From the NCBI GenBank assembly GCA_904066235.2, contig CAJFCV020000005.1:8427501-8491500 (forward strand): a stretch of DNA of 64,000 bases. Reading direction: 5' to 3'. The position numbers were made by a program, and so were the translations under genes. Source of the DNA: Bursaphelenchus xylophilus. Its lineage: Eukaryota; Nematoda; Chromadorea; Rhabditida; Aphelenchoididae. A model generated the notes under the pieces. The model saw only the letters and a program-made list of their open reading frames with translations. It did not search any database and was not told the DNA's origin. Below are positions 1 through 64,000 of this stretch, piece by piece; within the stretch, counting starts at the first letter, position 1, and each line of letters starts with the position of its first letter.

Positions 1-1858
1 GGAGTGAATTGAAGTGACCTATACCGCTTGGAACATTACAGAATGAAATTTCAAAATCCAAAGTTTCGCCTTTTTTGGAGCCAAATTACGCTCACACTGG
101 GCGAAACACTTTGATATTATACTTGACACCAGTTTAAAAAAAAGTGAATTAGAGATGTCGGAGTGAATTGAAGTGACCTATACCGTTTGGAACATTACAG
201 AATGAAATTTCAAAATCCAAAGTTTCGCCTTTTTTGGAGCCAAATTGCGCCCATCCCAGGCCGAACACTTTGATATTGCACTTGACATCAGTTTAAAAAA
301 AGTGAATTAGAGATGTCGGAGTGAATTTAAGTGACCTATACCGTTCAGAACATTACAGAATGAAATTTCAAAATCCAAAGTTTCGCCTTTTTTGGAGCCA
401 AATTACGCCCACACTGGGCGAAACACTTTGATATTATACTTGACACCAGTTTAAAAAAAGTGAATTAGAGATGTCGGAGTGAATTGAAGTGACCTATACC
501 GTTTGGAACATTACAGAATGAAATTTCAAAATCCAAAGTTTCGCCTTTTTTGGAGCCAAATTACGCCCACACTGGGCGAAACACTTTGATATTATACTTG
601 ACACCAGTTTAAAAAAAGTGAATTAGAGATGTCGGAGTGAATTGAAGTGACCTATACCGTTTGGAACATTACAGAATGAAATTTCAAAATCCAAAGTTTC
701 GCCTTTTTTGGAGCCAAATTACGCCCACACTGGGCGAAACACTTTGATATTATACTTGACACCAGTTTAAAAAAAGTGAATTAGAGATGTCGGAGTGAAT
801 TGAAGTGACCTATACCGTTTGGAACATTACAGAATGAAATTTCAAAATCCAAAGTTTCGCCTTTTTTGGAGCCAAATTGCGCCCATACCAGGCCGAACAC
901 TTTGATATTGCACTTGACATCAGTTTAAAAAAAGTGAATTAGAGATGTCGGAGTGAATTTAAGTGACCTATACCGTTTGGAACATTACAGAATGAAATTT
1001 CAAAATCCAAAGTTTCGCCTTTTTTGGAGCCAAATTACGCCCACACTGGGCGAAACACTTTGATATTACACTTGACACCAGTTTAAAAAAAAGTGAATTA
1101 GAGATGTCGGAGTGAATTGAAGTGACCTATACCGTTTGGAACATTACAGAATGAAATTTCAAAATCCAAAGTTTCGCCTTTTTTGGAGCCAAATTGCGCC
1201 CATACCAGGCCGAACACTTTGATATTGCACTTGACATCAGTTTAAAAAAAGTGAATTAGAGATGTCGGAGTGAATTGAAGTGACGTACACCGTTTGGAAC
1301 ATTACAGAATGAAATTTCAAAATCCAAAGTTTCGCCTTTTTTGGAGCCAAATTACGCCCACACTGGGCGAAACACTTTGATATTACACTTGACACCAGTT
1401 TAAAAAAAAGTGAATTAGAGATGTCGGAGTGAATTGAAGTGACCTATACCGTTCAGAACATTACAGAATGAAATTTCAAAATCCAAAGTTTCGCCTTTTT
1501 TGGAGCCAAATTACGCCCACACTGGGCGAAACACTTTGATATTACACTTGACACCAGTTTAAAAAAAAGTGAATTAGAGATGTCGGAGTGAATTGAAGTG
1601 ACCTACACCGTTTGGAACATTACAGAATGAAATTTCAAAATCCAAAGTTTCGCCTTTTTGGAGCCAAATTGCGCCCATACCAGGCCGAACACTTTGATAT
1701 TGCACTTGACATCAGTTTAAAAAAAGTGAATTAGAGATGTCGCAGTGAATTGAAGTGACCTGTACCGTTTGGAACATTACAGAATGAAATTTCAAAATCC
1801 AAAGTTTCGCCTTTTTTGGAGCCAAATTGCGCCCATACCAGGCCGAACACTTTGATAT
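1..1858. repeat. Satellite array, left part
   Basis: Head-to-tail monomers of about 158-159 bp, roughly twelve copies; the word AGAGATGTCGG recurs at 151, 309 and 467. Two monomer types alternate irregularly. One has ACGCCCACACTGGGCGAAAC with TATACTTGACACCAG; the other has GCGCCCATACCAGGCCGAAC with TGCACTTGACATCAG. The array runs off the left edge of the window and is interrupted by the Maverick; the same phase resumes at 16205. Confidence 0.97.
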
Positions 1859-1864
1859 TATACT
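1859..1864. repeat. Target-site duplication, left copy
   Basis: TATACT directly precedes the left end of the Maverick and is repeated at 16205-16210 after the right end. The uninterrupted satellite reads GATAT-TATACT-TGACACC, so the six bases were duplicated on insertion. Six-bp duplications are typical of Maverick/Polinton integration. Confidence 0.95.
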
Positions 1865-2478
1865 AGTAGTTATAGGCTACAAAAATGAGCCAGGGGGAAC
1901 CGGAAGTGATAGAGTAGGGGAAAGGAGGAGAGTCAGACAGTGAGAGAGGCGAGAGAGTGTTGAGAGGAGGAGAGTCAGACAGCGAGAGAGGCAAGAGAAT
2001 GTGGAGGGAGAGAGTCAGACGGTGAGAGAGTGTGTAGAGGAAGGAGAGTGGGCGGAGCTTGTGATAAAATCATTAATAGTTGAAATAAAATTATTTTTCC
2101 AGCAATTCCGAGTTTTCAACAAGAAGATGTGCAACTTTTTGCAGTTATGCGGAAAATATTTTGTTTCCGGAAATATTAAACATTAAAGGGACGCCAAGTA
2201 TTTCAAAAAAACAAAATGCGCAATATAAATATTGTTGTAAAAATGTTTTGCAAAGTTTCAAAAAACTTGCAAAAAGTTTAAAATAATTTGCAGACACTTG
2301 CAAAAGTTTTACGATTTATGACCGACGTAATGTGGTTTTACGAACGAAAGGAATGTACAGTAAGAAAAGACGAAAATACCGTAATCCTTAGCAGTCAACC
2401 GCACAGAACAGTGCAACTGAAGCTAAATGACTTTAGGCTATTTTGAGCTGATGACTCTATGATGTTGATTGATGACTT
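1865..2478 (+). repeat. Maverick left terminal inverted repeat
   Basis: 614 bp matching the reverse complement of 15590-16204. The outer end carries three tandem GA-rich units of about 40-42 bp, with AGTCAGAC at 1931, 1973 and 2013. The inner part is AT-rich, with several TTGCAAA-type words. A 61-codon open frame (2001-2186) lies inside and is mirrored at the right end; it looks like a by-product of the repeat rather than a gene. Confidence 0.95.
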
Positions 2479-2703
2479 GTACTTTGTACCAGGATGCAAA
2501 AACGCGACAACTTATAGTTTGTAGTCTTTGCATCCGGAGCTTGATTAATCACAAATAAAATTTGCAAATTCAAAACGCGGCAACTTATACTATTTCTACC
2601 TTCGCTGTACGATCAGTCAGTGCCTGTGCCTTTCTGCTGTGCGGCGGTCCGCGTCGTTCTCTCCGAAGATTGCGAAATCTACGCGTCGTTACTGTACTTT
2701 GTC
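2479..2703. other. Spacer between left TIR and first gene, with an 18-bp direct repeat
   Basis: No gene is seen here. The near-identical 18-mers AAAACGCGRCAACTTATA stand at 2499-2516 and 2572-2589, 73 bp apart and the same way round. They lie just inside the left TIR, and I did not see them inside the right TIR. A regulatory or integrase-accessory role is only a guess. Confidence 0.5.
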
Positions 2704-2711
2704 TATTTAAG
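2704..2711 (+). promoter_or_regulatory. TATTTAAG box, first rightward gene
   Basis: TATTTAAG (context TCTATTTAAGGA) starts 43 bp before the ATG at 2747. It is one of nine such boxes in the element. Confidence 0.7.
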
Positions 2712-2746
2712 GAGTTTAGTTTTCAGCACTGGTCAAGTTTGGTATC

Positions 2747-3483
2747 ATGCAATTTGTCCCAAAAACCTCAACTCGAGTGTCCAAGAAGACAAAAAGAGAT
2801 GTAAGTTTTTAAATTTAAATTCGTATTTTTTGTTTTAGGTATCAGAGGTTGTCATCGGAGAGAAGGAAAACATTCCGCCCGAAATTGTTGTTCAGCTGCC
2901 CGCTACTCAGACTCCTCAACAAGGTCAAGGGATGATATCACAGCAAAGTAAAGCAATGAATCAGACTCCTCAACAAGGGCAGGGAATGAATCCACAAACC
3001 CAAAAGGTAGCTCCTCAGAATGCCCAAGGAACTCAGGATGTGTTGAAGAGAAGGTTGCCGTCCCGTGCCAATGAAGCCAAACCCGCTAAATCAATGGACC
3101 AGTAGGTTTTAAAATTTTTCTGACTTTGTTCACTCTAGGTGGGTGGTCAAGCGCTGCAAGCTCAATGTTGAGGCCAATAAAGTCGAATCCGTGACCCTGT
3201 TCCTGCGGTCAGCCATGGTCCCCTTCCTACAGCAATCAATTACGTTCCGCAACGAAGCCCTGTTCCAGCGCCTCGCGGCGTTGGTGGTCGGAGAGGTAGG
3301 TAGAAAATGTGCATATGTTTGGAAAATGAAAAAAAAAATACGCACATTTTTTACTTATAGGTCATCGAGGTGAAGGACTACAAGGCCTACAATACATATG
3401 TCACAATTTTTGGAGAAGGTGATGTGAACACAACCGTCCAGTTCCAAAACTCCGCTGACGAAGAGGAAGATATGCTTATTTAA
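2747..3483 (+). CDS. Unrecognised 198-aa protein, Q-rich with acidic C-terminus (4 exons)
   Basis: I read four exons: 2747-2800, 2839-3101, 3139-3295 and 3361-3483. All introns are GT-AG (38, 37 and 65 bp) and all phases agree, giving 198 residues. Residues 1-18 are basic (KKTKRD). Residues of about 40-75 form a glutamine-rich linker with two TPQQGQGM repeats. From about residue 105 a compact, folded-looking part begins with WVVKRCKLNV. The tail is acidic (SADEEEDMLI). An N-terminal linker with a short acidic tip is seen in some single-stranded-DNA-binding proteins, and the position beside the ATPase would allow such a role, but I recognise no family signature. The ATG is the first after the TATTTAAG box. 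The exon 2 donor must be GTAGGT at 3102; the in-frame TAG just after it shows that the intron has to be removed. Confidence 0.75.
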
Positions 3484-3484
3484 G
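3477..3484 (+). promoter_or_regulatory. TATTTAAG box, packaging ATPase
   Basis: TATTTAAG overlaps the TAA stop (3481-3483) of the preceding gene and starts 71 bp before the ATPase ATG at 3548. This is the longest box-to-ATG distance of the set. Confidence 0.65.
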
Positions 3485-3547
3485 CACGTCAAAAAATAAT
3501 GTCACAGAAATAATCCCAACCTTTTAAAATAAAAATCGTGCTGTCCG

Positions 3548-4180
3548 ATGGAGGTTATTGATTCGGCAGAGATAAAATTTCGTTCCCCATTCGGAATGGT
3601 GGTTTCGGGGAGTAGTAGCAGTGGAAAAACAGTATTCACCATGAAGCTCATCGACCAGGCAGCATCTCTGATTTCCCCGCCTCCGCCAGACGTTTTGTAT
3701 TCATATGGACAGTACGGCGACCACATTAGAGCCCTCGAACAAAAAGGAATAAAAACAATGCAAGGGGTGCCGGGCGAAGAAACGCTGCGCAATTTGAGGC
3801 CCCACTCTCTCCTTGTTCTGGATGATCAGATGAGTGCAGTGGACGAAAAGTGGTTGGTTGATGTTTTTGCGAAAAAGTCACACCACATGCTGTTCAACGT
3901 CATCTTTTTGACACAAGATGCGTTTGAGAAATCGTTGAAAACCGTGAGGATGAATGCACAGTATCTTGTCCTGCTAAAAGCTCCAAATTCCCAACTCCAT
4001 GTCCGAGTTTTGGGCTCGCACTTGTTTCCTCGCAAGCGTGGATTTGTTGAGGCATACAATGACGCAACAGAGAAGCCCTACTCCTACCTGTTGATCGATC
4101 TGCATCCGCGAACCAAAGACACGCTGCGTCTTCGTGCAAACATTTTCCACGGCGAAATGACCACGATTTATCAGTTATAG
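3548..4180 (+). CDS. Genome-packaging ATPase (FtsK/HerA type)
   Basis: A single-exon protein of 210 aa that should power packaging of the element's DNA into a capsid. Walker A is GSSSSGKT at residues 21-28, preceded by a hydrophobic strand (MVVS). Walker B is LLVLDDQM at 88-95. The downstream strand FNVIFLTQD followed by polar residues fits the sensor region of A32-like viral ATPases. The length is usual for Polinton ATPases. The ATG at 3548 follows the TATTTAAG box and starts directly on the first conserved strand. The gene's 3' end overlaps the TBP gene on the other strand by six bases (4175-4180), so the two are convergent and tightly packed. I see no defects. Confidence 0.95.
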   Translation: MEVIDSAEIKFRSPFGMVVSGSSSSGKTVFTMKLIDQAASLISPPPPDVLYSYGQYGDHIRALEQKGIKTMQGVPGEETLRNLRPHSLLVLDDQMSAVDEKWLVDVFAKKSHHMLFNVIFLTQDAFEKSLKTVRMNAQYLVLLKAPNSQLHVRVLGSHLFPRKRGFVEAYNDATEKPYSYLLIDLHPRTKDTLRLRANIFHGEMTTIYQL

Positions 4181-4743
4181 GGTGTGACAAAATTTCTGAA
4201 CTTGAGAATAAATTGGAGAAAATGATTCAAGTATTTGTTGCATTGATTTTCCTCCATTAATTACAATCTTTCCAGTCGTGAAAACCAAACAGGTAATTCC
4301 ATTTTTTCTGTAGAAAAGGCCGGGAAAAATTTCGGGTTCGTAGAAAAAGTCGTGCGGACAAATATTCCTGAGACCGTTCAAATCAATTTCACTGCCCATG
4401 TTCGAGGTTGCGACAAGGTTGACGATTTTGAATCCGTGTGGTCGCGACTCCATGTCATAATGTTGAAGTAAATCGCATAACGAGACAACGGTTTTGCGAG
4501 CCAATTTTTCCGTCTTCACTCCGGTAATAACACACTTTCCCGTCCGGAACAAGAGAACCGTAGCACCATTTAAGCGCACAATTGCTCCGTTGAACTTCGT
4601 CTTGTTGAATTTGACTTGTTCACAGCGATTCGACAGCTCCAAAAGGTCGAGTTCGCGGCCTGCAACTTTCATAGAAAAGACAAAAAGAACCCACCGACAC
4701 TTGCTACCGAAACAATATTTCTGAGGACAATTTCGAAATCCAT
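4175..4743 (-). CDS. Element-encoded TATA-binding protein homologue (2 exons)
   Basis: Exon 1 is 4743-4695 and exon 2 is 4659-4175; the 35-bp GT-AG intron (4694-4660) splits a glycine codon. The product is 177 aa, the size of a bare TBP core. It has two imperfect direct repeats (about 5-80 and 93-173), each with the pattern N-hydrophobic-V, K/I-F, hydrophobic-F-x-T-G-K and V-I-x-G-x-K. Phe39, Phe54, Phe128 and Phe143 align with the four phenylalanines that kink the TATA box in TBP. Asn9 and Asn97 align with the central-contact asparagines. YEPEIFPGLFYR at 123-134 matches the TFIIB-binding stirrup. One of the paired minor-groove threonine positions is Asn151. If translation started at the later ATG (4672), the first strand would be lost, so the spliced form is preferred. 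The gene lies opposite to its neighbours, shares a divergent promoter with the gene at 4805, and has its own TATTTAAG box (4804-4797). Role, inferred: recruits host RNA polymerase II factors to the element's promoters. Confidence 0.92.
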
Positions 4744-4760
4744 TCGTAGATCAAAAAAAG

Positions 4761-4768
4761 TATTTAAG
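4761..4768 (+). promoter_or_regulatory. TATTTAAG box, gene at 4805
   Basis: TATTTAAG starts 44 bp before the ATG at 4805. It lies within the 61-bp divergent spacer and only 18 bp upstream of the TBP start codon, so plus-strand and minus-strand promoters interleave. Confidence 0.7.
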
Positions 4769-4796
4769 CAAAACACGCGCGCACAACACTACTCGA

Positions 4797-4804
4797 CTTA
4801 AATA
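4797..4804 (-). promoter_or_regulatory. TATTTAAG box, TBP homologue (minus strand)
   Basis: CTTAAATA on the plus strand reads TATTTAAG on the minus strand, 61 bp before the TBP ATG (4743). It abuts the ATG of the divergent gene at 4805. This would let the TBP act on its own promoter. Confidence 0.6.
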
Positions 4805-5230
4805 ATGGTGCATGTAAATTTTGATCCACTAAAGCCGTTCAATTTTGATCAATTTGGAGCTGGCGCCTTTGAAGGCCGACTCTACCAGCGAGGATTTGGC
4901 AGGCAAACAGGCCGCGGACTCGGAAATGTACTCTCATCATTTTGGCGTTTTCTGTCACCCGTTCTGCGCGACATTGGAAAAGATGTGGGAAAGGAAGCTC
5001 TGCATACCAGCAGTAAAATGCTAAACAACCTGGCAGAATCCAATAGCACAAATGAAGTGAAGGGCGTCTTGAGGGAAGGACTTTCGTCTGGTGCTCGCAA
5101 CATTCTTCGCAAGACCTCGACAAGACTTGCCCAACAAAGTGGTAGTGGGGTGAAACGCCGAGGACGCCCTCCGAAACTTGGACAGCCACAAATGAAACGA
5201 CAGAGAAAAGATATTTTTGGAAGTTTTTAA
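4805..5230 (+). CDS. Basic glycine-rich virion-type protein (conserved in Polintons)
   Basis: A single exon of 141 aa. The N-terminal third has glycine-rich segments with a YQRGFGRQTGRG motif followed by an aromatic/hydrophobic run (SSFWRFLSPVLR). The middle is an amphipathic stretch, KDVGKEALHTSSKMLNNL. The C-terminal third is strongly basic with an AT-hook-like core (KRRGRPPK, about residues 115-122), and the protein ends KDIFGSF. This order (glycine/QRG motif, amphipathic middle, basic tail, short DIF end) is familiar to me from uncharacterised Polinton proteins encoded near the capsid genes. By layout it resembles a small capsid-cement or DNA-core protein. That role is inferred. It sits directly before the major capsid gene and has its own TATTTAAG box. 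Confidence 0.8.
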   Translation: MVHVNFDPLKPFNFDQFGAGAFEGRLYQRGFGRQTGRGLGNVLSSFWRFLSPVLRDIGKDVGKEALHTSSKMLNNLAESNSTNEVKGVLREGLSSGARNILRKTSTRLAQQSGSGVKRRGRPPKLGQPQMKRQRKDIFGSF

Positions 5231-5233
5231 ATC

Positions 5234-5241
5234 TATTTAAG
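5234..5241 (+). promoter_or_regulatory. TATTTAAG box, major capsid protein
   Basis: TATTTAAG (context TCTATTTAAGGA, the same 12 bases as the box at 2704) starts 56 bp before the capsid ATG at 5290, just after the stop of the preceding gene (5228-5230). Confidence 0.7.
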
Positions 5242-5289
5242 GAATAAACTTTCGTGTTTTTGACTCCGTCTATAGTCACTGTTGAAAAG

Positions 5290-6635
5290 ATGAAAAAAAT
5301 CGACGCCCGTAGTGTGGACACGGTCAGCTCGGCCCTCGACACCTTCTCCCTTCCGCCAACAAATATTTCCGTGGGAACGTCAAGAATCAATGAAATTCTC
5401 ACCCTCAACCCCATCGAAACGCCGCCATACCGTTTTCGAATCGAGTCGGGGCAGAGTTTTGTTGATCTGAGCAAGGTGGGGGAAGTTGTTTTTTTCTAAA
5501 ACTGTTGATTCTGTAGGTGTATTTGGTGACTACGATGCGTCTCACGAAAATGAATGCCGAGGGAGAGGTGGAAAATATCACGGCGGCGGATCCTGTGGCA
5601 CCGATTAACGCAATCGGAGCCACCTTCATCTCCAACATGAAGGTCATTCTGAATGGGCAAGAGATCTACAACTCCAACGGTCTGAACAGCTACAAGACCT
5701 ATCTCGACCTCTTGTTGACCTACCCAAAAACCTCGGTTGACAGCTACTTGTCTGCGGTTGGGTGGTATCACACAAAGGCGCAGGACGACGTGAATGACCC
5801 CGGCTTCCAGGCGCGTCGGGCCCTCTTTGTGGACGGAGATGCGCAGTTTGTGACAAAAATATTCAGCCCCTTGTTCACACAATCGCGCTACCTCTGCAAT
5901 CACTCCACACTAGAGTTGGAGATTGAGCCCGCAAAGGAGCAGTATTGTATTGTCGCACCGAACGCTAACGACCAAAATGCGTACAGTTTGGCAATTATCA
6001 GCTGCAAACTCTACACAAAAACCCTGGATCTGACGGACGGCGTAGGAGTGGGCTGGAACGCCGCCCTTCTCAAGCAGCCGGCCTTATACCCGATTCGTCA
6101 GGCAGAAATGAAGCATTTCTTTGTCTCTCCTACACAGACTGAATACGTTGCCACACTGTTCACGGAGCAAATTCCGCGGCGTATAACCATGGGACTCATC
6201 CGGAACGCCTCGTTCAGCCCAGCATCCCGGAATTCTCCATTTAAATTTGTGCATGGAAATGTTAGAAGTATTACAGTGTCCGCAAATGGCCAAAACTACC
6301 CTAGCGCAGGGTATCAGATGAATTTTGCGGAAAATCAATATATTCGCGCCTTCCACGACCTTCACGAGAATGTTGGATACGCATTTGCGAACGAAAGCAT
6401 GTCCATCGACAGAAACATGTTCAAGAATGGCAACGCCTTGTACGTCTTCAATTTGACCACAGACCAAGAGGATGGAAATTCGTTTGATTTGATTCGTCGT
6501 GGTGTAGTGACTGTAAAGATCCAATTCACCGAAGCCGTGCCGGCCGGAGGATATGTCCTGATCGTTGCGGCCGACCACGACCGTGTTCTGATGGTTGATT
6601 CTTCACGTTCGGTGAATACCGACCTTACCCCTTGA
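5290..6635 (+). CDS. Major capsid protein, double jelly-roll type (2 exons)
   Basis: Exon 1 is 5290-5475 (62 codons) and exon 2 is 5517-6635. The 41-bp GT-AG intron falls in phase 0 between FVDLSK and VYLVTT. The joined protein is 434 aa. Features typical of Polinton/PLV capsid proteins are the early F-V-D-L-S-K-V-Y-L strand, a region with N-G-Q-E-I-Y-N-S-N and a YLxxxGWY stretch. Near the C-terminus LYVFNLTTDQ leads into the last strands (GVVTVKIQFTEAVPAGGYVLIVAADH). Two jelly-roll domains would lie at about 30-215 and 225-420. The ATG at 5290 is preferred over upstream non-ATG codons in the same frame because it follows the TATTTAAG box at a normal distance. I see no disruption. In the particle this protein would form the pseudo-hexameric shell. 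Confidence 0.92.
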
Positions 6636-6691
6636 ACCCTTGTATTGAAAGTTCAAATAAATTTTTTTTCAACCCCTAAAAATTCAAAAGT

Positions 6692-6699
6692 TATTTAAG
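6692..6699 (+). promoter_or_regulatory. TATTTAAG box, gene pair 6727/7059
   Basis: TATTTAAG starts 35 bp before the ATG at 6727. I see no box before the overlapping gene at 7059, which suggests one transcript for both. Confidence 0.7.
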
Positions 6700-6726
6700 C
6701 CCTAAGCCTTGGAGCTGTGAAAAAAT

Positions 6727-7059
6727 ATGGAAAACTTGGAAAATAATTTGGAATTTTTGCGCCGATTGTCAAGAGTAAAGTCCGGCGACCGCAGACGTAA
6801 ACTTGTTGCACAACTGGATCGTGCCGAATTGGAGTTCCTGGTGGAGATTTGCTACAATCTGGTAAAGGGTGAAATCCCTCTGACCAAACGGCAAAAATCC
6901 AATCTGCTGCCTTTGGTGGGATTGGTCAGAGAGGTGGCGAGGAAGCGTAGCGTTGCGTCGGCACGTCGGGTGCTGCAGGAAGGAGCGGGCTTGCCACTGT
7001 CTCCCGTTTTGATCCCTGCAATTTCGTTTCTTGCCGAGCTCCTGCTTCGCCGCTCATAA
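6727..7059 (+). CDS. Conserved small basic protein (Polinton family, function unknown)
   Basis: 110 aa, a single exon rich in Leu, Arg and Lys. An amphipathic N-terminus (NLEFLRRLSRV) is followed by a pattern I know from many Polinton small proteins: x-LxFLVEICYNLVKGEIPLT at about 38-56, then KRQKSNLLPLVGLVREVARKR. A hydrophobic C-terminus (LIPAISFLAELLLRRS) closes the protein. The family function is not known to me; a core or structural role is likely from context. The stop TAA (7057-7059) overlaps the ATG of the next gene in the string TAATG, so the two are probably translated from one message. Confidence 0.82.
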   Translation: MENLENNLEFLRRLSRVKSGDRRRKLVAQLDRAELEFLVEICYNLVKGEIPLTKRQKSNLLPLVGLVREVARKRSVASARRVLQEGAGLPLSPVLIPAISFLAELLLRRS

Positions 7060-8159
7060 TGGCAATGAAGAAAATGGTCGTTGTGCCCCGGGAAATGTAC
7101 GACGGACTTTTACGCGCATCAAACCCCCAAACAGTGGATGGATTTGCCGACTATCTGATAGATGACGCCCTGGCACCAACGCGCCGGTCCTTTGAGAAGA
7201 ATGCTCTGTTGAACCGCCGACTTCCGGGCTACCTCAGACATAAACGCAAATTGGAAGAGAAACCCCTTATTGTCACACTGAAAAATGGAGACGAACCCAT
7301 GTGGTTGCCCAACGACGACTTGCGCACAGCGCGAGAGCGCTCTCCCCCTAGGGAAGCCGCGGAGCGGCTTGGGTTTGCGCCCCTAGGGGAGGCCGCGGAG
7401 CGGCCAGGGTTTGCGCCCCAGGGGGAGGCCGCGGAGCGGCCCGGGTTTGCGCCCCTGCGAGGGTCCGCTTCGCGGCCCGAGCTTGAGCCCCGGCGAGGGT
7501 CCGCTTCGCGGCCCGAGCTTGAGCCCCGGCGAGGGTCCGCTCCGCGGCCCGAGCTTGAGCCCCGGCGAGGGTCCGCTCCGCGGCCCGAGCTTGAGCCCCG
7601 GCGAGGGTCCGCTCCGCGGCCCGAGCTTGAGCCACGGCGAGGGTCCGCTCCGCGGCCCGAGCTTGAGTCCCCCCGCATGGTTGGCCCCACTGTGAGGGGC
7701 CAACCATCGCCCGCCAACGACGACGCCGGAGCCACACCACGAGGCAGGCCAATGATGCGAACACCCCCAATGCCAAGGATGTCGATACATCGTCGTTTTC
7801 AACAGCGCCGAGACGCGTTCAACACCTTGAATCGATTAATCTCCGCCGATCCGTCAAAATTTGGTGTCGACGAAAATGGAGGCATTCTGCTTCAAGGCGG
7901 AAATTCGGTGCGGGACAGTAATTATCAGCGAATCCTCAATCGCTGGTTGGAAGAGGACCTGTCCAACAAGAGGGGAGAGAAGGCCTTCCGCGAAAAGCTT
8001 CTGGCCGATCCCGCCACCAGGCGGTTTGCCGAGACCCTGCTTCGACTCGACAGTCCTCCCACCGCACTCAAGGCCGGTCAGCGCCGACGTGAACAAGGCG
8101 GAAGTGGATTGTTCAAGATTCGCAAATGGTCATTCCGCAAAATGCCAAAAGTCTATTAA
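7059..8159 (+). CDS. 366-aa protein with nine 12-residue repeats, probable structural protein
   Basis: The N-terminal domain (about 1-95) begins MAMKKMVVVPREMYDGLL, a start resembling other uncharacterised Polinton proteins. Residues 98-205 are nine tandem 12-mers. The first three are of the type GEAAERPGFAPx and the last six of the type RGSAPRPELEPR. Residues 206-235 are a Pro/Gly/Arg linker. The C-terminal domain (about 240-345) is rich in charged helices (LNRWLEEDLSNKRG), and the protein ends in a basic GSGLFKIRKWSF... tail. The gene starts on the stop of the preceding gene (TAATG) and ends in the TATTAAAG box of the next transcript, whose TAA is its stop codon. A role as a scaffold or core protein that recruits DNA through the basic tail is plausible but unproven. 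Confidence 0.8.
   Translation: MAMKKMVVVPREMYDGLLRASNPQTVDGFADYLIDDALAPTRRSFEKNALLNRRLPGYLRHKRKLEEKPLIVTLKNGDEPMWLPNDDLRTARERSPPREAAERLGFAPLGEAAERPGFAPQGEAAERPGFAPLRGSASRPELEPRRGSASRPELEPRRGSAPRPELEPRRGSAPRPELEPRRGSAPRPELEPRRGSAPRPELESPRMVGPTVRGQPSPANDDAGATPRGRPMMRTPPMPRMSIHRRFQQRRDAFNTLNRLISADPSKFGVDENGGILLQGGNSVRDSNYQRILNRWLEEDLSNKRGEKAFREKLLADPATRRFAETLLRLDSPPTALKAGQRRREQGGSGLFKIRKWSFRKMPKVY
7350..7673 (+). repeat. Coding minisatellite, nine 36-bp units
   Basis: Nine head-to-tail 36-bp units inside the preceding gene, far richer in G+C than the rest of the element. The last six share GCGAGGGTCCGCT at 36-bp intervals starting near 7457. Units contain CCGCGGAGCGG or CCGCTTCGCGG. Several other frames stay open throughout, which points to recent expansion of a nearly exact unit. 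Confidence 0.93.
7677..7707. repeat. Perfect 12-bp-arm hairpin after the minisatellite
   Basis: ATGGTTGGCCCC, then a 7-base loop (ACTGTGA), then the exact reverse complement. It lies in the coding sequence immediately after the ninth repeat. Confidence 0.85.
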
Positions 8160-8161
8160 AG
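8154..8161 (+). promoter_or_regulatory. TATTAAAG box (one mismatch), gene pair 8202/8344
   Basis: TATTAAAG differs from the shared octamer at one base and keeps the TCT prefix. It contains the TAA stop (8157-8159) of the preceding gene and starts 48 bp before the ATG at 8202. Confidence 0.55.
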
Positions 8162-8201
8162 GCCTTGATTGATTAGGGTTTTTTTGTTGGATTGATTTAT
8201 T

Positions 8202-8399
8202 ATGACAGATATCGACCCAACCTCGATAATAAACAGTTTGCCCAAGTCCTGCGACAAGTACACAGACATTGTTTTTTGTGTTGTATTTGTGGGATTTTTG
8301 CTCATGTTTTTTGGACTTGTGCTCTTCAAAGAGTGGAGACGCCATGAACACAAACCAGCTGGACAACCACCTACGCAGTCTGCTGCCTCACGTTTCTAG
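8202..8399 (+). CDS. Small single-pass membrane protein
   Basis: 65 aa. One strong hydrophobic segment at about residues 22-43 (DIVFCVVFVGFLLMFFGLVLF) is followed by a basic stop (KEWRRHEHK). The N-terminus is short and polar, so the topology is probably N-out. The last 56 bases overlap the start of the protease gene in another frame. I recognise no family. Its place between the structural genes and the protease, and its own box, make it more likely a gene than a chance frame. It could assist membrane interaction of a particle, but that is inference. Confidence 0.55.
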   Translation: MTDIDPTSIINSLPKSCDKYTDIVFCVVFVGFLLMFFGLVLFKEWRRHEHKPAGQPPTQSAASRF

Positions 8400-8769
8400 T
8401 GGAGTGTACAGCATTGACACAATTCCCTCAATTCTCCCCAAACCGCATGCCTGCATTATCAATCTGGACCCGAGCCACGAACAAGGAAGTCATTGGGTCG
8501 CCGTTTTTTCGCACTTTTCCAAAAGCCTGTATTTTGACAGTTTTGGCTGTGACCCTCCACCGGAGATTGGGCAACGATTTGCGCCCCTTCACGCATGGTC
8601 CACTCCCGTCCAAGGGCTTTTCTCCGACTGTTGTGGCCACATGTGCCTGATATTTCTGTTTATGGCTTCCAGAAATGCCTCTCTGCCTTCGATTCGACGA
8701 ACCCTCGCATTGATCAGTGACACGGACGCCAAGAAAATTATAAACAAAAAAATTTTATTCACCGTCTAA
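8344..8769 (+). CDS. Adenain-like maturation cysteine protease (C5/Ulp1-type fold)
   Basis: 141 aa; cleaves virion precursors during maturation in related systems. The catalytic triad is visible in the expected order: His in GSHWVAVF (about residue 48), Asp in LYFDSFG (about 64), and Cys in SDCCGHMCLIFL (about 97-98). The Gln/Cys region VQGLFSDCCGHMC matches the Q-x(5,6)-C-G-H pattern of adenain-type enzymes. The ATG at 8344 is chosen because it opens MNTNQLDNHLRSLL, the usual N-terminal helix; the frame itself has no stop further upstream. The gene overlaps the small membrane gene by 56 bp at its start and the polymerase gene (other strand) by 15 bp at its end. Confidence 0.93.
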   Translation: MNTNQLDNHLRSLLPHVSSGVYSIDTIPSILPKPHACIINLDPSHEQGSHWVAVFSHFSKSLYFDSFGCDPPPEIGQRFAPLHAWSTPVQGLFSDCCGHMCLIFLFMASRNASLPSIRRTLALISDTDAKKIINKKILFTV

Positions 8770-11700
8770 ATCATAACCAAAGGGATAAACTCGTAAATCA
8801 TGAACATAGCCTTTTGTGTTGCATGCCTTGTAGACCTTGGTCGAATGTACAGTACGCACTTTTTGCTCCCGCATTGAAGGCCGGAACTGCACGGTTGGAA
8901 TCGGCTGTTGATGATGTCGTTGGTTGTCGAGAACCATTTCCTTGAATCGATCGAATGCCAGACATTGTTTGGCCTGGCGGGTCATCGTAAAACCTCTGAT
9001 GCAGCTTTTGTAGCTGATTTCTTCGGGGTTGGTCTTGCTGCGAAGCTTGAGGAAGTATTGTTTCGGGCCTCCGGCGACAAACTCCAAAATTTCATGGTCG
9101 GGGAACTCGTTCTTCCATTCGCCCAAGAAGGACCCTGTTTGAATTGGGGGCTGGCCTCGGTGGTGTCGAATTAATAGAGAATCCAAAAAGTAAAGATTTT
9201 TTCACATTCTTGGACTTACCCGTGTCGTGGTACAAGACGACGGCCCCTGCCTTTTCACATTGCCTCATCCCCTCGTAGAGGTAGAGGCGTGCCGCTGCTG
9301 TCGTCCATAATGGGACAAAGATATTATTAAAGTCCAAGTCCTGCACATATTCCTCCTTGGGTTTGAGGAAGAACATCATCGTTGTTTCGTTGATGATCGT
9401 TGTCCGCAATACCTGATGACTATCATCCATCATCAGACGAACATAGTCCTCTGGGCTCTTGCATATCTCGATCTGAAAAAAACGAGAAACAAAAGAAAAA
9501 ATTAGGACTTACGCGAGTCAATCGACTCCTCATCGAAAACTTCCCCCAGAAACTATTGAGGATAATCTTGGAGTTGAAACGCATTGCTGCGTTCAACGCC
9601 AAGTCCTCCTTCCTCATCAGGAAGCCATAGCGGCGCTGGGCTTCCGCGATGAACTCCTCAATCTGTTCATCGTTTCGGCCTTCCGGGCCGCTTGCCTCCA
9701 TCTTCTTCTTGTAGTATCGGAGCACGGGGGCTCTGAACAGTTCCGAGTCCATTTTCTCGAACTCGATCTTCTCCATGACGTGAGTGACTCTGTAGCCCGC
9801 GTCGTCCAGGGCCACAGCCAACTCCAAACTGGTGACGGTGGTGATGAAGCCTCGCTCCTCATCCGAGTGCTCACAACGAGCCTCATGCTTTCCCACGAAC
9901 GAACGGCCAGCAAACTTGTTCGCACACTTGTAGCACAACGGGTAGATTAAAGTCTTCTGAATTCGGGTGGGAATCACGGGGTAGTAGCATTTTCGGGGAG
10001 GGATGACAAAGACCTTGTAGATTCCATGCATTTGGCCGCAGTCGGCGAACATTTGGGCTGCGCTTCGCCAGTCGACGGCTCTGTTCAAGGGGATCACTTT
10101 AACTCTTCCGGTGGGCATTGCCTTGTTCACAAGGGTCGAGGGATAAAGCGAGTTGCTGTCGTAGTAGCCGATCTCGTATCGATCATTGGAGTCGGCCCAC
10201 AATGACAGTGCGGCTGTTCTTCCTCCGGCAAAGGCTTCACGGGGATGAGCCGGTGCGGCATTCTGAATTTCGTCTTCAAAAAATTCCTGCATTTCTTCAT
10301 TCTCCAACAACTCAGCCTTGATCTCGCATTCCCAGTATTCCACCACATCATATCCGGCGTTACGGAGCAGTTGGACTCTCTTTTCATTTTGTTTTCGTGT
10401 ATCTTGGCGAGTCTTTCCATTCGGCAAAACCGTATCCGCGTTTGGGACACATTTCTCGCATCCGTGCCAAACGCAACCATTGTATTCGATGATCAAGTTT
10501 TTGCCGCCGTCAATTCCTTCAACATATCCGTCTACCGAAAATCGACGTTGTTTCCTCTTCTCAGGATCCCATACCCGGACCGTTTTCTCTCCATTCGGGC
10601 AGTCTCTGAACTGTAGGTTGGAAAAGTATTTTTTGCGAATCCATCGCAAAAATTTCAAGCCCGTCCTACTTTGGTTGATTTTTGAGCCAAATGCGGATTC
10701 GTTTTGAATAATAAGTGTGTTCTCCGGCAAATCAGACATTCGGAAATCTCTCATCACGCTGCCCGCCAAAGTGCAGCTGTAATACCACACATCGTCGGTG
10801 GGATGACCACGGATTATCCGGCATTCACGCCTGTGACTAGCAATCGCGTTGGCCAAAACTTTCACGTCAATGATACAGTATTTTTTGAGTTCCTCTTTAA
10901 AATTGAAGAGTTTGCCACTGTTCTCTTGATACCATTGATCGAATTTTTGTTTTTTGGCGTCTTCCATGTCGTCATATCTAAACGACAGAATAAACCACTT
11001 TCTCAAAAACTCACTGATATGCCGACTTTGGAGGCAAAGGTCCTTCATATTCGTAATTGCATTCCTTGTTCCAGCAGTGGGGGAAGTCGCCCTTTCCTTC
11101 CACACCCAACTCTTCAGGCAGTGGATAGACTTGCGGGAGTTTGGCCAACTTCATTGGAAGATGGTTTAAAGAGTCGACCAGTATAATCTTTCCAAATTTT
11201 CTACCCCCATTTACGGTAATTTTGTACATTTTTTCGCCGTTGGCAATAATACTCGGCCGACGATGCGCTATAACAAACAAGATGCATTTTTTATAGAAAT
11301 TACTTACAATTATCCTTGAAAATGGCTCTCAACAATAGGGTGAAATCAAAACGCCCTCCATTATGGGCGACCGCTAGTGTTGTCTCCCCTTTGGCTGTTA
11401 TCTCCTTCAGATATTTCCACATTTCCATTACAGGATCAACGGTTGCTAAAACGACTTGTCAACCCGTGGAGAAACTTACAGTCTTCTGGCGTTGAATACC
11501 ATTGAATGCTATTGGGACAGGCACGACAGGATCCATCCGATTTCATCCACTCTCCGGAATTCATGCACTCATTGCACATAGTCATTAAGGCGGCAAAATT
11601 GACACAATGGTCAAAGACTCCATCACCAATTTCATCTTCTTGGCGTGTTTCAAAATCAAACGCGACAACTTTGTAGACGGGCTCCTCTTCAGGGGGCTCA

Positions 11701-13109
11701 AGCGGTTTAATGAAACAATCACCGTCTTCTTTGTGGTATGAGTAGCACTTGAAGCAGTAGACGTAGCCACATTGATGTTCCTCATGTCTCTGCGCGTAGC
11801 GTTTCTTACACTTTCGGCAGGTTGCGTATTGACGACACATTCGCCTCTGGTGAACCACATAACAATCATTGTTCGGGAAGAATCCATTACATTGGTCACA
11901 ATATTTAGCTCTTCCAACATGAACACAAGGACCTTGTCCAACTCTTCCGCAAAAACAACACTTATCCACACATGAAGCTCGGTGCTCTTGTTGATGTGAG
12001 TATGTGCTCAAACATTTATAACACACATTTCTGGCTCCAAAGAATTTTGTCGGCTTTATGATCGGATCAAAATGCTCACGTTCCTCATCAAAGAAAATTG
12101 GAATTATAGTCTTGGCTTGAATTCCAACTCTTCGGCTAACGCTTGGATACAGGGGAAGGTCGTGAAAGTTCTCGGTTGCGTGAACAACCACTTGAAATGG
12201 CGCCAAATCTCGGTATTGATTGTTCAGGTAGGCCTCAATTCGCATGATCACCAATTGAAACGCATCTCTCTCAGGATTTTTGATTTTGGTGGCCTCCATC
12301 ATTGCTTGGTAGTAGTTTTTGTATGTGTCGCTGGCTTTGTTTTGGTCGGCAATTCTTTGCATCATTCGGGCGGGTCGAGGCATGTTTGGAAGTTTATAAA
12401 GCAATCCACAAATGATGGAAAGTGGCAGACATTCTCCTTTCGTGTTTACCAAATGATAAAGCCCATTTGCAAAGCCACCGACACCTTGCCTGTCGGCTCC
12501 TCCGCTAATCGTTGAACAGACTGTGCATTTGATGGTAATGGGCTTTTCGAACAAATTTGCGGTTTTTGACGACTGTTGCACTTTTTCGAAACGGGTGAAC
12601 ATTCTGCGTACATCAAAATCGTTTTCTGGCACAAACCCTGAATAAATTCCGCTCTCGAGGGCCTCCGACTCAATGCCCAAATTGACATGTGTTATTCTAC
12701 GGTTGGGTCGTGCTTCAAGAGCTAAAAGCAACAATAAAAAATTTTTTTTTTTTTTTTTTTTTAGGAACTTACTTTTTTCAATTGTGTCGTCAACCACGCT
12801 TTGCAAGAGACGGACAAGTTCTTCTTCATAGTCGGCGGCGTCTGCATTTGCTTCCACAGTGACAACCCCTTGATAGCGGCTTTCAGGGAAGTAGTTACTC
12901 GAATGTAGGCTTGATTGCAATCGTCGAAATATTCCTTGGCCCTGTTGTGCTCGTCCTTCCAACGACGGTGAAGCCTGCTCGGGGTCGTGGTCTCGGTGGC
13001 CCTCTGGAGTGATGACTCGTCGCCTGACACGAGCTCCTTGCCTCTCTTGAGAACGACTCGCCCGAACTGGTATTTCTGGTTGACTTAAAAATCCCACTCC
13101 TCGAGACAT
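8755..13109 (-). CDS. Protein-primed DNA polymerase B, 7 exons, with a defective last acceptor
   Basis: Exons: 13109-12773, 12721-11480, 11445-11308, 11267-11015, 10977-9513, 9472-9220 and 9182-8755. Phases agree throughout, giving 1371 codons of product. The N-terminal domain is followed by a cysteine-rich, zinc-finger-like region (about 350-460). Exonuclease motifs: ExoI AFDFET (about 468), ExoII AHNGGRFDF (553-561), ExoIII YCIIDVKVL (690-698). An inserted nuclease-like segment (EYNGCVWHGC ... GYDVVEYWECE) precedes motif A, YYDSNSLYPS (about 930). Motif B is KIILNSFWGKF (about 1127-1137) and motif C is YHDTD (1226-1230). Introns 1-5 are GT-AG, 34-51 bp. Intron 6 (9219-9183) has a good GTAAGT donor but ends in GG (9184-9183), not AG; it splits the second aspartate codon of DTD. 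Without that splice the product stops shortly after the DTG reading. So the enzyme may be inactive in this copy, or the base may be an assembly error. A 90-residue ORF precedes it. Confidence 0.93.
9183..9219 (-). other. Polymerase intron 6 with GG acceptor
   Basis: A 37-bp intron by position, size, donor (GTAAGTCC) and the T-rich 3' end (CTTTTTGG). The acceptor dinucleotide is GG. Splicing exactly here keeps the frame and the DTDS catalytic motif; no AG in the vicinity would do so. Confidence 0.75.
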
Positions 13110-13357
13110 TCTTGTAATTCTCTCAGTGTTGGGTTTAATCGCGTTTCCGCATCATCAAAGTCTTCAGGGGTGGGGCTATAGATTTCCATTTCTTCTTCAA
13201 CTTGTAGCTCATACATTGGTTCCTCATGACTATAAAGAAAAGATGTTTCACCATTCGCATAGTAATTTGGCCTTGTAAAATGCGATTGCCGGATCACGTG
13301 GGGCTGGAGGTCAAGTCGCGCTTGTTTAGGAGGTGCAGGTAAAAAAGCGCTCGACAT
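13085..13357 (-). CDS. 90-aa acidic ORF upstream of the polymerase
   Basis: Starts MSSAFLPAPPKQARLDL. The rest is acidic, with YELQVEEEMEIY and TPEDFDDAETRLNPTLRELQECLEEWDF. It ends 25 bp inside the polymerase reading frame, in a different frame. An in-frame stop lies upstream of the polymerase ATG at 13109, so the two are not a simple continuous frame. I found no convincing donor for splicing them together. It could be a small separate protein on a bicistronic message, the true first exon joined by an unusual splice, or part of a frameshifted polymerase start. It starts 23 bp from the TATTTAAG box of the divergent minor capsid gene. Confidence 0.5.
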   Translation of the reverse strand: MSSAFLPAPPKQARLDLQPHVIRQSHFTRPNYYANGETSFLYSHEEPMYELQVEEEMEIYSPTPEDFDDAETRLNPTLRELQECLEEWDF

Positions 13358-13379
13358 GTTGTTTTATTCCTAAAAATGT

Positions 13380-13387
13380 TATTTAAG
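13380..13387 (+). promoter_or_regulatory. TATTTAAG box, minor capsid protein
   Basis: TATTTAAG starts 34 bp before the ATG at 13414. It lies in the 56-bp divergent spacer between minor capsid and the polymerase leader; on the minus strand the same site reads CTTAAATA, so the leftward genes have no sense-oriented box. Confidence 0.7.
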
Positions 13388-13413
13388 AAAAGCAATTGTT
13401 TACGTTTTCAAAA

Positions 13414-14400
13414 ATGTCGGCGTCAACGTTTCACGTAAATTGTCCGAGTTCGGATAAATCATTTGACGATAATCTGGCATGTGATTACAAAATCCTGCTT
13501 CCTAAACCTTTGAGTTTTGACGACGATTATGTATGTGGACTACAAAGCATAACGTTTCCCTACACTTGGCCTTCACTTGGTGCTCTCGAAAATCAATTTA
13601 TTCGACTCTATACCCACGACAACAAAGTATTAAAACTTATCATCCCCAAAGGCACCTACTCGGACGTTGAAACCCTAATCGATGCCCTCAACCAGTACAT
13701 AAAAACCGCCCTGCCTGACTATAGAGGAAACTTTCGGAAGAGAAGAAACGTGGAGGAAAAAAGTGATGCCATGGCAAAATCAGGCGCTTTAAATGCTGTT
13801 GCCACAACGGACGCGGCGTCGCCAATGCCTCAGGCACCTACAGCGGAGAAGGACGCACCACCGCCACCCGTGGAGGTAAACGTTCCCGTTGTGCCAGACA
13901 CTCCGCCACCACCACCTCCTCCGCCATCAGGATTCGGCCGCGGGATAATCGAAGACGACTTGATAATAAAATTCAATCAATCTACAAAGCGTGTCGAAGT
14001 TGGAATTAATCATGAATCAATTCAAAGAATCTCATTTTCTCCTCAACTAGGCTATACACTCGGGTTTGATCCGAGGGCAGTAATCATGAACGGAGCCAAT
14101 GCAATTTACACACCCGACCTGAGTGGAGGAATTTCGCAACTTTACGTCTACGCCGAAGGTCTTACAGAAAACATAATTGTTGGTCGGCATCTCACACCTC
14201 TTCTTCGAATTGTTACTGTAAAAGGAAAGCCGGGACAAATGTGCGAGATGATTTATGACTCTCCCCTCTTCCTAAACGTACCCCGAAGATCGGTCAGCAT
14301 GTTGCATATACAAATCAGAACAATGGATGGAAAACTTGTGCCTTTTGAGTACGGAAACGTCACGTGTACCTTGTTATTTAAGCGAAAAATCCCTTTTTAA
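13414..14400 (+). CDS. Minor capsid protein (penton-type, single jelly roll)
   Basis: 328 aa, single exon. The N-terminal part (about 1-105) has the pattern typical of Polinton minor capsid proteins: FDDNLACDYKILLPKPLSF, DYVCGLQSITFPYTW and IIPKGTYSDVETLIDALNQYI. An inserted linker of about 80 residues is rich in Ala/Pro, with a run of nine prolines. The second half keeps the family signature: LGYTLGF, LYVYAEGLTENIIVGRHLTPLLRIV and a C-terminal LVPFEYGNVTCTLLFK. The ATG at 13414 lies 34 bp after the box; an upstream TTG in frame is ignored. The final codons contain the box for the integrase. The protein should form the pentameric vertices of the capsid. Confidence 0.92.
   Translation: MSASTFHVNCPSSDKSFDDNLACDYKILLPKPLSFDDDYVCGLQSITFPYTWPSLGALENQFIRLYTHDNKVLKLIIPKGTYSDVETLIDALNQYIKTALPDYRGNFRKRRNVEEKSDAMAKSGALNAVATTDAASPMPQAPTAEKDAPPPPVEVNVPVVPDTPPPPPPPPSGFGRGIIEDDLIIKFNQSTKRVEVGINHESIQRISFSPQLGYTLGFDPRAVIMNGANAIYTPDLSGGISQLYVYAEGLTENIIVGRHLTPLLRIVTVKGKPGQMCEMIYDSPLFLNVPRRSVSMLHIQIRTMDGKLVPFEYGNVTCTLLFKRKIPF
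14375..14382 (+). promoter_or_regulatory. TATTTAAG box, integrase (inside minor capsid coding sequence)
   Basis: TATTTAAG encodes part of the LFK near the C-terminus of the minor capsid protein and starts 36 bp before the integrase ATG at 14411. Confidence 0.65.
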
Positions 14401-14410
14401 ACAAATAAAC

Positions 14411-15325
14411 ATGGCTTTGAAAATTTATCATGATTTAAACAATCCATCATGCTATACGGGACCCTCCACTATTACGCGAATTACCGGTGGTAGATATGAA
14501 GATGTCTATAAGCAGTTGGCCAGTGATGAATCCTACAATCTACATAAACCCTTGATTCGAAGATTCAAACGCCTGAAGACAATTCCTCGTGGCCTTTTCA
14601 CCGATCTTCAGGCTGACGTTGCCGATTTTCGACGCCTTTCGCGCTTCAACAAAGGTTACAAATATTGCCTGTTATGTGTGGATGTGATATCTCGCAAATT
14701 CTTTGCATGCCCACTAAAACAAAAAGGTGCAATGGATATCAAAGAAGCGTTCGTAAAAATATTTGAGGAAATGCCCCATCCACCCGAAGTTGTGTTCACC
14801 GACAACGGAAAGGAATTCAAGAATTCTACGCTCAAATCTTATTTCACAAAAGAGGGAACTGAAATTTATCACAGTGGCAATATCGAAACAAAGGCCAGTA
14901 TTGCTGAACGAGGAATACGAACCGTTAAACAAAGACTGTATAAATACATGACTGCACATAATTCAAAACGTTGGATTGATGCTCTTCCCCTCATCATCAA
15001 AGCAATCAATCAATCCCTCAATCGAACCCTTGGCATGCGACCAATTGACGTGACAAATGAAAACTGGTATGACCTTTGGAAAAGACTATATAGTCGACTG
15101 CCGAAAAAAGAAATGCCCCCTCTTATTGTGCCCGGAGATCACGTCCGCATCTCACTTCCTCCTCAGGCCTTCAAAAAGGGATACACTGTCAATTTCACGA
15201 AAGAGATTTTCCAAGTTCATCAAGTCCTGAATTCGACTCCGCGCACATTCGTGCTCAAGGATCAAGAAGGAGAGATTTTGGAGGGGCGTTTCTACCTTAA
15301 CGAACTCTCGCTTGTTACACAATAA
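14411..15325 (+). CDS. Retroviral-type DDE integrase
   Basis: 304 aa, single exon; should insert the element's DNA with a 6-bp stagger. The N-terminal part (1-60) is short, without an obvious HHCC zinc finger. The catalytic core (about 61-215) has D69 in LQADVADF, D131 in VVFTDNGKEF and E166 in KASIAERGIRTVK, with 34 residues between the last two. YCLLCVDVISRKFFACPLK is the usual second strand. The C-terminal part has the small SH3-like segment PGDHVRISLPP and KEIFQVHQVLNSTPRTFVLKD, as in Polinton and Ty3-type integrases. All catalytic residues are present, which fits the clean duplication at the ends. The start is the first ATG after the box; AATAAA just upstream probably serves minor capsid 3'-end formation. 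Confidence 0.95.
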   Translation: MALKIYHDLNNPSCYTGPSTITRITGGRYEDVYKQLASDESYNLHKPLIRRFKRLKTIPRGLFTDLQADVADFRRLSRFNKGYKYCLLCVDVISRKFFACPLKQKGAMDIKEAFVKIFEEMPHPPEVVFTDNGKEFKNSTLKSYFTKEGTEIYHSGNIETKASIAERGIRTVKQRLYKYMTAHNSKRWIDALPLIIKAINQSLNRTLGMRPIDVTNENWYDLWKRLYSRLPKKEMPPLIVPGDHVRISLPPQAFKKGYTVNFTKEIFQVHQVLNSTPRTFVLKDQEGEILEGRFYLNELSLVTQ

Positions 15326-15589
15326 TTTTTTTTAATCAGAATGAAGAGAATAACAGTTCAAATAAAGCATTGACAGTTTTCCTTTTTTTTTAATATTTAA
15401 TTACCGTATAGTCGAAGGCGGAACCTGATTTTTTTTCGCTTTGGTCACTCATTTTTTCTAGAATTTTCTCCATTGGATAAACGCGATCAAAGTACTCTTA
15501 CAAGAAGAGAGATGGGTACCCCACACAACCGCGCGCGAGACGGCCTCAAAAGACGACTGACCGCACGAAGAGGGAGAGACCCCACGTTG
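15326..15589. other. Spacer between integrase and right TIR
   Basis: AT-rich at first, with AATAAA at about 15361 that may end the integrase transcript, then more GC-rich toward the TIR. No gene recognised. Confidence 0.6.
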
Positions 15590-16204
15590 AAGTCATCAAT
15601 CAACATCATAGAGTCATCAGCTCAAAATAGCCTAAAGTCATTTAGCTTCAGTTGCACTGTTCTGTGCGGTTGACTGCTAAGGATTACGGTATTTTCGTCT
15701 TTTCTTACTGTACATTCCTTTCGTTCGTAAAACCACATTACGTCGGTCATAAATCGTAAAACTTTTGCAAGTGTCTGCAAATTATTTTAAACTTTTTGCA
15801 AGTTTTTTGAAACTTTGCAAAACATTTTTACAACAATATTTATATTGCGCATTTTGTTTTTTTGAAATACTTGGCGTCCCTTTAATGTTTAATATTTCCG
15901 GAAACAAAATATTTTCCGCATAACTGCAAAAAGTTGCACATCTTCTTGTTGAAAACTCGGAATTGCTGGAAAAATAATTTTATTTCAACTATTAATGATC
16001 TTATCACAAGCTCCGCCCACTCTCCTTCCTCTACACACTCTCTCACCGTCTGACTCTCTCCCTCCACATTCTCTTGCCTCTCTCGCTGTCTGACTCTCCT
16101 CCTCTCAACACTCTCTCGCCTCTCTCACTGTCTGACTCTCCTCCTTTCCCCTACTCTATCACTTCCGGTTCCCCCCTGGCTCATTTTTGTAGCCTATAAC
16201 TACT
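15590..16204 (-). repeat. Maverick right terminal inverted repeat
   Basis: 615 bp, the reverse complement of the left TIR with one visible substitution and one extra base in the C run near 16175. It carries the same GA-rich subterminal repeats in opposite orientation and the mirror of the 61-codon frame. Confidence 0.95.
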
Positions 16205-16210
16205 TATACT
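16205..16210. repeat. Target-site duplication, right copy
   Basis: TATACT, identical to 1859-1864; it continues directly into TGACACCAG of the satellite monomer. Confidence 0.95.
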
Positions 16211-19200
16211 TGACACCAGTTTAAAAAAAAGTGAATTAGAGGTGTCGGAGTTAATTGAAGTGACCTGTACCGTTTGGAACACTACAGAATGAAATTTCAA
16301 AATCCAAAGTTTCGCCTTTTTTGGAGCCAAATTACGCCCACACTGTACGAAACACTTTGATATTATACTTGACACCAGTTTAAAAAAAAGTGAATTAGAG
16401 GTGTCGGAGTTAATTGAAGTGACCTGTACCGTTTGGAACACTACAGAATGAAATTTCAAAATCCAAAGTTTCGCCTTTTTTGGAGCCAAATTGCGCCCAT
16501 ACCAGGCCGAACACTTTGATATTATACTTGACACCAGTTTAAAAAAAAGTGAATTAGAGATGTCGGAGTGAATTGAAGTGACGTACACCGTTTGGAACAC
16601 TACAGAATGAAATTTCAAAATCCAAAGTTTCGCCTTTTTTGGAGCCAAATTACGCCCACACTGGGCGACACACTTTGATATTATACTTGACACCAGTTTA
16701 AAAAAAAGTGAATTAGAGATGTCGAAGTGAATTGAAGTGACCTATACCGTTTGGAACATTACAGAATGAAATTTCAAAATCCAAAGTTTCGCCTTTTTTG
16801 GAGCCAAATTACGCCCACACTGGGCGACACACTTTGATATTATACTTGACACCAGTTTAAAAAAAGTGAATTAGAGATGTCGGAGTGAATTGAAGTGACC
16901 TACACCGTTTGGAACATTACAGAATGAAATTTCAAAATCAAAAGTTTCGCCTTTTTTGGAGCCAAATTGCGCCCATACCAGGCCGAACACTTTGATATTG
17001 CACTTGACATCAGTTTAAAAAAGTGAATTAGAGATGTCGGAGTGAATTGAAGTGACCTACACCGTTTGGAACATTACAGAATGAAATTTCAAAATCCAAA
17101 ACGCCTTTTTTGGAGCCAAATTGCGCCCATACCAGGCCGAACACTTTGACATTACACTTGACACCAGTTTAAAAAAAAGTGAATTAGAGATGTCGAAGTG
17201 AATTGAAGTGACCTATACCGTTTGGAACATTACAGAATGAAATTTCAAAATCCAAAGCGCCTTTTTTGGAGCCAAATTGCGCCCATACCAGGCCGAACAC
17301 TTTGACATTACACTTGACACCAGTTTAAAAAAAAGTGAATTAGAGATGTCGAAGTGAATTGAAGTGACCTACACCGTTTGGAACATTACAGAATGAAATT
17401 TCAAAATCCAAAGCGCCTTTTTTGGAGCCAAATTGCGCCCATACCAGGCCGAACACTTTGACATTACACTTGACACCAGTTTAAAAAAAGTGAATTAGAG
17501 ATGTCGAAGTGAATTGAAGTGACCTACACCGTTTGGAACATTACAGAATGAAATTTCAAAATCCAAAGCGCCTTTTTTGGAGCCAAATTGCGCCCATACC
17601 AGGCCGAACACTTTGATATTACACTTGACACCAGTTTAAAAAAAAGTGAATTAGAGATGTCGGAGTGAATTGAAGTGACGTACACCGTTTGGAACATTAC
17701 AGAATGAAATTTCAAAATCCAAAGTTTCGCCTTTTTTGGAGCCAAATTGCGCCCATACCAGGCCGAACACTTTGATATTACACTTGACACCAGTTTAAAA
17801 AAAAGTGAATTAGAGATGTCGGAGTGAATTGAAGTGACGTACACCGTTTGGAACATTACAGAATGAAATTTCAAAATCCAAAGTTTCGCCTTTTTTGGAG
17901 CCAAATTACGCCCACACTGGGCGAAACACTTTGATATTATACTTGACACCAGTTTAAAAAAAAAGTGAATTAGAGATGTCGGAGTGAATTGAAGTGACCT
18001 ATACCGTTTGGAACACTACAGAATGAAATTTCAAAATCCAAAGTTTCGCCTTTTTTGGAGCCAAATTGCGCCCATACCAGGCCGAACACTTTGATATTGC
18101 ACTTGACATCAGTTTAAAAAAAGTGAATTAGAGATGTCGGAGTGAATTGAAGTGACCTGTACCGTTTGGAACACTACAGAATGAAATTTCAAAATCCAAA
18201 GTTTCGCCTTTTTTGGAGCCAAATTGCGCCCATACCAGGCCGAACACTTTGATATTATACTTGACACCAGTTTAAAAAAAAGTGAATTAGAGATGTCGGA
18301 GTGAATTGAAGTGACGTACACCGTTTGGAACATTACAGAATGAAATTTCAAAATCCAAAGTTTCGCCTTTTTTGGAGCCAAATTACGCCCACACTGGGCG
18401 AAACACTTTGATATTACACTTGACACCAGTTTAAAAAAAAGTGAATTAGAGATGTCGGAGTGAATTGAAGTGACCTATACCGTTCAGAACATTACAGAAT
18501 GAAATTTCAAAATCCAAAGTTTCGCCTTTTTTGGAGCCAAATTGCGCCCATACCAGGCCGAACACTTTGATATTGCACTTGACATCAGTTTAAAAAAAGT
18601 GAATTAGAGATGTCGGAGTGAATTGAAGTGACCTATACCGTTCAGAACATTACAGAATGAAATTTCAAAATCCAAAGTTTCGCCTTTTTTGGAGCCAAAT
18701 TACGCCCACACTGGGCGAAACACTTTGATATTACACTTGACACCAGTTTAAAAAAAAGTGAATTAGAGATGTCGGAGTGAATTGAAGTGACCTACACCGT
18801 TTGGAACATTACAGAATGAAATTTCAAAATCCAAAGTTTCGCCTTTTTTGGAGCCAAATTGCGCCCATACCAGGCCGAACACTTTGATATTGCACTTGAC
18901 ATCAGTTTAAAAAAAGTGAATTAGAGATGTCGGAGTGAATTGAAGTGACCTGTACCGTTTGGAACATTACAGAATGAAATTTCAAAATCCAAAGTTTCGC
19001 CTTTTTGGAGCCAAATTGCGCCCATACCAGGCCGAACACTTTGATATTATACTTGACACCAGTTTAAAAAAAAGTGAATTAGAGATGTCGGAATGAATTG
19101 AAGTGACCTACACCGTTTGGAACATTACAGAATGAAATTTCAAAATCCAAAGTTTCGCCTTTTTTGGAGCCAAATTGCGCCCATACCAGGCCGAACACTT

Positions 19201-22200
19201 TGATATTATACTTGACACCAGTTTAAAAAAAGTGAATTAGAGATGTCGGAGTGAATTGAAGTGACCTACACCGTTTGGAACATTACAGAATGAAATTTCA
19301 AAATCCAAAGTTTCGCCTTTTTTGGAGCCAAATTGCGCCCATACCAGGCCGAACACTTTGATATTATACTTGACACCAGTTTAAAAAAAGTGAATTAGAG
19401 ATGTCGGAATGAATTGAAGTGACCTACACCGTTTGGAACATTACAGAATGAAATTTCAAAATCCAAAGTTTCGCCTTTTTTGGAGCCAAATTGCGCCCAT
19501 ACCAGGCCGAACACTTTGATATTATACTTGACACCAGTTTAAAAAAAAGTGAATTAGAGATGTCGGAATGAATTGAAGTAACCTACACCGTTTGGAACAT
19601 TACAGAATGAAATTTCAAAATCCAAAGTTTCGCCTTTTTGGAGCCAAATTGCGCCCATACCAGGCCGAACACTTTGATATTGCACTTGACATCAGTTTAA
19701 AAAAAGTGAATTAGAGATGTCGGAGTGAATTGAAGTGACCTATACCGTTTGGAACACTACAGAATGAAATTTCAAAATCCAAAGTTTCGCCTTTTTTGGA
19801 GCCAAATTGCGCCCATACCAGGCCGAACACTTTGATATTGCACTTGACATCAGTTTAAAAAAAAGTGAATTAGAGATGTCGGAGTGAATTGAAGTGACCT
19901 ACACCGTTTGGAACATTACAGAATGAAATTTCAAAATCCAAAGTTTCGCCTTTTTTGGAGCCAAATTGCGCCCATACCAGGCCGAACACTTTGATATTGC
20001 ACTTGACACCAGTTTAAAAAAAGTGAATTAGAGATGTCGGAGTGAATTGAAGTGACCTATACCGTTTGGAACACTACAGAATGAAATTTCAAAATCCAAA
20101 GTTTCGCCTTTTTTGGAGCCAAATTACGCCCACACTGGGCGAACACTTTGATATTGCACTTGACATCAATTTAAAAAAAAGTGAATTAGAGATGTCGGAG
20201 TGAATTGAAGTGACCTATACCGTTTGGAACACTACAGAATGAAATTTCAAAATCCAAAGTTTCGCCTTTTTTGGAGCCAAATTGCGCCCATACCAGGCCG
20301 AACACTTTGATATTGCACTTGACATCAGTTTAAAAAAAAGTGAATTAGAGATGTCGGAGTGAATTGAAGTGACCTATACCGTTTGGAACACTACAGAATG
20401 AAATTTCAAAATCCATAGTTTCGCCTTTTTTGGAGCCAAATTACGCCCACACTGGGCGAAACACTTTGATATTATACTTGACACCAGTTTAAAAAAAAGT
20501 GAATTAGAGATGTCGGAGTGAATTGAAGTGACCTATACCGTTTGGAACACTACAGAATGAAATTTCAAAATCCATAGTTTCGCCTTTTTTGGAGCCAAAT
20601 TACGCCCACACTGGGCGAAACACTTTGATATTATACTTGACACCAGTTTAAAAAAAAGTGAATTAGAGATGTCGGAGTGAATTGAAGTGACCTATACCGT
20701 TTGGAACATTACAGAATGAAATTTCAAAATCCAAAGTTTCGCCTTTTTTTATAGCCAAATTACGCCCACACTGGGCGAAACACTTTGATATTATACTTGA
20801 CACCAGTTTAAAAAAAGTGAATTAGAGATGTCGGAGTGAATTGAAGTGACCTACACCGTTTGGAACATTACAGAATGAAATTTCAAAATCCAAAGTTTCG
20901 CCTTTTTTGGAGCCAAATTGCGCCCATACCAGGCCGAACACTTTGATATTATACTTGACACCAGTTTAAAAAAAGTGAATTAGAGATGTCGGAGTGAATT
21001 GAAGTGACCTATACCGTTTGGAACACTACAGAATGAAATTTCAAAATCCAAAGTTTCGCCTTTTTTTATAGCCAAATTACGCCCACACTGGGCGAAACAC
21101 TTTGATATTATACTTGACACCAGTTTAAAAAAAAGTGAATTAGAGATGTCGGAGTGAATTGAAGTGACCTATACCGTTTGGAACACTACAGAATGAAATT
21201 TCAAAATCCAAAGTTTCGCCTTTTTTTATAGCCAAATTACGCCCACACTGGGCGAAACACTTTGATATTATACTTGACACCAGTTTAAAAAAAAGTGAAT
21301 TAGAGATGTCGGAGTGAATTGAAGTGACCTACACCGTTTGGAACATTACAGAATGAAATTTCAAAATCCAAAGTTTCGCCTTTTTTTATAGCCAAATTAC
21401 GCCCACACTGGGCGAAACACTTTGATATTATACTTGACACCAGTTTAAAAAAAAGTGAATTAGAGATGTCGGAGTGAATTGAAGTGACCTATACCGTTTG
21501 GAACACTACAGAATGAAATTTCAAAATCCATAGTTTCGCCTTTTTTGGAGCCAAATTACGCCCACACTGGGCGAAACACTTTGATATTATACTTGACACC
21601 AGTTTAAAAAAAGTGAATTAGAGATGTCGGAGTGAATTGAAGTGACCTACACCGTTTGGAACATTACAGAATGAAATTTCAAAATCCAAAGTTTCGCCTT
21701 TTTTGGAGCCAAATTGCGCCCATACCAGGCCGAACACTTTGATATTATACTTGACACCAGTTTAAAAAAGTGAATTAGAGATGTCGGAGTGAATTGAAGT
21801 GACCTATACCGTTTGGAACACTACAGAATGAAATTTCAAAATCCAAAGTTTCGCCTTTTTTGGAGCCAAATTGCGCCCATACCAGGCCGAACACTTTGAT
21901 ATTGCACTTGACATCAGTTTAAAAAAAGTGAATTAGAGATGTCGGAGTGAATTTAAGTGACCTACACCGTTTGGAACATTACAGAATGAAATTTCAAAAT
22001 CCAAAGTTTCGCCTTTTTTTATAGCCAAATTACGCCCACACTGGGCGAAACACTTTGATATTATACTTGACACCAGTTTAAAAAAAAGTGAATTAGAGAT
22101 GTCGGAGTGAATTGAAGTGACCTACACCGTTTGGAACATTACAGAATGAAATTTCAAAATCCAAAGTTTCGCCTTTTTTGGAGCCAAATTGCGCCCATAC

Positions 22201-25200
22201 CAGGCCGAACACTTTGATATTATACTTGACACCAGTTTAAAAAAAGTGAATTAGAGATGTCGGAGTGAATTGAAGTGACCTATACCGTTTGGAACACTAC
22301 AGAATGAAATTTCAAAATCCAAAGTTTCGCCTTTTTTGGAGCCAAATTGCGCCCATACCAGGCCGAACACTTTGATATTGCACTTGACATCAGTTTAAAA
22401 AAAGTGAATTAGAGATGTCGGAGTGAATTTAAGTGACCTACACCGTTTGGAACATTACAGAATGAAATTTCAAAATCCAAAGTTTCGCCTTTTTTGGAGC
22501 CAAATTACGCCCACACTGGGCGAAACACTTTGATATTACACTTGACATCAGTTTAAAAAAAGTGAATTAGAGATGTCGGAGTGAATTGAAGTGACCTATA
22601 CCGTTTGGAACATTACAGAATGAAATTTCAAAATCCAAAGTTTCGCCTTTTTGGAGCCAAATTGCGCCCATACCAGGCCGAACACTTTGATATTGCACTT
22701 GACATCAGTTTAAAAAAAGTGAATTAGAGATGTCGGAGTGAATTGAAGTGACCTATACCGTTTGGAACACTACAGAATGAAATTTCAAAATCCATAGTTT
22801 CGCCTTTTTTGGAGCCAAATTACGCCCACACTGGGCGAAACACTTTGATATTATACTTGACACCAGTTTAAAAAAAAGTGAATTAGAGATGTCGGAGTGA
22901 ATTGAAGTGACCTATACCGTTTGGAACATTACAGAATGAAATTTCAAAATCCAAAGTTTCGCCTTTTTGGAGCCAAATTGCGCCCATACCAGGCCGAACA
23001 CTTTGATATTATACTTGACACCAGTTTAAAAAAAAGTGAATTAGAGATGTCGGAGTGAATTGAAGTGACCTATACCGTTTGGAACACTACAGAATGAAAT
23101 TTCAAGATCCAAAATTTCGCTTTTTTTGGAGCCAAATTGCGCCCATACCAGGCCGAACACTTTGATATTGCACTTGACATCAGTTTAAAAAAAGTGAATT
23201 AGAGATGTCGGAGTGAATTTAAGTGACCTACACCGTTTGGAACATTACAGAATGAAATTTCAAAATCCAAAGTTTCGCCTTTTTTGGAGCCAAATTACGC
23301 CCACACTGGGCGAACACTTTGATATTGCACTTGACATCAATTTAAAAAAAAGTGAATTAGAGATGTCGGAGTGAATTGAAGTGACCTATACCGTTTGGAA
23401 CACTACAGAATGAAATTTCAAAATCCAAAGTTTCGCCTTTTTTGGAGCCAAATTGCGCCCATACCAGGCCGAACACTTTGATATTGCACTTGACATCAAT
23501 TTAAAAAAAAGTGAATTAGAGATGTCGGAGTGAATTGAAGTGACCTATACCGTTTGGAACACTACAGAATGAAATTTCAAAATCCAAAGTTTCGCCTTTT
23601 TTGGAGCCAAATTGCGCCCATACCAGGCCGAACACTTTGATATTGCACTTGACATCAGTTTAAAAAAAGTGAATTAGAGATGTCGGAGTGAATTGAAGTG
23701 ACCTATACCGTTTGGAACACTACAGAATGAAATTTCAAAATCCATAGTTTCGCCTTTTTTGGAGCCAAATTACGCCCACACTGGGCGAAACACTTTGATA
23801 TTATACTTGACACCAGTTTAAAAAAAGTGAATTAGAGATGTCGGAGTGAATTGAAGTGACCTATACCGTTTGGAACACTACAGAATGAAATTTCAAAATC
23901 CATAGTTTCGCCTTTTTTGGAGCCAAATTACGCCCACACTGGGCGAAACACTTTGATATTATACTTGACACCAGTTTAAAAAAAAGTGAATTAGAGATGT
24001 CGGAGTGAATTGAAGTGACCTATACCGTTTGGAACATTACAGAATGAAATTTCAAAATCCAAAGTTTCGCCTTTTTTTATAGCCAAATTACGCCCACACT
24101 GGGCGAAACACTTTGATATTATACTTGACACCAGTTTAAAAAAAAGTGAATTAGAGATGTCGGAGTGAATTGAAGTGACCTATACCGTTTGGAACACTAC
24201 AGAATGAAATTTCAAAATCCATAGTTTCGCCTTTTTTATAGCCAAATTACGCCCACACTGGGCGAACACTTTGATATTATACTTGACACCAGTTTAAAAA
24301 AAGTGAATTAGAGATGTCGGAGTGAATTGAAGTGACCTATACCGTTTGGAACATTACAGAATGAAATTTCAAAATCCAAAGTTTCGCCTTTTTTTATAGC
24401 CAAATTACGCCCACACTGGGCGAACACTTTGATATTGCACTTGACATCAATTTAAAAAAAAGTGAATTAGAGATGTCGGAGTGAATTGAAGTGACCTATA
24501 CCGTTTGGAACACTACAGAATGAAATTTCAAAATCCATAGTTTCGCCTTTTTTTATAGCCAAATTACGCCCACACTGGGCGAACACTTTGATATTGCACT
24601 TGACACCAGTTTAAAAAAAAGTGAATTAGAGATGTCGGAGTGAATTGAAGTGACCTATACCGTTTGGAACACTACAGAATGAAATTTCAAAATCCATAGT
24701 TTCGCCTTTTTTTATAGCCAAATTACGCCCACACTGGGCGAAACACTTTGATATTATACTTGACACCAGTTTAAAAAAAGTGAATTAGAGATGTCGGAGT
24801 GAATTGAAGTGACCTATACCGTTTGGAACATTACAGAATGAAATTTCAAAATCCAAAGTTTCGCCTTTTTTTATAGCCAAATTACGCCCACACTGGGCGA
24901 AACACTTTGATATTATACTTGACACCAGTTTAAAAAAAAGTGAATTAGAGATGTCGGAGTGAATTGAAGTGACCTATACCGTTTGGAACACTACAGAATG
25001 AAATTTCAAAATCCATAGTTTCGCCTTTTTTTATAGCCAAATTACGCCCACACTGGGCGAACACTTTGATATTATACTTGACACCAATTTAAAAAAAAGT
25101 GAATTAGAGATGTCGGAGTGAATTGAAGTGACCTATACCGTTTGGAACATTACAGAATGAAATTTCAAAATCCAAAGTTTCGCCTTTTTTATAGCCAAAT

Positions 25201-28200
25201 TACGCCCACACTGGGCGAACACTTTGATATTGCACTTGACATCAATTTAAAAAAAGTGAATTAGAGATGTCGGAGTGAATTGAAGTGACCTATACCGTTT
25301 GGAACACTACAGAATGAAATTTCAAAATCCATAGTTTCGCCTTTTTTTATAGCCAAATTACGCCCACACTGGGCGAACACTTTGATATTGCACTTGACAC
25401 CAGTTTAAAAAAAAGTGAATTAGAGATGTCGGAGTGAATTGAAGTGACCTATACCGTTTGGAACACTACAGAATGAAATTTCAAAATCCATAGTTTCGCC
25501 TTTTTTTATAGCCAAATTACGCCCACACTGGGCGAAACACTTTGATATTATACTTGACACCAGTTTAAAAAAAAGTGAATTAGAGATGTCGGAGTGAATT
25601 GAAGTGACCTATACCGTTTGGAACATTACAGAATGAAATTTCAAAATCCAAAGTTTCGCCTTTTTTTATAGCCAAATTACGCCCACACTGGGCGAACACT
25701 TTGATATTGCACTTGACATCAATTTAAAAAAAAGTGAATTAGAGATGTCGGAGTGAATTGAAGTGACCTATACCGTTTGGAACACTACAGAATGAAATTT
25801 CAAAATCCATAGTTTCGCCTTTTTTGGAGCCAAATTACGCCCACACTGGGCGAAACACTTTGATATTATACTTGACACCAGTTTAAAAAAAAGTGAATTA
25901 GAGATGTCGGAGTGAATTGAAGTGACCTATACCGTTTGGAACACTACAGAATGAAATTTCAAAATCCATAGTTTCGCCTTTTTTGGAGCCAAATTACGCC
26001 CACACTGGGCGAAACACTTTGATATTATACTTGACACCAGTTTAAAAAAAAGTGAATTAGAGATGTCGGAGTGAATTGAAGTGACCTATACCGTTTGGAA
26101 CATTACAGAATGAAATTTCAAAATCCAAAGTTTCGCCTTTTTTATAGCCAAATTACGCCCACACTGGGCGAAACACTTTGATATTATACTTGACACCAGT
26201 TTAAAAAAAGTGAATTAGAGATGTCGGAGTGAATTGAAGTGACCTATACCGTTTGGAACACAACAAAATGAAATTTCAAAATCCAAAGTTTCGCCTTTTT
26301 TGGAGCCACATTGCGCCCATACCAGGCCGAACACTTTGACATTACACTTGACACCAGTTTAAAAAAAAGTGAATTAGAGATGTCGGAATAAATTGAAGTG
26401 ACCTATACTGTTTGGAACATTACAGAATGAAATTTCAAAATCCAAAGTTTCGCCTTTTTTGGAGCCAAATTGCGCCCATACCAGGCCGAACACTTTGATA
26501 TTATACTTGACACCAGTTTAAAAAAAGTGAATTAGAGATGTCGGAGTGAATTAAAGTGACCTATACCGTTTGGAACACTACAGAATGAAATTTCAAAATC
26601 CAAAGTTTCGCCTTTTTTGGAGCCAAATTACGCCCACACTGGGCGAAACACTTTGATATTATACTTGACACCAGTTTAAAAAAAAGTGAATTAGAGATGT
26701 CGGAGTGAATTAAAGTGACCTATACCGTTTGGAACACTACAGAATGAAATTTCAAAATCCAAAGTTTCGCATTTTTTGGAGCCACATTGCGCCCATACCA
26801 GGCCGAACACTTTGACATTACACTTGACACCAGTTTAAAAAAAAGTGAATTAGAGATGTCGGAATGAATTGAAGTGACCTATACTGTTTGGAACATTACA
26901 GAATGAAATTTCAAAATCCAAAGTTTCGCCTTTTTTGGAGCCAAATTGCGCCCATACCAGGCCGAACACTTTGACATTACACTTGACACCAGTTTAAAAA
27001 AAAGTGAATTAGAGATGTCGGAGTGAATTGAAGTGACCTATACCGTTTGGAACACAACAAAATGAAATTTCAAAATCCAAAGTTTCGCCTTTTTCGGAGC
27101 CAAATTACGCCCACACTGGGCGAAACACTTTGATATTATACTTGACACCAGTTTAAAAAAAGTGAATTAGAGATGTCGGAGTGAATTAAAGTGACCTATA
27201 CCGTTTGGAACACTACAGAATGAAATTTCAAAATCCAAAGTTTCGCCTTTTTTGGAGCCAAATTACGCCCACACTGGGCGAAACACTTTGATATTATACT
27301 TGACACCAGTTTAAAAAAAAGTGAATTAGAGATGTCGGAGTGAATTGAAGTGACATATACCGTTTGGAACACAACAAAATGAAATTTCAAAATCCAAAGT
27401 TTCGCCTTTTTTGGAGCCACATTGCGCCCATACCAGGCCGAACACTTTGACATTACACTTGACACCAGTTTAAAAAAAAGTGAATTAGAGATGTCGGAGT
27501 GAATTGAAGTGACCTATGCCGTTTGGAACACTACAGAATGAAATTTCAAAATCCAAAGTTTCGCCTTTTTTGGAGCCAAATTGCGCCCATACCAGGCCGA
27601 ACACTTTGATATTGCACTTGACATCAGTTTAAAAAAGTGAATTAGAGATGTCGGAGTGAATTGAAGTGACCTATACCGTTTGGAACATTACAGAATGAAA
27701 TTTCAAAATCCATAGTTTCGCCTTTTTTGGAGCCAAATTACGCCCACACTGGGCGAAACACTTTGATATTATAATTGACACCAGTTTAAAAAAAGTGAAT
27801 TAGAGATGTCGGAGTGAATTGAAGTGACCTACACCGTTTGGAACATTACAGAATGAAATTTCAAAATCCAAAGTTTCGCCTTTTTCGGAGCCAAATTACG
27901 CCCACACTGGGCGAAACACTTTGATATTATACTTGACACCAGTTTAAAAAAAGTGAATTAGAGATGTCGGAGTGAATTGAAGTGACCTACACCGTTTGGA
28001 ACATTACAGAATGAAATTTCAAAATCCAAAGTTTCGCCTTTTTTGGAGCCAAATTGCGCCCATACCAGGCCGAACACTTTGATATTATACTTGACACCAG
28101 TTTAAAAAAAAGTGAATTAGAGATGTCGGAGTGAATTGAAGTGACCTATGCCGTTTGGAACACTACAGAATGAAATTTCAAAATCCAAAGTTTCGCCTTT

Positions 28201-31200
28201 TTTGGAGCCAAATTGCGCCCATACCAGGCCGAACACTTTGATATTGCACTTGACATCAGTTTAAAAAAAGTGAATTAGAGATGTCGGAGTGAATTGAAGT
28301 GACCTATACCGTTTGGAACATTACAGAATGGAATTTCAAAATCCAAAGTTTCGCCTTTTTGGAGCCAAATTACGCCCACACTGGGCGAAACACTTTGATA
28401 TTACACTTGACACCAGTTTAAAAAAAGTGAATTAGAGATGTCGGAGTGAATTGAAGTGACCTATACCGTTTGGAACACTACAGAATAAAATTTCAAAATC
28501 CAAAGTTTCGCCTTTTTTGGAGCCAAATTGCGCCCATACCAGGCCGAACACTTTGATATTGCACTTGACATCAGTTTAAAAAAAGTGAATTAGAGATGTC
28601 GGAATGAATTGAAGTGACCTATACCGTTTGGAACATTACAGAATGAAATTTCAAAATCCAAAGTTTCGCCTTTTTTGGAGCCAAATTGCGCCCATACCAG
28701 GCCGAACACTTTGATATTGCACTTGACATCAGTTTAAAAAAAGTGAATTAGAGATGTCGGAATGAATTGAAGTGACCTATACCGTTTGGAACATTACAGA
28801 ATGAAATTTCAAAATCCATAGTTTCGCCTTTTTTGGAGCCAAATTACGCCCACACTGGGCGAAACACTTTGATATTATAATTGACACCAGTTTAAAAAAA
28901 GTGAATTAGAGATGTCGGAGTGAATTGAAGTGACCTACACCGTTTGGAACATTACAGAATGAAATTTCAAAATCCAAAGTTTCGCCTTTTTCGGAGCCAA
29001 ATTACGCCCACACTGGGCGAAACACTTTGATATTATACTTGACACCAGTTTAAAAAAAAGTGAATTAGAGATGTCGGAGTGAATTGAAGTGACCTACACC
29101 GTTTGGAACATTACAGAATGAAATTTCAAAATCCAAAGTTTCGCCTTTTTTGGAGCCAAATTGCGCCCATACCAGGCCGAACACTTTGATATTATACTTG
29201 ACACCAGTTTAAAAAAAAGTGAATTAGAGATGTCGGAGTGAATTGAAGTGACCTATACCGTTTGGAACACAACAAAATGAAATTTCAAAATCCAAAGTTT
29301 CGCCTTTTTTGGAGCCAAATTGCGCCCATACCAGGCCGAACACTTTGATATTGCACTTGACATCAGTTTAAAAAAAAGTGAATTAGAGATGTCGGAATGA
29401 ATTGAAGTGACCTATACCGTTTGGAACATTACAGAATGAAATTTCAAAATCCAAAGTTTCGCCTTTTTTGGAGCCAAATTGCGCCCATACCAGGCCGAAC
29501 ACTTTGATATTGCACTTGACATCAGTTTAAAAAAAGTGAATTAGAGATGTCGGAATGAATTGAAGTGACCTATACCGTTTGGAACATTACAGAATGAAAT
29601 TTCAAAATCCAAAGTTTCGCCTTTTTGGAGCCAAATTGCGCCCATACCAGGCCGAACACTTTGACATTACACTTGACACCAGTTTAAAAAAAGTGAATTA
29701 GAGATGTCGGAATGAATTGAAGTGACCTATACTGTTTGGAACATTACAGAATGAAATTTCAAAATCCAAAGTTTCGCCTTTTTTGGAGCCAAATTGCGCC
29801 CATACCAGGCCGAACACTTTGATATTATACTTGACACCAGTTTAAAAAAAAAGTGAATTAGAGATGTCGGAGTGAATTAAAGTGACCTATACCGTTTGGA
29901 ACACTACAGAATGAAATTTTAAAATCCAAAGTTTCGCCTTTTTCGGAGCCAAATTACGCCCACACTGGGCGAAACACTTTGATATTACACTTGACACCAG
30001 TTTAAAAAAAAGTGAATTAGAGATGTCGGAGTGAATTGAAGTGACCTGTACCGTTTGGAACATTACAGAATGAAATTTCAAAATCCAAAGTTTCGCCTTT
30101 TTTGGAGCCAAATTGCGCCCATACCAGGCCGAACACTTTGACATTACACTTGACACCAGTTTAAAAAAAAGTGAATTAGAGATGTCGGAGTGAATTGAAG
30201 TGACCTATGCCGTTTGGAACACTACAGAATGAAATTTCAAAATCCAAAGTTTCGCCTTTTTTGGAGCCAAATTGCGCCCATACCAGGCCGAACACTTTGA
30301 CATTACACTTGACACCAGTTTAAAAAAAAGTGAATTAGAGATGTCGGAGTGAATTGAAGTGACCTGTACCGTTTGGAACATTACAGAATGAAATTTCAAA
30401 ATCCAAAGTTTCGCCTTTTTTGGAGCCAAATTGCGCCCATACCAGGCCGAACACTTTGACATTACACTTGACACCAGTTTAAAAAAAGTGAATTAGAGAT
30501 GTCGGAGTGAATTGAAGTGACCTATGCCGTTTGGAACACTACAGAATGAAATTTCAAAATCCAAAGTTTCGCCTTTTTTGGAGCCAAATTGCGCCCATAC
30601 CAGGCCGAACACTTTGATATTGCACTTGACATCAGTTTAAAAAAAAGTGAATTAGAGATGTCGGAGTGAATTGAAGTGACCTATACCGTTTGGAACATTA
30701 CAGAATGGAATTTCAAAATCCAAAGTTTCGCCTTTTTTGGAGCCAAATTACGCCCACACTGGGCGAAACACTTTGATATTACACTTGACACCAGTTTAAA
30801 AAAAGTGAATTAGAGATGTCGGAGTGAATTGAAGTGACCTATACCGTTTGGAACACTACAGAATGAAATTTCAAAATCCAAAGTTTCGCCTTTTTTGGAG
30901 CCAAATTGCGCCCATACCAGGCCGAACACTTTGATATTGCACTTGACATCAGTTTAAAAAAAAGTGAATTAGAGATGTCGGAATGAATTGAAGTGACCTA
31001 TACCGTTTGGAACATTACAGAATGAAATTTCAAAATCCATAGTTTCGCCTTTTTTGGAGCCAAATTACGCCCACACTGGGCGAAACACTTTGATATTATA
31101 ATTGACACCAGTTTAAAAAAAAGTGAATTAGAGATGTCGGAGTGAATTGAAGTGACCTATACCGTTTGGAACATTACAGAATGGAATTTCAAAATCCAAA

Positions 31201-31637
31201 GTTTCGCCTTTTTTGGAGCCAAATTACGCCCACACTGGGCGAAACACTTTGATATTACACTTGACACCAGTTTAAAAAAAAGTGAATTAGAGATGTCGGA
31301 GTGAATTGAAGTGACCTATACCGTTTGGAACACTACAGAATGAAATTTCAAAATCCAAAGTTTCGCCTTTTTGGAGCCAAATTGCGCCCATTCCAGGCCG
31401 AACACTTTGATATTGCACTTGACATCAGTTTAAAAAAAAGTGAATTAGAGATGTCGGAATGAATTGAAGTGACCTATACCGTTTGGAACATTACAGAATG
31501 AAATTTCAAAATCCATAGTTTCGCCTTTTTTGGAGCCAAATTACGCCCACACTGGGCGAAACACTTTGATATTATAATTGACACCAGTTTAAAAAAAAGT
31601 GAATTAGAGATGTCGGAGTGAATTGAAGTGACCTATA

Positions 31638-31831
31638 CTAGTCCTTCCGGAAAGTCGCCGGACGGAAATCGGCGACATGCACTCCGCGAAATCGAAAGTT
31701 CACTTTGCACTGTGCAATTTTTGGCTTTTTGCACTGTGCAATAAGCTTTTTCGAGCTGTCGCTCGCACCCTGAGTTTTTTCTCACAGTGCATGTCGCCGA
31801 TTTCCGTCCGGCGACTTTCCGGAAGGACTAG
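31638..31831. mobile_element. 194-bp TA-flanked MITE inside the satellite
   Basis: Perfect 46-bp terminal inverted repeats start CTAGTCCTTCCGGAAAGTCG. The flanking satellite reads CCTA-TA-element-TA-CCG, so TA was duplicated, as with Tc1/mariner insertions. The 102-bp centre has two TTGCACTGTGCAA palindromes (cores at 31707 and 31731) and a partial one at 31782. It is too short to encode a transposase. Confidence 0.93.
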
Positions 31832-33540
31832 TACCGTTTGGAACATTACAGAATGGAATTTCAAAATCCAAAGTTTCGCCTTTCTTGGAGCCAAATTGCG
31901 CCCATACCAGGCCGAACACTTTGATATTATACTTGACACCAGTTTAAAAAAAAGTGAATTAGAGATGTCGGAGTGAATTGAAGTGACCTATACCGTTCAG
32001 AACATTACAGAATGAAATTTCAAAATCCAAAGTTTCGCCTTTTTTGGAGCCAAATTGCGCCCATACCAGGCCGAACACTTTGATATTGCACTTGACATCA
32101 GTTTAAAAAAAAGTGAATTAGAGATGTCGGAGTGAATTGAAGTGACCTATACCGTTCAGAACATTACAGAATGAAATTTCAAAATCCAAAGTTTCGCCTT
32201 TTTTGGAGCCAAATTGCGCCCATACCAGGCCGAACACTTTGATATTGCACTTGACATCAGTTTAAAAAAAAGTGAATTAGAGATGTCGGAGTGAATTGAA
32301 GTGACCTATACCGTTCAGAACATTATGGAATGAAATTTCAAAATCCAAAGTTTCGCCTTTCTTGGAGCCAAATTGCGCCCATACCAGGCCGAACACTTTG
32401 ATATTGCACTTGACATCAGTTTAAAAAAAAGTGAATTAGAGATGTCGGAGTGAATTGAAGTGACCTATACCGTTCAGAACATTACAGAATGAAATTTCAA
32501 AATCCAAAGTTTCGCCTTTTTTGGAGCCAAATTGCGCCCATACCAGGCCGAACACTTTGATATTGCACTTGACATCAGTTTAAAAAAAAGTGAATTAGAG
32601 ATGTCGGAGTGAATTGAAGTGACCTATACCGTTCAGAACACTACAGAATGAAATTTCAAAATCCATAGTTTCGCCTTTTTTGGAGCCAAATTACGCCCAC
32701 ACTGGGCGAAACACTTTGATATTATACTTGACACCAGTTTAAAAAAGTGAATTAGAGATGTCGGAGTGAATTGAAGTGACCTATACCGTTTGGAACACAA
32801 CAAAATGAAATTTCAAAATCCATAGTTTCGCCTTTTTTGGAGCCAAATTACGCCCACACTGGGCGAAACACTTTGATATTATACTTGACACCAGTTTAAA
32901 AAAAAGTGAATTAGAGATGTCGGAGTGAATTGAAGTGACCTATACCGTTTGGAACATTACAGAATGAAATTTCAAAATCCAAAGTTTCGCCTTTTTTGGA
33001 GCCAAATTACGCCCACACTGGGCGAAACACTTTGATATTATACTTGACACCAGTTTAAAAAAAAGTGAATTAGAGATGTCGGAGTGAATTGAAGTGACCT
33101 ATACCGTTTGGAACACAACAAAATGAAGTTTCAAAATCCATAGTTTCGCCTTTTTTGGAGCCAAATTACGCCCACACTGGGCGAAACACTTTGATATTAT
33201 ACTTGACACCAGTTTAAAAAAAGTGAATTAGAGATGTCGGAGTGAATTGAAGTGACCTACACCGTTTGGAACATTACAGAATGAAATTTCAAAATCCAAA
33301 GTTTCGCCTTTTTTGGAGCCAAATTGCGCCCATACCAGGCCGAACACTTTGATATTGCACTTGACATCAGTTTAAAAAAAAGTGAATTAGAGATGTCGGA
33401 GTGAATTGAAGTGACCTATACCGTTTGGAACACAACAAAATGAAATTTCAAAATCCATAGTTTCGCCTTTTTTGGAGCCAAATTACGCCCACACTGGGCG
33501 AAACACTTTGATATTATACTTGACACCAGTTTAAAAAAAG

Positions 33541-35700
33541 TGAATTAGAGATGTCGGAGTGAATTGAAGTGACCTAAACCGTTTGGAACACTACAGAATG
33601 AAATTTCAAAATCCAAAGTTTCGCCTTTTTTGGAGCCAAATTACGCCCACACTGGGCGACACACTTTGATATTACACTTGACACCAATTTAAAAAAAGTG
33701 AATTAGAGATGTCGGAGTGAATTGAAGTGACGTACACCGTTTGGAACATTACAAAATGAAATTTCAAAATCCAAAGTTTCGCCTTTTTTGGAGCCAAATT
33801 GCGCCCGTACCAGGCCGAACACTTTGACATTACACTTGACACCAGTTTAAAAAAAAGTGAATTAGAGATGTCGGAGTGAATTGAAGTGACCTATACCGTT
33901 TGGAACATTACAGAATGAAATTTCAAAATCCAAAGTTTCGCCTTTTTTGGAGCCAAATTGCGCCCGTACCAGGCCGAACAGCCTGATATTACACTTGACA
34001 CTAATAAAAAATAAAGTGAATTAGAGATGTCCGAGTGAATTGAAGTGACCTATACGGTTCGAAACGTTACAGAATGAAATTTCAAAATCCAAAGTTTCGC
34101 CTTTTTTGGAGCCAAATTACGCCCACACTGGGCGAAACACTTTGATATTATACTTGACACCAGTTTAAAAAAAAGTGAATTAGAGATGTCGGAGTGAATT
34201 GAAGTGACCTATACCGTTTGGAACATTACAGAATGAAATTTCAAAATCCAAAGTTTCGCCTTTTTTGGAGCCAAATTGCGCCCATACCAGGCCGAACACT
34301 TTGATATTATACTTGACATCAGTTTAAAAAAAAGTGAATTAGAGATGTCGGAGTGAATTGAAGTGACCTATACCGTTTGGAACACAACAAAATGAAATTT
34401 CAAAATCCATAGTTTCGCCTTTTTTGGAGCCAAATTACGCCCACACTGGGCGAAACACTTTGATATTATACTTGACACCAGTTTAAAAAAAAGTGAATTA
34501 GAGATGTCGGAGTGAATTGAAGTGACCTGAACCGTTTGGAACACTACAGAATGAAATTTCAAAATCCAAAGTTTCGCCTTTTTTGGAGCCAAATTACGCC
34601 CACACTGGGCGACACACTTTGATATTACACTTGACACCAATTTAAAAAAAAGTGAATTAGAGATGTCGGAGTGAATTGAAGTGACCTACACCGTTTGGAA
34701 CACAACAGAATGAGATTTCAAAATCCATAGTTTCGCCTTTTTTGGAGCCAAATTACGCCCACACTGGGCGAAACATTTGATATTATACTTGACACCAGTT
34801 TAAAAAAAAGTGAATTAGAGATGTCGGAGTGAATTGAAGTGACCTATACCGTTTGGAACATTACAGAATGGAATTTCAAAATCCAAAGTTTCGCCTTTTT
34901 TGGAGCCAAATTACGCCCACACTGGGCGAAACACTTTGATATTATACTTGACACCAGTTTAAAAAAAAAGTGAATTAGAGATGTCGGAGTGAATTGAAGT
35001 GACCTATACCGTTTGGAACACAACAAAATGAAATTTCAAAATCCATAGTTTCGCCTTTTTTGGAGCCAAATTACGCCCACACTGGGCGAAACACTTTGAT
35101 ATTATACTTGACACCAGTTTAAAAAAAAGTGAATTAGAGATGTCGGAGTGAATTGAAGTGACCTAAACCGTTTGGAACACTACAGAATGAAATTTCAAAA
35201 TCCAAAGTTTCGCCTTTTTTGGAGCCAAATTACGCCCACACTGGGCGACACACTTTGATATTACACTTGACACCAATTTAAAAAAAAAGTGAATTAGAGA
35301 TGTCGGAGTGAATTGAAGTGACGTACACCGTTTGGAACATTACAAAATGAAATTTCAAAATCCAAAGTTTCGCCTTTTTTGGAGCCAAATTGCGCCCATA
35401 CCAGGCCGAACACTTTGACATTACACTTGACACCAGTTTAAAAAAAAGTGAATTAGAGATGTCGGAGTGAATTGAAGTGACCTTAACCGTTTGGAACACT
35501 ACAGAATGAAATTTCAAAATCCAAAGTTTCGCCTTTTTTGGAGCCAAATTGCGCCCGTACCAGGCCGAACAGCCTGATATTACACTTGACACTAATAAAA
35601 AATAAAGTGAATTAGAGATGTCCGAGTGAATTGAAGTGACCTATACGGTTCGAAACGTTACAGAATGAAATTTCAAAATCCAAAGTTTCGCCTTTTTTGG
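33541..35700. repeat. Segmental duplication of about ten satellite monomers
   Basis: Rare variants recur at a constant offset of about 1591 bp: CCTAAACCG (33574 and 35163), CGTACACCG with ACAAAATG (33731 and 35322), and TATACGGTTCGAAACG (34051 and 35642). This indicates duplication of a ten-monomer block near the array edge. Confidence 0.8.
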
Positions 35701-36543
35701 AGCCAAATTACGCCCACACTGGGCGAAACACTTTGATATTATACTTGACACCAGTTTAAAAAAAAGTGAATTAGAGATGTCGGAGTGAATTGAAGTGACG
35801 TACACCGTTTGGAACATTACAAAATGAAATTTCAAAATCCAAAGTTTCGCCTTTTTTGGAGCCAAATTACGCCCACACTGGGCGAAACACTTTGATATTA
35901 TACTTGACACCAGTTTAAAAAAAAGTGAATTAGAGATGTCGGAGTGAATTGAAGTGACCTATACGGTTCGAAACGTTACAGAATGAAATTTCAAAATCCA
36001 AAGTTTCGCCTTTTTTGGAGCCAAATTGCGCTCGTACCAGGCGAAACAATTGCTTACCACTTATGTATTGTTAGCAACTTTTAATTTCCTTTCTCAATTA
36101 CATCACCGAGGTGGGCTTTTGTTGATGGTAGCAACAACGCTGTTTATAGTAAATATTCCTAGTGTATGCCTATGATTTGAAATTTGCAGGATTTCTTCCC
36201 GATGACATCTATTCGGGTCATCTCATCATGACGTGTGACGGGATTACATTCCGTCCCACTCATCTGTTGTGCTCGGTTCTCAAGCGTTGGATTTATTTGG
36301 TGGATTAAGTGAATGTCACACATTCCATAAATAGTAGACAAGCTTCTTTGTCTGCGCCGCCTCCATCGCAGACTAATCAATTGATTTAGGATTTAAACTC
36401 TCAAGGATTTGAATTCATTTATTTATTTTCGATACAAAGGAAAGCAATTTCAAAGTATATATAAAAAACCATTAAAAATTCCTGGTCAGCCTTATGATAA
36501 ATATTCAAACTAGTTATACACCAGGAAAATTAATTCGCAACAT

Positions 36544-36744
36544 TTAAGATACAAATCTATCGTTAGAATTTCCTGTTGTAAGTAAATGTTTGTTGATTTC
36601 CCAACATGATTCTAGCTGTCCGCAAGTGTGGGTCTCAAAAAGAACAAAATCATGTCCGTATCTCGGATTCCAGGTAAATTCAAGAAGTGTGTCGGTTGAA
36701 TTCTCTTTCATACAATATACAATTTCGTCCCACGTTTCGGGCAT
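36544..36744 (-). CDS. Possible exon or gene remnant, unknown function
   Basis: A 66-codon frame (MPETWDEIVYCMKENS ...) has balanced, protein-like composition, with W, C, H and D residues (EFTWNPRYGHDFVLFE, TCGQLESCWEINKH), unlike the surrounding AT-rich noise. It starts with ATG after a TATATA stretch. I cannot assign a family or connect further exons. Confidence 0.25.
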   Translation of the reverse strand: MPETWDEIVYCMKENSTDTLLEFTWNPRYGHDFVLFETHTCGQLESCWEINKHLLTTGNSNDRFVS

Positions 36745-37329
36745 ATATAGGTGTCTTTCAAGGATCCTTATTCAAATGCAAATTTCCATGTTTTCGCGGT
36801 ATTTTCCGTTAATCTCCGTTCTTTACCCAGAGGAAATTGAATAACAAACACCCGAAATGTCAGGGTAATTACCACCCTCATAACGAAAACAACTGTAATC
36901 CAAAAATTGTATTATCCATGACAACCAATGTCGACTGCACTATAATTTACGTGGGAATTTGAACAAAGTCGTTAATTAGGGAGCCTGTTTACAAAACAAT
37001 TTGGTTAATAATTCTGAGTGATTAATTGGGCTGTTCGCCGAAATGCCTGAGGGGATTTTGTTTCCGGGAACGTGATTTTTGGCGCTTCTCGTCATGTTTT
37101 TAATAATTGTTTCTTTTTACTGGAATTTTGATATTATTCTTTGATCAGTTGGTATTATTCTTTGATAATATGGCTAAATAGGGATGTCATGAGATGTGAA
37201 AGAAGGTTTCCCTGGTACCTTGTGATTATTTATTATATCTAGAAGACGACTTAGAATGCGAGATTAAAGCATTGGAAGACATAGTGTGTGACCATGGCAT
37301 TTTCTGGCACTGGAACCTTGACTGGTTTC

Positions 37330-37395
37330 GTCTAAAAACCCTATTCAATATGTATAATATATGTCTAAAAACCCTATTCAATATATATAATATAT
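37330..37395. repeat. 33-bp direct duplication
   Basis: GTCTAAAAACCCTATTCAAT followed by an AT-rich tail occurs twice in a row (37330-37362 and 37363-37395) with one or two differences. Confidence 0.85.
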
Positions 37396-37895
37396 GGTAT
37401 CAAGCAGTACGGTTCGGCAAACACCCTTGTATTTTTGAAAAACCGCTCTCAGTATAGAAAATTTACCATAGCCAACAAGTTTATATACATAGAGCAGTTG
37501 CCGGCAAATTGTCAAAGTTTCTATTTTGAGCGTAACTTCACACAGACTCAACAGAATTTGATGATACTAAGAGCGTTTAGGGCTCCAGGAGGCACGCTTT
37601 AACCCTGTGAAGCGGTTTGTTTCATGTTGGTCACAGGCGTGGTAAACCGTATGAAAAAATTTTTTGGACAAAAAAAGTCATTTTGCATATTTGAAGGTAT
37701 AAGATCACAACATACATGCCAGGATGGGGAGTAATAAGTTGTTCACAACCATAGAACAGCATATAGTCGTTCTTCGCCATGTGTAAATCTCCTTCGCCTT
37801 CTATGGGTCGGGCACTTAGGTGTAGACTAGGCCATGTGTGTATGTAATGTCAATCTCGGGTCTCAAGGGCCAAAATTCAACCATAGGTCGTTATA

Positions 37896-38746
37896 CAGGG
37901 TGTCCAGAGAAATTCCGCGGAAAGTGTTTGCCGATTTCTCGGCGCTTAGGCAAGATATCCAAAAAATTCTTTTTGCATTAGAAAGAAGACTATGGGCGGT
38001 TTTTTGTCTAAAAAAGTTTTTTTGTCCGCCGACGCGGAACATACTGTATTCGGCGGAGACTTTTGGTAGCTTTTTTGGTCATCACACCAATCTTAAGCGC
38101 TTTACTATGATCCTGAAACTATCGGGAAGCCTTCAGTTTTTTCCACAGAGGATCAGGGGACCGACGACAACGCAATGCAGTCGCATTTAGCGACTGCACC
38201 CACTGCGCAGTTGCGTCAACAGCGATAAAGTCCGACCGCACCGTGCGGAAGTTTGAAACAGCGGGGCAAAGGGAAGTTCAAACAAAAAATATTTTGGTGT
38301 TTTCTGGTACACCAAGTCGTTTACTGATGGCTAAGCTGCTGCCAAGGCTTGGCGACGAAATTTTAGAGAGCATATGGGATCAGCAAAGAATGCTAGCCAC
38401 ATAATGTTTGGGACATCTCCTATCCAAAGCTGAGTTGTGGCCTCCGCCGATACGGAAGCTCGCCATTCCATTGCCGAACGTTTGGTAAACATAAAAATAA
38501 GATAATATTCTCTTTTTAACCATCAGAAATCGTACTGAAGCTTTTATGATTGGTGCGATGGCCAAAAAAGCTACCAAAAGTCTCCGCCGAATACAGTATG
38601 TTCCGCGTCCGCGGACAAAAAAATTTTTTTAGTAAAAAAAAACCGCCCATAGTCTTCTTTCTAATGCAAAAAGAATTTTTTGGATATCTTGCCTGAGCGC
38701 CGAGAAATCGGCAAACACTTTCCGCGGAATTTCTCTGGACACCCTG
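37896..38746. mobile_element. Mariner-like foldback element, 851 bp
   Basis: The ends are CAGGGTGTCCAGAGAAATTC and its reverse complement, each flanked by TA. Inverted arms of about 198 bp (37896-38093 and 38549-38746) are nearly identical; both contain the ACTATGGGCGGTTTTTT and ATACTGTATTCGGCGGAGAC stretches. The centre (about 455 bp) shows no transposase, so it is a non-autonomous copy. Confidence 0.88.
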
Positions 38747-41700
38747 TACAGAAGTTAAAGTTTTGCTTAAATTTGACTTGTTGGATCGCTCAAACTCTTT
38801 ACATTTAGATGGGTGTATCAGTAAAGGTTGTTTGAAGATCCCGGCTACCCTTTAGATGACATTTCCAGTTTGTAAAAACAGTTTGTAAAAACAGTTTATT
38901 TTCATCTCAAATAACCCACAGTTTGAATAAATGCAAAGCTTATCCGCTTGAACTTTCCGGTATTCTAAACATAACGTTCTAATCCGTCTACAGGTTTGGT
39001 ATGCTTTGTGTTGAGAGCGGAAGACCTTAAGAACTTGAACTTGCCATCATTTTCGAATGTCTTGACATTCCGCTGATCTTCCTGTTTTCCCTTCAATCAT
39101 ATTTTGATGTTTATCTCCAATTATGGGGGTCCCTGGTATCGAAATCCACAGCCAAACACCCCGCTGCCCCCAGTGTCACTTAATTAATCCGTGGCGGATT
39201 AATTATCCTCCAAGGGTCAGTGGGAGATAAGGACCGTAGGCGCTTACCTCAATCCGCACGGATATCCAAAACAATATAACGTCACGGGATTCAAAACAGA
39301 GTCTCCGGGGGAGATGGTAAACAGGATTTGGAGGGGTTAATCGGCGGGTAATTCGAATATAACAGGAAATGTTTTGGAAAATAAATGTCATCTTCCATAG
39401 TTTGATTTGAGATTTTAATTCTGGTTGTAGTCCATTTAAGTAACTTGAAATAATGTTTAAACGCGTATTCTAAAAGAAGAAGAAGAAGAAGACTTGACTC
39501 TACCGCAGACTTCACTTTGTACTCGTTGAGAGTCTGTAAGGCACCAAGGCATACAATTTGATGAACATGTACTACACATCACAAAAGTTTGGAGTCACTG
39601 AGTGATCGAAGAAACGGGAACGATTTCCGTTAAAAAAAGCTGCGGCCCCGAACCCAAAATTTTAAGTTACGTTTCACGTCAAACTGAGATAAGCTAAAAC
39701 AGTCCGGTGGACGGATTGGCAATTCGCCAAAGAAGACGCGAAAAAACTTTTTGTCGGAGAAGAAATGGGGAATTTTTAGGGCGAGAGAGTACGTTTTTGC
39801 GCGTCTTTTCTCTGACTTCTCTGTGAAATCAAGACGAAATGTAAAAAACCGATAGCGAGGAGTCTATTCCGATCCCCGGACTCCTCAGCTTGACGTGCGT
39901 TTGGAGCTCTATATCGCCGCCAAGTGCTGCTGCTTTGAAACTAGCTCAGTACTTGATCACCAGGATTGCTGTTTATCGTTTGAATTCATAAATTTGTGCT
40001 CGTACCGAAAAACAACTTTATTGCGAAAAGTTTTGATGATCGTTTTTTTGGATCACCTTGTAAAGTGAGGAAAAGGACAACGTTTTTTGGCTGTGATCCG
40101 TTCGGAATCGCATAGATTCTCTTTGCGTTGCTTGCAATCAAATTTCATGGAATGAGGTGAAATTTCAAGCGGGACCTTGGAGGGGAACGAAAGATGGCGA
40201 CTTATTTAGCACAGTATTGATCCGCTTCTACACATCATGACGGAAAAAAATTAAGAGAATGGGACGTGGCTGTTGTCAAAAGTCAGCGAAGCGGCGAAAG
40301 AACGTCCTTCCTCGCAGAGTATAGCCTTGTTCCATTATGACCACTGGCAAGCCGCAGTGTGTACGTGTTGAGCCCGTATTAACGTCTTCATGTACCAAGT
40401 GCTAAAGAAACATGGTTTCATCACAAAATCAAATATTCCTGCAGTTTCCATCTCTGTTCGTGTGTGAATAAATTCCTCTTATTCTAAGCTGTGTACATGT
40501 AAATATACATGTGTATATACATGTATATGTGTCTTCGGAGCGGTGGTCCAACATTCCACGGCCTGTTTAATTTATGAAGAGCCTGTGAAGACGTTTTCTC
40601 CGTCAAGAAAAAAAGTTCTCTTCAATAAATTCAAATTTATGAAACGCCGCAAGGATTATTGACCGGTCTATGTTTTTTACCGACAAGATTGGCATTAATT
40701 TAAATAGTTACTGTGATGCTCTGTTGCATTTAAGATTTATTAATGGAAAACATTTTATTCTCACGTTTACTGACGTGTTGTGTTGTCTTGTTTACAACAC
40801 AAGTCCATTGGCCCGTTTTAGCCACTGACGTTATCTTACATAGTAAATCCCTGTGCTATGATTCACCCTCTATTCCAGACGTATTTAGCACTGCAAGTCT
40901 ACCGTAAGGACATTTATTTCCTTGTGACTCCTCTAATCTGTTCTCCGCAAATTACAGTAAACAAAATGAATAGTAAAAAGGTGTTACGGTTCTGAAAAAA
41001 GAAGAACTATGAGCAATTCAGTGTGGGTGAGACATTCATTGAATTCATTGTGGATTTACCAAATATACTCCATTCTTTGAGGATGAGTCAGTCCTTAGAG
41101 AATGGTGGCAGAACTGCTGAGAAATGTTAATGCCCTCTGAGTTTAAACTTTAAAAAGAAAGAAGAGGATAAAGTCAGACTTTCCTCAACATTTAAACCAT
41201 ACATCCTGCATTACAAATCTCTATTTTTAGGGTAATATTCTTAGGTCTGACAGTAAACAAAAAAAAATATATAGTATCTGAATTAAATATGTACATATTG
41301 TATACAATAGAAATTCACAAAAGTTTACTGGATCTTCCCGTCGTTGAGGGACCTATAAGAATCACAGTATAGCGTATGGTAATCTTAGATTCTCTCCTTT
41401 CCTCTCGCCTTTGAATTTTTTGGAATGAGGCAGAATCCCAAGCGTATCAGAGCTACCAACATAGGGATGCAATTGAACCATAGCATGTAAAAATATTTTT
41501 TTTAAAAATGCGAAGTCTAGAAGTGTCCAAAAAATTGATCAATTCATCAGTGACACTTCGCCAAATTCAAAAAATTAAGATTTTTCGGAGAGGGTTGGAA
41601 GCATTGCAAGCAATCCCGATGGCTCCTAGACAAATCTTGTGAAAAATTGAGGGACTTGAATTCTAGAATTTTATATTATTTACAAAATATCAGAGGAATT

Positions 41701-42921
41701 TATTATTATATTTACAGAAAACCATGCTATTCAATGCTGAAGAATGCCGACAAAATAAATATGTGTATTTTTTTACATATCCGGTTATTCCCGTTGCATT
41801 GTTTTAGAGACCGCTGGAGGAGGGTTACCTAAATTTTTGTTTTAGAAGCGAAATTCTACCAATAAATCGGCCAATTTTTTACTAATATTTCGAGACTTCG
41901 CCATCTCGAACTGAACCTGTCCGCACGTCGGTGATTCTGTTGATTCTATCTACCTTCGGAATACGGTAAAAATCTCAAAGTCTTTAAGAAGATTTGTTGG
42001 TTGCCGTTTAGATGTATCTTATTGTTACGTTTTACGCGGACCAAAAAACTTCTCATAATCTGCATTGAATAGTATATATAAGATTAACATGTCAAAGATA
42101 AGCCATAACAAATACATATTATGTGTACTATATTATGTAGTCTTTACTTTGTAACAATGGCTAATACTCTGTTTCAAGACCGACAAGTGATTCTTGGGTA
42201 AGATTGCATAACAAAATTTGTAGTTTTTATGAGAACTCTAGGGTTTTCTCGGCCTGTAAGCTACGGTATCTTTAGGGGATTCAACGGAATCCCTTTTTGC
42301 ACGTATATACTTAATTTCGAAAACATGTTTCATATCCAGCATATTGCAGAGTAATCTGCAGGATAAGCCACTCAATTTCTCTAATTTGAGCAAGAGCTGA
42401 TCGTCTGGGGACCAGGGAGCAATATCTTTCCGTTCCAGGAACGCATTTGGCTCGTGATTTCACAACTTTTGCAACCTTCTCGAAGCTAATGCAAGAAAAT
42501 CCTATTTTGCGGTTTATCGTACATCTAGGCAGGTATTTGACTGACATATTAAATTCATTATCCGGCTGAATTAAATTGTAATTCCTTCATTCTCTTTTAT
42601 CCATAAACATCCGACGCAATTTGAAGCCGGATAAACAATGGAATTATGGAAATCGCCCCGGGGGGATTTGTGCAGAGTCATGTTGTTGTGCAAGAACCGG
42701 AAGAGTGAGAAAAAGGAATGTGGAGGGAACGATGATCCCACCAGAAAAAATTTACAAAACTCCAAGAAAGCAAGTTTAAGTCTATAAGCAATTTGTTGAT
42801 TAAATGGATGACTGCGGTGGTTTTGAGTCTAAAAAACTCTGTGGTTAAGATCAAAGGGTCAAAACAACCATATTTAAAAATGGGCAAACCCTTTTCTTGT
42901 TTGAGTCAAGTCTCCCTCTGC
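38747..42921. other. Intergenic host DNA
   Basis: AT-rich sequence with scattered simple runs, for example AGAAGAAGAAGAAGA near 39475 and alternating TG/TA near 40500. I see no coding exons, RNA genes or clear terminal repeats. Confidence 0.5.
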
Positions 42922-43203
42922 CTAAAAAGATTTTTTGAGACTTTTTCCCATTGTTTGTCTTTTTACCTTCAAAATTTTGTTACGCAACTTGTTTGGCTCG
43001 CAGCATTTGTCTGTACATAACTTGTCATTATTTTTGCAGTAGCAAAGAGTAGCGCCACAAAGATTTGTATCTTGTTTTTGTGAGCCACTACAACAATTAT
43101 TTTCTGTTTTGTAACCAAAGTGAGTTAGTGCAGTTTGACCACAAAATGGCGTCAGGTTGTAGCTGGGAGGAAGGTGCTGAAGAGGTGGCGGTGTTAAGTA
43201 CAA
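42922..43203 (-). CDS. Possible cysteine-rich exon, unknown function
   Basis: A frame of 93 codons. The middle part holds ten cysteines in about 52 residues (PFCGQTALTHFGYK, NCCSGSQKQDTNLCGATLCY, CKNNDKLCTDKCCEPN), then a dibasic-rich tail (KVKRQ). Such dense cysteines in an AT-rich background suggest part of a secreted disulphide-rich protein. Only this block looks coding; I cannot place the start or neighbouring exons. Confidence 0.3.
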   Translation of the reverse strand: MYLTPPPLQHLPPSYNLTPFCGQTALTHFGYKTENNCCSGSQKQDTNLCGATLCYCKNNDKLCTDKCCEPNKLRNKILKVKRQTMGKSLKKSF

Positions 43204-43348
43204 ACTTCTTAATTTTTTCTAGACATTGAGGAGTTACTGAAAGGCCCGGCAACGCAGTAACCGATAAAGCCGAGGGTTCCAGAGTCATGTAATTTATTCG
43301 GTGGAAAGAAGGCCTTTTATAGGGAATCCCTACGTAGAAAAAGTACAT

Positions 43349-46300
43349 TCAAATTTGAATAATTGAAGACAGTTTTTCATGGGAAAAATTCTCGAAGCTG
43401 AGTCGTTCAGCCTCGCAGGAGCTTTCCTACAACTGCCTCTGCAAAGCGTGACCTAAGATTTGGAGGGATTTATAAATGCGTTAAAAGTTTTGTAAACACA
43501 ATTCATTCAAAAAAATCGAAGGATAAACGTCCCACTTAGGACACTTCCATTGTGAGCATGTTTTTGCTTTCCTTGGTCTCTCATTGCAGATTGGCGGCTG
43601 TTTTTGGCATTCCAAACAGCTGATGGACTTAACTTGCCATTGTTATCTGGTTTTCTCAGAATATTTTTTTCATGTTTTTCACTCATAGCCCTTCTTCCTT
43701 TGTTATTAATAACCGCTTTACGACCGTAAGTGCAAAAGGGGTCAGCTGGGCAGAAAGGTCCGCCAAAAAATTGTTTCCTTACTTACCACAGAGAGGTCTG
43801 GAAGGGGTTAGAGCAACCTGCATATAACCATTCTTTTCCGGTTCCTACTAAGCCCCTCAAGATATCATTGAGCTTAGAAAAACATATTTTTTGCAAGCCT
43901 GTTTCCGCGGACCCTTTGGTACCTAACACCTTGCGACACGTCTATTAAAAGTCCTATATTTTACATTCTCCTGACCACATAATCCTGCGTTTCCTTCATT
44001 TCAACTCTTCATCCTTTTGGTATATTATACATACGATCTGTCAAACATCATAACCTTTTCATTCTTTCTTTTTTTTACTTCAAATCTGCACGAATTAACA
44101 TTTAACGATCCTAAATTGCTCTCTCCCCCCTTCCACTTTTTTATCATTTGTTCTGCTATCAAATTCTTACTGTAATCTCTCTAAAATGGCGGGTTTGTAC
44201 AGCTTGGACAACTAATCTCCCTTGCGCATTAACATTCGAAGGCCCGGCAAAAATAGATGGCGGGATTATACGCGATGCGTAACATGTTTTACTGCAAAGA
44301 ACAGGGTCTGAAGTGAGTGGAAGAACGATGTAGATATACATCTATGTACATGTCAAAGGTCTTATGGAGAATTTGTAGAGAGGCGTAATACACATCCTAT
44401 GATTAGCATGATTAGCAAGGGAAATTATCAAAGTGCGATGATTATATCACCATAAAACCTCAGGAAATTTGCATAAAATTATTCTAAGTCGTACATGAGA
44501 TTCATTCCTCGCGCTTTGCAGAAACCAGCAGATTTTTTTCCTGGAGTTGCCTTCAGTCTTGCTCTATCGCCGTGTTTATGGTAGGAGCTGTCAAAGATTT
44601 ATACTGTAAATGCAAAGGAAATGTACTTCGCCGCTTTCCTCATCAGACAAAACCTCTGTTTGATGTCCATATCCGGAATAATAAATTATAATAAAGACTG
44701 CCATGTGTTCCAAGAACTCAAAATAAAGGGATAATTATTCGAGCTCCAGTCGACCAATTTAAACCCCTTCAGGATGACCGAAGATCACCGATACCGACTA
44801 TTCTCGGGACGATTACCAAAACGAATACGTATAATATATCATGTTTAACGAAACAAACATGTTTAATAATGGTTATGTTTACGTCTTATGGTGTTTGTGG
44901 TCATCGTGAAGATTAGGTTGAGAGATATTTGCCAATGTGATCATTCGAAGAAGCGGCTAATTTCCCATTTCTTGGCGAAGAGGGTGATATTTTTGCGTCT
45001 TAAATTTCTGAGAAAGTGTTATAGCAGTCTCCAATATCCGTTAATATCGTCAGAAGGCTCATTTTTCTTTTCGGTAAAGATCCTAACGTTATTACAGTAT
45101 CTTTTCTCCAAACAAAACCTGTCTTATTTATCGGTTCCACGATATTTTTCATACCAATGGGCACACTTTCATCAATTTTTAAGCTTTTTATTGACCGTCT
45201 GTATCAACTTGTTTTCATCCTCTTCCCATCTGACCTCTGTTCCCAGTCCTATTCATTCCCCCATCTTCACCCCGTTCTTTTTGTATGCCGGTTCTTTGTC
45301 ATCTATCTCCATCTTCGCCATCTTGCGTAATCGCCATCAGAGCGAGAAATATGTACAGATCCCGCAGACGTCTAGGATTAGCGGCGCCACTTCTGTACGC
45401 CCGGCGTGGAAGGGTTGGGGATTAGGGGACACAAAGCCGCGAAACAGAATCCCGGCCTTATTTGGGGGAAACGTATTAGATTGCTGGAGGGGCGAAAGGT
45501 CGTGGGTTGAGGGGTGAGGGTAAACAAGGGCGTGGAAGTCGATTACGACAAAGAATTTGCAAACACTGTATCGTTAAATGACGGAGGGATATAAGGAAGA
45601 TAACTGGGGTGTTGTTGCTAGAAGGGAAGAAAAACCATAAAGATGATGACTTTGAAACTGAAAAAATTCGATAATTTTTATGTTTCATTGACAGGCCGAT
45701 ATCTCCGAAACAGATAAAAATGCAGCTAAAAATTGTCTTTGTCGTCGAAGTTACCAGCTCTTTGGGGCGTATTTTACTTGGAATTGTCTCTAAGATCTCC
45801 TACAATACTAATTACTACTAACTTTTACCGCAAAGCCTTGGGTAAGCATCATGCAAAGAAAGTTCGAAAAATAGGTGAAAGCAGGCGGATATTTGGTATC
45901 AAAAAGTGTAATAGTGGCAAGTAAAGACTATTGGTGACAGTTGTCGACCTATAACCGAGTTTTTGGATACTTTTGAAAGGTCTCAAAAGTTATCCAGACC
46001 TTTGTTTTTTTCAAAAATTGTTGTAGATCGAGGTTCTAAGGTTTCTTTTTTCGAAGAAAATCTGGGGAAGTCATAATAAGGGCAGAGTGATTACTAAAAA
46101 CAAGGCATTCGAGAGGCTTACAGTAATTGTTTTCCGTCGATATGACCCCTTGTTCTTCTCGAAAACATGATTACTCGAGCGAAAAAGTTGAGGAATTTTT
46201 CTGCTTGACGAGTTTTCCCCAAATTTTTTGACAACCCAATTTTTCGATTAGCGCGAAAAAAGGTCATGTCTATTAAGATATGGACTCAATTAATTTTCAA

Positions 46301-46820
46301 TGACATATCCTTTTATGACTCGGACAAATGTTAAACAAAAATTTTGTCGTGAAACACACGCACGATACAATGACACGTCAAAATCTAAACGCAAAACCTC
46401 AAAATGACAAAAAAAACTTGATTTTTTGCGTCACAACAATTAAAAATTCAAAAAATCCAATTTTAACATCTTTATAAAGTACAAATAAAACGTTTTTTAT
46501 ATTATATTTGTCCCTAATTCCCCCAAGATTACCTGGAATCGCGTTCCATCGCCCTTTTACGACGCCATTGTGAACAATAATTGAACTCCTTGTTCATCAC
46601 TTTTTAATTCCAAGAACGTTTCCAACCCATTTTTTGGGACCAAATCCCTTTGAAAATTAATTTTTTGGCCTTTTCGTGTCCTCGGATACTTATGACAAGC
46701 CTTTAATCGAATAATTGAAAGTCAGGTGGGGGAACGGAAGGGATTTGTGTGGTCACGGTTTTTGAGGTTTTCAAAGGGAAGGTAAACAAATTGGGATTTT
46801 TGAAATTTTTTTGAAATAAA
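43349..46820. other. Intergenic host DNA
   Basis: No recognisable gene. A long frame at 44888-45517 (+) has a low-complexity F/S/L composition and no motif, and I judge it to be chance. Confidence 0.5.
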
Positions 46821-47090
46821 CCAAACTTGGTATCAAAAAGCATCAAAGATAAAAAAAAATTTTTTGGAGAAAAATGTTTTTTTGAGACTCACAACACATT
46901 TTTTGATTAAAAAAATTTCGAAGCAAAGATCAAAAAAAGTCCAAATTTGGTATCAAAAAGTATCAAGACAAAAAAAAAATTTTTTTTGGAGGAAAATGTT
47001 TTTGTGGTAATTGCTGACAAGAGAGAGACATTTTTTGATTAAAAATTGAAAAAATGAAAAAGTCCGAGTTTGGTATCAAAAAGTATCATG
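46821..47090. repeat. Degenerate tandem repeat, about 121-bp unit
   Basis: TTGGTATCAAAAAG starts at 46827, 46947 and 47069, each followed by similar A/T-rich sequence with a TTTTTTGGAG block in the first two units. About 2.3 units. Confidence 0.8.
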
Positions 47091-47813
47091 GAAGCTCTCA
47101 ATCTGCAGCTCTCATAATCAAATAAAACTTGATACAAATTTAGGCCGGAATTTTACAAGTTTAATCAGAGATTTTCATGAGATTTTTTTGTCAAATTCTT
47201 GGACAAATTCGACATTTTCTTGCGTAGTTTCAGGTGAGAAATTACAGCGGAAAGAATTTATTTACAAGATTTATAGAAAATTTGAGGGTTACATTTCAAC
47301 AAATTTCAAAAAAAAAGAATCGCTTAAAAATCTCGATTTTTTTATGATTTTGGGCTAACAATTTCCTGGTAATGTTATCGTATGTGATCTCTAAATTCAA
47401 TTCATGCCTTCTCGGAAAGATTTCACGTTCCTTTTTCACTTTCAGACATCACAATTTTACTATATTAAAATTCACGCGTATTTCTTCAGAAATCACCGGA
47501 TTTACGTTCCAAAAGTGCACTATTACACTCTTGCTTTTAGTCGCAGCACCTCTAATATGTACTTCCACAGTTACGAATATAATTAAAAGTCTACATCGCG
47601 GAAATACCCTCAAGGAAGACGAGGGATAATTATTGGATTGGCCGAGAACGTCCTACAAGTCTTTGTTTCGCAGCTTATCGCGTGTAATTCAATAAATAAT
47701 TTCGGATTAAACCTACCCTCCTTTTTTGGGACCGAATTCGGATACGATAATTTTGAACCTTCGGAATTTTAGGGATTCGCACGGAGAAATTTTGGAAATC
47801 AGACAATTTCTTT

Positions 47814-48244
47814 GCACGGTGCAAAAATTTATTTTTGATTTTGCACAGTGCACAAAATTTGAAAAGAAAAGTTTTGCGGTGCACGGTGCGAAAAAAACGT
47901 CTGTCGCACTGTGCAGTTTAATTTTGCGACACTTTCGCATCGCCAAAAGAAAACCATGAACATCGCGACGAATTGCACGGTGCAATTCGTCGCGATGCTT
48001 ATTGTTAGTCGCGATGCACCGTGCGGCTTCAAAATCACTTTTTTTGCACAGTGCAAAGCATCTCTGTCGCCATTTTTTGTTGCACGTGCAGTTCACCACT
48101 TTTCCCACTGCACCGTGCGGCTTCAAATCTTCCATTTTTTGCACCGTGCGGCCGCGAAGCTTCCAAATTTTTGCACAGTGCAAGCAGTAAGACTGATGAG
48201 AAATGTGCACCGTGCGATCTCGATGTCTGATGTATGCACAGTGC
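47814..48244. repeat. Cluster 1 of GCAC-N-GTGC palindromes (13 copies)
   Basis: Cores start at 47814, 47843, 47881, 47906, 47975, 48016, 48046, 48082 (no centre base), 48110, 48141, 48173, 48207 and 48236. Spacing is mostly 25-41 bp and the intervening sequence is unrelated apart from T runs. A/T-centred copies are usually flanked T...A (TGCACAGTGCA); G/C-centred copies usually have a G/C flank (GCACGGTGCG). No gene is apparent across the cluster. Confidence 0.93.
47961..47997. repeat. 37-bp perfect palindrome centred on one motif
   Basis: Arms of 18 bp (CATCGCGACGAATTGCAC and its reverse complement) around a single centre G at 47979. It extends one GCACGGTGC core outward into a cruciform-capable sequence. 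Confidence 0.95.
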
Positions 48245-50234
48245 GGGGGATTAGAGACCGTTGAGGGGATTTTATAGTTTAAATTTAGAGGCTACGACAA
48301 AGATTAGGCCGAAAAAGGTGATTCAACTCAAGAGGTGTGGGCATGACATGTACTATAATAGCTTAAAAAACAAAAAAAAATAAATTTTTTGGGAAAAAGC
48401 TGCTGTCTTATGAGTTTTGTATTACGTGTTGTACACAATAAAAATTTTACGGTTTAAACGGCGTCATCAGAATTTTTGGCATCTGAAAAACATACTTTAC
48501 CCTTTCTTTCCCAGTAATTGACCAGGATTAGCACAGATTTTACGCAATTATGTGCCATACCCTCGGGGCACAAAGGCTCTGACCTGGGTAATCTGTTTTG
48601 TGCGTTGGGTAGGAATTTATATTGTTTTTAAAAAGCTTTTTAGCCGAGAAGCGCGAGCTAGAAATCTCTTATGACTTTGGAAATTTAGTCATCCATTCGA
48701 AATTTTTAGATCGCGTTTTGCAGAAACTGCAGTCTAACAGACGCAATTTTTCATTCCCAAAATGTGCAAAATGAACTTCCTCCACTCCTGTGAAAAGTTG
48801 TTTGTCACGAAAGTGCAACTCACCTAGTCATTAACCAGCCCTGTTTCAGAGTAAAATCTCCCAACTAGCACACGTAATTACTATGATTATGTAAAAGTTT
48901 GAGTAATTTTAGAATGGTCACACGCATTTCCGGCCAACTTTTTGGGGACGACGTAAAAATGTCCTACATTTTTTCTAAATTTAGAATTTGTGTCAAAATT
49001 GAAATAGATCTTTTGGCACAAGTCATGTCTTTTTTTGGAGATGGTAGAATGTACGAAGCAGATATGGAAAATCATTTGGTAGCCAATATCTTTGCCAATG
49101 TAGCATGGAAAAAATTGATTTTTTTGTAGAAACTCATTGTCAGATAATCCAAAAAAGCTTGGCTTTCCCTTGCAAATTAAGTTTTTTCTTTTGAATTAAA
49201 AGAGTGTTAAATATGTTGGCTAAAATTTTCGGATAATGTTGCCTTGGTTGAAGTTATGCACAAAATTTAAAAGAATTTTAGCGTTTCGCAGATCTTTTTT
49301 TTTATTTTCTTCACAACAAAACATCTCTGTTTACGCCTACATGATAAAATTCATCCCTCCATTCACATGGTTCCTCTATTTTTTGATTATTTTTAATAAT
49401 TTGTCTCCTTGGCACGTGTTCCAAATCTCATGTTCTTTAATCACCAGGAAGTATCAATAATTCATGTCTTCAGGCGGCAAAAACAACCTGAAGATCTTCA
49501 ACTTACGTGGGCAAAATCTTTAAATTTTTTTCGGGCTACTGTAACATTTGAGACTTTTTCATTTTTTTAGGTGCACTTTTAGATGATTAAATGGGTCCTG
49601 AGGGAATTTGGGAATTTGAAACAGATATTGAATTGAAATCAACCTGCTTCCTCTCGCTTATCGCCCGAAACACAGCGAATTTAATTGAATTTGGCCCATA
49701 TCATCGAGTTTCCGGGTGCTCTCCGTGTTGTCGCTCTTTGGTCCATAGGGCAATTTGGCCAAAAAAAGGTGGGAAACACATTTTGATGGAAGTGGGGGAC
49801 ACGTGACCAGTTTGACAGGGGGTTGTAACAATAAAATTCTTATAAATTTTTGAAACTTTCTTTGGGAATTTTGAAAAAATTTTTTGAATCGAAAATGTAA
49901 AACACGTCCGCGATAATGGTTGGCAAACGTTTGATAAATGCCTTTGCATGCTGTTAGTTAGAAATTTATTATCATATTTTACCCTAAGAAATAGCTGCAT
50001 CTGAGTTGTTTAAAAATTTAAGGGCAGCTAAAAGAACCATGGAGATCGTATTTTACCCTCTAATTTCGAAAGAAACCAAATTTTACTTTTAAAAGTCTCA
50101 AGTTTCTTGCCAAAAGAAGAGTTAATTTTTATTTGAACTAATGTATTTTACTACAGGTGAAATTTCATTAAAAAAACGTATCATTGCCCTACGGGTATAT
50201 GCGTATTCTGCATTGTAAACATAATATATATATA
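48245..50234. other. Intergenic host DNA
   Basis: AT-rich; only short frames without family motifs. I see nothing else. Confidence 0.5.
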
Positions 50235-51475
50235 CGCCAATAAAATCTGGACTAATGTTTTTGCTTGCCCTGCGGGCTGTAACAGTACAAGAACAAAGTG
50301 GGCGATTGTGGATACGTGTAATACGTCCAAGAAGCTATCTTTAAAGTTTCAGACAAAATAATCGTCTACGACACTTGTTTTGCCATCATAAGTGCATACA
50401 ACTAAGGCGCCTGAAACACGGACCCCAAATTGGTCAAAAAATGGTTGCGCTATCTTTACCGTTTTATGCTATGGACTGAAATTTACTTTTTCTGATAGAG
50501 CTCCGGTTGGTTTTTATGCACTGAAATTGATTTTGCCTTATTATGACAATTAGGCTTTTTACAGCTTGCCAAAGTTGGCTTAAAAACGGGCCCTTTTTCC
50601 CGAGAAGTTCCGTTAATTCAAAGATTTTTATGTAGAAGTTTCCCTGTGTGATTCCAAACATGTTAAGCACCAGAACTACTTTTGCAAGGATAACCAGAGT
50701 CAGCCTAGTCGCCTTTCAAAAAGGATTTTTCTATCTACTGCCTCTGGGGATGAAATAGTGACCGTAGTGGCATAATTTACTATATGCTCGCTATTCGAGT
50801 GATCTTGGACTAGATTTTTCTAAAAGTGTTTTGGCTACATCAGCATGTATCCAGTATACAACTCTATGTTGATTTTTACGCTCAAGGCCTTTCATACTTG
50901 TTGCAAACTGCCAAAACGTTTCAAGTTCCGAATGACCGTGCCTTGAATTCCCCCCATGAACTTTTATTTATGCAAAAACGGTCCCCTTGTATATGCGGAT
51001 TTTCTTTTACACTATAACAATTGGCTATGTATACGCTCTGTAATCACGGAATTTTGGAGCAACACGAGCTATAATCTGGCGTTGAGATCCTTAAAAACAC
51101 AAAAATCCAAATGTCTGGGTATTTTTTTGTTTCCGCCACCAGCGCCGCCAGATCGGCCACCAACCCTGGTTCCGTAGGCCGTTACAAAGACAACACCACG
51201 TACTTTATATACAATAAATTTGAAGAACGTCAGTGACTATTATTAGAAATAATGGAAGAATTAATACCCCAGTCATCATCTAGAAAAAAAATTTCTGCAC
51301 CTCCAAAAAGTTTTGATTATTTTTTCAGTCTTGCAATAGGCATCGACCTGGTTATTACCGTTGCTATATAGCACTGTTGTTACCCTTTCTAAAAGTGCTA
51401 AAAGTTTCTGTTCTCAGGCCATCCGAAAAAGGCTATATGGAATTTAGTTTTTCCAGATTTTATTGGCGCACCCTG
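50235..51475. mobile_element. Degenerate TIR element with a CAGGGTG-type end, about 1.24 kb
   Basis: The right end (51453-51475) reads, on the minus strand, CAGGGTGCGCCAATAAAA... followed by TCTGG, next to TA. The left end (50235-50250) has the inverted copy CGCCAATAAAATCTGG but lacks the outer CAGGGTG, directly after TATATATA. CAGGGTG-type ends at TA are common among mariner-like elements. I found no transposase motif inside. Confidence 0.6.
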
Positions 51476-53187
51476 TATATATATATATAATAATTTCAAT
51501 CGAAACCAAAACAAGATTTAATTTTTAGGAAAAAAATCAAATTAAATTAAAAACTGTGTAGCCAGAAAAAAATAAAAAGTGCTTCCCTTGGTTCTTTTCC
51601 AATCAGCGACAATCTTTCCGCTACATTTTCAATCTTGCCTTTAGGGAATTTATCTCTGTTAAAGAATTTTATTTTTTTCCGAACCGACTAAATTAACTGT
51701 CCAAAGTTTTTTTTTATCACTCAGTCCATTGTAACAACAAACAGTTGCAAATTCTATTCTTTGCTATTCCCATCATGTCCAGTTAGGAGAAAAAATGTAA
51801 ATTTTGCGCAAAAAGACGTCAATTTCCGGGATTTTTTTGACTGAACCGACTAAACTCACCTGAAAAGACCGCTAATTGCAGAGGTAGGTTACCAGTAGGC
51901 GGTGCTGAGCAAACATCGAATTTTTGAAAATACGGTATTAAGAAAGGTGAATTTAAAGCAAAAATTAATAAATGGGTTTGATTGCTTTTTATTTCGACAA
52001 AAAGTTTTCTTAGCTGTTGCGGAGGTTATCTATTGATAAAGTATCAGCGACGTTGCGCTCATTATTTTCCCGACAGACTGATATTTCTTTTGGAAGTCCT
52101 TTAATTTCAGTGGAAGATAATCCACTACATTTAAAACCTGCATATTTACACGTTTTGGGATAAAAACAATGAAAATTTTCTTTTCACTGATTTTGTTTTC
52201 CTGTTACAAGCTCGTTGTTTGGCCGCTTTCCATGTATCATTTTTAATAAACCCATTTAAAATCGCCTGCGTATTCCCGAATTTTGATGAATTTACATTAC
52301 CTGGGAAAGAGAGGAATACCTGGGAATTCCAAAGTAAAATGGACAAAAATCAGTGTCAATATTTTAATATTTAATTCTAATTCATTTTTATTTTAAAAAA
52401 TAAAAATGAATTAGAATGAAATGCATGAGATACCGACCTAGATGTTCTGGATTTCAGGACAATCCATCTAATAAAAAATCGCAACGAAAAAGGTATTTTT
52501 TTTTTTATTTTTTAGCGTATAAAAATCTTTAAAATTAAGCATTTTTTCTTGTCTTTTTTTTTTGTTTCTAAAACTGGTGATACTACCACAATTACTTGAC
52601 GAAACACGTGACAATCTTTTTTGGTTTATTTTGGGTTAGAGCGTGACCATAATTTAGGCTCCATAATAAGACGCCCCCAGAAACATCAGGAAATTTTTTG
52701 CTTTTTTTCTTCTTTTTTTGATTAATGAAAAAATTCCATTTCTCGACTTTTTGACGGTTATTTCTTCTGGCACAAGTTTCCCGTCAAGTCTATTATTTAT
52801 TGATAAAAAACTTGAGTCGCTAGACCAGAACGGCGTTTTTGAGTCCACAAAAATTTGTTGAGTTTTTTGACGTGAAAATAAAAAGTTTTTATAAACAAAG
52901 AAAATTTAAAAGATGCCTAAAAAATCGAAAAATTTCATTTTTCAGAAGCTTCATGAGCGAGGAAAAAATCAAATTTGAGATTTGTGTATTCCCCTATCAC
53001 AATTTTCAGACTTTCTCAAAACATTTCAAATTGCCTCTAATCGTAAATTTGTGGCGGGAAGTCCAAAGTTCAAAATTCAAAAAAATCAAAAATAAAAATT
53101 CAATTTTTTGATTACTTATTTTGCATGCCGCATTTACATTTAATTTTTGGGCTGTAAATTTACAATTCAAAAATTTTTTTTTCCAAA
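51476..53187. other. Intergenic host DNA
   Basis: AT-rich with long A or T runs; apart from the palindrome at 52374, nothing is recognised. Confidence 0.5.
52374..52417. repeat. 44-bp AT-rich palindrome
   Basis: Arms of 21 bp (starting ATTCTAATTCATTTTTATTT) are inverted exactly around an AA spacer; cruciform-capable. Confidence 0.9.
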
Positions 53188-53240
53188 GTTCAGTTCGCCT
53201 GCCACGCGGGCGACCCGGGTTCGATTCCCGGCCAATATAG
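53188..53240 (+). pseudogene. Truncated tRNA-Gly(GCC)
   Basis: CGCCTGCCACGCGGGCG forms the anticodon arm (anticodon GCC), and CCCGGGTTCGATTCCCGGCC forms the TpsiC arm and the start of the acceptor strand. Both match eukaryotic tRNA-Gly(GCC) closely. The 5' acceptor strand and most of the D arm are missing (GTTCAG joins straight to TTCGCC), so it cannot fold as a tRNA. It may be a relic or a tRNA-derived fragment carried by a repeat. Confidence 0.85.
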
Positions 53241-53986
53241 GGGTTAATTTAAAATTACCCTACCGCAGGCGTCCTTGACACAATTCCCCAAGTAATGATT
53301 AGATATTTTTTGGGAATCCAATCGATAAATTTTTCTAAGTTTTTCGAAATCAGTGCACAAAGACTTAAGCCTGCACCGAAGACTTAGGTGCTTAAGTCAG
53401 CACCGCATTTCGGAATTCGGTGCTGAAAAAATTAAGTCGACGCCAATTTTTCGATTTGAGCGTTGACTTTTTTGTACACCGAAAATCGCGATTTGGGAAA
53501 ACCAAATTTTTAATTCTTATATGATCACCTTTATATTTCTTTTATCCAGACTGATTCATCTCTAATAAAATCATCCGATTCAAATACAAAAATACAAAAC
53601 ACATTTTTAAAAGAAAGTTACAGTAATCCTCCATATAACGACTATGGGCAAAAAAAATTCACGTGATTGTTTCATACCGATTGGTGATTCGGTTGACCAA
53701 ATTTGGTCTGATTCTGAGACATCGACTCAACAATGTCCGGGCCAATCTACGATTTGTAGTAAAACGCGTTTTAAATAATACGGGATTAGTTCCCACACTG
53801 GATAAAGACAAAAATAAAATTTTTGTAAAGTTTGCAAGTATTAGTAATGCAATTTTAAATGAAAATGTCTTTTTCCGGGTTGGCATTTTTTTAAGCCCTG
53901 CAAATTGCTAACCTAGAGTAATATCCCTTGGTTCTTGATCATTTGTCACAAAATAGGTTCAGTTGAAAACACATTTTGTATTATTA

Positions 53987-56480
53987 TATAAGAGCGAAGG
54001 AATAAGAGCGAAAAAAATCTTCTGAAAAAAATGCTTCAGCCTCTTTCTTTTTTTGTCGAAAGAGTCTCGAGCAGATTCTCACCACTTGGGAAAGCGTCTG
54101 CCGTCACACTCTTTCTTCTCTTCTAGAGGAAGCGTCTGCGAGCAGGCTCTTCCCGACGTTTATAAGCCCCGCCCCCTCGATTTTGAGCCAATCGCTGAGT
54201 TGGTGGTTTTCTTGCAGAAAACGGTTGTCTTGGGTGAAAATTTTTGCCTTTTCATTATTCCGGTGATTTGGGCATGTTTTTATTTGTTTTAGAACTGTGA
54301 TACGCCTAGCCTTACTATGGCTGTCATTTGAAGATTCAATTGAAAATCAGATACATTCCTGGTTAACACAAAGGTTAAGAAAATATTTACAGAACAAGTT
54401 TCACAGATATATTTATGTGCAACACAAGTAACATCGAGTTACATTTAGATGTAGAGGGCCGCGGCGGATTCTGCCCATGGGCATTCGTTTCCATATTCAC
54501 GGTCTCCCTTTCTTCCCCGTTGTTACTGAGATTGGCAGAGCAATTTTGGGACATTGAGGCTGAATTTGGAAAAATTAGTAACTTTTCGAAAATTTTACAT
54601 CTAAAATAACATCAAAACTCCTCAAAACAACTCTCTCGGTCCTACTTATTATTGGCGCACCTGCAAACACTCACTAAACTGCACATTTTACCTTATTTTA
54701 GACAAAGATACCTGAAAATTTCAAAAAATCTCGGTTTTGACGTAGGCCTGCAAAAAATTTCAAAAATATCAACTAAATCACTATTCATACTTTCTTTCTC
54801 CGTCTCCTAGGTATTTCATCACTCACAAAAAACTGCACAAACAAAAAATAATATTACTTTAGGTCCAATCCGCTGAAAAGCCCAAAAACGCCTCAAAAAT
54901 CCCTTTCTTCTCCCTCAAAAGTCTATGAAACTGTTACTTACTTTCCATTCAACAAGTGGTGAATATCCCTGTCATTGCTGGATCCAGCTTCATCAACTAT
55001 CACGAGTACCTTATCCATGGAGACCAAATTCTTCTTGTCGCATTTATATCTAAAATGTTAAAAACAAAAAATTCTAACTCACAAAGTCGTCCGAATTCAT
55101 CGCTGTAGCGATCACGTACTGTTGAAGTCGAACATCAAGTGGGCTTGAAAGGTGTAAAACAAGTTCAGATATGGAGTTTGCAGTTGGCCAAGTAGGAAAG
55201 ATTAGGCCTAAAATTACGTAAACAGGCTAGCAAAATGAGGCAACTTACATTTCGTCGCGTCGGTCCGCTCTTCTTCGTCAAAATTCGCTATCATTCATCA
55301 ATGAGCTAGGTTCACCTCCATCTATTGTTGTCGGCCACTTTTCTTCGGTCAAAACGACTGAAAATTGTTCGGGCGCAAGCTGCGGAACCTTTTTTTCGCT
55401 TGGGCTAGAGAAATGAAGTTTTACCAACAACTTTGATGCCAAAAAAGGACGACGAAGATTGATATGCGATTGCTGAAGGCCTGGAAACACCGCCCATAAG
55501 AGGTTGAACTGGATCTACTGCAAATCATGGACTTATATTCGGCCTCCAATGTCTGGACTCGGAAAAGGTACGTAGAATGTTAAATTGTTGATAGTATTGG
55601 TAAGTTTAAGCCGAAATATCTCCGCGTCATGTGCAGCGAGATGTTTCAATAGTTCAGGTGGAGGACAAGCATAATAATGATGCGGCTTACGAAGTAAATG
55701 AAGTCCCTCTTCATCGGCTTGAAAGATGGTAAGTTCTTTTCTTCTGTTTTGCGTTGTTGATTTCGGAAATATTCAACCACCACACCGTCTTCATCAATCC
55801 GATTACAGATGTGGTCTACTAATGAGAAACACGTGATCTTCTGGACCCCTCCTATGCGCAAGACTGTTTGGTCCCGGCGACTAACCGAATGCATTCGCAG
55901 CCAGCCGTTCAACAACCCCATAGGTACGCGAAAAAGTGCACAACTTTCCGGCTATTATTCCTATTACAATTCAGCCACCATGGTTTATTATCTCTGTTAC
56001 CTGAATTACATTTTTGTGACCTTCTTTATATCAGATTTATATATTATATCTGATTTCTCCGATATCTGTTTCTTAGACGCCTTTATTTATTTTTATTAAA
56101 GATTAGTTATTCATTTATTTTATAGAAAATGAACGAAGAGTGTTAGACTGTACTGTCCAAACTTTGTTGTCAAAGAAAAAATGTAAAAAACATCGTATAT
56201 TTGAAAAGAACAGTGCTTTATTTACTAAATGGCAACATTTCAATTCGCCATTTTTCCCCAAAATCCTTCAGAAGTGGGCGGAGCCAATAGGCGGAAAGAG
56301 TCTCGACCCACACTCTTCCCCCACCTTGATGGCGGGAGCGTCTGCTCGAGACTCTTTCCGCCTCTCAGATTCTTTCCCGAATGGGAAGAGTTCGTAAACA
56401 CACTCTTCCGAACGAAAAGGAAAGAGGCTGAAGCATTTTTTTCAGAAGATTTTTTCCACTCTTATTCCTTCACTCTTATA
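53987..56480. mobile_element. Inverted-repeat element, about 2.5 kb
   Basis: The ends are TATAAGAGCGAAGGAATAAG and, inverted at 56480, TATAAGAGTGAAGGAATAAG. About 75 bp are strongly conserved, including CTTCTGAAAAAAATGCTTCA; beyond that, GC-rich parts with repeated GAAAGAGTCTCGAGCAG words are only partly alike. The site is in alternating TA sequence, compatible with TA duplication. Internal coding remnants (54950-55921) do not look like a known transposase. Confidence 0.65.
54950..55921 (-). pseudogene. Helicase-like coding remnants inside the 2.5-kb element
   Basis: Three blocks in order on the minus strand. 55921-55646 contains LRIGGVQKITCFSLVDHICN and RIDEDGVVVEYF. About 55205-55084 reads NSISELVLHLSSPLDVRLQQ then YVIATAMNSDDF. 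About 55050-54955 reads MDKVLVIVDEAGSSNDRDIH then HLLNG. LVIVDEAG resembles the Walker B/motif II of UPF1-like superfamily 1 helicases, and the preceding block sits where motifs Ia-Ic would be. Exon phases between the second and third blocks do not join without a stop, and the 55278-55490 stretch is frame-broken, so I treat it as a decayed gene. Assignment is weak. Confidence 0.3.
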
Positions 56481-57279
56481 TATCAACAGAAAATAAAATT
56501 TGGAAGTCTGACTTTATGACCATTGGTTTTTAAACCGTTAAAGTTTATCGGGAACACCCGGCAAATAATATAATAACCTGCAGAATACGCGTTTTTTGAG
56601 TTTTTGCTTTCGCTCCCGTCTTAAAAATTCATCATACTACAAAACTCTGAAATTCAATTCATCACATGCCCGAGCTGCTGTCGAATGCGCATAACAACAA
56701 TGCCACATTAATTTTATGGGAGGAGTGGGGGCAAACAGGAGAAAAGTGAGGGTGTATGAACGTGGCTACAGGGGGAAAAACGGGGGATTCTCAAAGTGCA
56801 GGTACTACAATATATCGCTTTCTCAGAAGTGCGTAGACTTTTTTTACAGTGCACTTTACTTCTTTTTGCACTTTGCAGTTGTTTTCGGGCCTGCGACACA
56901 GTTGAAAACAGCGTTGCACAGTGCAAAAAGCCATGCTAAAAAAGGTCTATGAAAAGGCGTAGTATTTGATTTTGATGAAATTAAAACACATTGAGTTTAA
57001 GTTGTACAAATAAATTGCTAATTTTTTAAACCGCGTTACGCAGAAACCGCTAAAAAAATTTTTTATTTTAAATAAATTTAAAAAATTTGAGCTTCTCATT
57101 TCCCGCCAAAAATTTCAAATTGAAAAATGTCAAAAAAAATCAATATTAATAATGCATAAAATAAAAAAATATTTTTTTCACCTGTATAAAAAATATTTCA
57201 TTTTCTTCTGAACTTTTCATTTTCCCGGCTTGAATTTTTCGAAAATAAATTCTCCCGCCAAAATTAAAAAATCTCACAC
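56481..57279. other. Intergenic host DNA with one motif singleton
   Basis: AT-rich. One GCACAGTGC core at 56916-56924 and a partial ACAGTGCAC near 56850. No gene recognised. Confidence 0.5.
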
Positions 57280-58288
57280 GGGAAGTACTCCAAGTGCGAC
57301 GCTCAGATTTTCTTTACAAGGAAAGTACTTCTATGGGGTGTGGAATTACCGGTCGAGATATATATCAAAAAAATCGCAAAAATTTTCTGATTCAGAATAT
57401 ATATAAATTAGCTGCCTAATTTTGGTCTATCAGCGAGTTTTTTCAATAAATGTTTCTCTCGAGGAAAAAATCTGCGGCAACAAAAGCGCGCTCGGTCTCT
57501 TCCTTCGGAAGAGAGCGGTGTGGCCGAGTGGTTAGAGCGCTGGGTTGGAAATCCGGGGAAACGGGTTCGATTCTTTTTGCCACACTAGAACCCATTTTTT
57601 ACATTGGAACTACTTTTAAGGTGTAGTTGTAATCCAATTTGATATTTTAAGGCTTGTCATGGCCTCAGAATTTAGTTTAGCATAAAACAAATTTTTTTTA
57701 TTGGTAAAAACACGGTCAAAAAGACACTTGCATGGTGTCGCGAGAAAACTTCTGAGGACAAAAACATGTCATTAGACCAAAATTAGGCAGCTAATTTATA
57801 TATATTCTGAATCAGAAAATTTTTGCGAATTTTTTGATATATATCTCGACCGGTAATTCCACACCCCATAGAAGTACTTTCCTTGTTAAATTTTGCACTC
57901 GCGTTGGACTAAATATCAATTCCTGAAAGTTTTAGCTCGCCCTTTCCTGCGGCCGCCGAGATATTGAACGGTTTTAGCCGCAGAGAGAGCATGCAAAACG
58001 TGGAGATCGGTCAGAAAGAAAAACGCCTTTTGGCCATAACTTTGGTAGTTTCGCGCGCAAAAGTTTGATTTTTTGTAGGAACGTCATCCTTTACGGTAGA
58101 AATAGGCATGAAACTTTCCGTGCTGAAATTCGGCAAAAAGTCCTAAATTTTGGCCGACTTTCGTTCTAAAAATCTCGGTTGTTTCTGCAAAGCGCGAGTT
58201 AGGATTCTCGCATATTTCTTAGAAAAAATTATTCTAAATTTGTGCCAAGTTTCCCCAAAATCTGAGCGTCGCACTTGGAGTGCTTCCC
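57280..58288. mobile_element. Nested foldback element, about 1.0 kb
   Basis: Outer inverted repeats of 32 bp (57280-57311 and 58257-58288), with one mismatch, contain CTCCAAGTGCGACGCTCAGA. Inside is a second, longer inverted repeat of 114 bp (57316-57429 and 57773-57886) containing TACTTCTATGGGGTGTGG and TACCGGTCGAGATATATATC. The inner element's left arm lies only 4 bp from the outer left arm, so either one element inserted beside the end of another, or the structure is a single composite. The loop of the inner repeat carries a tRNA-like sequence. Confidence 0.8.
57518..57585 (+). tRNA. tRNA-Ser-like sequence, probably degenerate
   Basis: The acceptor strands GTGTGGC and GCCACAC pair perfectly over 7 bp. 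The A-box-like GGCCGAGTGGTTAGAGC and the B-box-like GGGTTCGATTC are present. The anticodon loop reads TTGGAAA, giving anticodon GGA (Ser), but the stem has G-T pairs. The TpsiC stem is poor (ACGGG against CTTTT) and the long variable arm expected for tRNA-Ser is missing; total length is 68 nt. It may be a tRNA-derived sequence in the foldback element rather than a working tRNA. Confidence 0.45.
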
Positions 58289-58708
58289 CTCTCAGTCAAT
58301 TCAGCAAATCGCTGCATCCAGGTGTAAAGTTTACAAGAGCCACGTTCATTAATTTTTTATAATTTCCCCTTGGGACAAACTCTCGACCGGCGCTCCAACG
58401 CTTTCCAATGTTTTTGCCGCTAATATTGCCTAAGGGCATCATAAGAAGAACCCGAACACTACACACAACATTGTTCCAATTGGCGTCATTTTACACATCA
58501 AAGCGAAGTTTTACCATTTTGTTTTGAGCTGGTACTTTTTTTTATTTCTTAATATCAAGTATAATACAAAATGGCCTTTCAGCGCGTAATATTCGTATAA
58601 AGCTGGTAAAATATAGACTCCTGATTACAGAGTGCCCATTTTCCTCCGCTTCCCCGCAAATTACCCTGTAATTTTATCAGTTTCTGTAATGCTATTATAA
58701 TTGCCATT

Positions 58709-58883
58709 GCACGGTGCGAAGACCCTTTTTTAAGCACAGTGCGGCCATTGCAAAACCTCATTTTGTGCTTTTTGCACAGTGCGATCATCATTTTTGCCTG
58801 TTCTTGCCACTGCACTGTGCACACACCTTCTTTTTCGATGTCGCACAGTGCAAAATCAATTTTTCTTTTCTTTTGCACGGTGC
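58709..58883. repeat. Cluster 2 of GCAC-N-GTGC palindromes (6 copies)
   Basis: Cores start at 58709, 58734, 58774, 58812, 58843 and 58875; spacing 25-40 bp. A singleton follows at 59196. Confidence 0.92.
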
Positions 58884-59990
58884 GAGACAACCTTCGCTGT
58901 TTTATTACTATTTGTTTTAAATTGCCACGCAATCTGGACAACATGCGATGATTTTCTCATTTTACACTGAATTCTATTCATCGAGACAAACAACTATAAA
59001 ATATTTGAGCTCCAAAGTCGCAAAAAATTGCAAAATTAATATTTTTTTCAGTTTTTTAGTAAATAGAGAAAAATTTGATTTTTCTCGCCAATCGCAAGCT
59101 GAGAATTTACTACTTGTTTTGGCAAGCAATGTCATATACTTGTGCCAATTTTTGTCCCAAATCTTCGACCTTTTTTGCAACAAACATAATGTTTTGCACA
59201 GTGCGTTCTTTACAACAATCTTGTTTTTGTTGTACCTCGAAAGCCCTTCAAATTGTAATCCTACCGTAACCTTGCGAGACAAAGCAGCAATTATCTCTCC
59301 ATTTTCTCTCGATTCCACGTACTTTCGCGCTGCTTTCTAACCCCGCCTCGGGGCATTCTCAATCCAGAAAAAAGGGGGCGGAGCCTGCGAAGAGGCCTTG
59401 AAACTGCGAAGATAATATGTCTAAAATAGTTTTTGATGAGACTGGATGAGGTGGTGTCAATTTCCTCAACATATTCGGAGGCCATTTGGACGTATGCAAA
59501 AGGCATAACAAGTTGTCAGACTTGTGTTATTCGTTTCGGAAGCCGGAAGAGTAAAACGGGCCAATTAAGCGGGTTCGCGCGGTGCAATATAGATCAAAAC
59601 AAGTTGTATATGCGGTATGGGAGGTGTATTTTCAGTTTATTACAATTTTGGAGACATTTTAGAGATGTGTTGTTTTTCAGATTTTTCGAAATTTTTTGAT
59701 TTTTTTGATGAAATATCGTCTTGTATAGAATTATAATTACCATATTACCCGTATTTTAACTGCTCTATATGTTCTACAGTCAGTCCGCGAATTTTTTTGA
59801 GTTTTTTTGTATATTCTTTGTTTTTTATTGCGATTATTACTTTCTGCGTGTCCGTGAAATTTCACAAACTTGTTTTTATTGCTACATTCCCTTGTTTTTC
59901 AGACACTACACCCTATTTGTCCTGAGGAGAAATCACCAAAGATCATCTCAAACTACTCCCGAAAGGGTTAATCTTCCCAGAAATCACACC

Positions 59991-62731
59991 ATGATCTCTT
60001 CAATTTTGGTCGTCTGCACAGTGCTTGCAAGCAGCGTCATTGGGAAGCCGATGGTATCTTCGGAACAGGGTAGGTGTTTACTCTGGCATCCCGAAAGTCT
60101 CGAAATGTCATGGGATTATTGCAGTAAGAATAGGAGAAAGTCATGAGATTCCTGTCGCAGCGGATTAGTCGGGACGAATATGTAAACTTTACGCTATTAT
60201 TATACTATTTACAACCCGTTTTGATCCGGTAATTGTTTCGAAATAGCGTCTGCACTGTGCAGTGGGACGATTGCACTGTGCAAAAAATCATTTGGATTTT
60301 TGCACAGTGCAGACTGCTCACTTGTTTTGTCGCCACCGCACGGTGCAATCGGCTCTGTTCATTGCACAGTGCAAGCATCTCATTGCACAGTGCAAACCCT
60401 CTTTTTGCACAGTGCAATCATTCTTTTTTGGGCTTGGCTGTCGCAGCCGCACAGTGCAATAACCTCACCTCTCTCTTGCACAGTGCAGCCTCTCTCATTC
60501 TACCGTAACATCTGAAACTTGTTCTTCGTAACGTCCAATTTGAATTTTTGGTCTTCGCGGGAGTCTGTAATTAACAAGTATTTACCGTTTACTACTCGGA
60601 ATGGAAGCCTCTAATCCTTTGGGGAACTGATTTTAATTGACCAAAACACAACATGACTAGCACTTTGAACCACACATGACAGTTTCCTGGTAGTTAGGAG
60701 TGATTCTTGGCCGCATGGATAAATAGGACTTGATTTTAAAAGTGCGTTTTACGTCTTACTCACTTTTTATTTGAGGTCATTGCACAGTGCCAGGTTCCAG
60801 TGGGACCGCACCGTGCGATGTGGTTTGTTCACTGCACTGTGCCGTTTCCAAATTTTGTTGCACCGTGCGATCGAAAAAGATTGCACTGTGCAATCTCGCG
60901 GCCATTTCTAGCGACATTCGCTTCTGTTTACTGCACAGTGCAGTTCTTTCCGTCTTATGGCGTTTTCCCCGACTGCACAGTGCAGTCATTTTTGTTTTGC
61001 ACGGTGCGGCTCATTTTTCCTTTCAAGCTCAATTTTTTTAACAAATTGCCCATTTTTTACGCAAATTCCTCACCGTATCGCCCTCCCTAACCCAATTACA
61101 TCCGAATCACCTTGGCTGATTGTATTATCCTGCTTTTCATTAGCCAAATTGCATAATCCACGCTGTAATTGGCTTATCTTTCGAGGCCGATTACATTTAT
61201 GCTACAATTACAATAGTCGGCGATTAGCCGCCAACATGATTGTTCTGATACGGCGCTATTGCGTGCATATGACGCTGAATTAAGCCACTGGCTAAGCGGG
61301 TTAATCCAAAATTCCATTTTTTTCGATTATGCCGACCTTTATATTTAATGGTATACGGTAGAGATACGTGGGGCTCTCCAGCATCTTAGCAATGCCTTTT
61401 GCACTCCAATTTATGACAGATTACTATAGCAACAGCTCGTTCTACTCTAGTAACAACCCATTTCTTCCAAAAAACGTCAAAAATAGCGCTGTCTTGACGT
61501 CAATTATAGAAAGTTCCGCTTCTATTAAAAAACCAGCACTACTGTCTGTACTATATATAGCAGGCTGGGGTGGTTTTAAATAAACAATTAGTAGGCTGAA
61601 ACTGCAAAACAATAATTTATTCAACACACGGCGCTAATTCAACTTCCGGAGGTAATTTTGCACACGCGGATGGATGAGGGTGTTTGGGAACTGTGACACA
61701 AATTACGTGGCCTTCTTTAAAAAGGGATAGTGCATGTTTCAGCGTTTGAAATTGACTGTCTACTGAACTTTGAGCATTTCTGGGCAGTAAGGTCAAAATT
61801 TGATGACTTAAATTTGAAGGCTTGTTGTAAAAAGGTTTTTGTTTTGCGAGCAATGCACTCTTTAGTGTTTGATACAGACATCTTGGGCTACAACCTCGCA
61901 TGTCTTTCATTTACGCACTTTACCCGCGTCAGCAGCAATTTCAAGTTCAATACCAGCTAGTACAATACAAATTTTCAGACGTTTTAAGCTTTTTTCTCTT
62001 GCTAGAAAAACTGTAGTTTAATTTTTTAACCATATAGAGGTAGATCGTACCCGTCTGTGTCTAAAATCATCTCTATGAATCCTTTGGACCCGAGACCGGA
62101 AGGAACTCATCAAAAATTCGAGATTATTTGCATTTCCCCACCGAAGATTCCCTAAAATTCATCTCCATAGGGGCCATATGGACAAATGCATGGGTTTTAA
62201 TATTCCGAAACTTTGTTTGTGTATTTGTCTGGGGTTTGCAAAAAAAATTGGGCGTCAGATTCGGGGGATTGAAGATATTTTATTAATATTATAGTAGTCT
62301 GAAGTCATGAAAACAACACAGCTGCAAGATTGAGAATAATTTACGTATTTGTCTATCATTCCAGAGGGGGTGACATTTTATACGAACAAAAAATATTTCA
62401 AAATTCCCAATTTTAATATGCAAATTTTTCAGACACACAAAAACTCTACGCCCTCGCAGAACTCCTGGAAGCCGAGGAAGTCGCTCACAAGCTGGAAGAG
62501 CGTCTGCGCGACAGCCTAGTCCATCATGACGCAGAGAATTTGGCAGACGCCCTGGATCGCCTAAATTACCCCGAAAAAGTGGAGAAAGATGGACAACGGG
62601 CACTCTTCAAACCGATGAAAGTCGTGGACGACTCCAAGAACAGCCAATACTCGCTACAGTTCCTGGACAAGCGATCCAAAAACTTTCTGAAGTTGGCCAA
62701 TCAAGCGGCCCGAGGCTTTGGACGCAAATAA
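59991..62731 (+). CDS. Probable neuropeptide-like precursor (2 exons)
   Basis: Exon 1, 59991-60069, encodes a signal peptide (MISSILVVCTVLASSVIG, cleavage before KP). Exon 2, 62433-62731, joins in phase (1+2 nt) through a GTAGGT donor and a TTTTTCAG acceptor; the product is 125 aa. The middle is helical and acidic (LEAEEVAHKLEERLRDSL). The C-terminus has a dibasic site in FLDKR and ends ANQAARGFGRK. Cleavage after KR and amidation at G-R-K would release a 15-residue peptide, SKNFLKLANQAARGF-amide. One peptide at the very end of a short precursor is common for nematode neuropeptides, but I do not recognise the family. TTTTTCAG at about 59895-59902 could be a trans-splice acceptor 90 bp before the ATG. 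AATAAA overlaps the stop codon. The 2363-bp intron holds two motif clusters; extra exons in it cannot be excluded. Confidence 0.65.
60252..60486. repeat. Cluster 3 of GCAC-N-GTGC palindromes (9 copies, intronic)
   Basis: Cores start at 60252, 60273, 60302, 60338, 60364, 60384, 60407, 60449 and 60478. Most have the A/T centre with T and A flanks. An isolated relative, GCACAGTGC at 60016-60024, lies in exon 1 of the host gene and is part of its coding sequence. Confidence 0.93.
60782..61007. repeat. Cluster 4 of GCAC-N-GTGC palindromes (8 copies, intronic)
   Basis: Cores start at 60782, 60808, 60834, 60860, 60883, 60933, 60974 and 60999. The first four are exactly 26 bp apart. Confidence 0.93.
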
Positions 62732-62831
62732 ATGATGACGTTTTGATGACAATTGACGAAAAAAATATTTTTTTTGATATTCGAAATTGTAGTCTACATT
62801 AGGATCCGTTTTTTGTCTCTGAACCGTCTTT

Positions 62832-63165
62832 GCACCGTGCGATGGGCTTTTGTGATCGCGCGATGCGGAAATGCACTGTGCGATGAGAAACAAATTCTCT
62901 GCACTGTGCAATGAAATGACCTCTTCAATGCACTGTGCACCCGCACTAACGGTCATTTGTCGCTGAAAAAAACGTGCGATTTCTGGTCGCAAAGTTTGTC
63001 GCACAACGCAACTCTCATTTCACTGTGCGGTTTTCCCACGGAACGCACGGTGCAGTCAAAATCACATCTTTTTGCGAAATTTGTCGCTGAACGCCAAACG
63101 CACTGTGCAATGGTCCGGCCTCTCCATTGCACAGTGCAAAAAACAAAAATTTTTTCGCACAGTGC
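62832..63165. repeat. Cluster 5 of GCAC-N-GTGC palindromes (8 full copies)
   Basis: Cores start at 62832, 62873, 62901, 62930, 63045, 63100, 63129 and 63157, with a partial TCACTGTGC near 63020. The cluster begins about 100 bp after the stop codon of the neuropeptide-like gene. Confidence 0.92.
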
Positions 63166-64000
63166 GGCTTCAAGATCTCTTGTGTAATCGTTGTAAATGC
63201 AGTTGCAAACATACAATGACCATCTGATCTCACTAATATTGTCTATTTCTCATCATTTTATCACTTTCCGCGCACTCTTTCATCAGCTTCTCCTCAATTT
63301 CGAATATTTTTTGTCGATTTGTCATCATGAAAGTGCGGTAAAGACTGTTTATCGAATTTTTTGATGTTTTTTTTTGTAGTTGCTGCCAGATCCACCTCGA
63401 GATTTCAAGAACAAAAATTTCGATTTACAAAAAAAATTTGAGATTTCCAAAATTTTGTCACAGTCCTTTTGCCGCACTCTGATACCCAAAACTATTTAAT
63501 AATTACTGCTTACCCTCCCCACACCTCCATCGTTTGTTTTACCGCGCATTCTCCACCAGAGACGCATGTAAAAATGCCGGTTTGAAAGAGAATTGTAATT
63601 ACTGTTATTAAGTATTTTTTATATTCGAATGTAGAGAAACCAGCTGTTAATGCTATAAATCTTGTTACGCCTCGAGGGCAGGAATAAAATAACATGTGAA
63701 GATTGGATTACTGGATAATATATTATGCGAAAACATGAAATTTTTGTAGGCAAATTGGATAAAACAATTGTCTGTAGTCGCATTGAAAAAAGTGGAATTT
63801 TGTTCTTATTTTTTTGGAATTTATGACGTCCATATATAAATGAGAGGTCAAAAAATAGATATTTTTATATTTTGGCCCCAAAAATCTCAGAGTAATTTGA
63901 AAAAAACAGGAAATTTTTCGTTTTTCCAAAAATAAATTGTGCAAAAATTATCCAAAAAACTATGAGGCTCGGTAAAAATTTGGAATAAAATTCCTGAGGC
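63166..64000. other. AT-rich host DNA to the window end
   Basis: Short frames only; no gene, repeat or RNA recognised. Confidence 0.5.

Follow-up and report, generated by a model that had tools for sequence, protein, structure and literature searches.

Introduction

The closest described systems to the element analysed here (element A) are the nematode Mavericks/Polintons, with which it shares long terminal inverted repeats (TIRs), a 6-bp target-site duplication (TSD), a type B DNA polymerase (PolB) and an integrase, together with weaker ATPase, protease and capsid matches. It differs from them in the TBP genes carried by A and by a related family, B, and in the TFIIB gene of another family, C. 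A literature search that did not include Jeong 2023, on nematode Polintons, returned no paper on TBP or TFIIB genes in Polintons.

Viral factors of this kind have been described elsewhere. Mirusviruses are reported to encode TBP in 59% of genomes as against 0% of Nucleocytoviricota, to be intron-rich and, by prediction, to reproduce in nuclei (PMC10132985, PMC12768974); the word "promoter" is absent from the main text of PMC12768974. They thus resemble A and B in encoding TBP, but are much larger, infect unicellular eukaryotes and are related to herpesviruses and tailed phages. Poxvirus VITF-3, which is reported to read an AT-rich promoter core (PMC12917281), and ASFV B263R are, like the factors of A-C, viral TBP/TFIIB-type proteins. 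They are, however, divergent factors, and VITF-3 acts with a viral RNA polymerase, whereas the TBP of A is canonical and no polymerase was seen. ORF24 of Kaposi herpesvirus is a viral factor that recognises late promoters of the virus on behalf of host Pol II, but is described as a TBP mimic with noncanonical DNA binding, while the A protein is a sequence homologue of TBP. Virophage/EMALE element types carry diverse promoter motifs, which are read as implying interactions with different giant viruses (PMC8547959); A, in contrast, encodes TBP itself. Finally, the Entamoeba histolytica TBP bound TATTTAAA with a KD of 2.07e-11 M, and many variants (PMC5842622). This TATTTAAx core is near-identical to the box of A, TATTTAAG, although the Entamoeba protein is cellular and of broad specificity.

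Results

Element A and its genes

The window, that is, the whole 64-kb stretch of DNA analysed, contains element A, which is a Maverick/Polinton, a virus-like DNA transposon. Its TIR arms are ~100% identical and are flanked by a 6-bp TSD, and it encodes PolB (PF03175) and a retroviral-type integrase (PF00665), the features by which Mavericks/Polintons are recognised. Matches to an A32-type ATPase and an adenovirus-type protease fell below the curated cut-offs.

1859..1864: left target-site duplication, TATACT, 6 bp
1865..2478, plus: left terminal inverted repeat, 614 bp
ATG 2747, plus: probably a several-exon gene, product without name, behind the box at 2704
3548..4180, plus: putative packaging ATPase (A32-like), PF04665 E=0.0019, under cut-off
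4805..5230, plus: small protein without assigned function, conserved in families A-D
5290..6635, plus: putative major capsid protein (MCP), probably spliced, weak DJR-like match
6727..7059, plus: protein without assigned function, conserved in A-D
7059..8159, plus: tandem-repeat protein without assigned function; its start overlaps the stop codon that ends 6727..7059
8202..8399, plus: small protein matched in B and C, with a weak hit in D (E=0.001); overlaps the protease ORF
8344..8769, plus: putative adenovirus-type cysteine protease, PF00770 E=0.004, under cut-off
9423..13357, minus: DNA polymerase B gene made up of several ORFs, with inferred limits; PF03175 on piece 9423-11048
13414..14400, plus: putative penton/minor capsid protein, named from its place in the element
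14411..15325, plus: retroviral-type integrase, PF00665 34.3 bits (cut-off 32.6)
15590..16204, minus: right terminal inverted repeat, 615 bp
16205..16210: right target-site duplication, TATACT, 6 bp

A second copy of the element was found at C1:1115049-1129312. The two are nearly identical in sequence, and their intactness therefore carries little information. Three further related Maverick families, B, C and D, are present in the same genome, the only one from which families were compared. The putative packaging ATPase of A was 45-51% identical to its counterparts in these families, pieces of the putative MCP were 45-53% identical in B-D, and the penton-like protein, for which a convincing Pfam match was absent, was 43% identical to that of B. 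Testing for a double jelly-roll yielded only PF21738 (E=0.03) for the A MCP and no Pfam match for its homologue in C. The PolB piece matched PF03175 (organellar and viral type B) at 81 bits, which places the predicted protein among family B polymerases, probably of the protein-primed type. No RNA polymerase gene was present among the Pfam matches of the scanned ORFs.

A shared box before gene starts

The first-pass annotation had reported the octamer TATTTAAG at eight places and a one-mismatch copy at 8154, each starting 34-71 bp before an ATG. We recovered all eight exact sites, every one within element A, and found no further site in the window; the measured distances, counted between the box's first base and the ATG, agreed (34-71 bp at the exact sites), and the one-mismatch box proved to be TATTAAAG.

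2704..2711, plus: TATTTAAG box, 43 bp before ATG 2747
3477..3484, plus: TATTTAAG box, 71 bp before ATPase ATG 3548
4761..4768, plus: TATTTAAG box, 44 bp before ATG 4805
4797..4804, minus: TATTTAAG box of the TBP gene, 61 bp before ATG 4743
5234..5241, plus: TATTTAAG box, 56 bp before MCP ATG 5290
6692..6699, plus: TATTTAAG box, 35 bp before ATG 6727
8154..8161, plus: one-mismatch box TATTAAAG, 48 bp before ATG 8202
13380..13387, plus: TATTTAAG box, 34 bp before ATG 13414
14375..14382, plus: TATTTAAG box, 36 bp before integrase ATG 14411

Shuffled controls confirmed that the box is enriched. Over the 64 kb, 8 sites were observed against 3.22 expected, a number reached by 1 of 100 shuffles; in the 13,111-bp interior of A the expectation was 0.27, and none of 2000 shuffles reached 8 (maximum 3). 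The 49.7 kb outside the element held no TATTTAAG. Among interior 8-mers seen at least five times, with the tandem repeat left out, TATTTAAG ranked first by Poisson tail (8.5e-10). Another word, GACTATA, headed the 7-mers, and for 9-mers poly-A came first and TTATTTAAG second. The eight exact sites lie in seven different 12-mers and thus did not arise by recent duplication of a single promoter.

Ten gene starts of A were inspected, of which eight had TATTTAAG, one had TATTAAAG and one, that of PolB, had neither; for PolB, which runs leftward and whose ATG was set at 13357, the 110 bp searched held no TATA-like site in forward orientation. The statement that every separately started rightward gene has a box held, as the two boxless rightward ORFs, at 7059 and 8344, overlap the preceding gene. 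As to their surroundings, TATTAAAG at 8154..8161 overlaps the stop codon of the gene before it, the box at 13380..13387 sits between the divergent PolB and penton-like genes, and that at 14375..14382 falls within the penton-like ORF, at its 3' end.

The TBP gene of element A

A complete TBP core gene had been annotated on the minus strand at 4743-4175. The identity of the product was borne out by a PF00352 match of 117 bits in two stretches; the start at 4743 holds only if an intron is removed, since the open frame of the TBP itself begins at 4672.

4695..4743, minus: TBP exon 1, 49 nt, donor picked by eye
4660..4694, minus: TBP intron, 35 nt, GT..AG, placed by fit to TBP
4175..4659, minus: TBP exon 2, core TBP fold (PF00352)

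Five GT..AG intron choices keep the frame in A, and a 49-nt exon 1 is one frame-keeping choice both here and in B. The AF2 model of the A protein (pLDDT 94.7) has a predicted intact two-repeat TBP saddle, with Foldseek TM scores of 0.90 to a TBP-DNA complex (1qna) and 0.91 to TBP-TFIIB-DNA (1c9b). Among 26 readable contact-type positions, 18 were the same as in host TBP. These include the four DNA-intercalating Phe (F99, F116, F190 and F207), as well as N159, T124, E186 and E188. N159 and N69, the latter in exon 1, form the Asn pair of the DNA face.

E186 and E188 are TFIIB-contact residues, and their retention would also suit a TBP turned against the host, one that ties up TFIIB or other factors or sits on host promoters and so lowers host transcription or silencing. 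Other viruses do subvert host transcription initiation. We consider this very unlikely for A, as the intercalating Phe, needless for a pure decoy, are kept too and the TBP gene stands behind the same box as other A genes.

TBP, TFIIB and boxes in families B, C and D

A second TBP, 38-41% identical to that of A over two pieces, was found in family B. For the first intron of the B gene, a position that matches A in codon and phase is possible, and the TBP gene of the two is therefore probably shared by descent. Retention of the contact residues and of a compatible first intron in proteins so far apart indicates that the gene seems to be under constraint. This argues against a reading in which the TBP was taken from the host as a passenger and the A box is no more than a conserved TATA variant. 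Cargo capture does occur, as family D carries a captured host-type gene, an innexin, and a TBP tree of 82 rows, in a set without labelled mirusvirus TBPs, placed neither A nor B; nonetheless, we judge a passenger origin quite unlikely. A single A+B clade was not rejected in that tree (p-AU 0.43), which proves nothing.

No TBP matches were found in families C and D, and yet a TATA-type box was present at the same place in 14 of 14 scored gene starts (six of seven canonical and one TATTTAAG in C; seven of seven canonical in D). The box thus does not need an element TBP, and host TBP can probably serve such TATA-type promoters; the idea that boxes are confined to TBP-bearing elements had to be given up. 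TBP is nevertheless not absent from all relatives, nor are the boxes unchanged, since B has TBP and the boxes of B-D are mostly TATAWA. Canonical TATAWA was found at none of the nine starts scored in A and at 19 of 21 in B, C and D together (Fisher 3.8e-6, a guide only, because genes within an element are not independent of each other). TFIIB matches were found in all seven family C copies found.

These data bear on whether host TBP reads the boxes in A-D, the captured TBP serving only as additional general TBP in tissues or stages with limiting host TBP, without promoter preference. The boxes of TBP-less C and D, the canonical boxes of B despite its TBP, and the two TBP genes of the host itself are all consistent with such a role. 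It leaves unexplained why only A left canonical TATAWA, at nine of nine scored starts, and we regard it as unlikely.

Contact changes and searches beyond the four families

On its DNA face the A TBP carries T215N, I194F and V203T. The B protein keeps T215, has V203T in common with A and I194N instead of I194F, and shows further contact changes (R98K, A100G, R105K, L189I) despite its canonical boxes. An altered-specificity yeast TBP mutant carries I194F, V203T and L205V; neither I194F nor V203T was found in the literature on altered-specificity TBP mutants among the matches listed. A protein search gave one homologue with the A TBP as query and 78 with a two-row alignment, as sequences alone without genomic context. 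Among these 78, 194F occurred in 7, 203T in 18 and 215N in 3; the pair 194F+203T was present only in A among the TBP rows, but chance alone would give one or two rows of this kind. The contact changes may weakly hint at a cause of box preference, as a lead only, because B shares V203T and has I194N with canonical boxes.

Three short homologues without an N-terminal extension (P0001-P0003) may be viral. Scans of viral contigs with the A TBP, the capsid, an integrase alignment, P0001 and an ATPase alignment confirmed no relatives, and the comparison consequently includes no second species. A TIR-like pair at C6:12405806-12418866 (72-73% identity) was rejected as a Maverick, as the 5 kb read contained no Maverick genes, and distant integrase loci at C6:12233587 and C4:3284494 had no TATTTAAG in 4.5 kb each.

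Discussion

The first-pass annotation had read TBP and shared box as a private transcription system. A Maverick TBP, the box and a related TBP in B stand, but the data do not support a private system in that form, given that no RNA polymerase appeared in the Pfam matches of the scanned ORFs and boxes of the same type precede genes of TBP-less C and D. Most likely, these Mavericks add promoter-recognition factors of their own to host RNA polymerase II. An own TBP, together with the same unusual TATA sequence before almost all A gene starts, suggests that the element brings a promoter-reading factor, and TBP or TFIIB in three of the four compared families suggests a recurrent need.

We propose with moderate confidence that the A TBP binds TATTTAAG and nucleates initiation on A genes with host TFIIB and Pol II. 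The single TATA-type boxes before A gene starts would be bound, and perhaps preferred, by the element's TBP, which would then assemble initiation complexes by recruiting TFIIB and RNA polymerase II from the host. With the TBP gene itself behind a TATTTAAG box, positive feedback would follow, and morphogenesis genes, integrase and TBP would be driven rather than PolB. The likely benefit would be that the element provides a promoter factor in short supply wherever host TBP is scarce or under regulation. Element A may have drifted, or been selected, to its TATTTAAG dialect. Two observations speak against a special pairing of the A TBP with TATTTAAG: family C has one TATTTAAG itself, and the cellular TBP of Entamoeba binds a near-identical box. 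That nematode Mavericks repeatedly carry captured Pol II nucleating factors, with the A TBP, through altered base-contact residues, and TATTTAAG changing together into an orthogonal pair that favours the element's promoters, is a tentative extension, which we find rather doubtful.

If correct, virus-like DNA elements among the smallest in animals would possess genuine general transcription factors, a strategy known from far larger viruses, and Maverick capsid genes would have a route to expression in cells with limiting host factors. A TBP and a box that changed together would make it possible to test directly how specificity for TATA sequences evolves.

An octamer at the gene starts of a Maverick

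A Maverick/Polinton was delimited on the basis of terminal inverted repeats, a target duplication and gene matches:

window 1865-16204: Maverick/Polinton (element A)

The terminal inverted repeats were 614-615 bp long with ~100% identity between arms, and TATACT flanked the element at both ends. Pfam scans of ORFs detected a family B DNA polymerase and an integrase within the element, along with weaker matches, under the Pfam cut-offs, to an ATPase, a protease and a capsid protein. The genome (8 contigs, 78.25 Mb in total; C1, C2, C3, C5 and C6 before coordinates denote contigs) contained a near-identical second copy at C1:1115049-1129312. Its TATA-binding protein (TBP) was 100% identical to that of the window, and eight exact boxes were present in the three stretches read (5 + 1 + 2). 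The 7059 gene contains a GC-rich coding tandem repeat (~7340-7700), across which the copies were 92.6% identical; identity in the remaining gene pieces was 98-100%. An inverted-repeat pair ~13 kb apart at C6:12405806-12418866, 72-73% identical to the A terminal repeat, is perhaps a decayed or non-autonomous relative of A, and no recognisable Maverick genes were found in the 5 kb read there.

The first-pass annotation had proposed that an element-encoded TBP and a shared box form a private transcription system. The eight exact copies of the box that it claimed, the TATA-type octamer TATTTAAG, were present, every one inside element A, and none was found in the 49.7 kb of window outside it. The expectation for the interior was 0.27, and the shuffle control that had been suggested reached eight in 0 of 2000 interior shuffles. 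TATTTAAG ranked first by Poisson tail among interior 8-mers with a count of at least 5; the top-ranked words at other lengths were GACTATA (7-mers) and poly-A (9-mers). The eight sites comprised seven different 12-mers. Ten A gene starts were examined (the 7059 and 8344 ORFs, each overlapping its preceding gene, were left out): eight carried TATTTAAG, one (8154) the one-mismatch form TATTAAAG, and the DNA polymerase B gene (PolB) no box. Random 58-nt interior windows, the promoters themselves included, contained TATTTAAG in 1.7% of cases. Two boxes (3477, 8154) share bases with the stop codon that ends the upstream gene, and the 14375 site sits in the coding end of its upstream gene.

No forward TATA-like site was found within 110 bp of the PolB start. 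The penton box falls between PolB and the penton-like gene (window 13357-13414), where the PolB strand reads CTTAAATA, and a splice-acceptor-like TTTTTAG precedes the PolB ATG. The features of this start may indicate an early promoter class or trans-splicing. Overlapping box-less ORFs were seen as TAATG at 7057-7061 and as a protease ATG within the ORF of the 8202 gene (8344-8399), and such overlaps suggest coupled translation.

The TBP genes and their origin

The TBP gene start annotated at 4743 holds given an intron; the uninterrupted frame, which matched PF00352 with 117 bits, is 4175-4672. We placed the intron at 4660-4694 because the alignment to host TBP (that of the nematode itself) is then free of gaps, giving exons 4695..4743 and 4175..4659 on the minus strand, although five GT..AG options preserve the frame, the first exon then measuring 15, 43 or 49 nt. 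The predicted structure (pLDDT 94.7) superposed on TBP-DNA and TBP-TFIIB-DNA complexes with TM scores of 0.90-0.91.

A profile search of the genome, which works exon by exon and could miss a very divergent or split gene, gave 15 TBP matches in all, including the host genes:

C3:5325029-5325580 and C5:5872048-5872568: the host's two TBP genes, each extended at the N terminus; cores 76% identical across 148 residues

The remaining matches were in two A elements, two elements of the related family B (C2:2300550, C6:10630678) and a divergent pair on C1, probably a TBP-like factor. Penton-like matches counted 2 copies of family A, 3 of B, 7 of C and 1 of D. Within the 22 kb read of the third B copy (C6:429497), neither an MCP nor a TBP was matched, and families C and D had no TBP match at E up to 1.

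The A and B TBPs were 38-41% identical over two pieces. The first intron of B TBP can be placed at the position of that in A (49 nt, phase 1), one of four frame-keeping choices with first exons of 10 or 49 nt, and both host genes are uninterrupted there. On these grounds, the two TBPs probably derive from one Maverick or donor ancestor, acquired as intron-bearing DNA. An 82-row TBP tree neither grouped nor separated A and B. Host gene C3 has its intron in the Arg codon that the second B intron also interrupts (host phase by eye); a script found no matching site in the host C5 gene. Four metagenome proteins (P0001, P0002, P0003 and P0007) are short TBPs without the N-terminal extension, and are possibly viral.

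We considered 28 positions (yeast numbering) taken as TBP contacts, 26 of which were readable in the A frame. A was identical to host TBP at 18 (including F99, F116, F190, F207, N159, V161, T124, E186 and E188) and differed at eight (R98K, A100N, S118T, L189I, I194F, V203T, S209T and T215N). B agreed with host TBP at 20 of the 26, differing at R98K, A100G, R105K, L189I, I194N and V203T. Among 78 other homologues, 194F occurred in 7, 203T in 18 and 215N in 3. I194F and V203T are reportedly two of the three changes in a classic altered-specificity yeast TBP.

Promoters of related families and the role of the TBP

Seven hand-chosen gene starts were scored per family in one copy each, C being assembled from two copies. 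TATAWA was present at 6/7 starts in B, 6/7 in C and 7/7 in D, and in 5-7% of random windows of these loci, host flanks included. The seventh C start carries TATTTAAG; the B start lacking TATAWA is that of the integrase. None of nine A starts (PolB left out) had TATAWA (Fisher, 3.8e-6 versus B+C+D and 8.7e-4 versus B alone). Scoring left out PolB of B-D, the 7059 and 8344 counterparts, C TFIIB and B TBP, which starts 16 nt past the capsid stop codon.

Family B has a TBP and mostly canonical TATAWA boxes, and TATA-type boxes also occur in C and D. That these TBP-less families have promoters of the same kind is the strongest point against a strictly private system, which is not supported as proposed. 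In favour of a dedicated TBP, the strongest point is the presence of T215N, absent in B, in the only family to have departed from the common box; B does have other contact changes in common with A, and this is a single case.

Most likely, A depends on host Pol II while contributing a TBP of its own for TATTTAAG promoters. Gene anatomy and homology are observed, and we infer binding, specificity and timing: host Pol II would transcribe the A genes, A TBP would nucleate initiation at TATTTAAG promoters, and it would feed back onto its own gene. General Pfam scans gave no RNA polymerase gene among the matches of the ORFs scanned.

TFIIB and innexin genes in families C and D

A second initiation factor homologue was found in family C:

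C5:1542258-1542854: TFIIB homologue, oriented divergently to the penton-like gene; likewise in six more C copies

In all seven C elements found, matches above cut-offs were obtained for the zinc ribbon PF08271 (35.1 bits) and for PF00382 (25.9-28 bits), the latter read through one TGA where the frame crosses a probable intron; in one copy scored piecewise, the first piece matched alone and the second did not. The zinc ribbon was 62% identical to host TFIIB over 39 residues, and an FKG motif followed by the frame end is common to the C and host TFIIB genes. We infer that C5:4540 kb is host TFIIB and C2:5238 kb BRF1.

No report of a TBP in a nematode Maverick was found in the literature searched. 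In papers joining polinton and TATA-binding protein, the passages seen concern mirusviruses or algal viral elements, and the parts consulted of PMC8547959, PMC11071308, PMC11071296, PMC12220804 and PMC12638062 contained no TBP or TFIIB in a Polinton. The novelty of a Maverick TBP or TFIIB holds for this literature, outside which lie Jeong 2023 (the main nematode Polinton paper) and Widen 2023.

Family D had neither a TBP nor a TFIIB match; its element carries an innexin gene between polymerase and protease:

C2:1291473-1292612, plus strand: innexin (PF00876, 283.7 bits)
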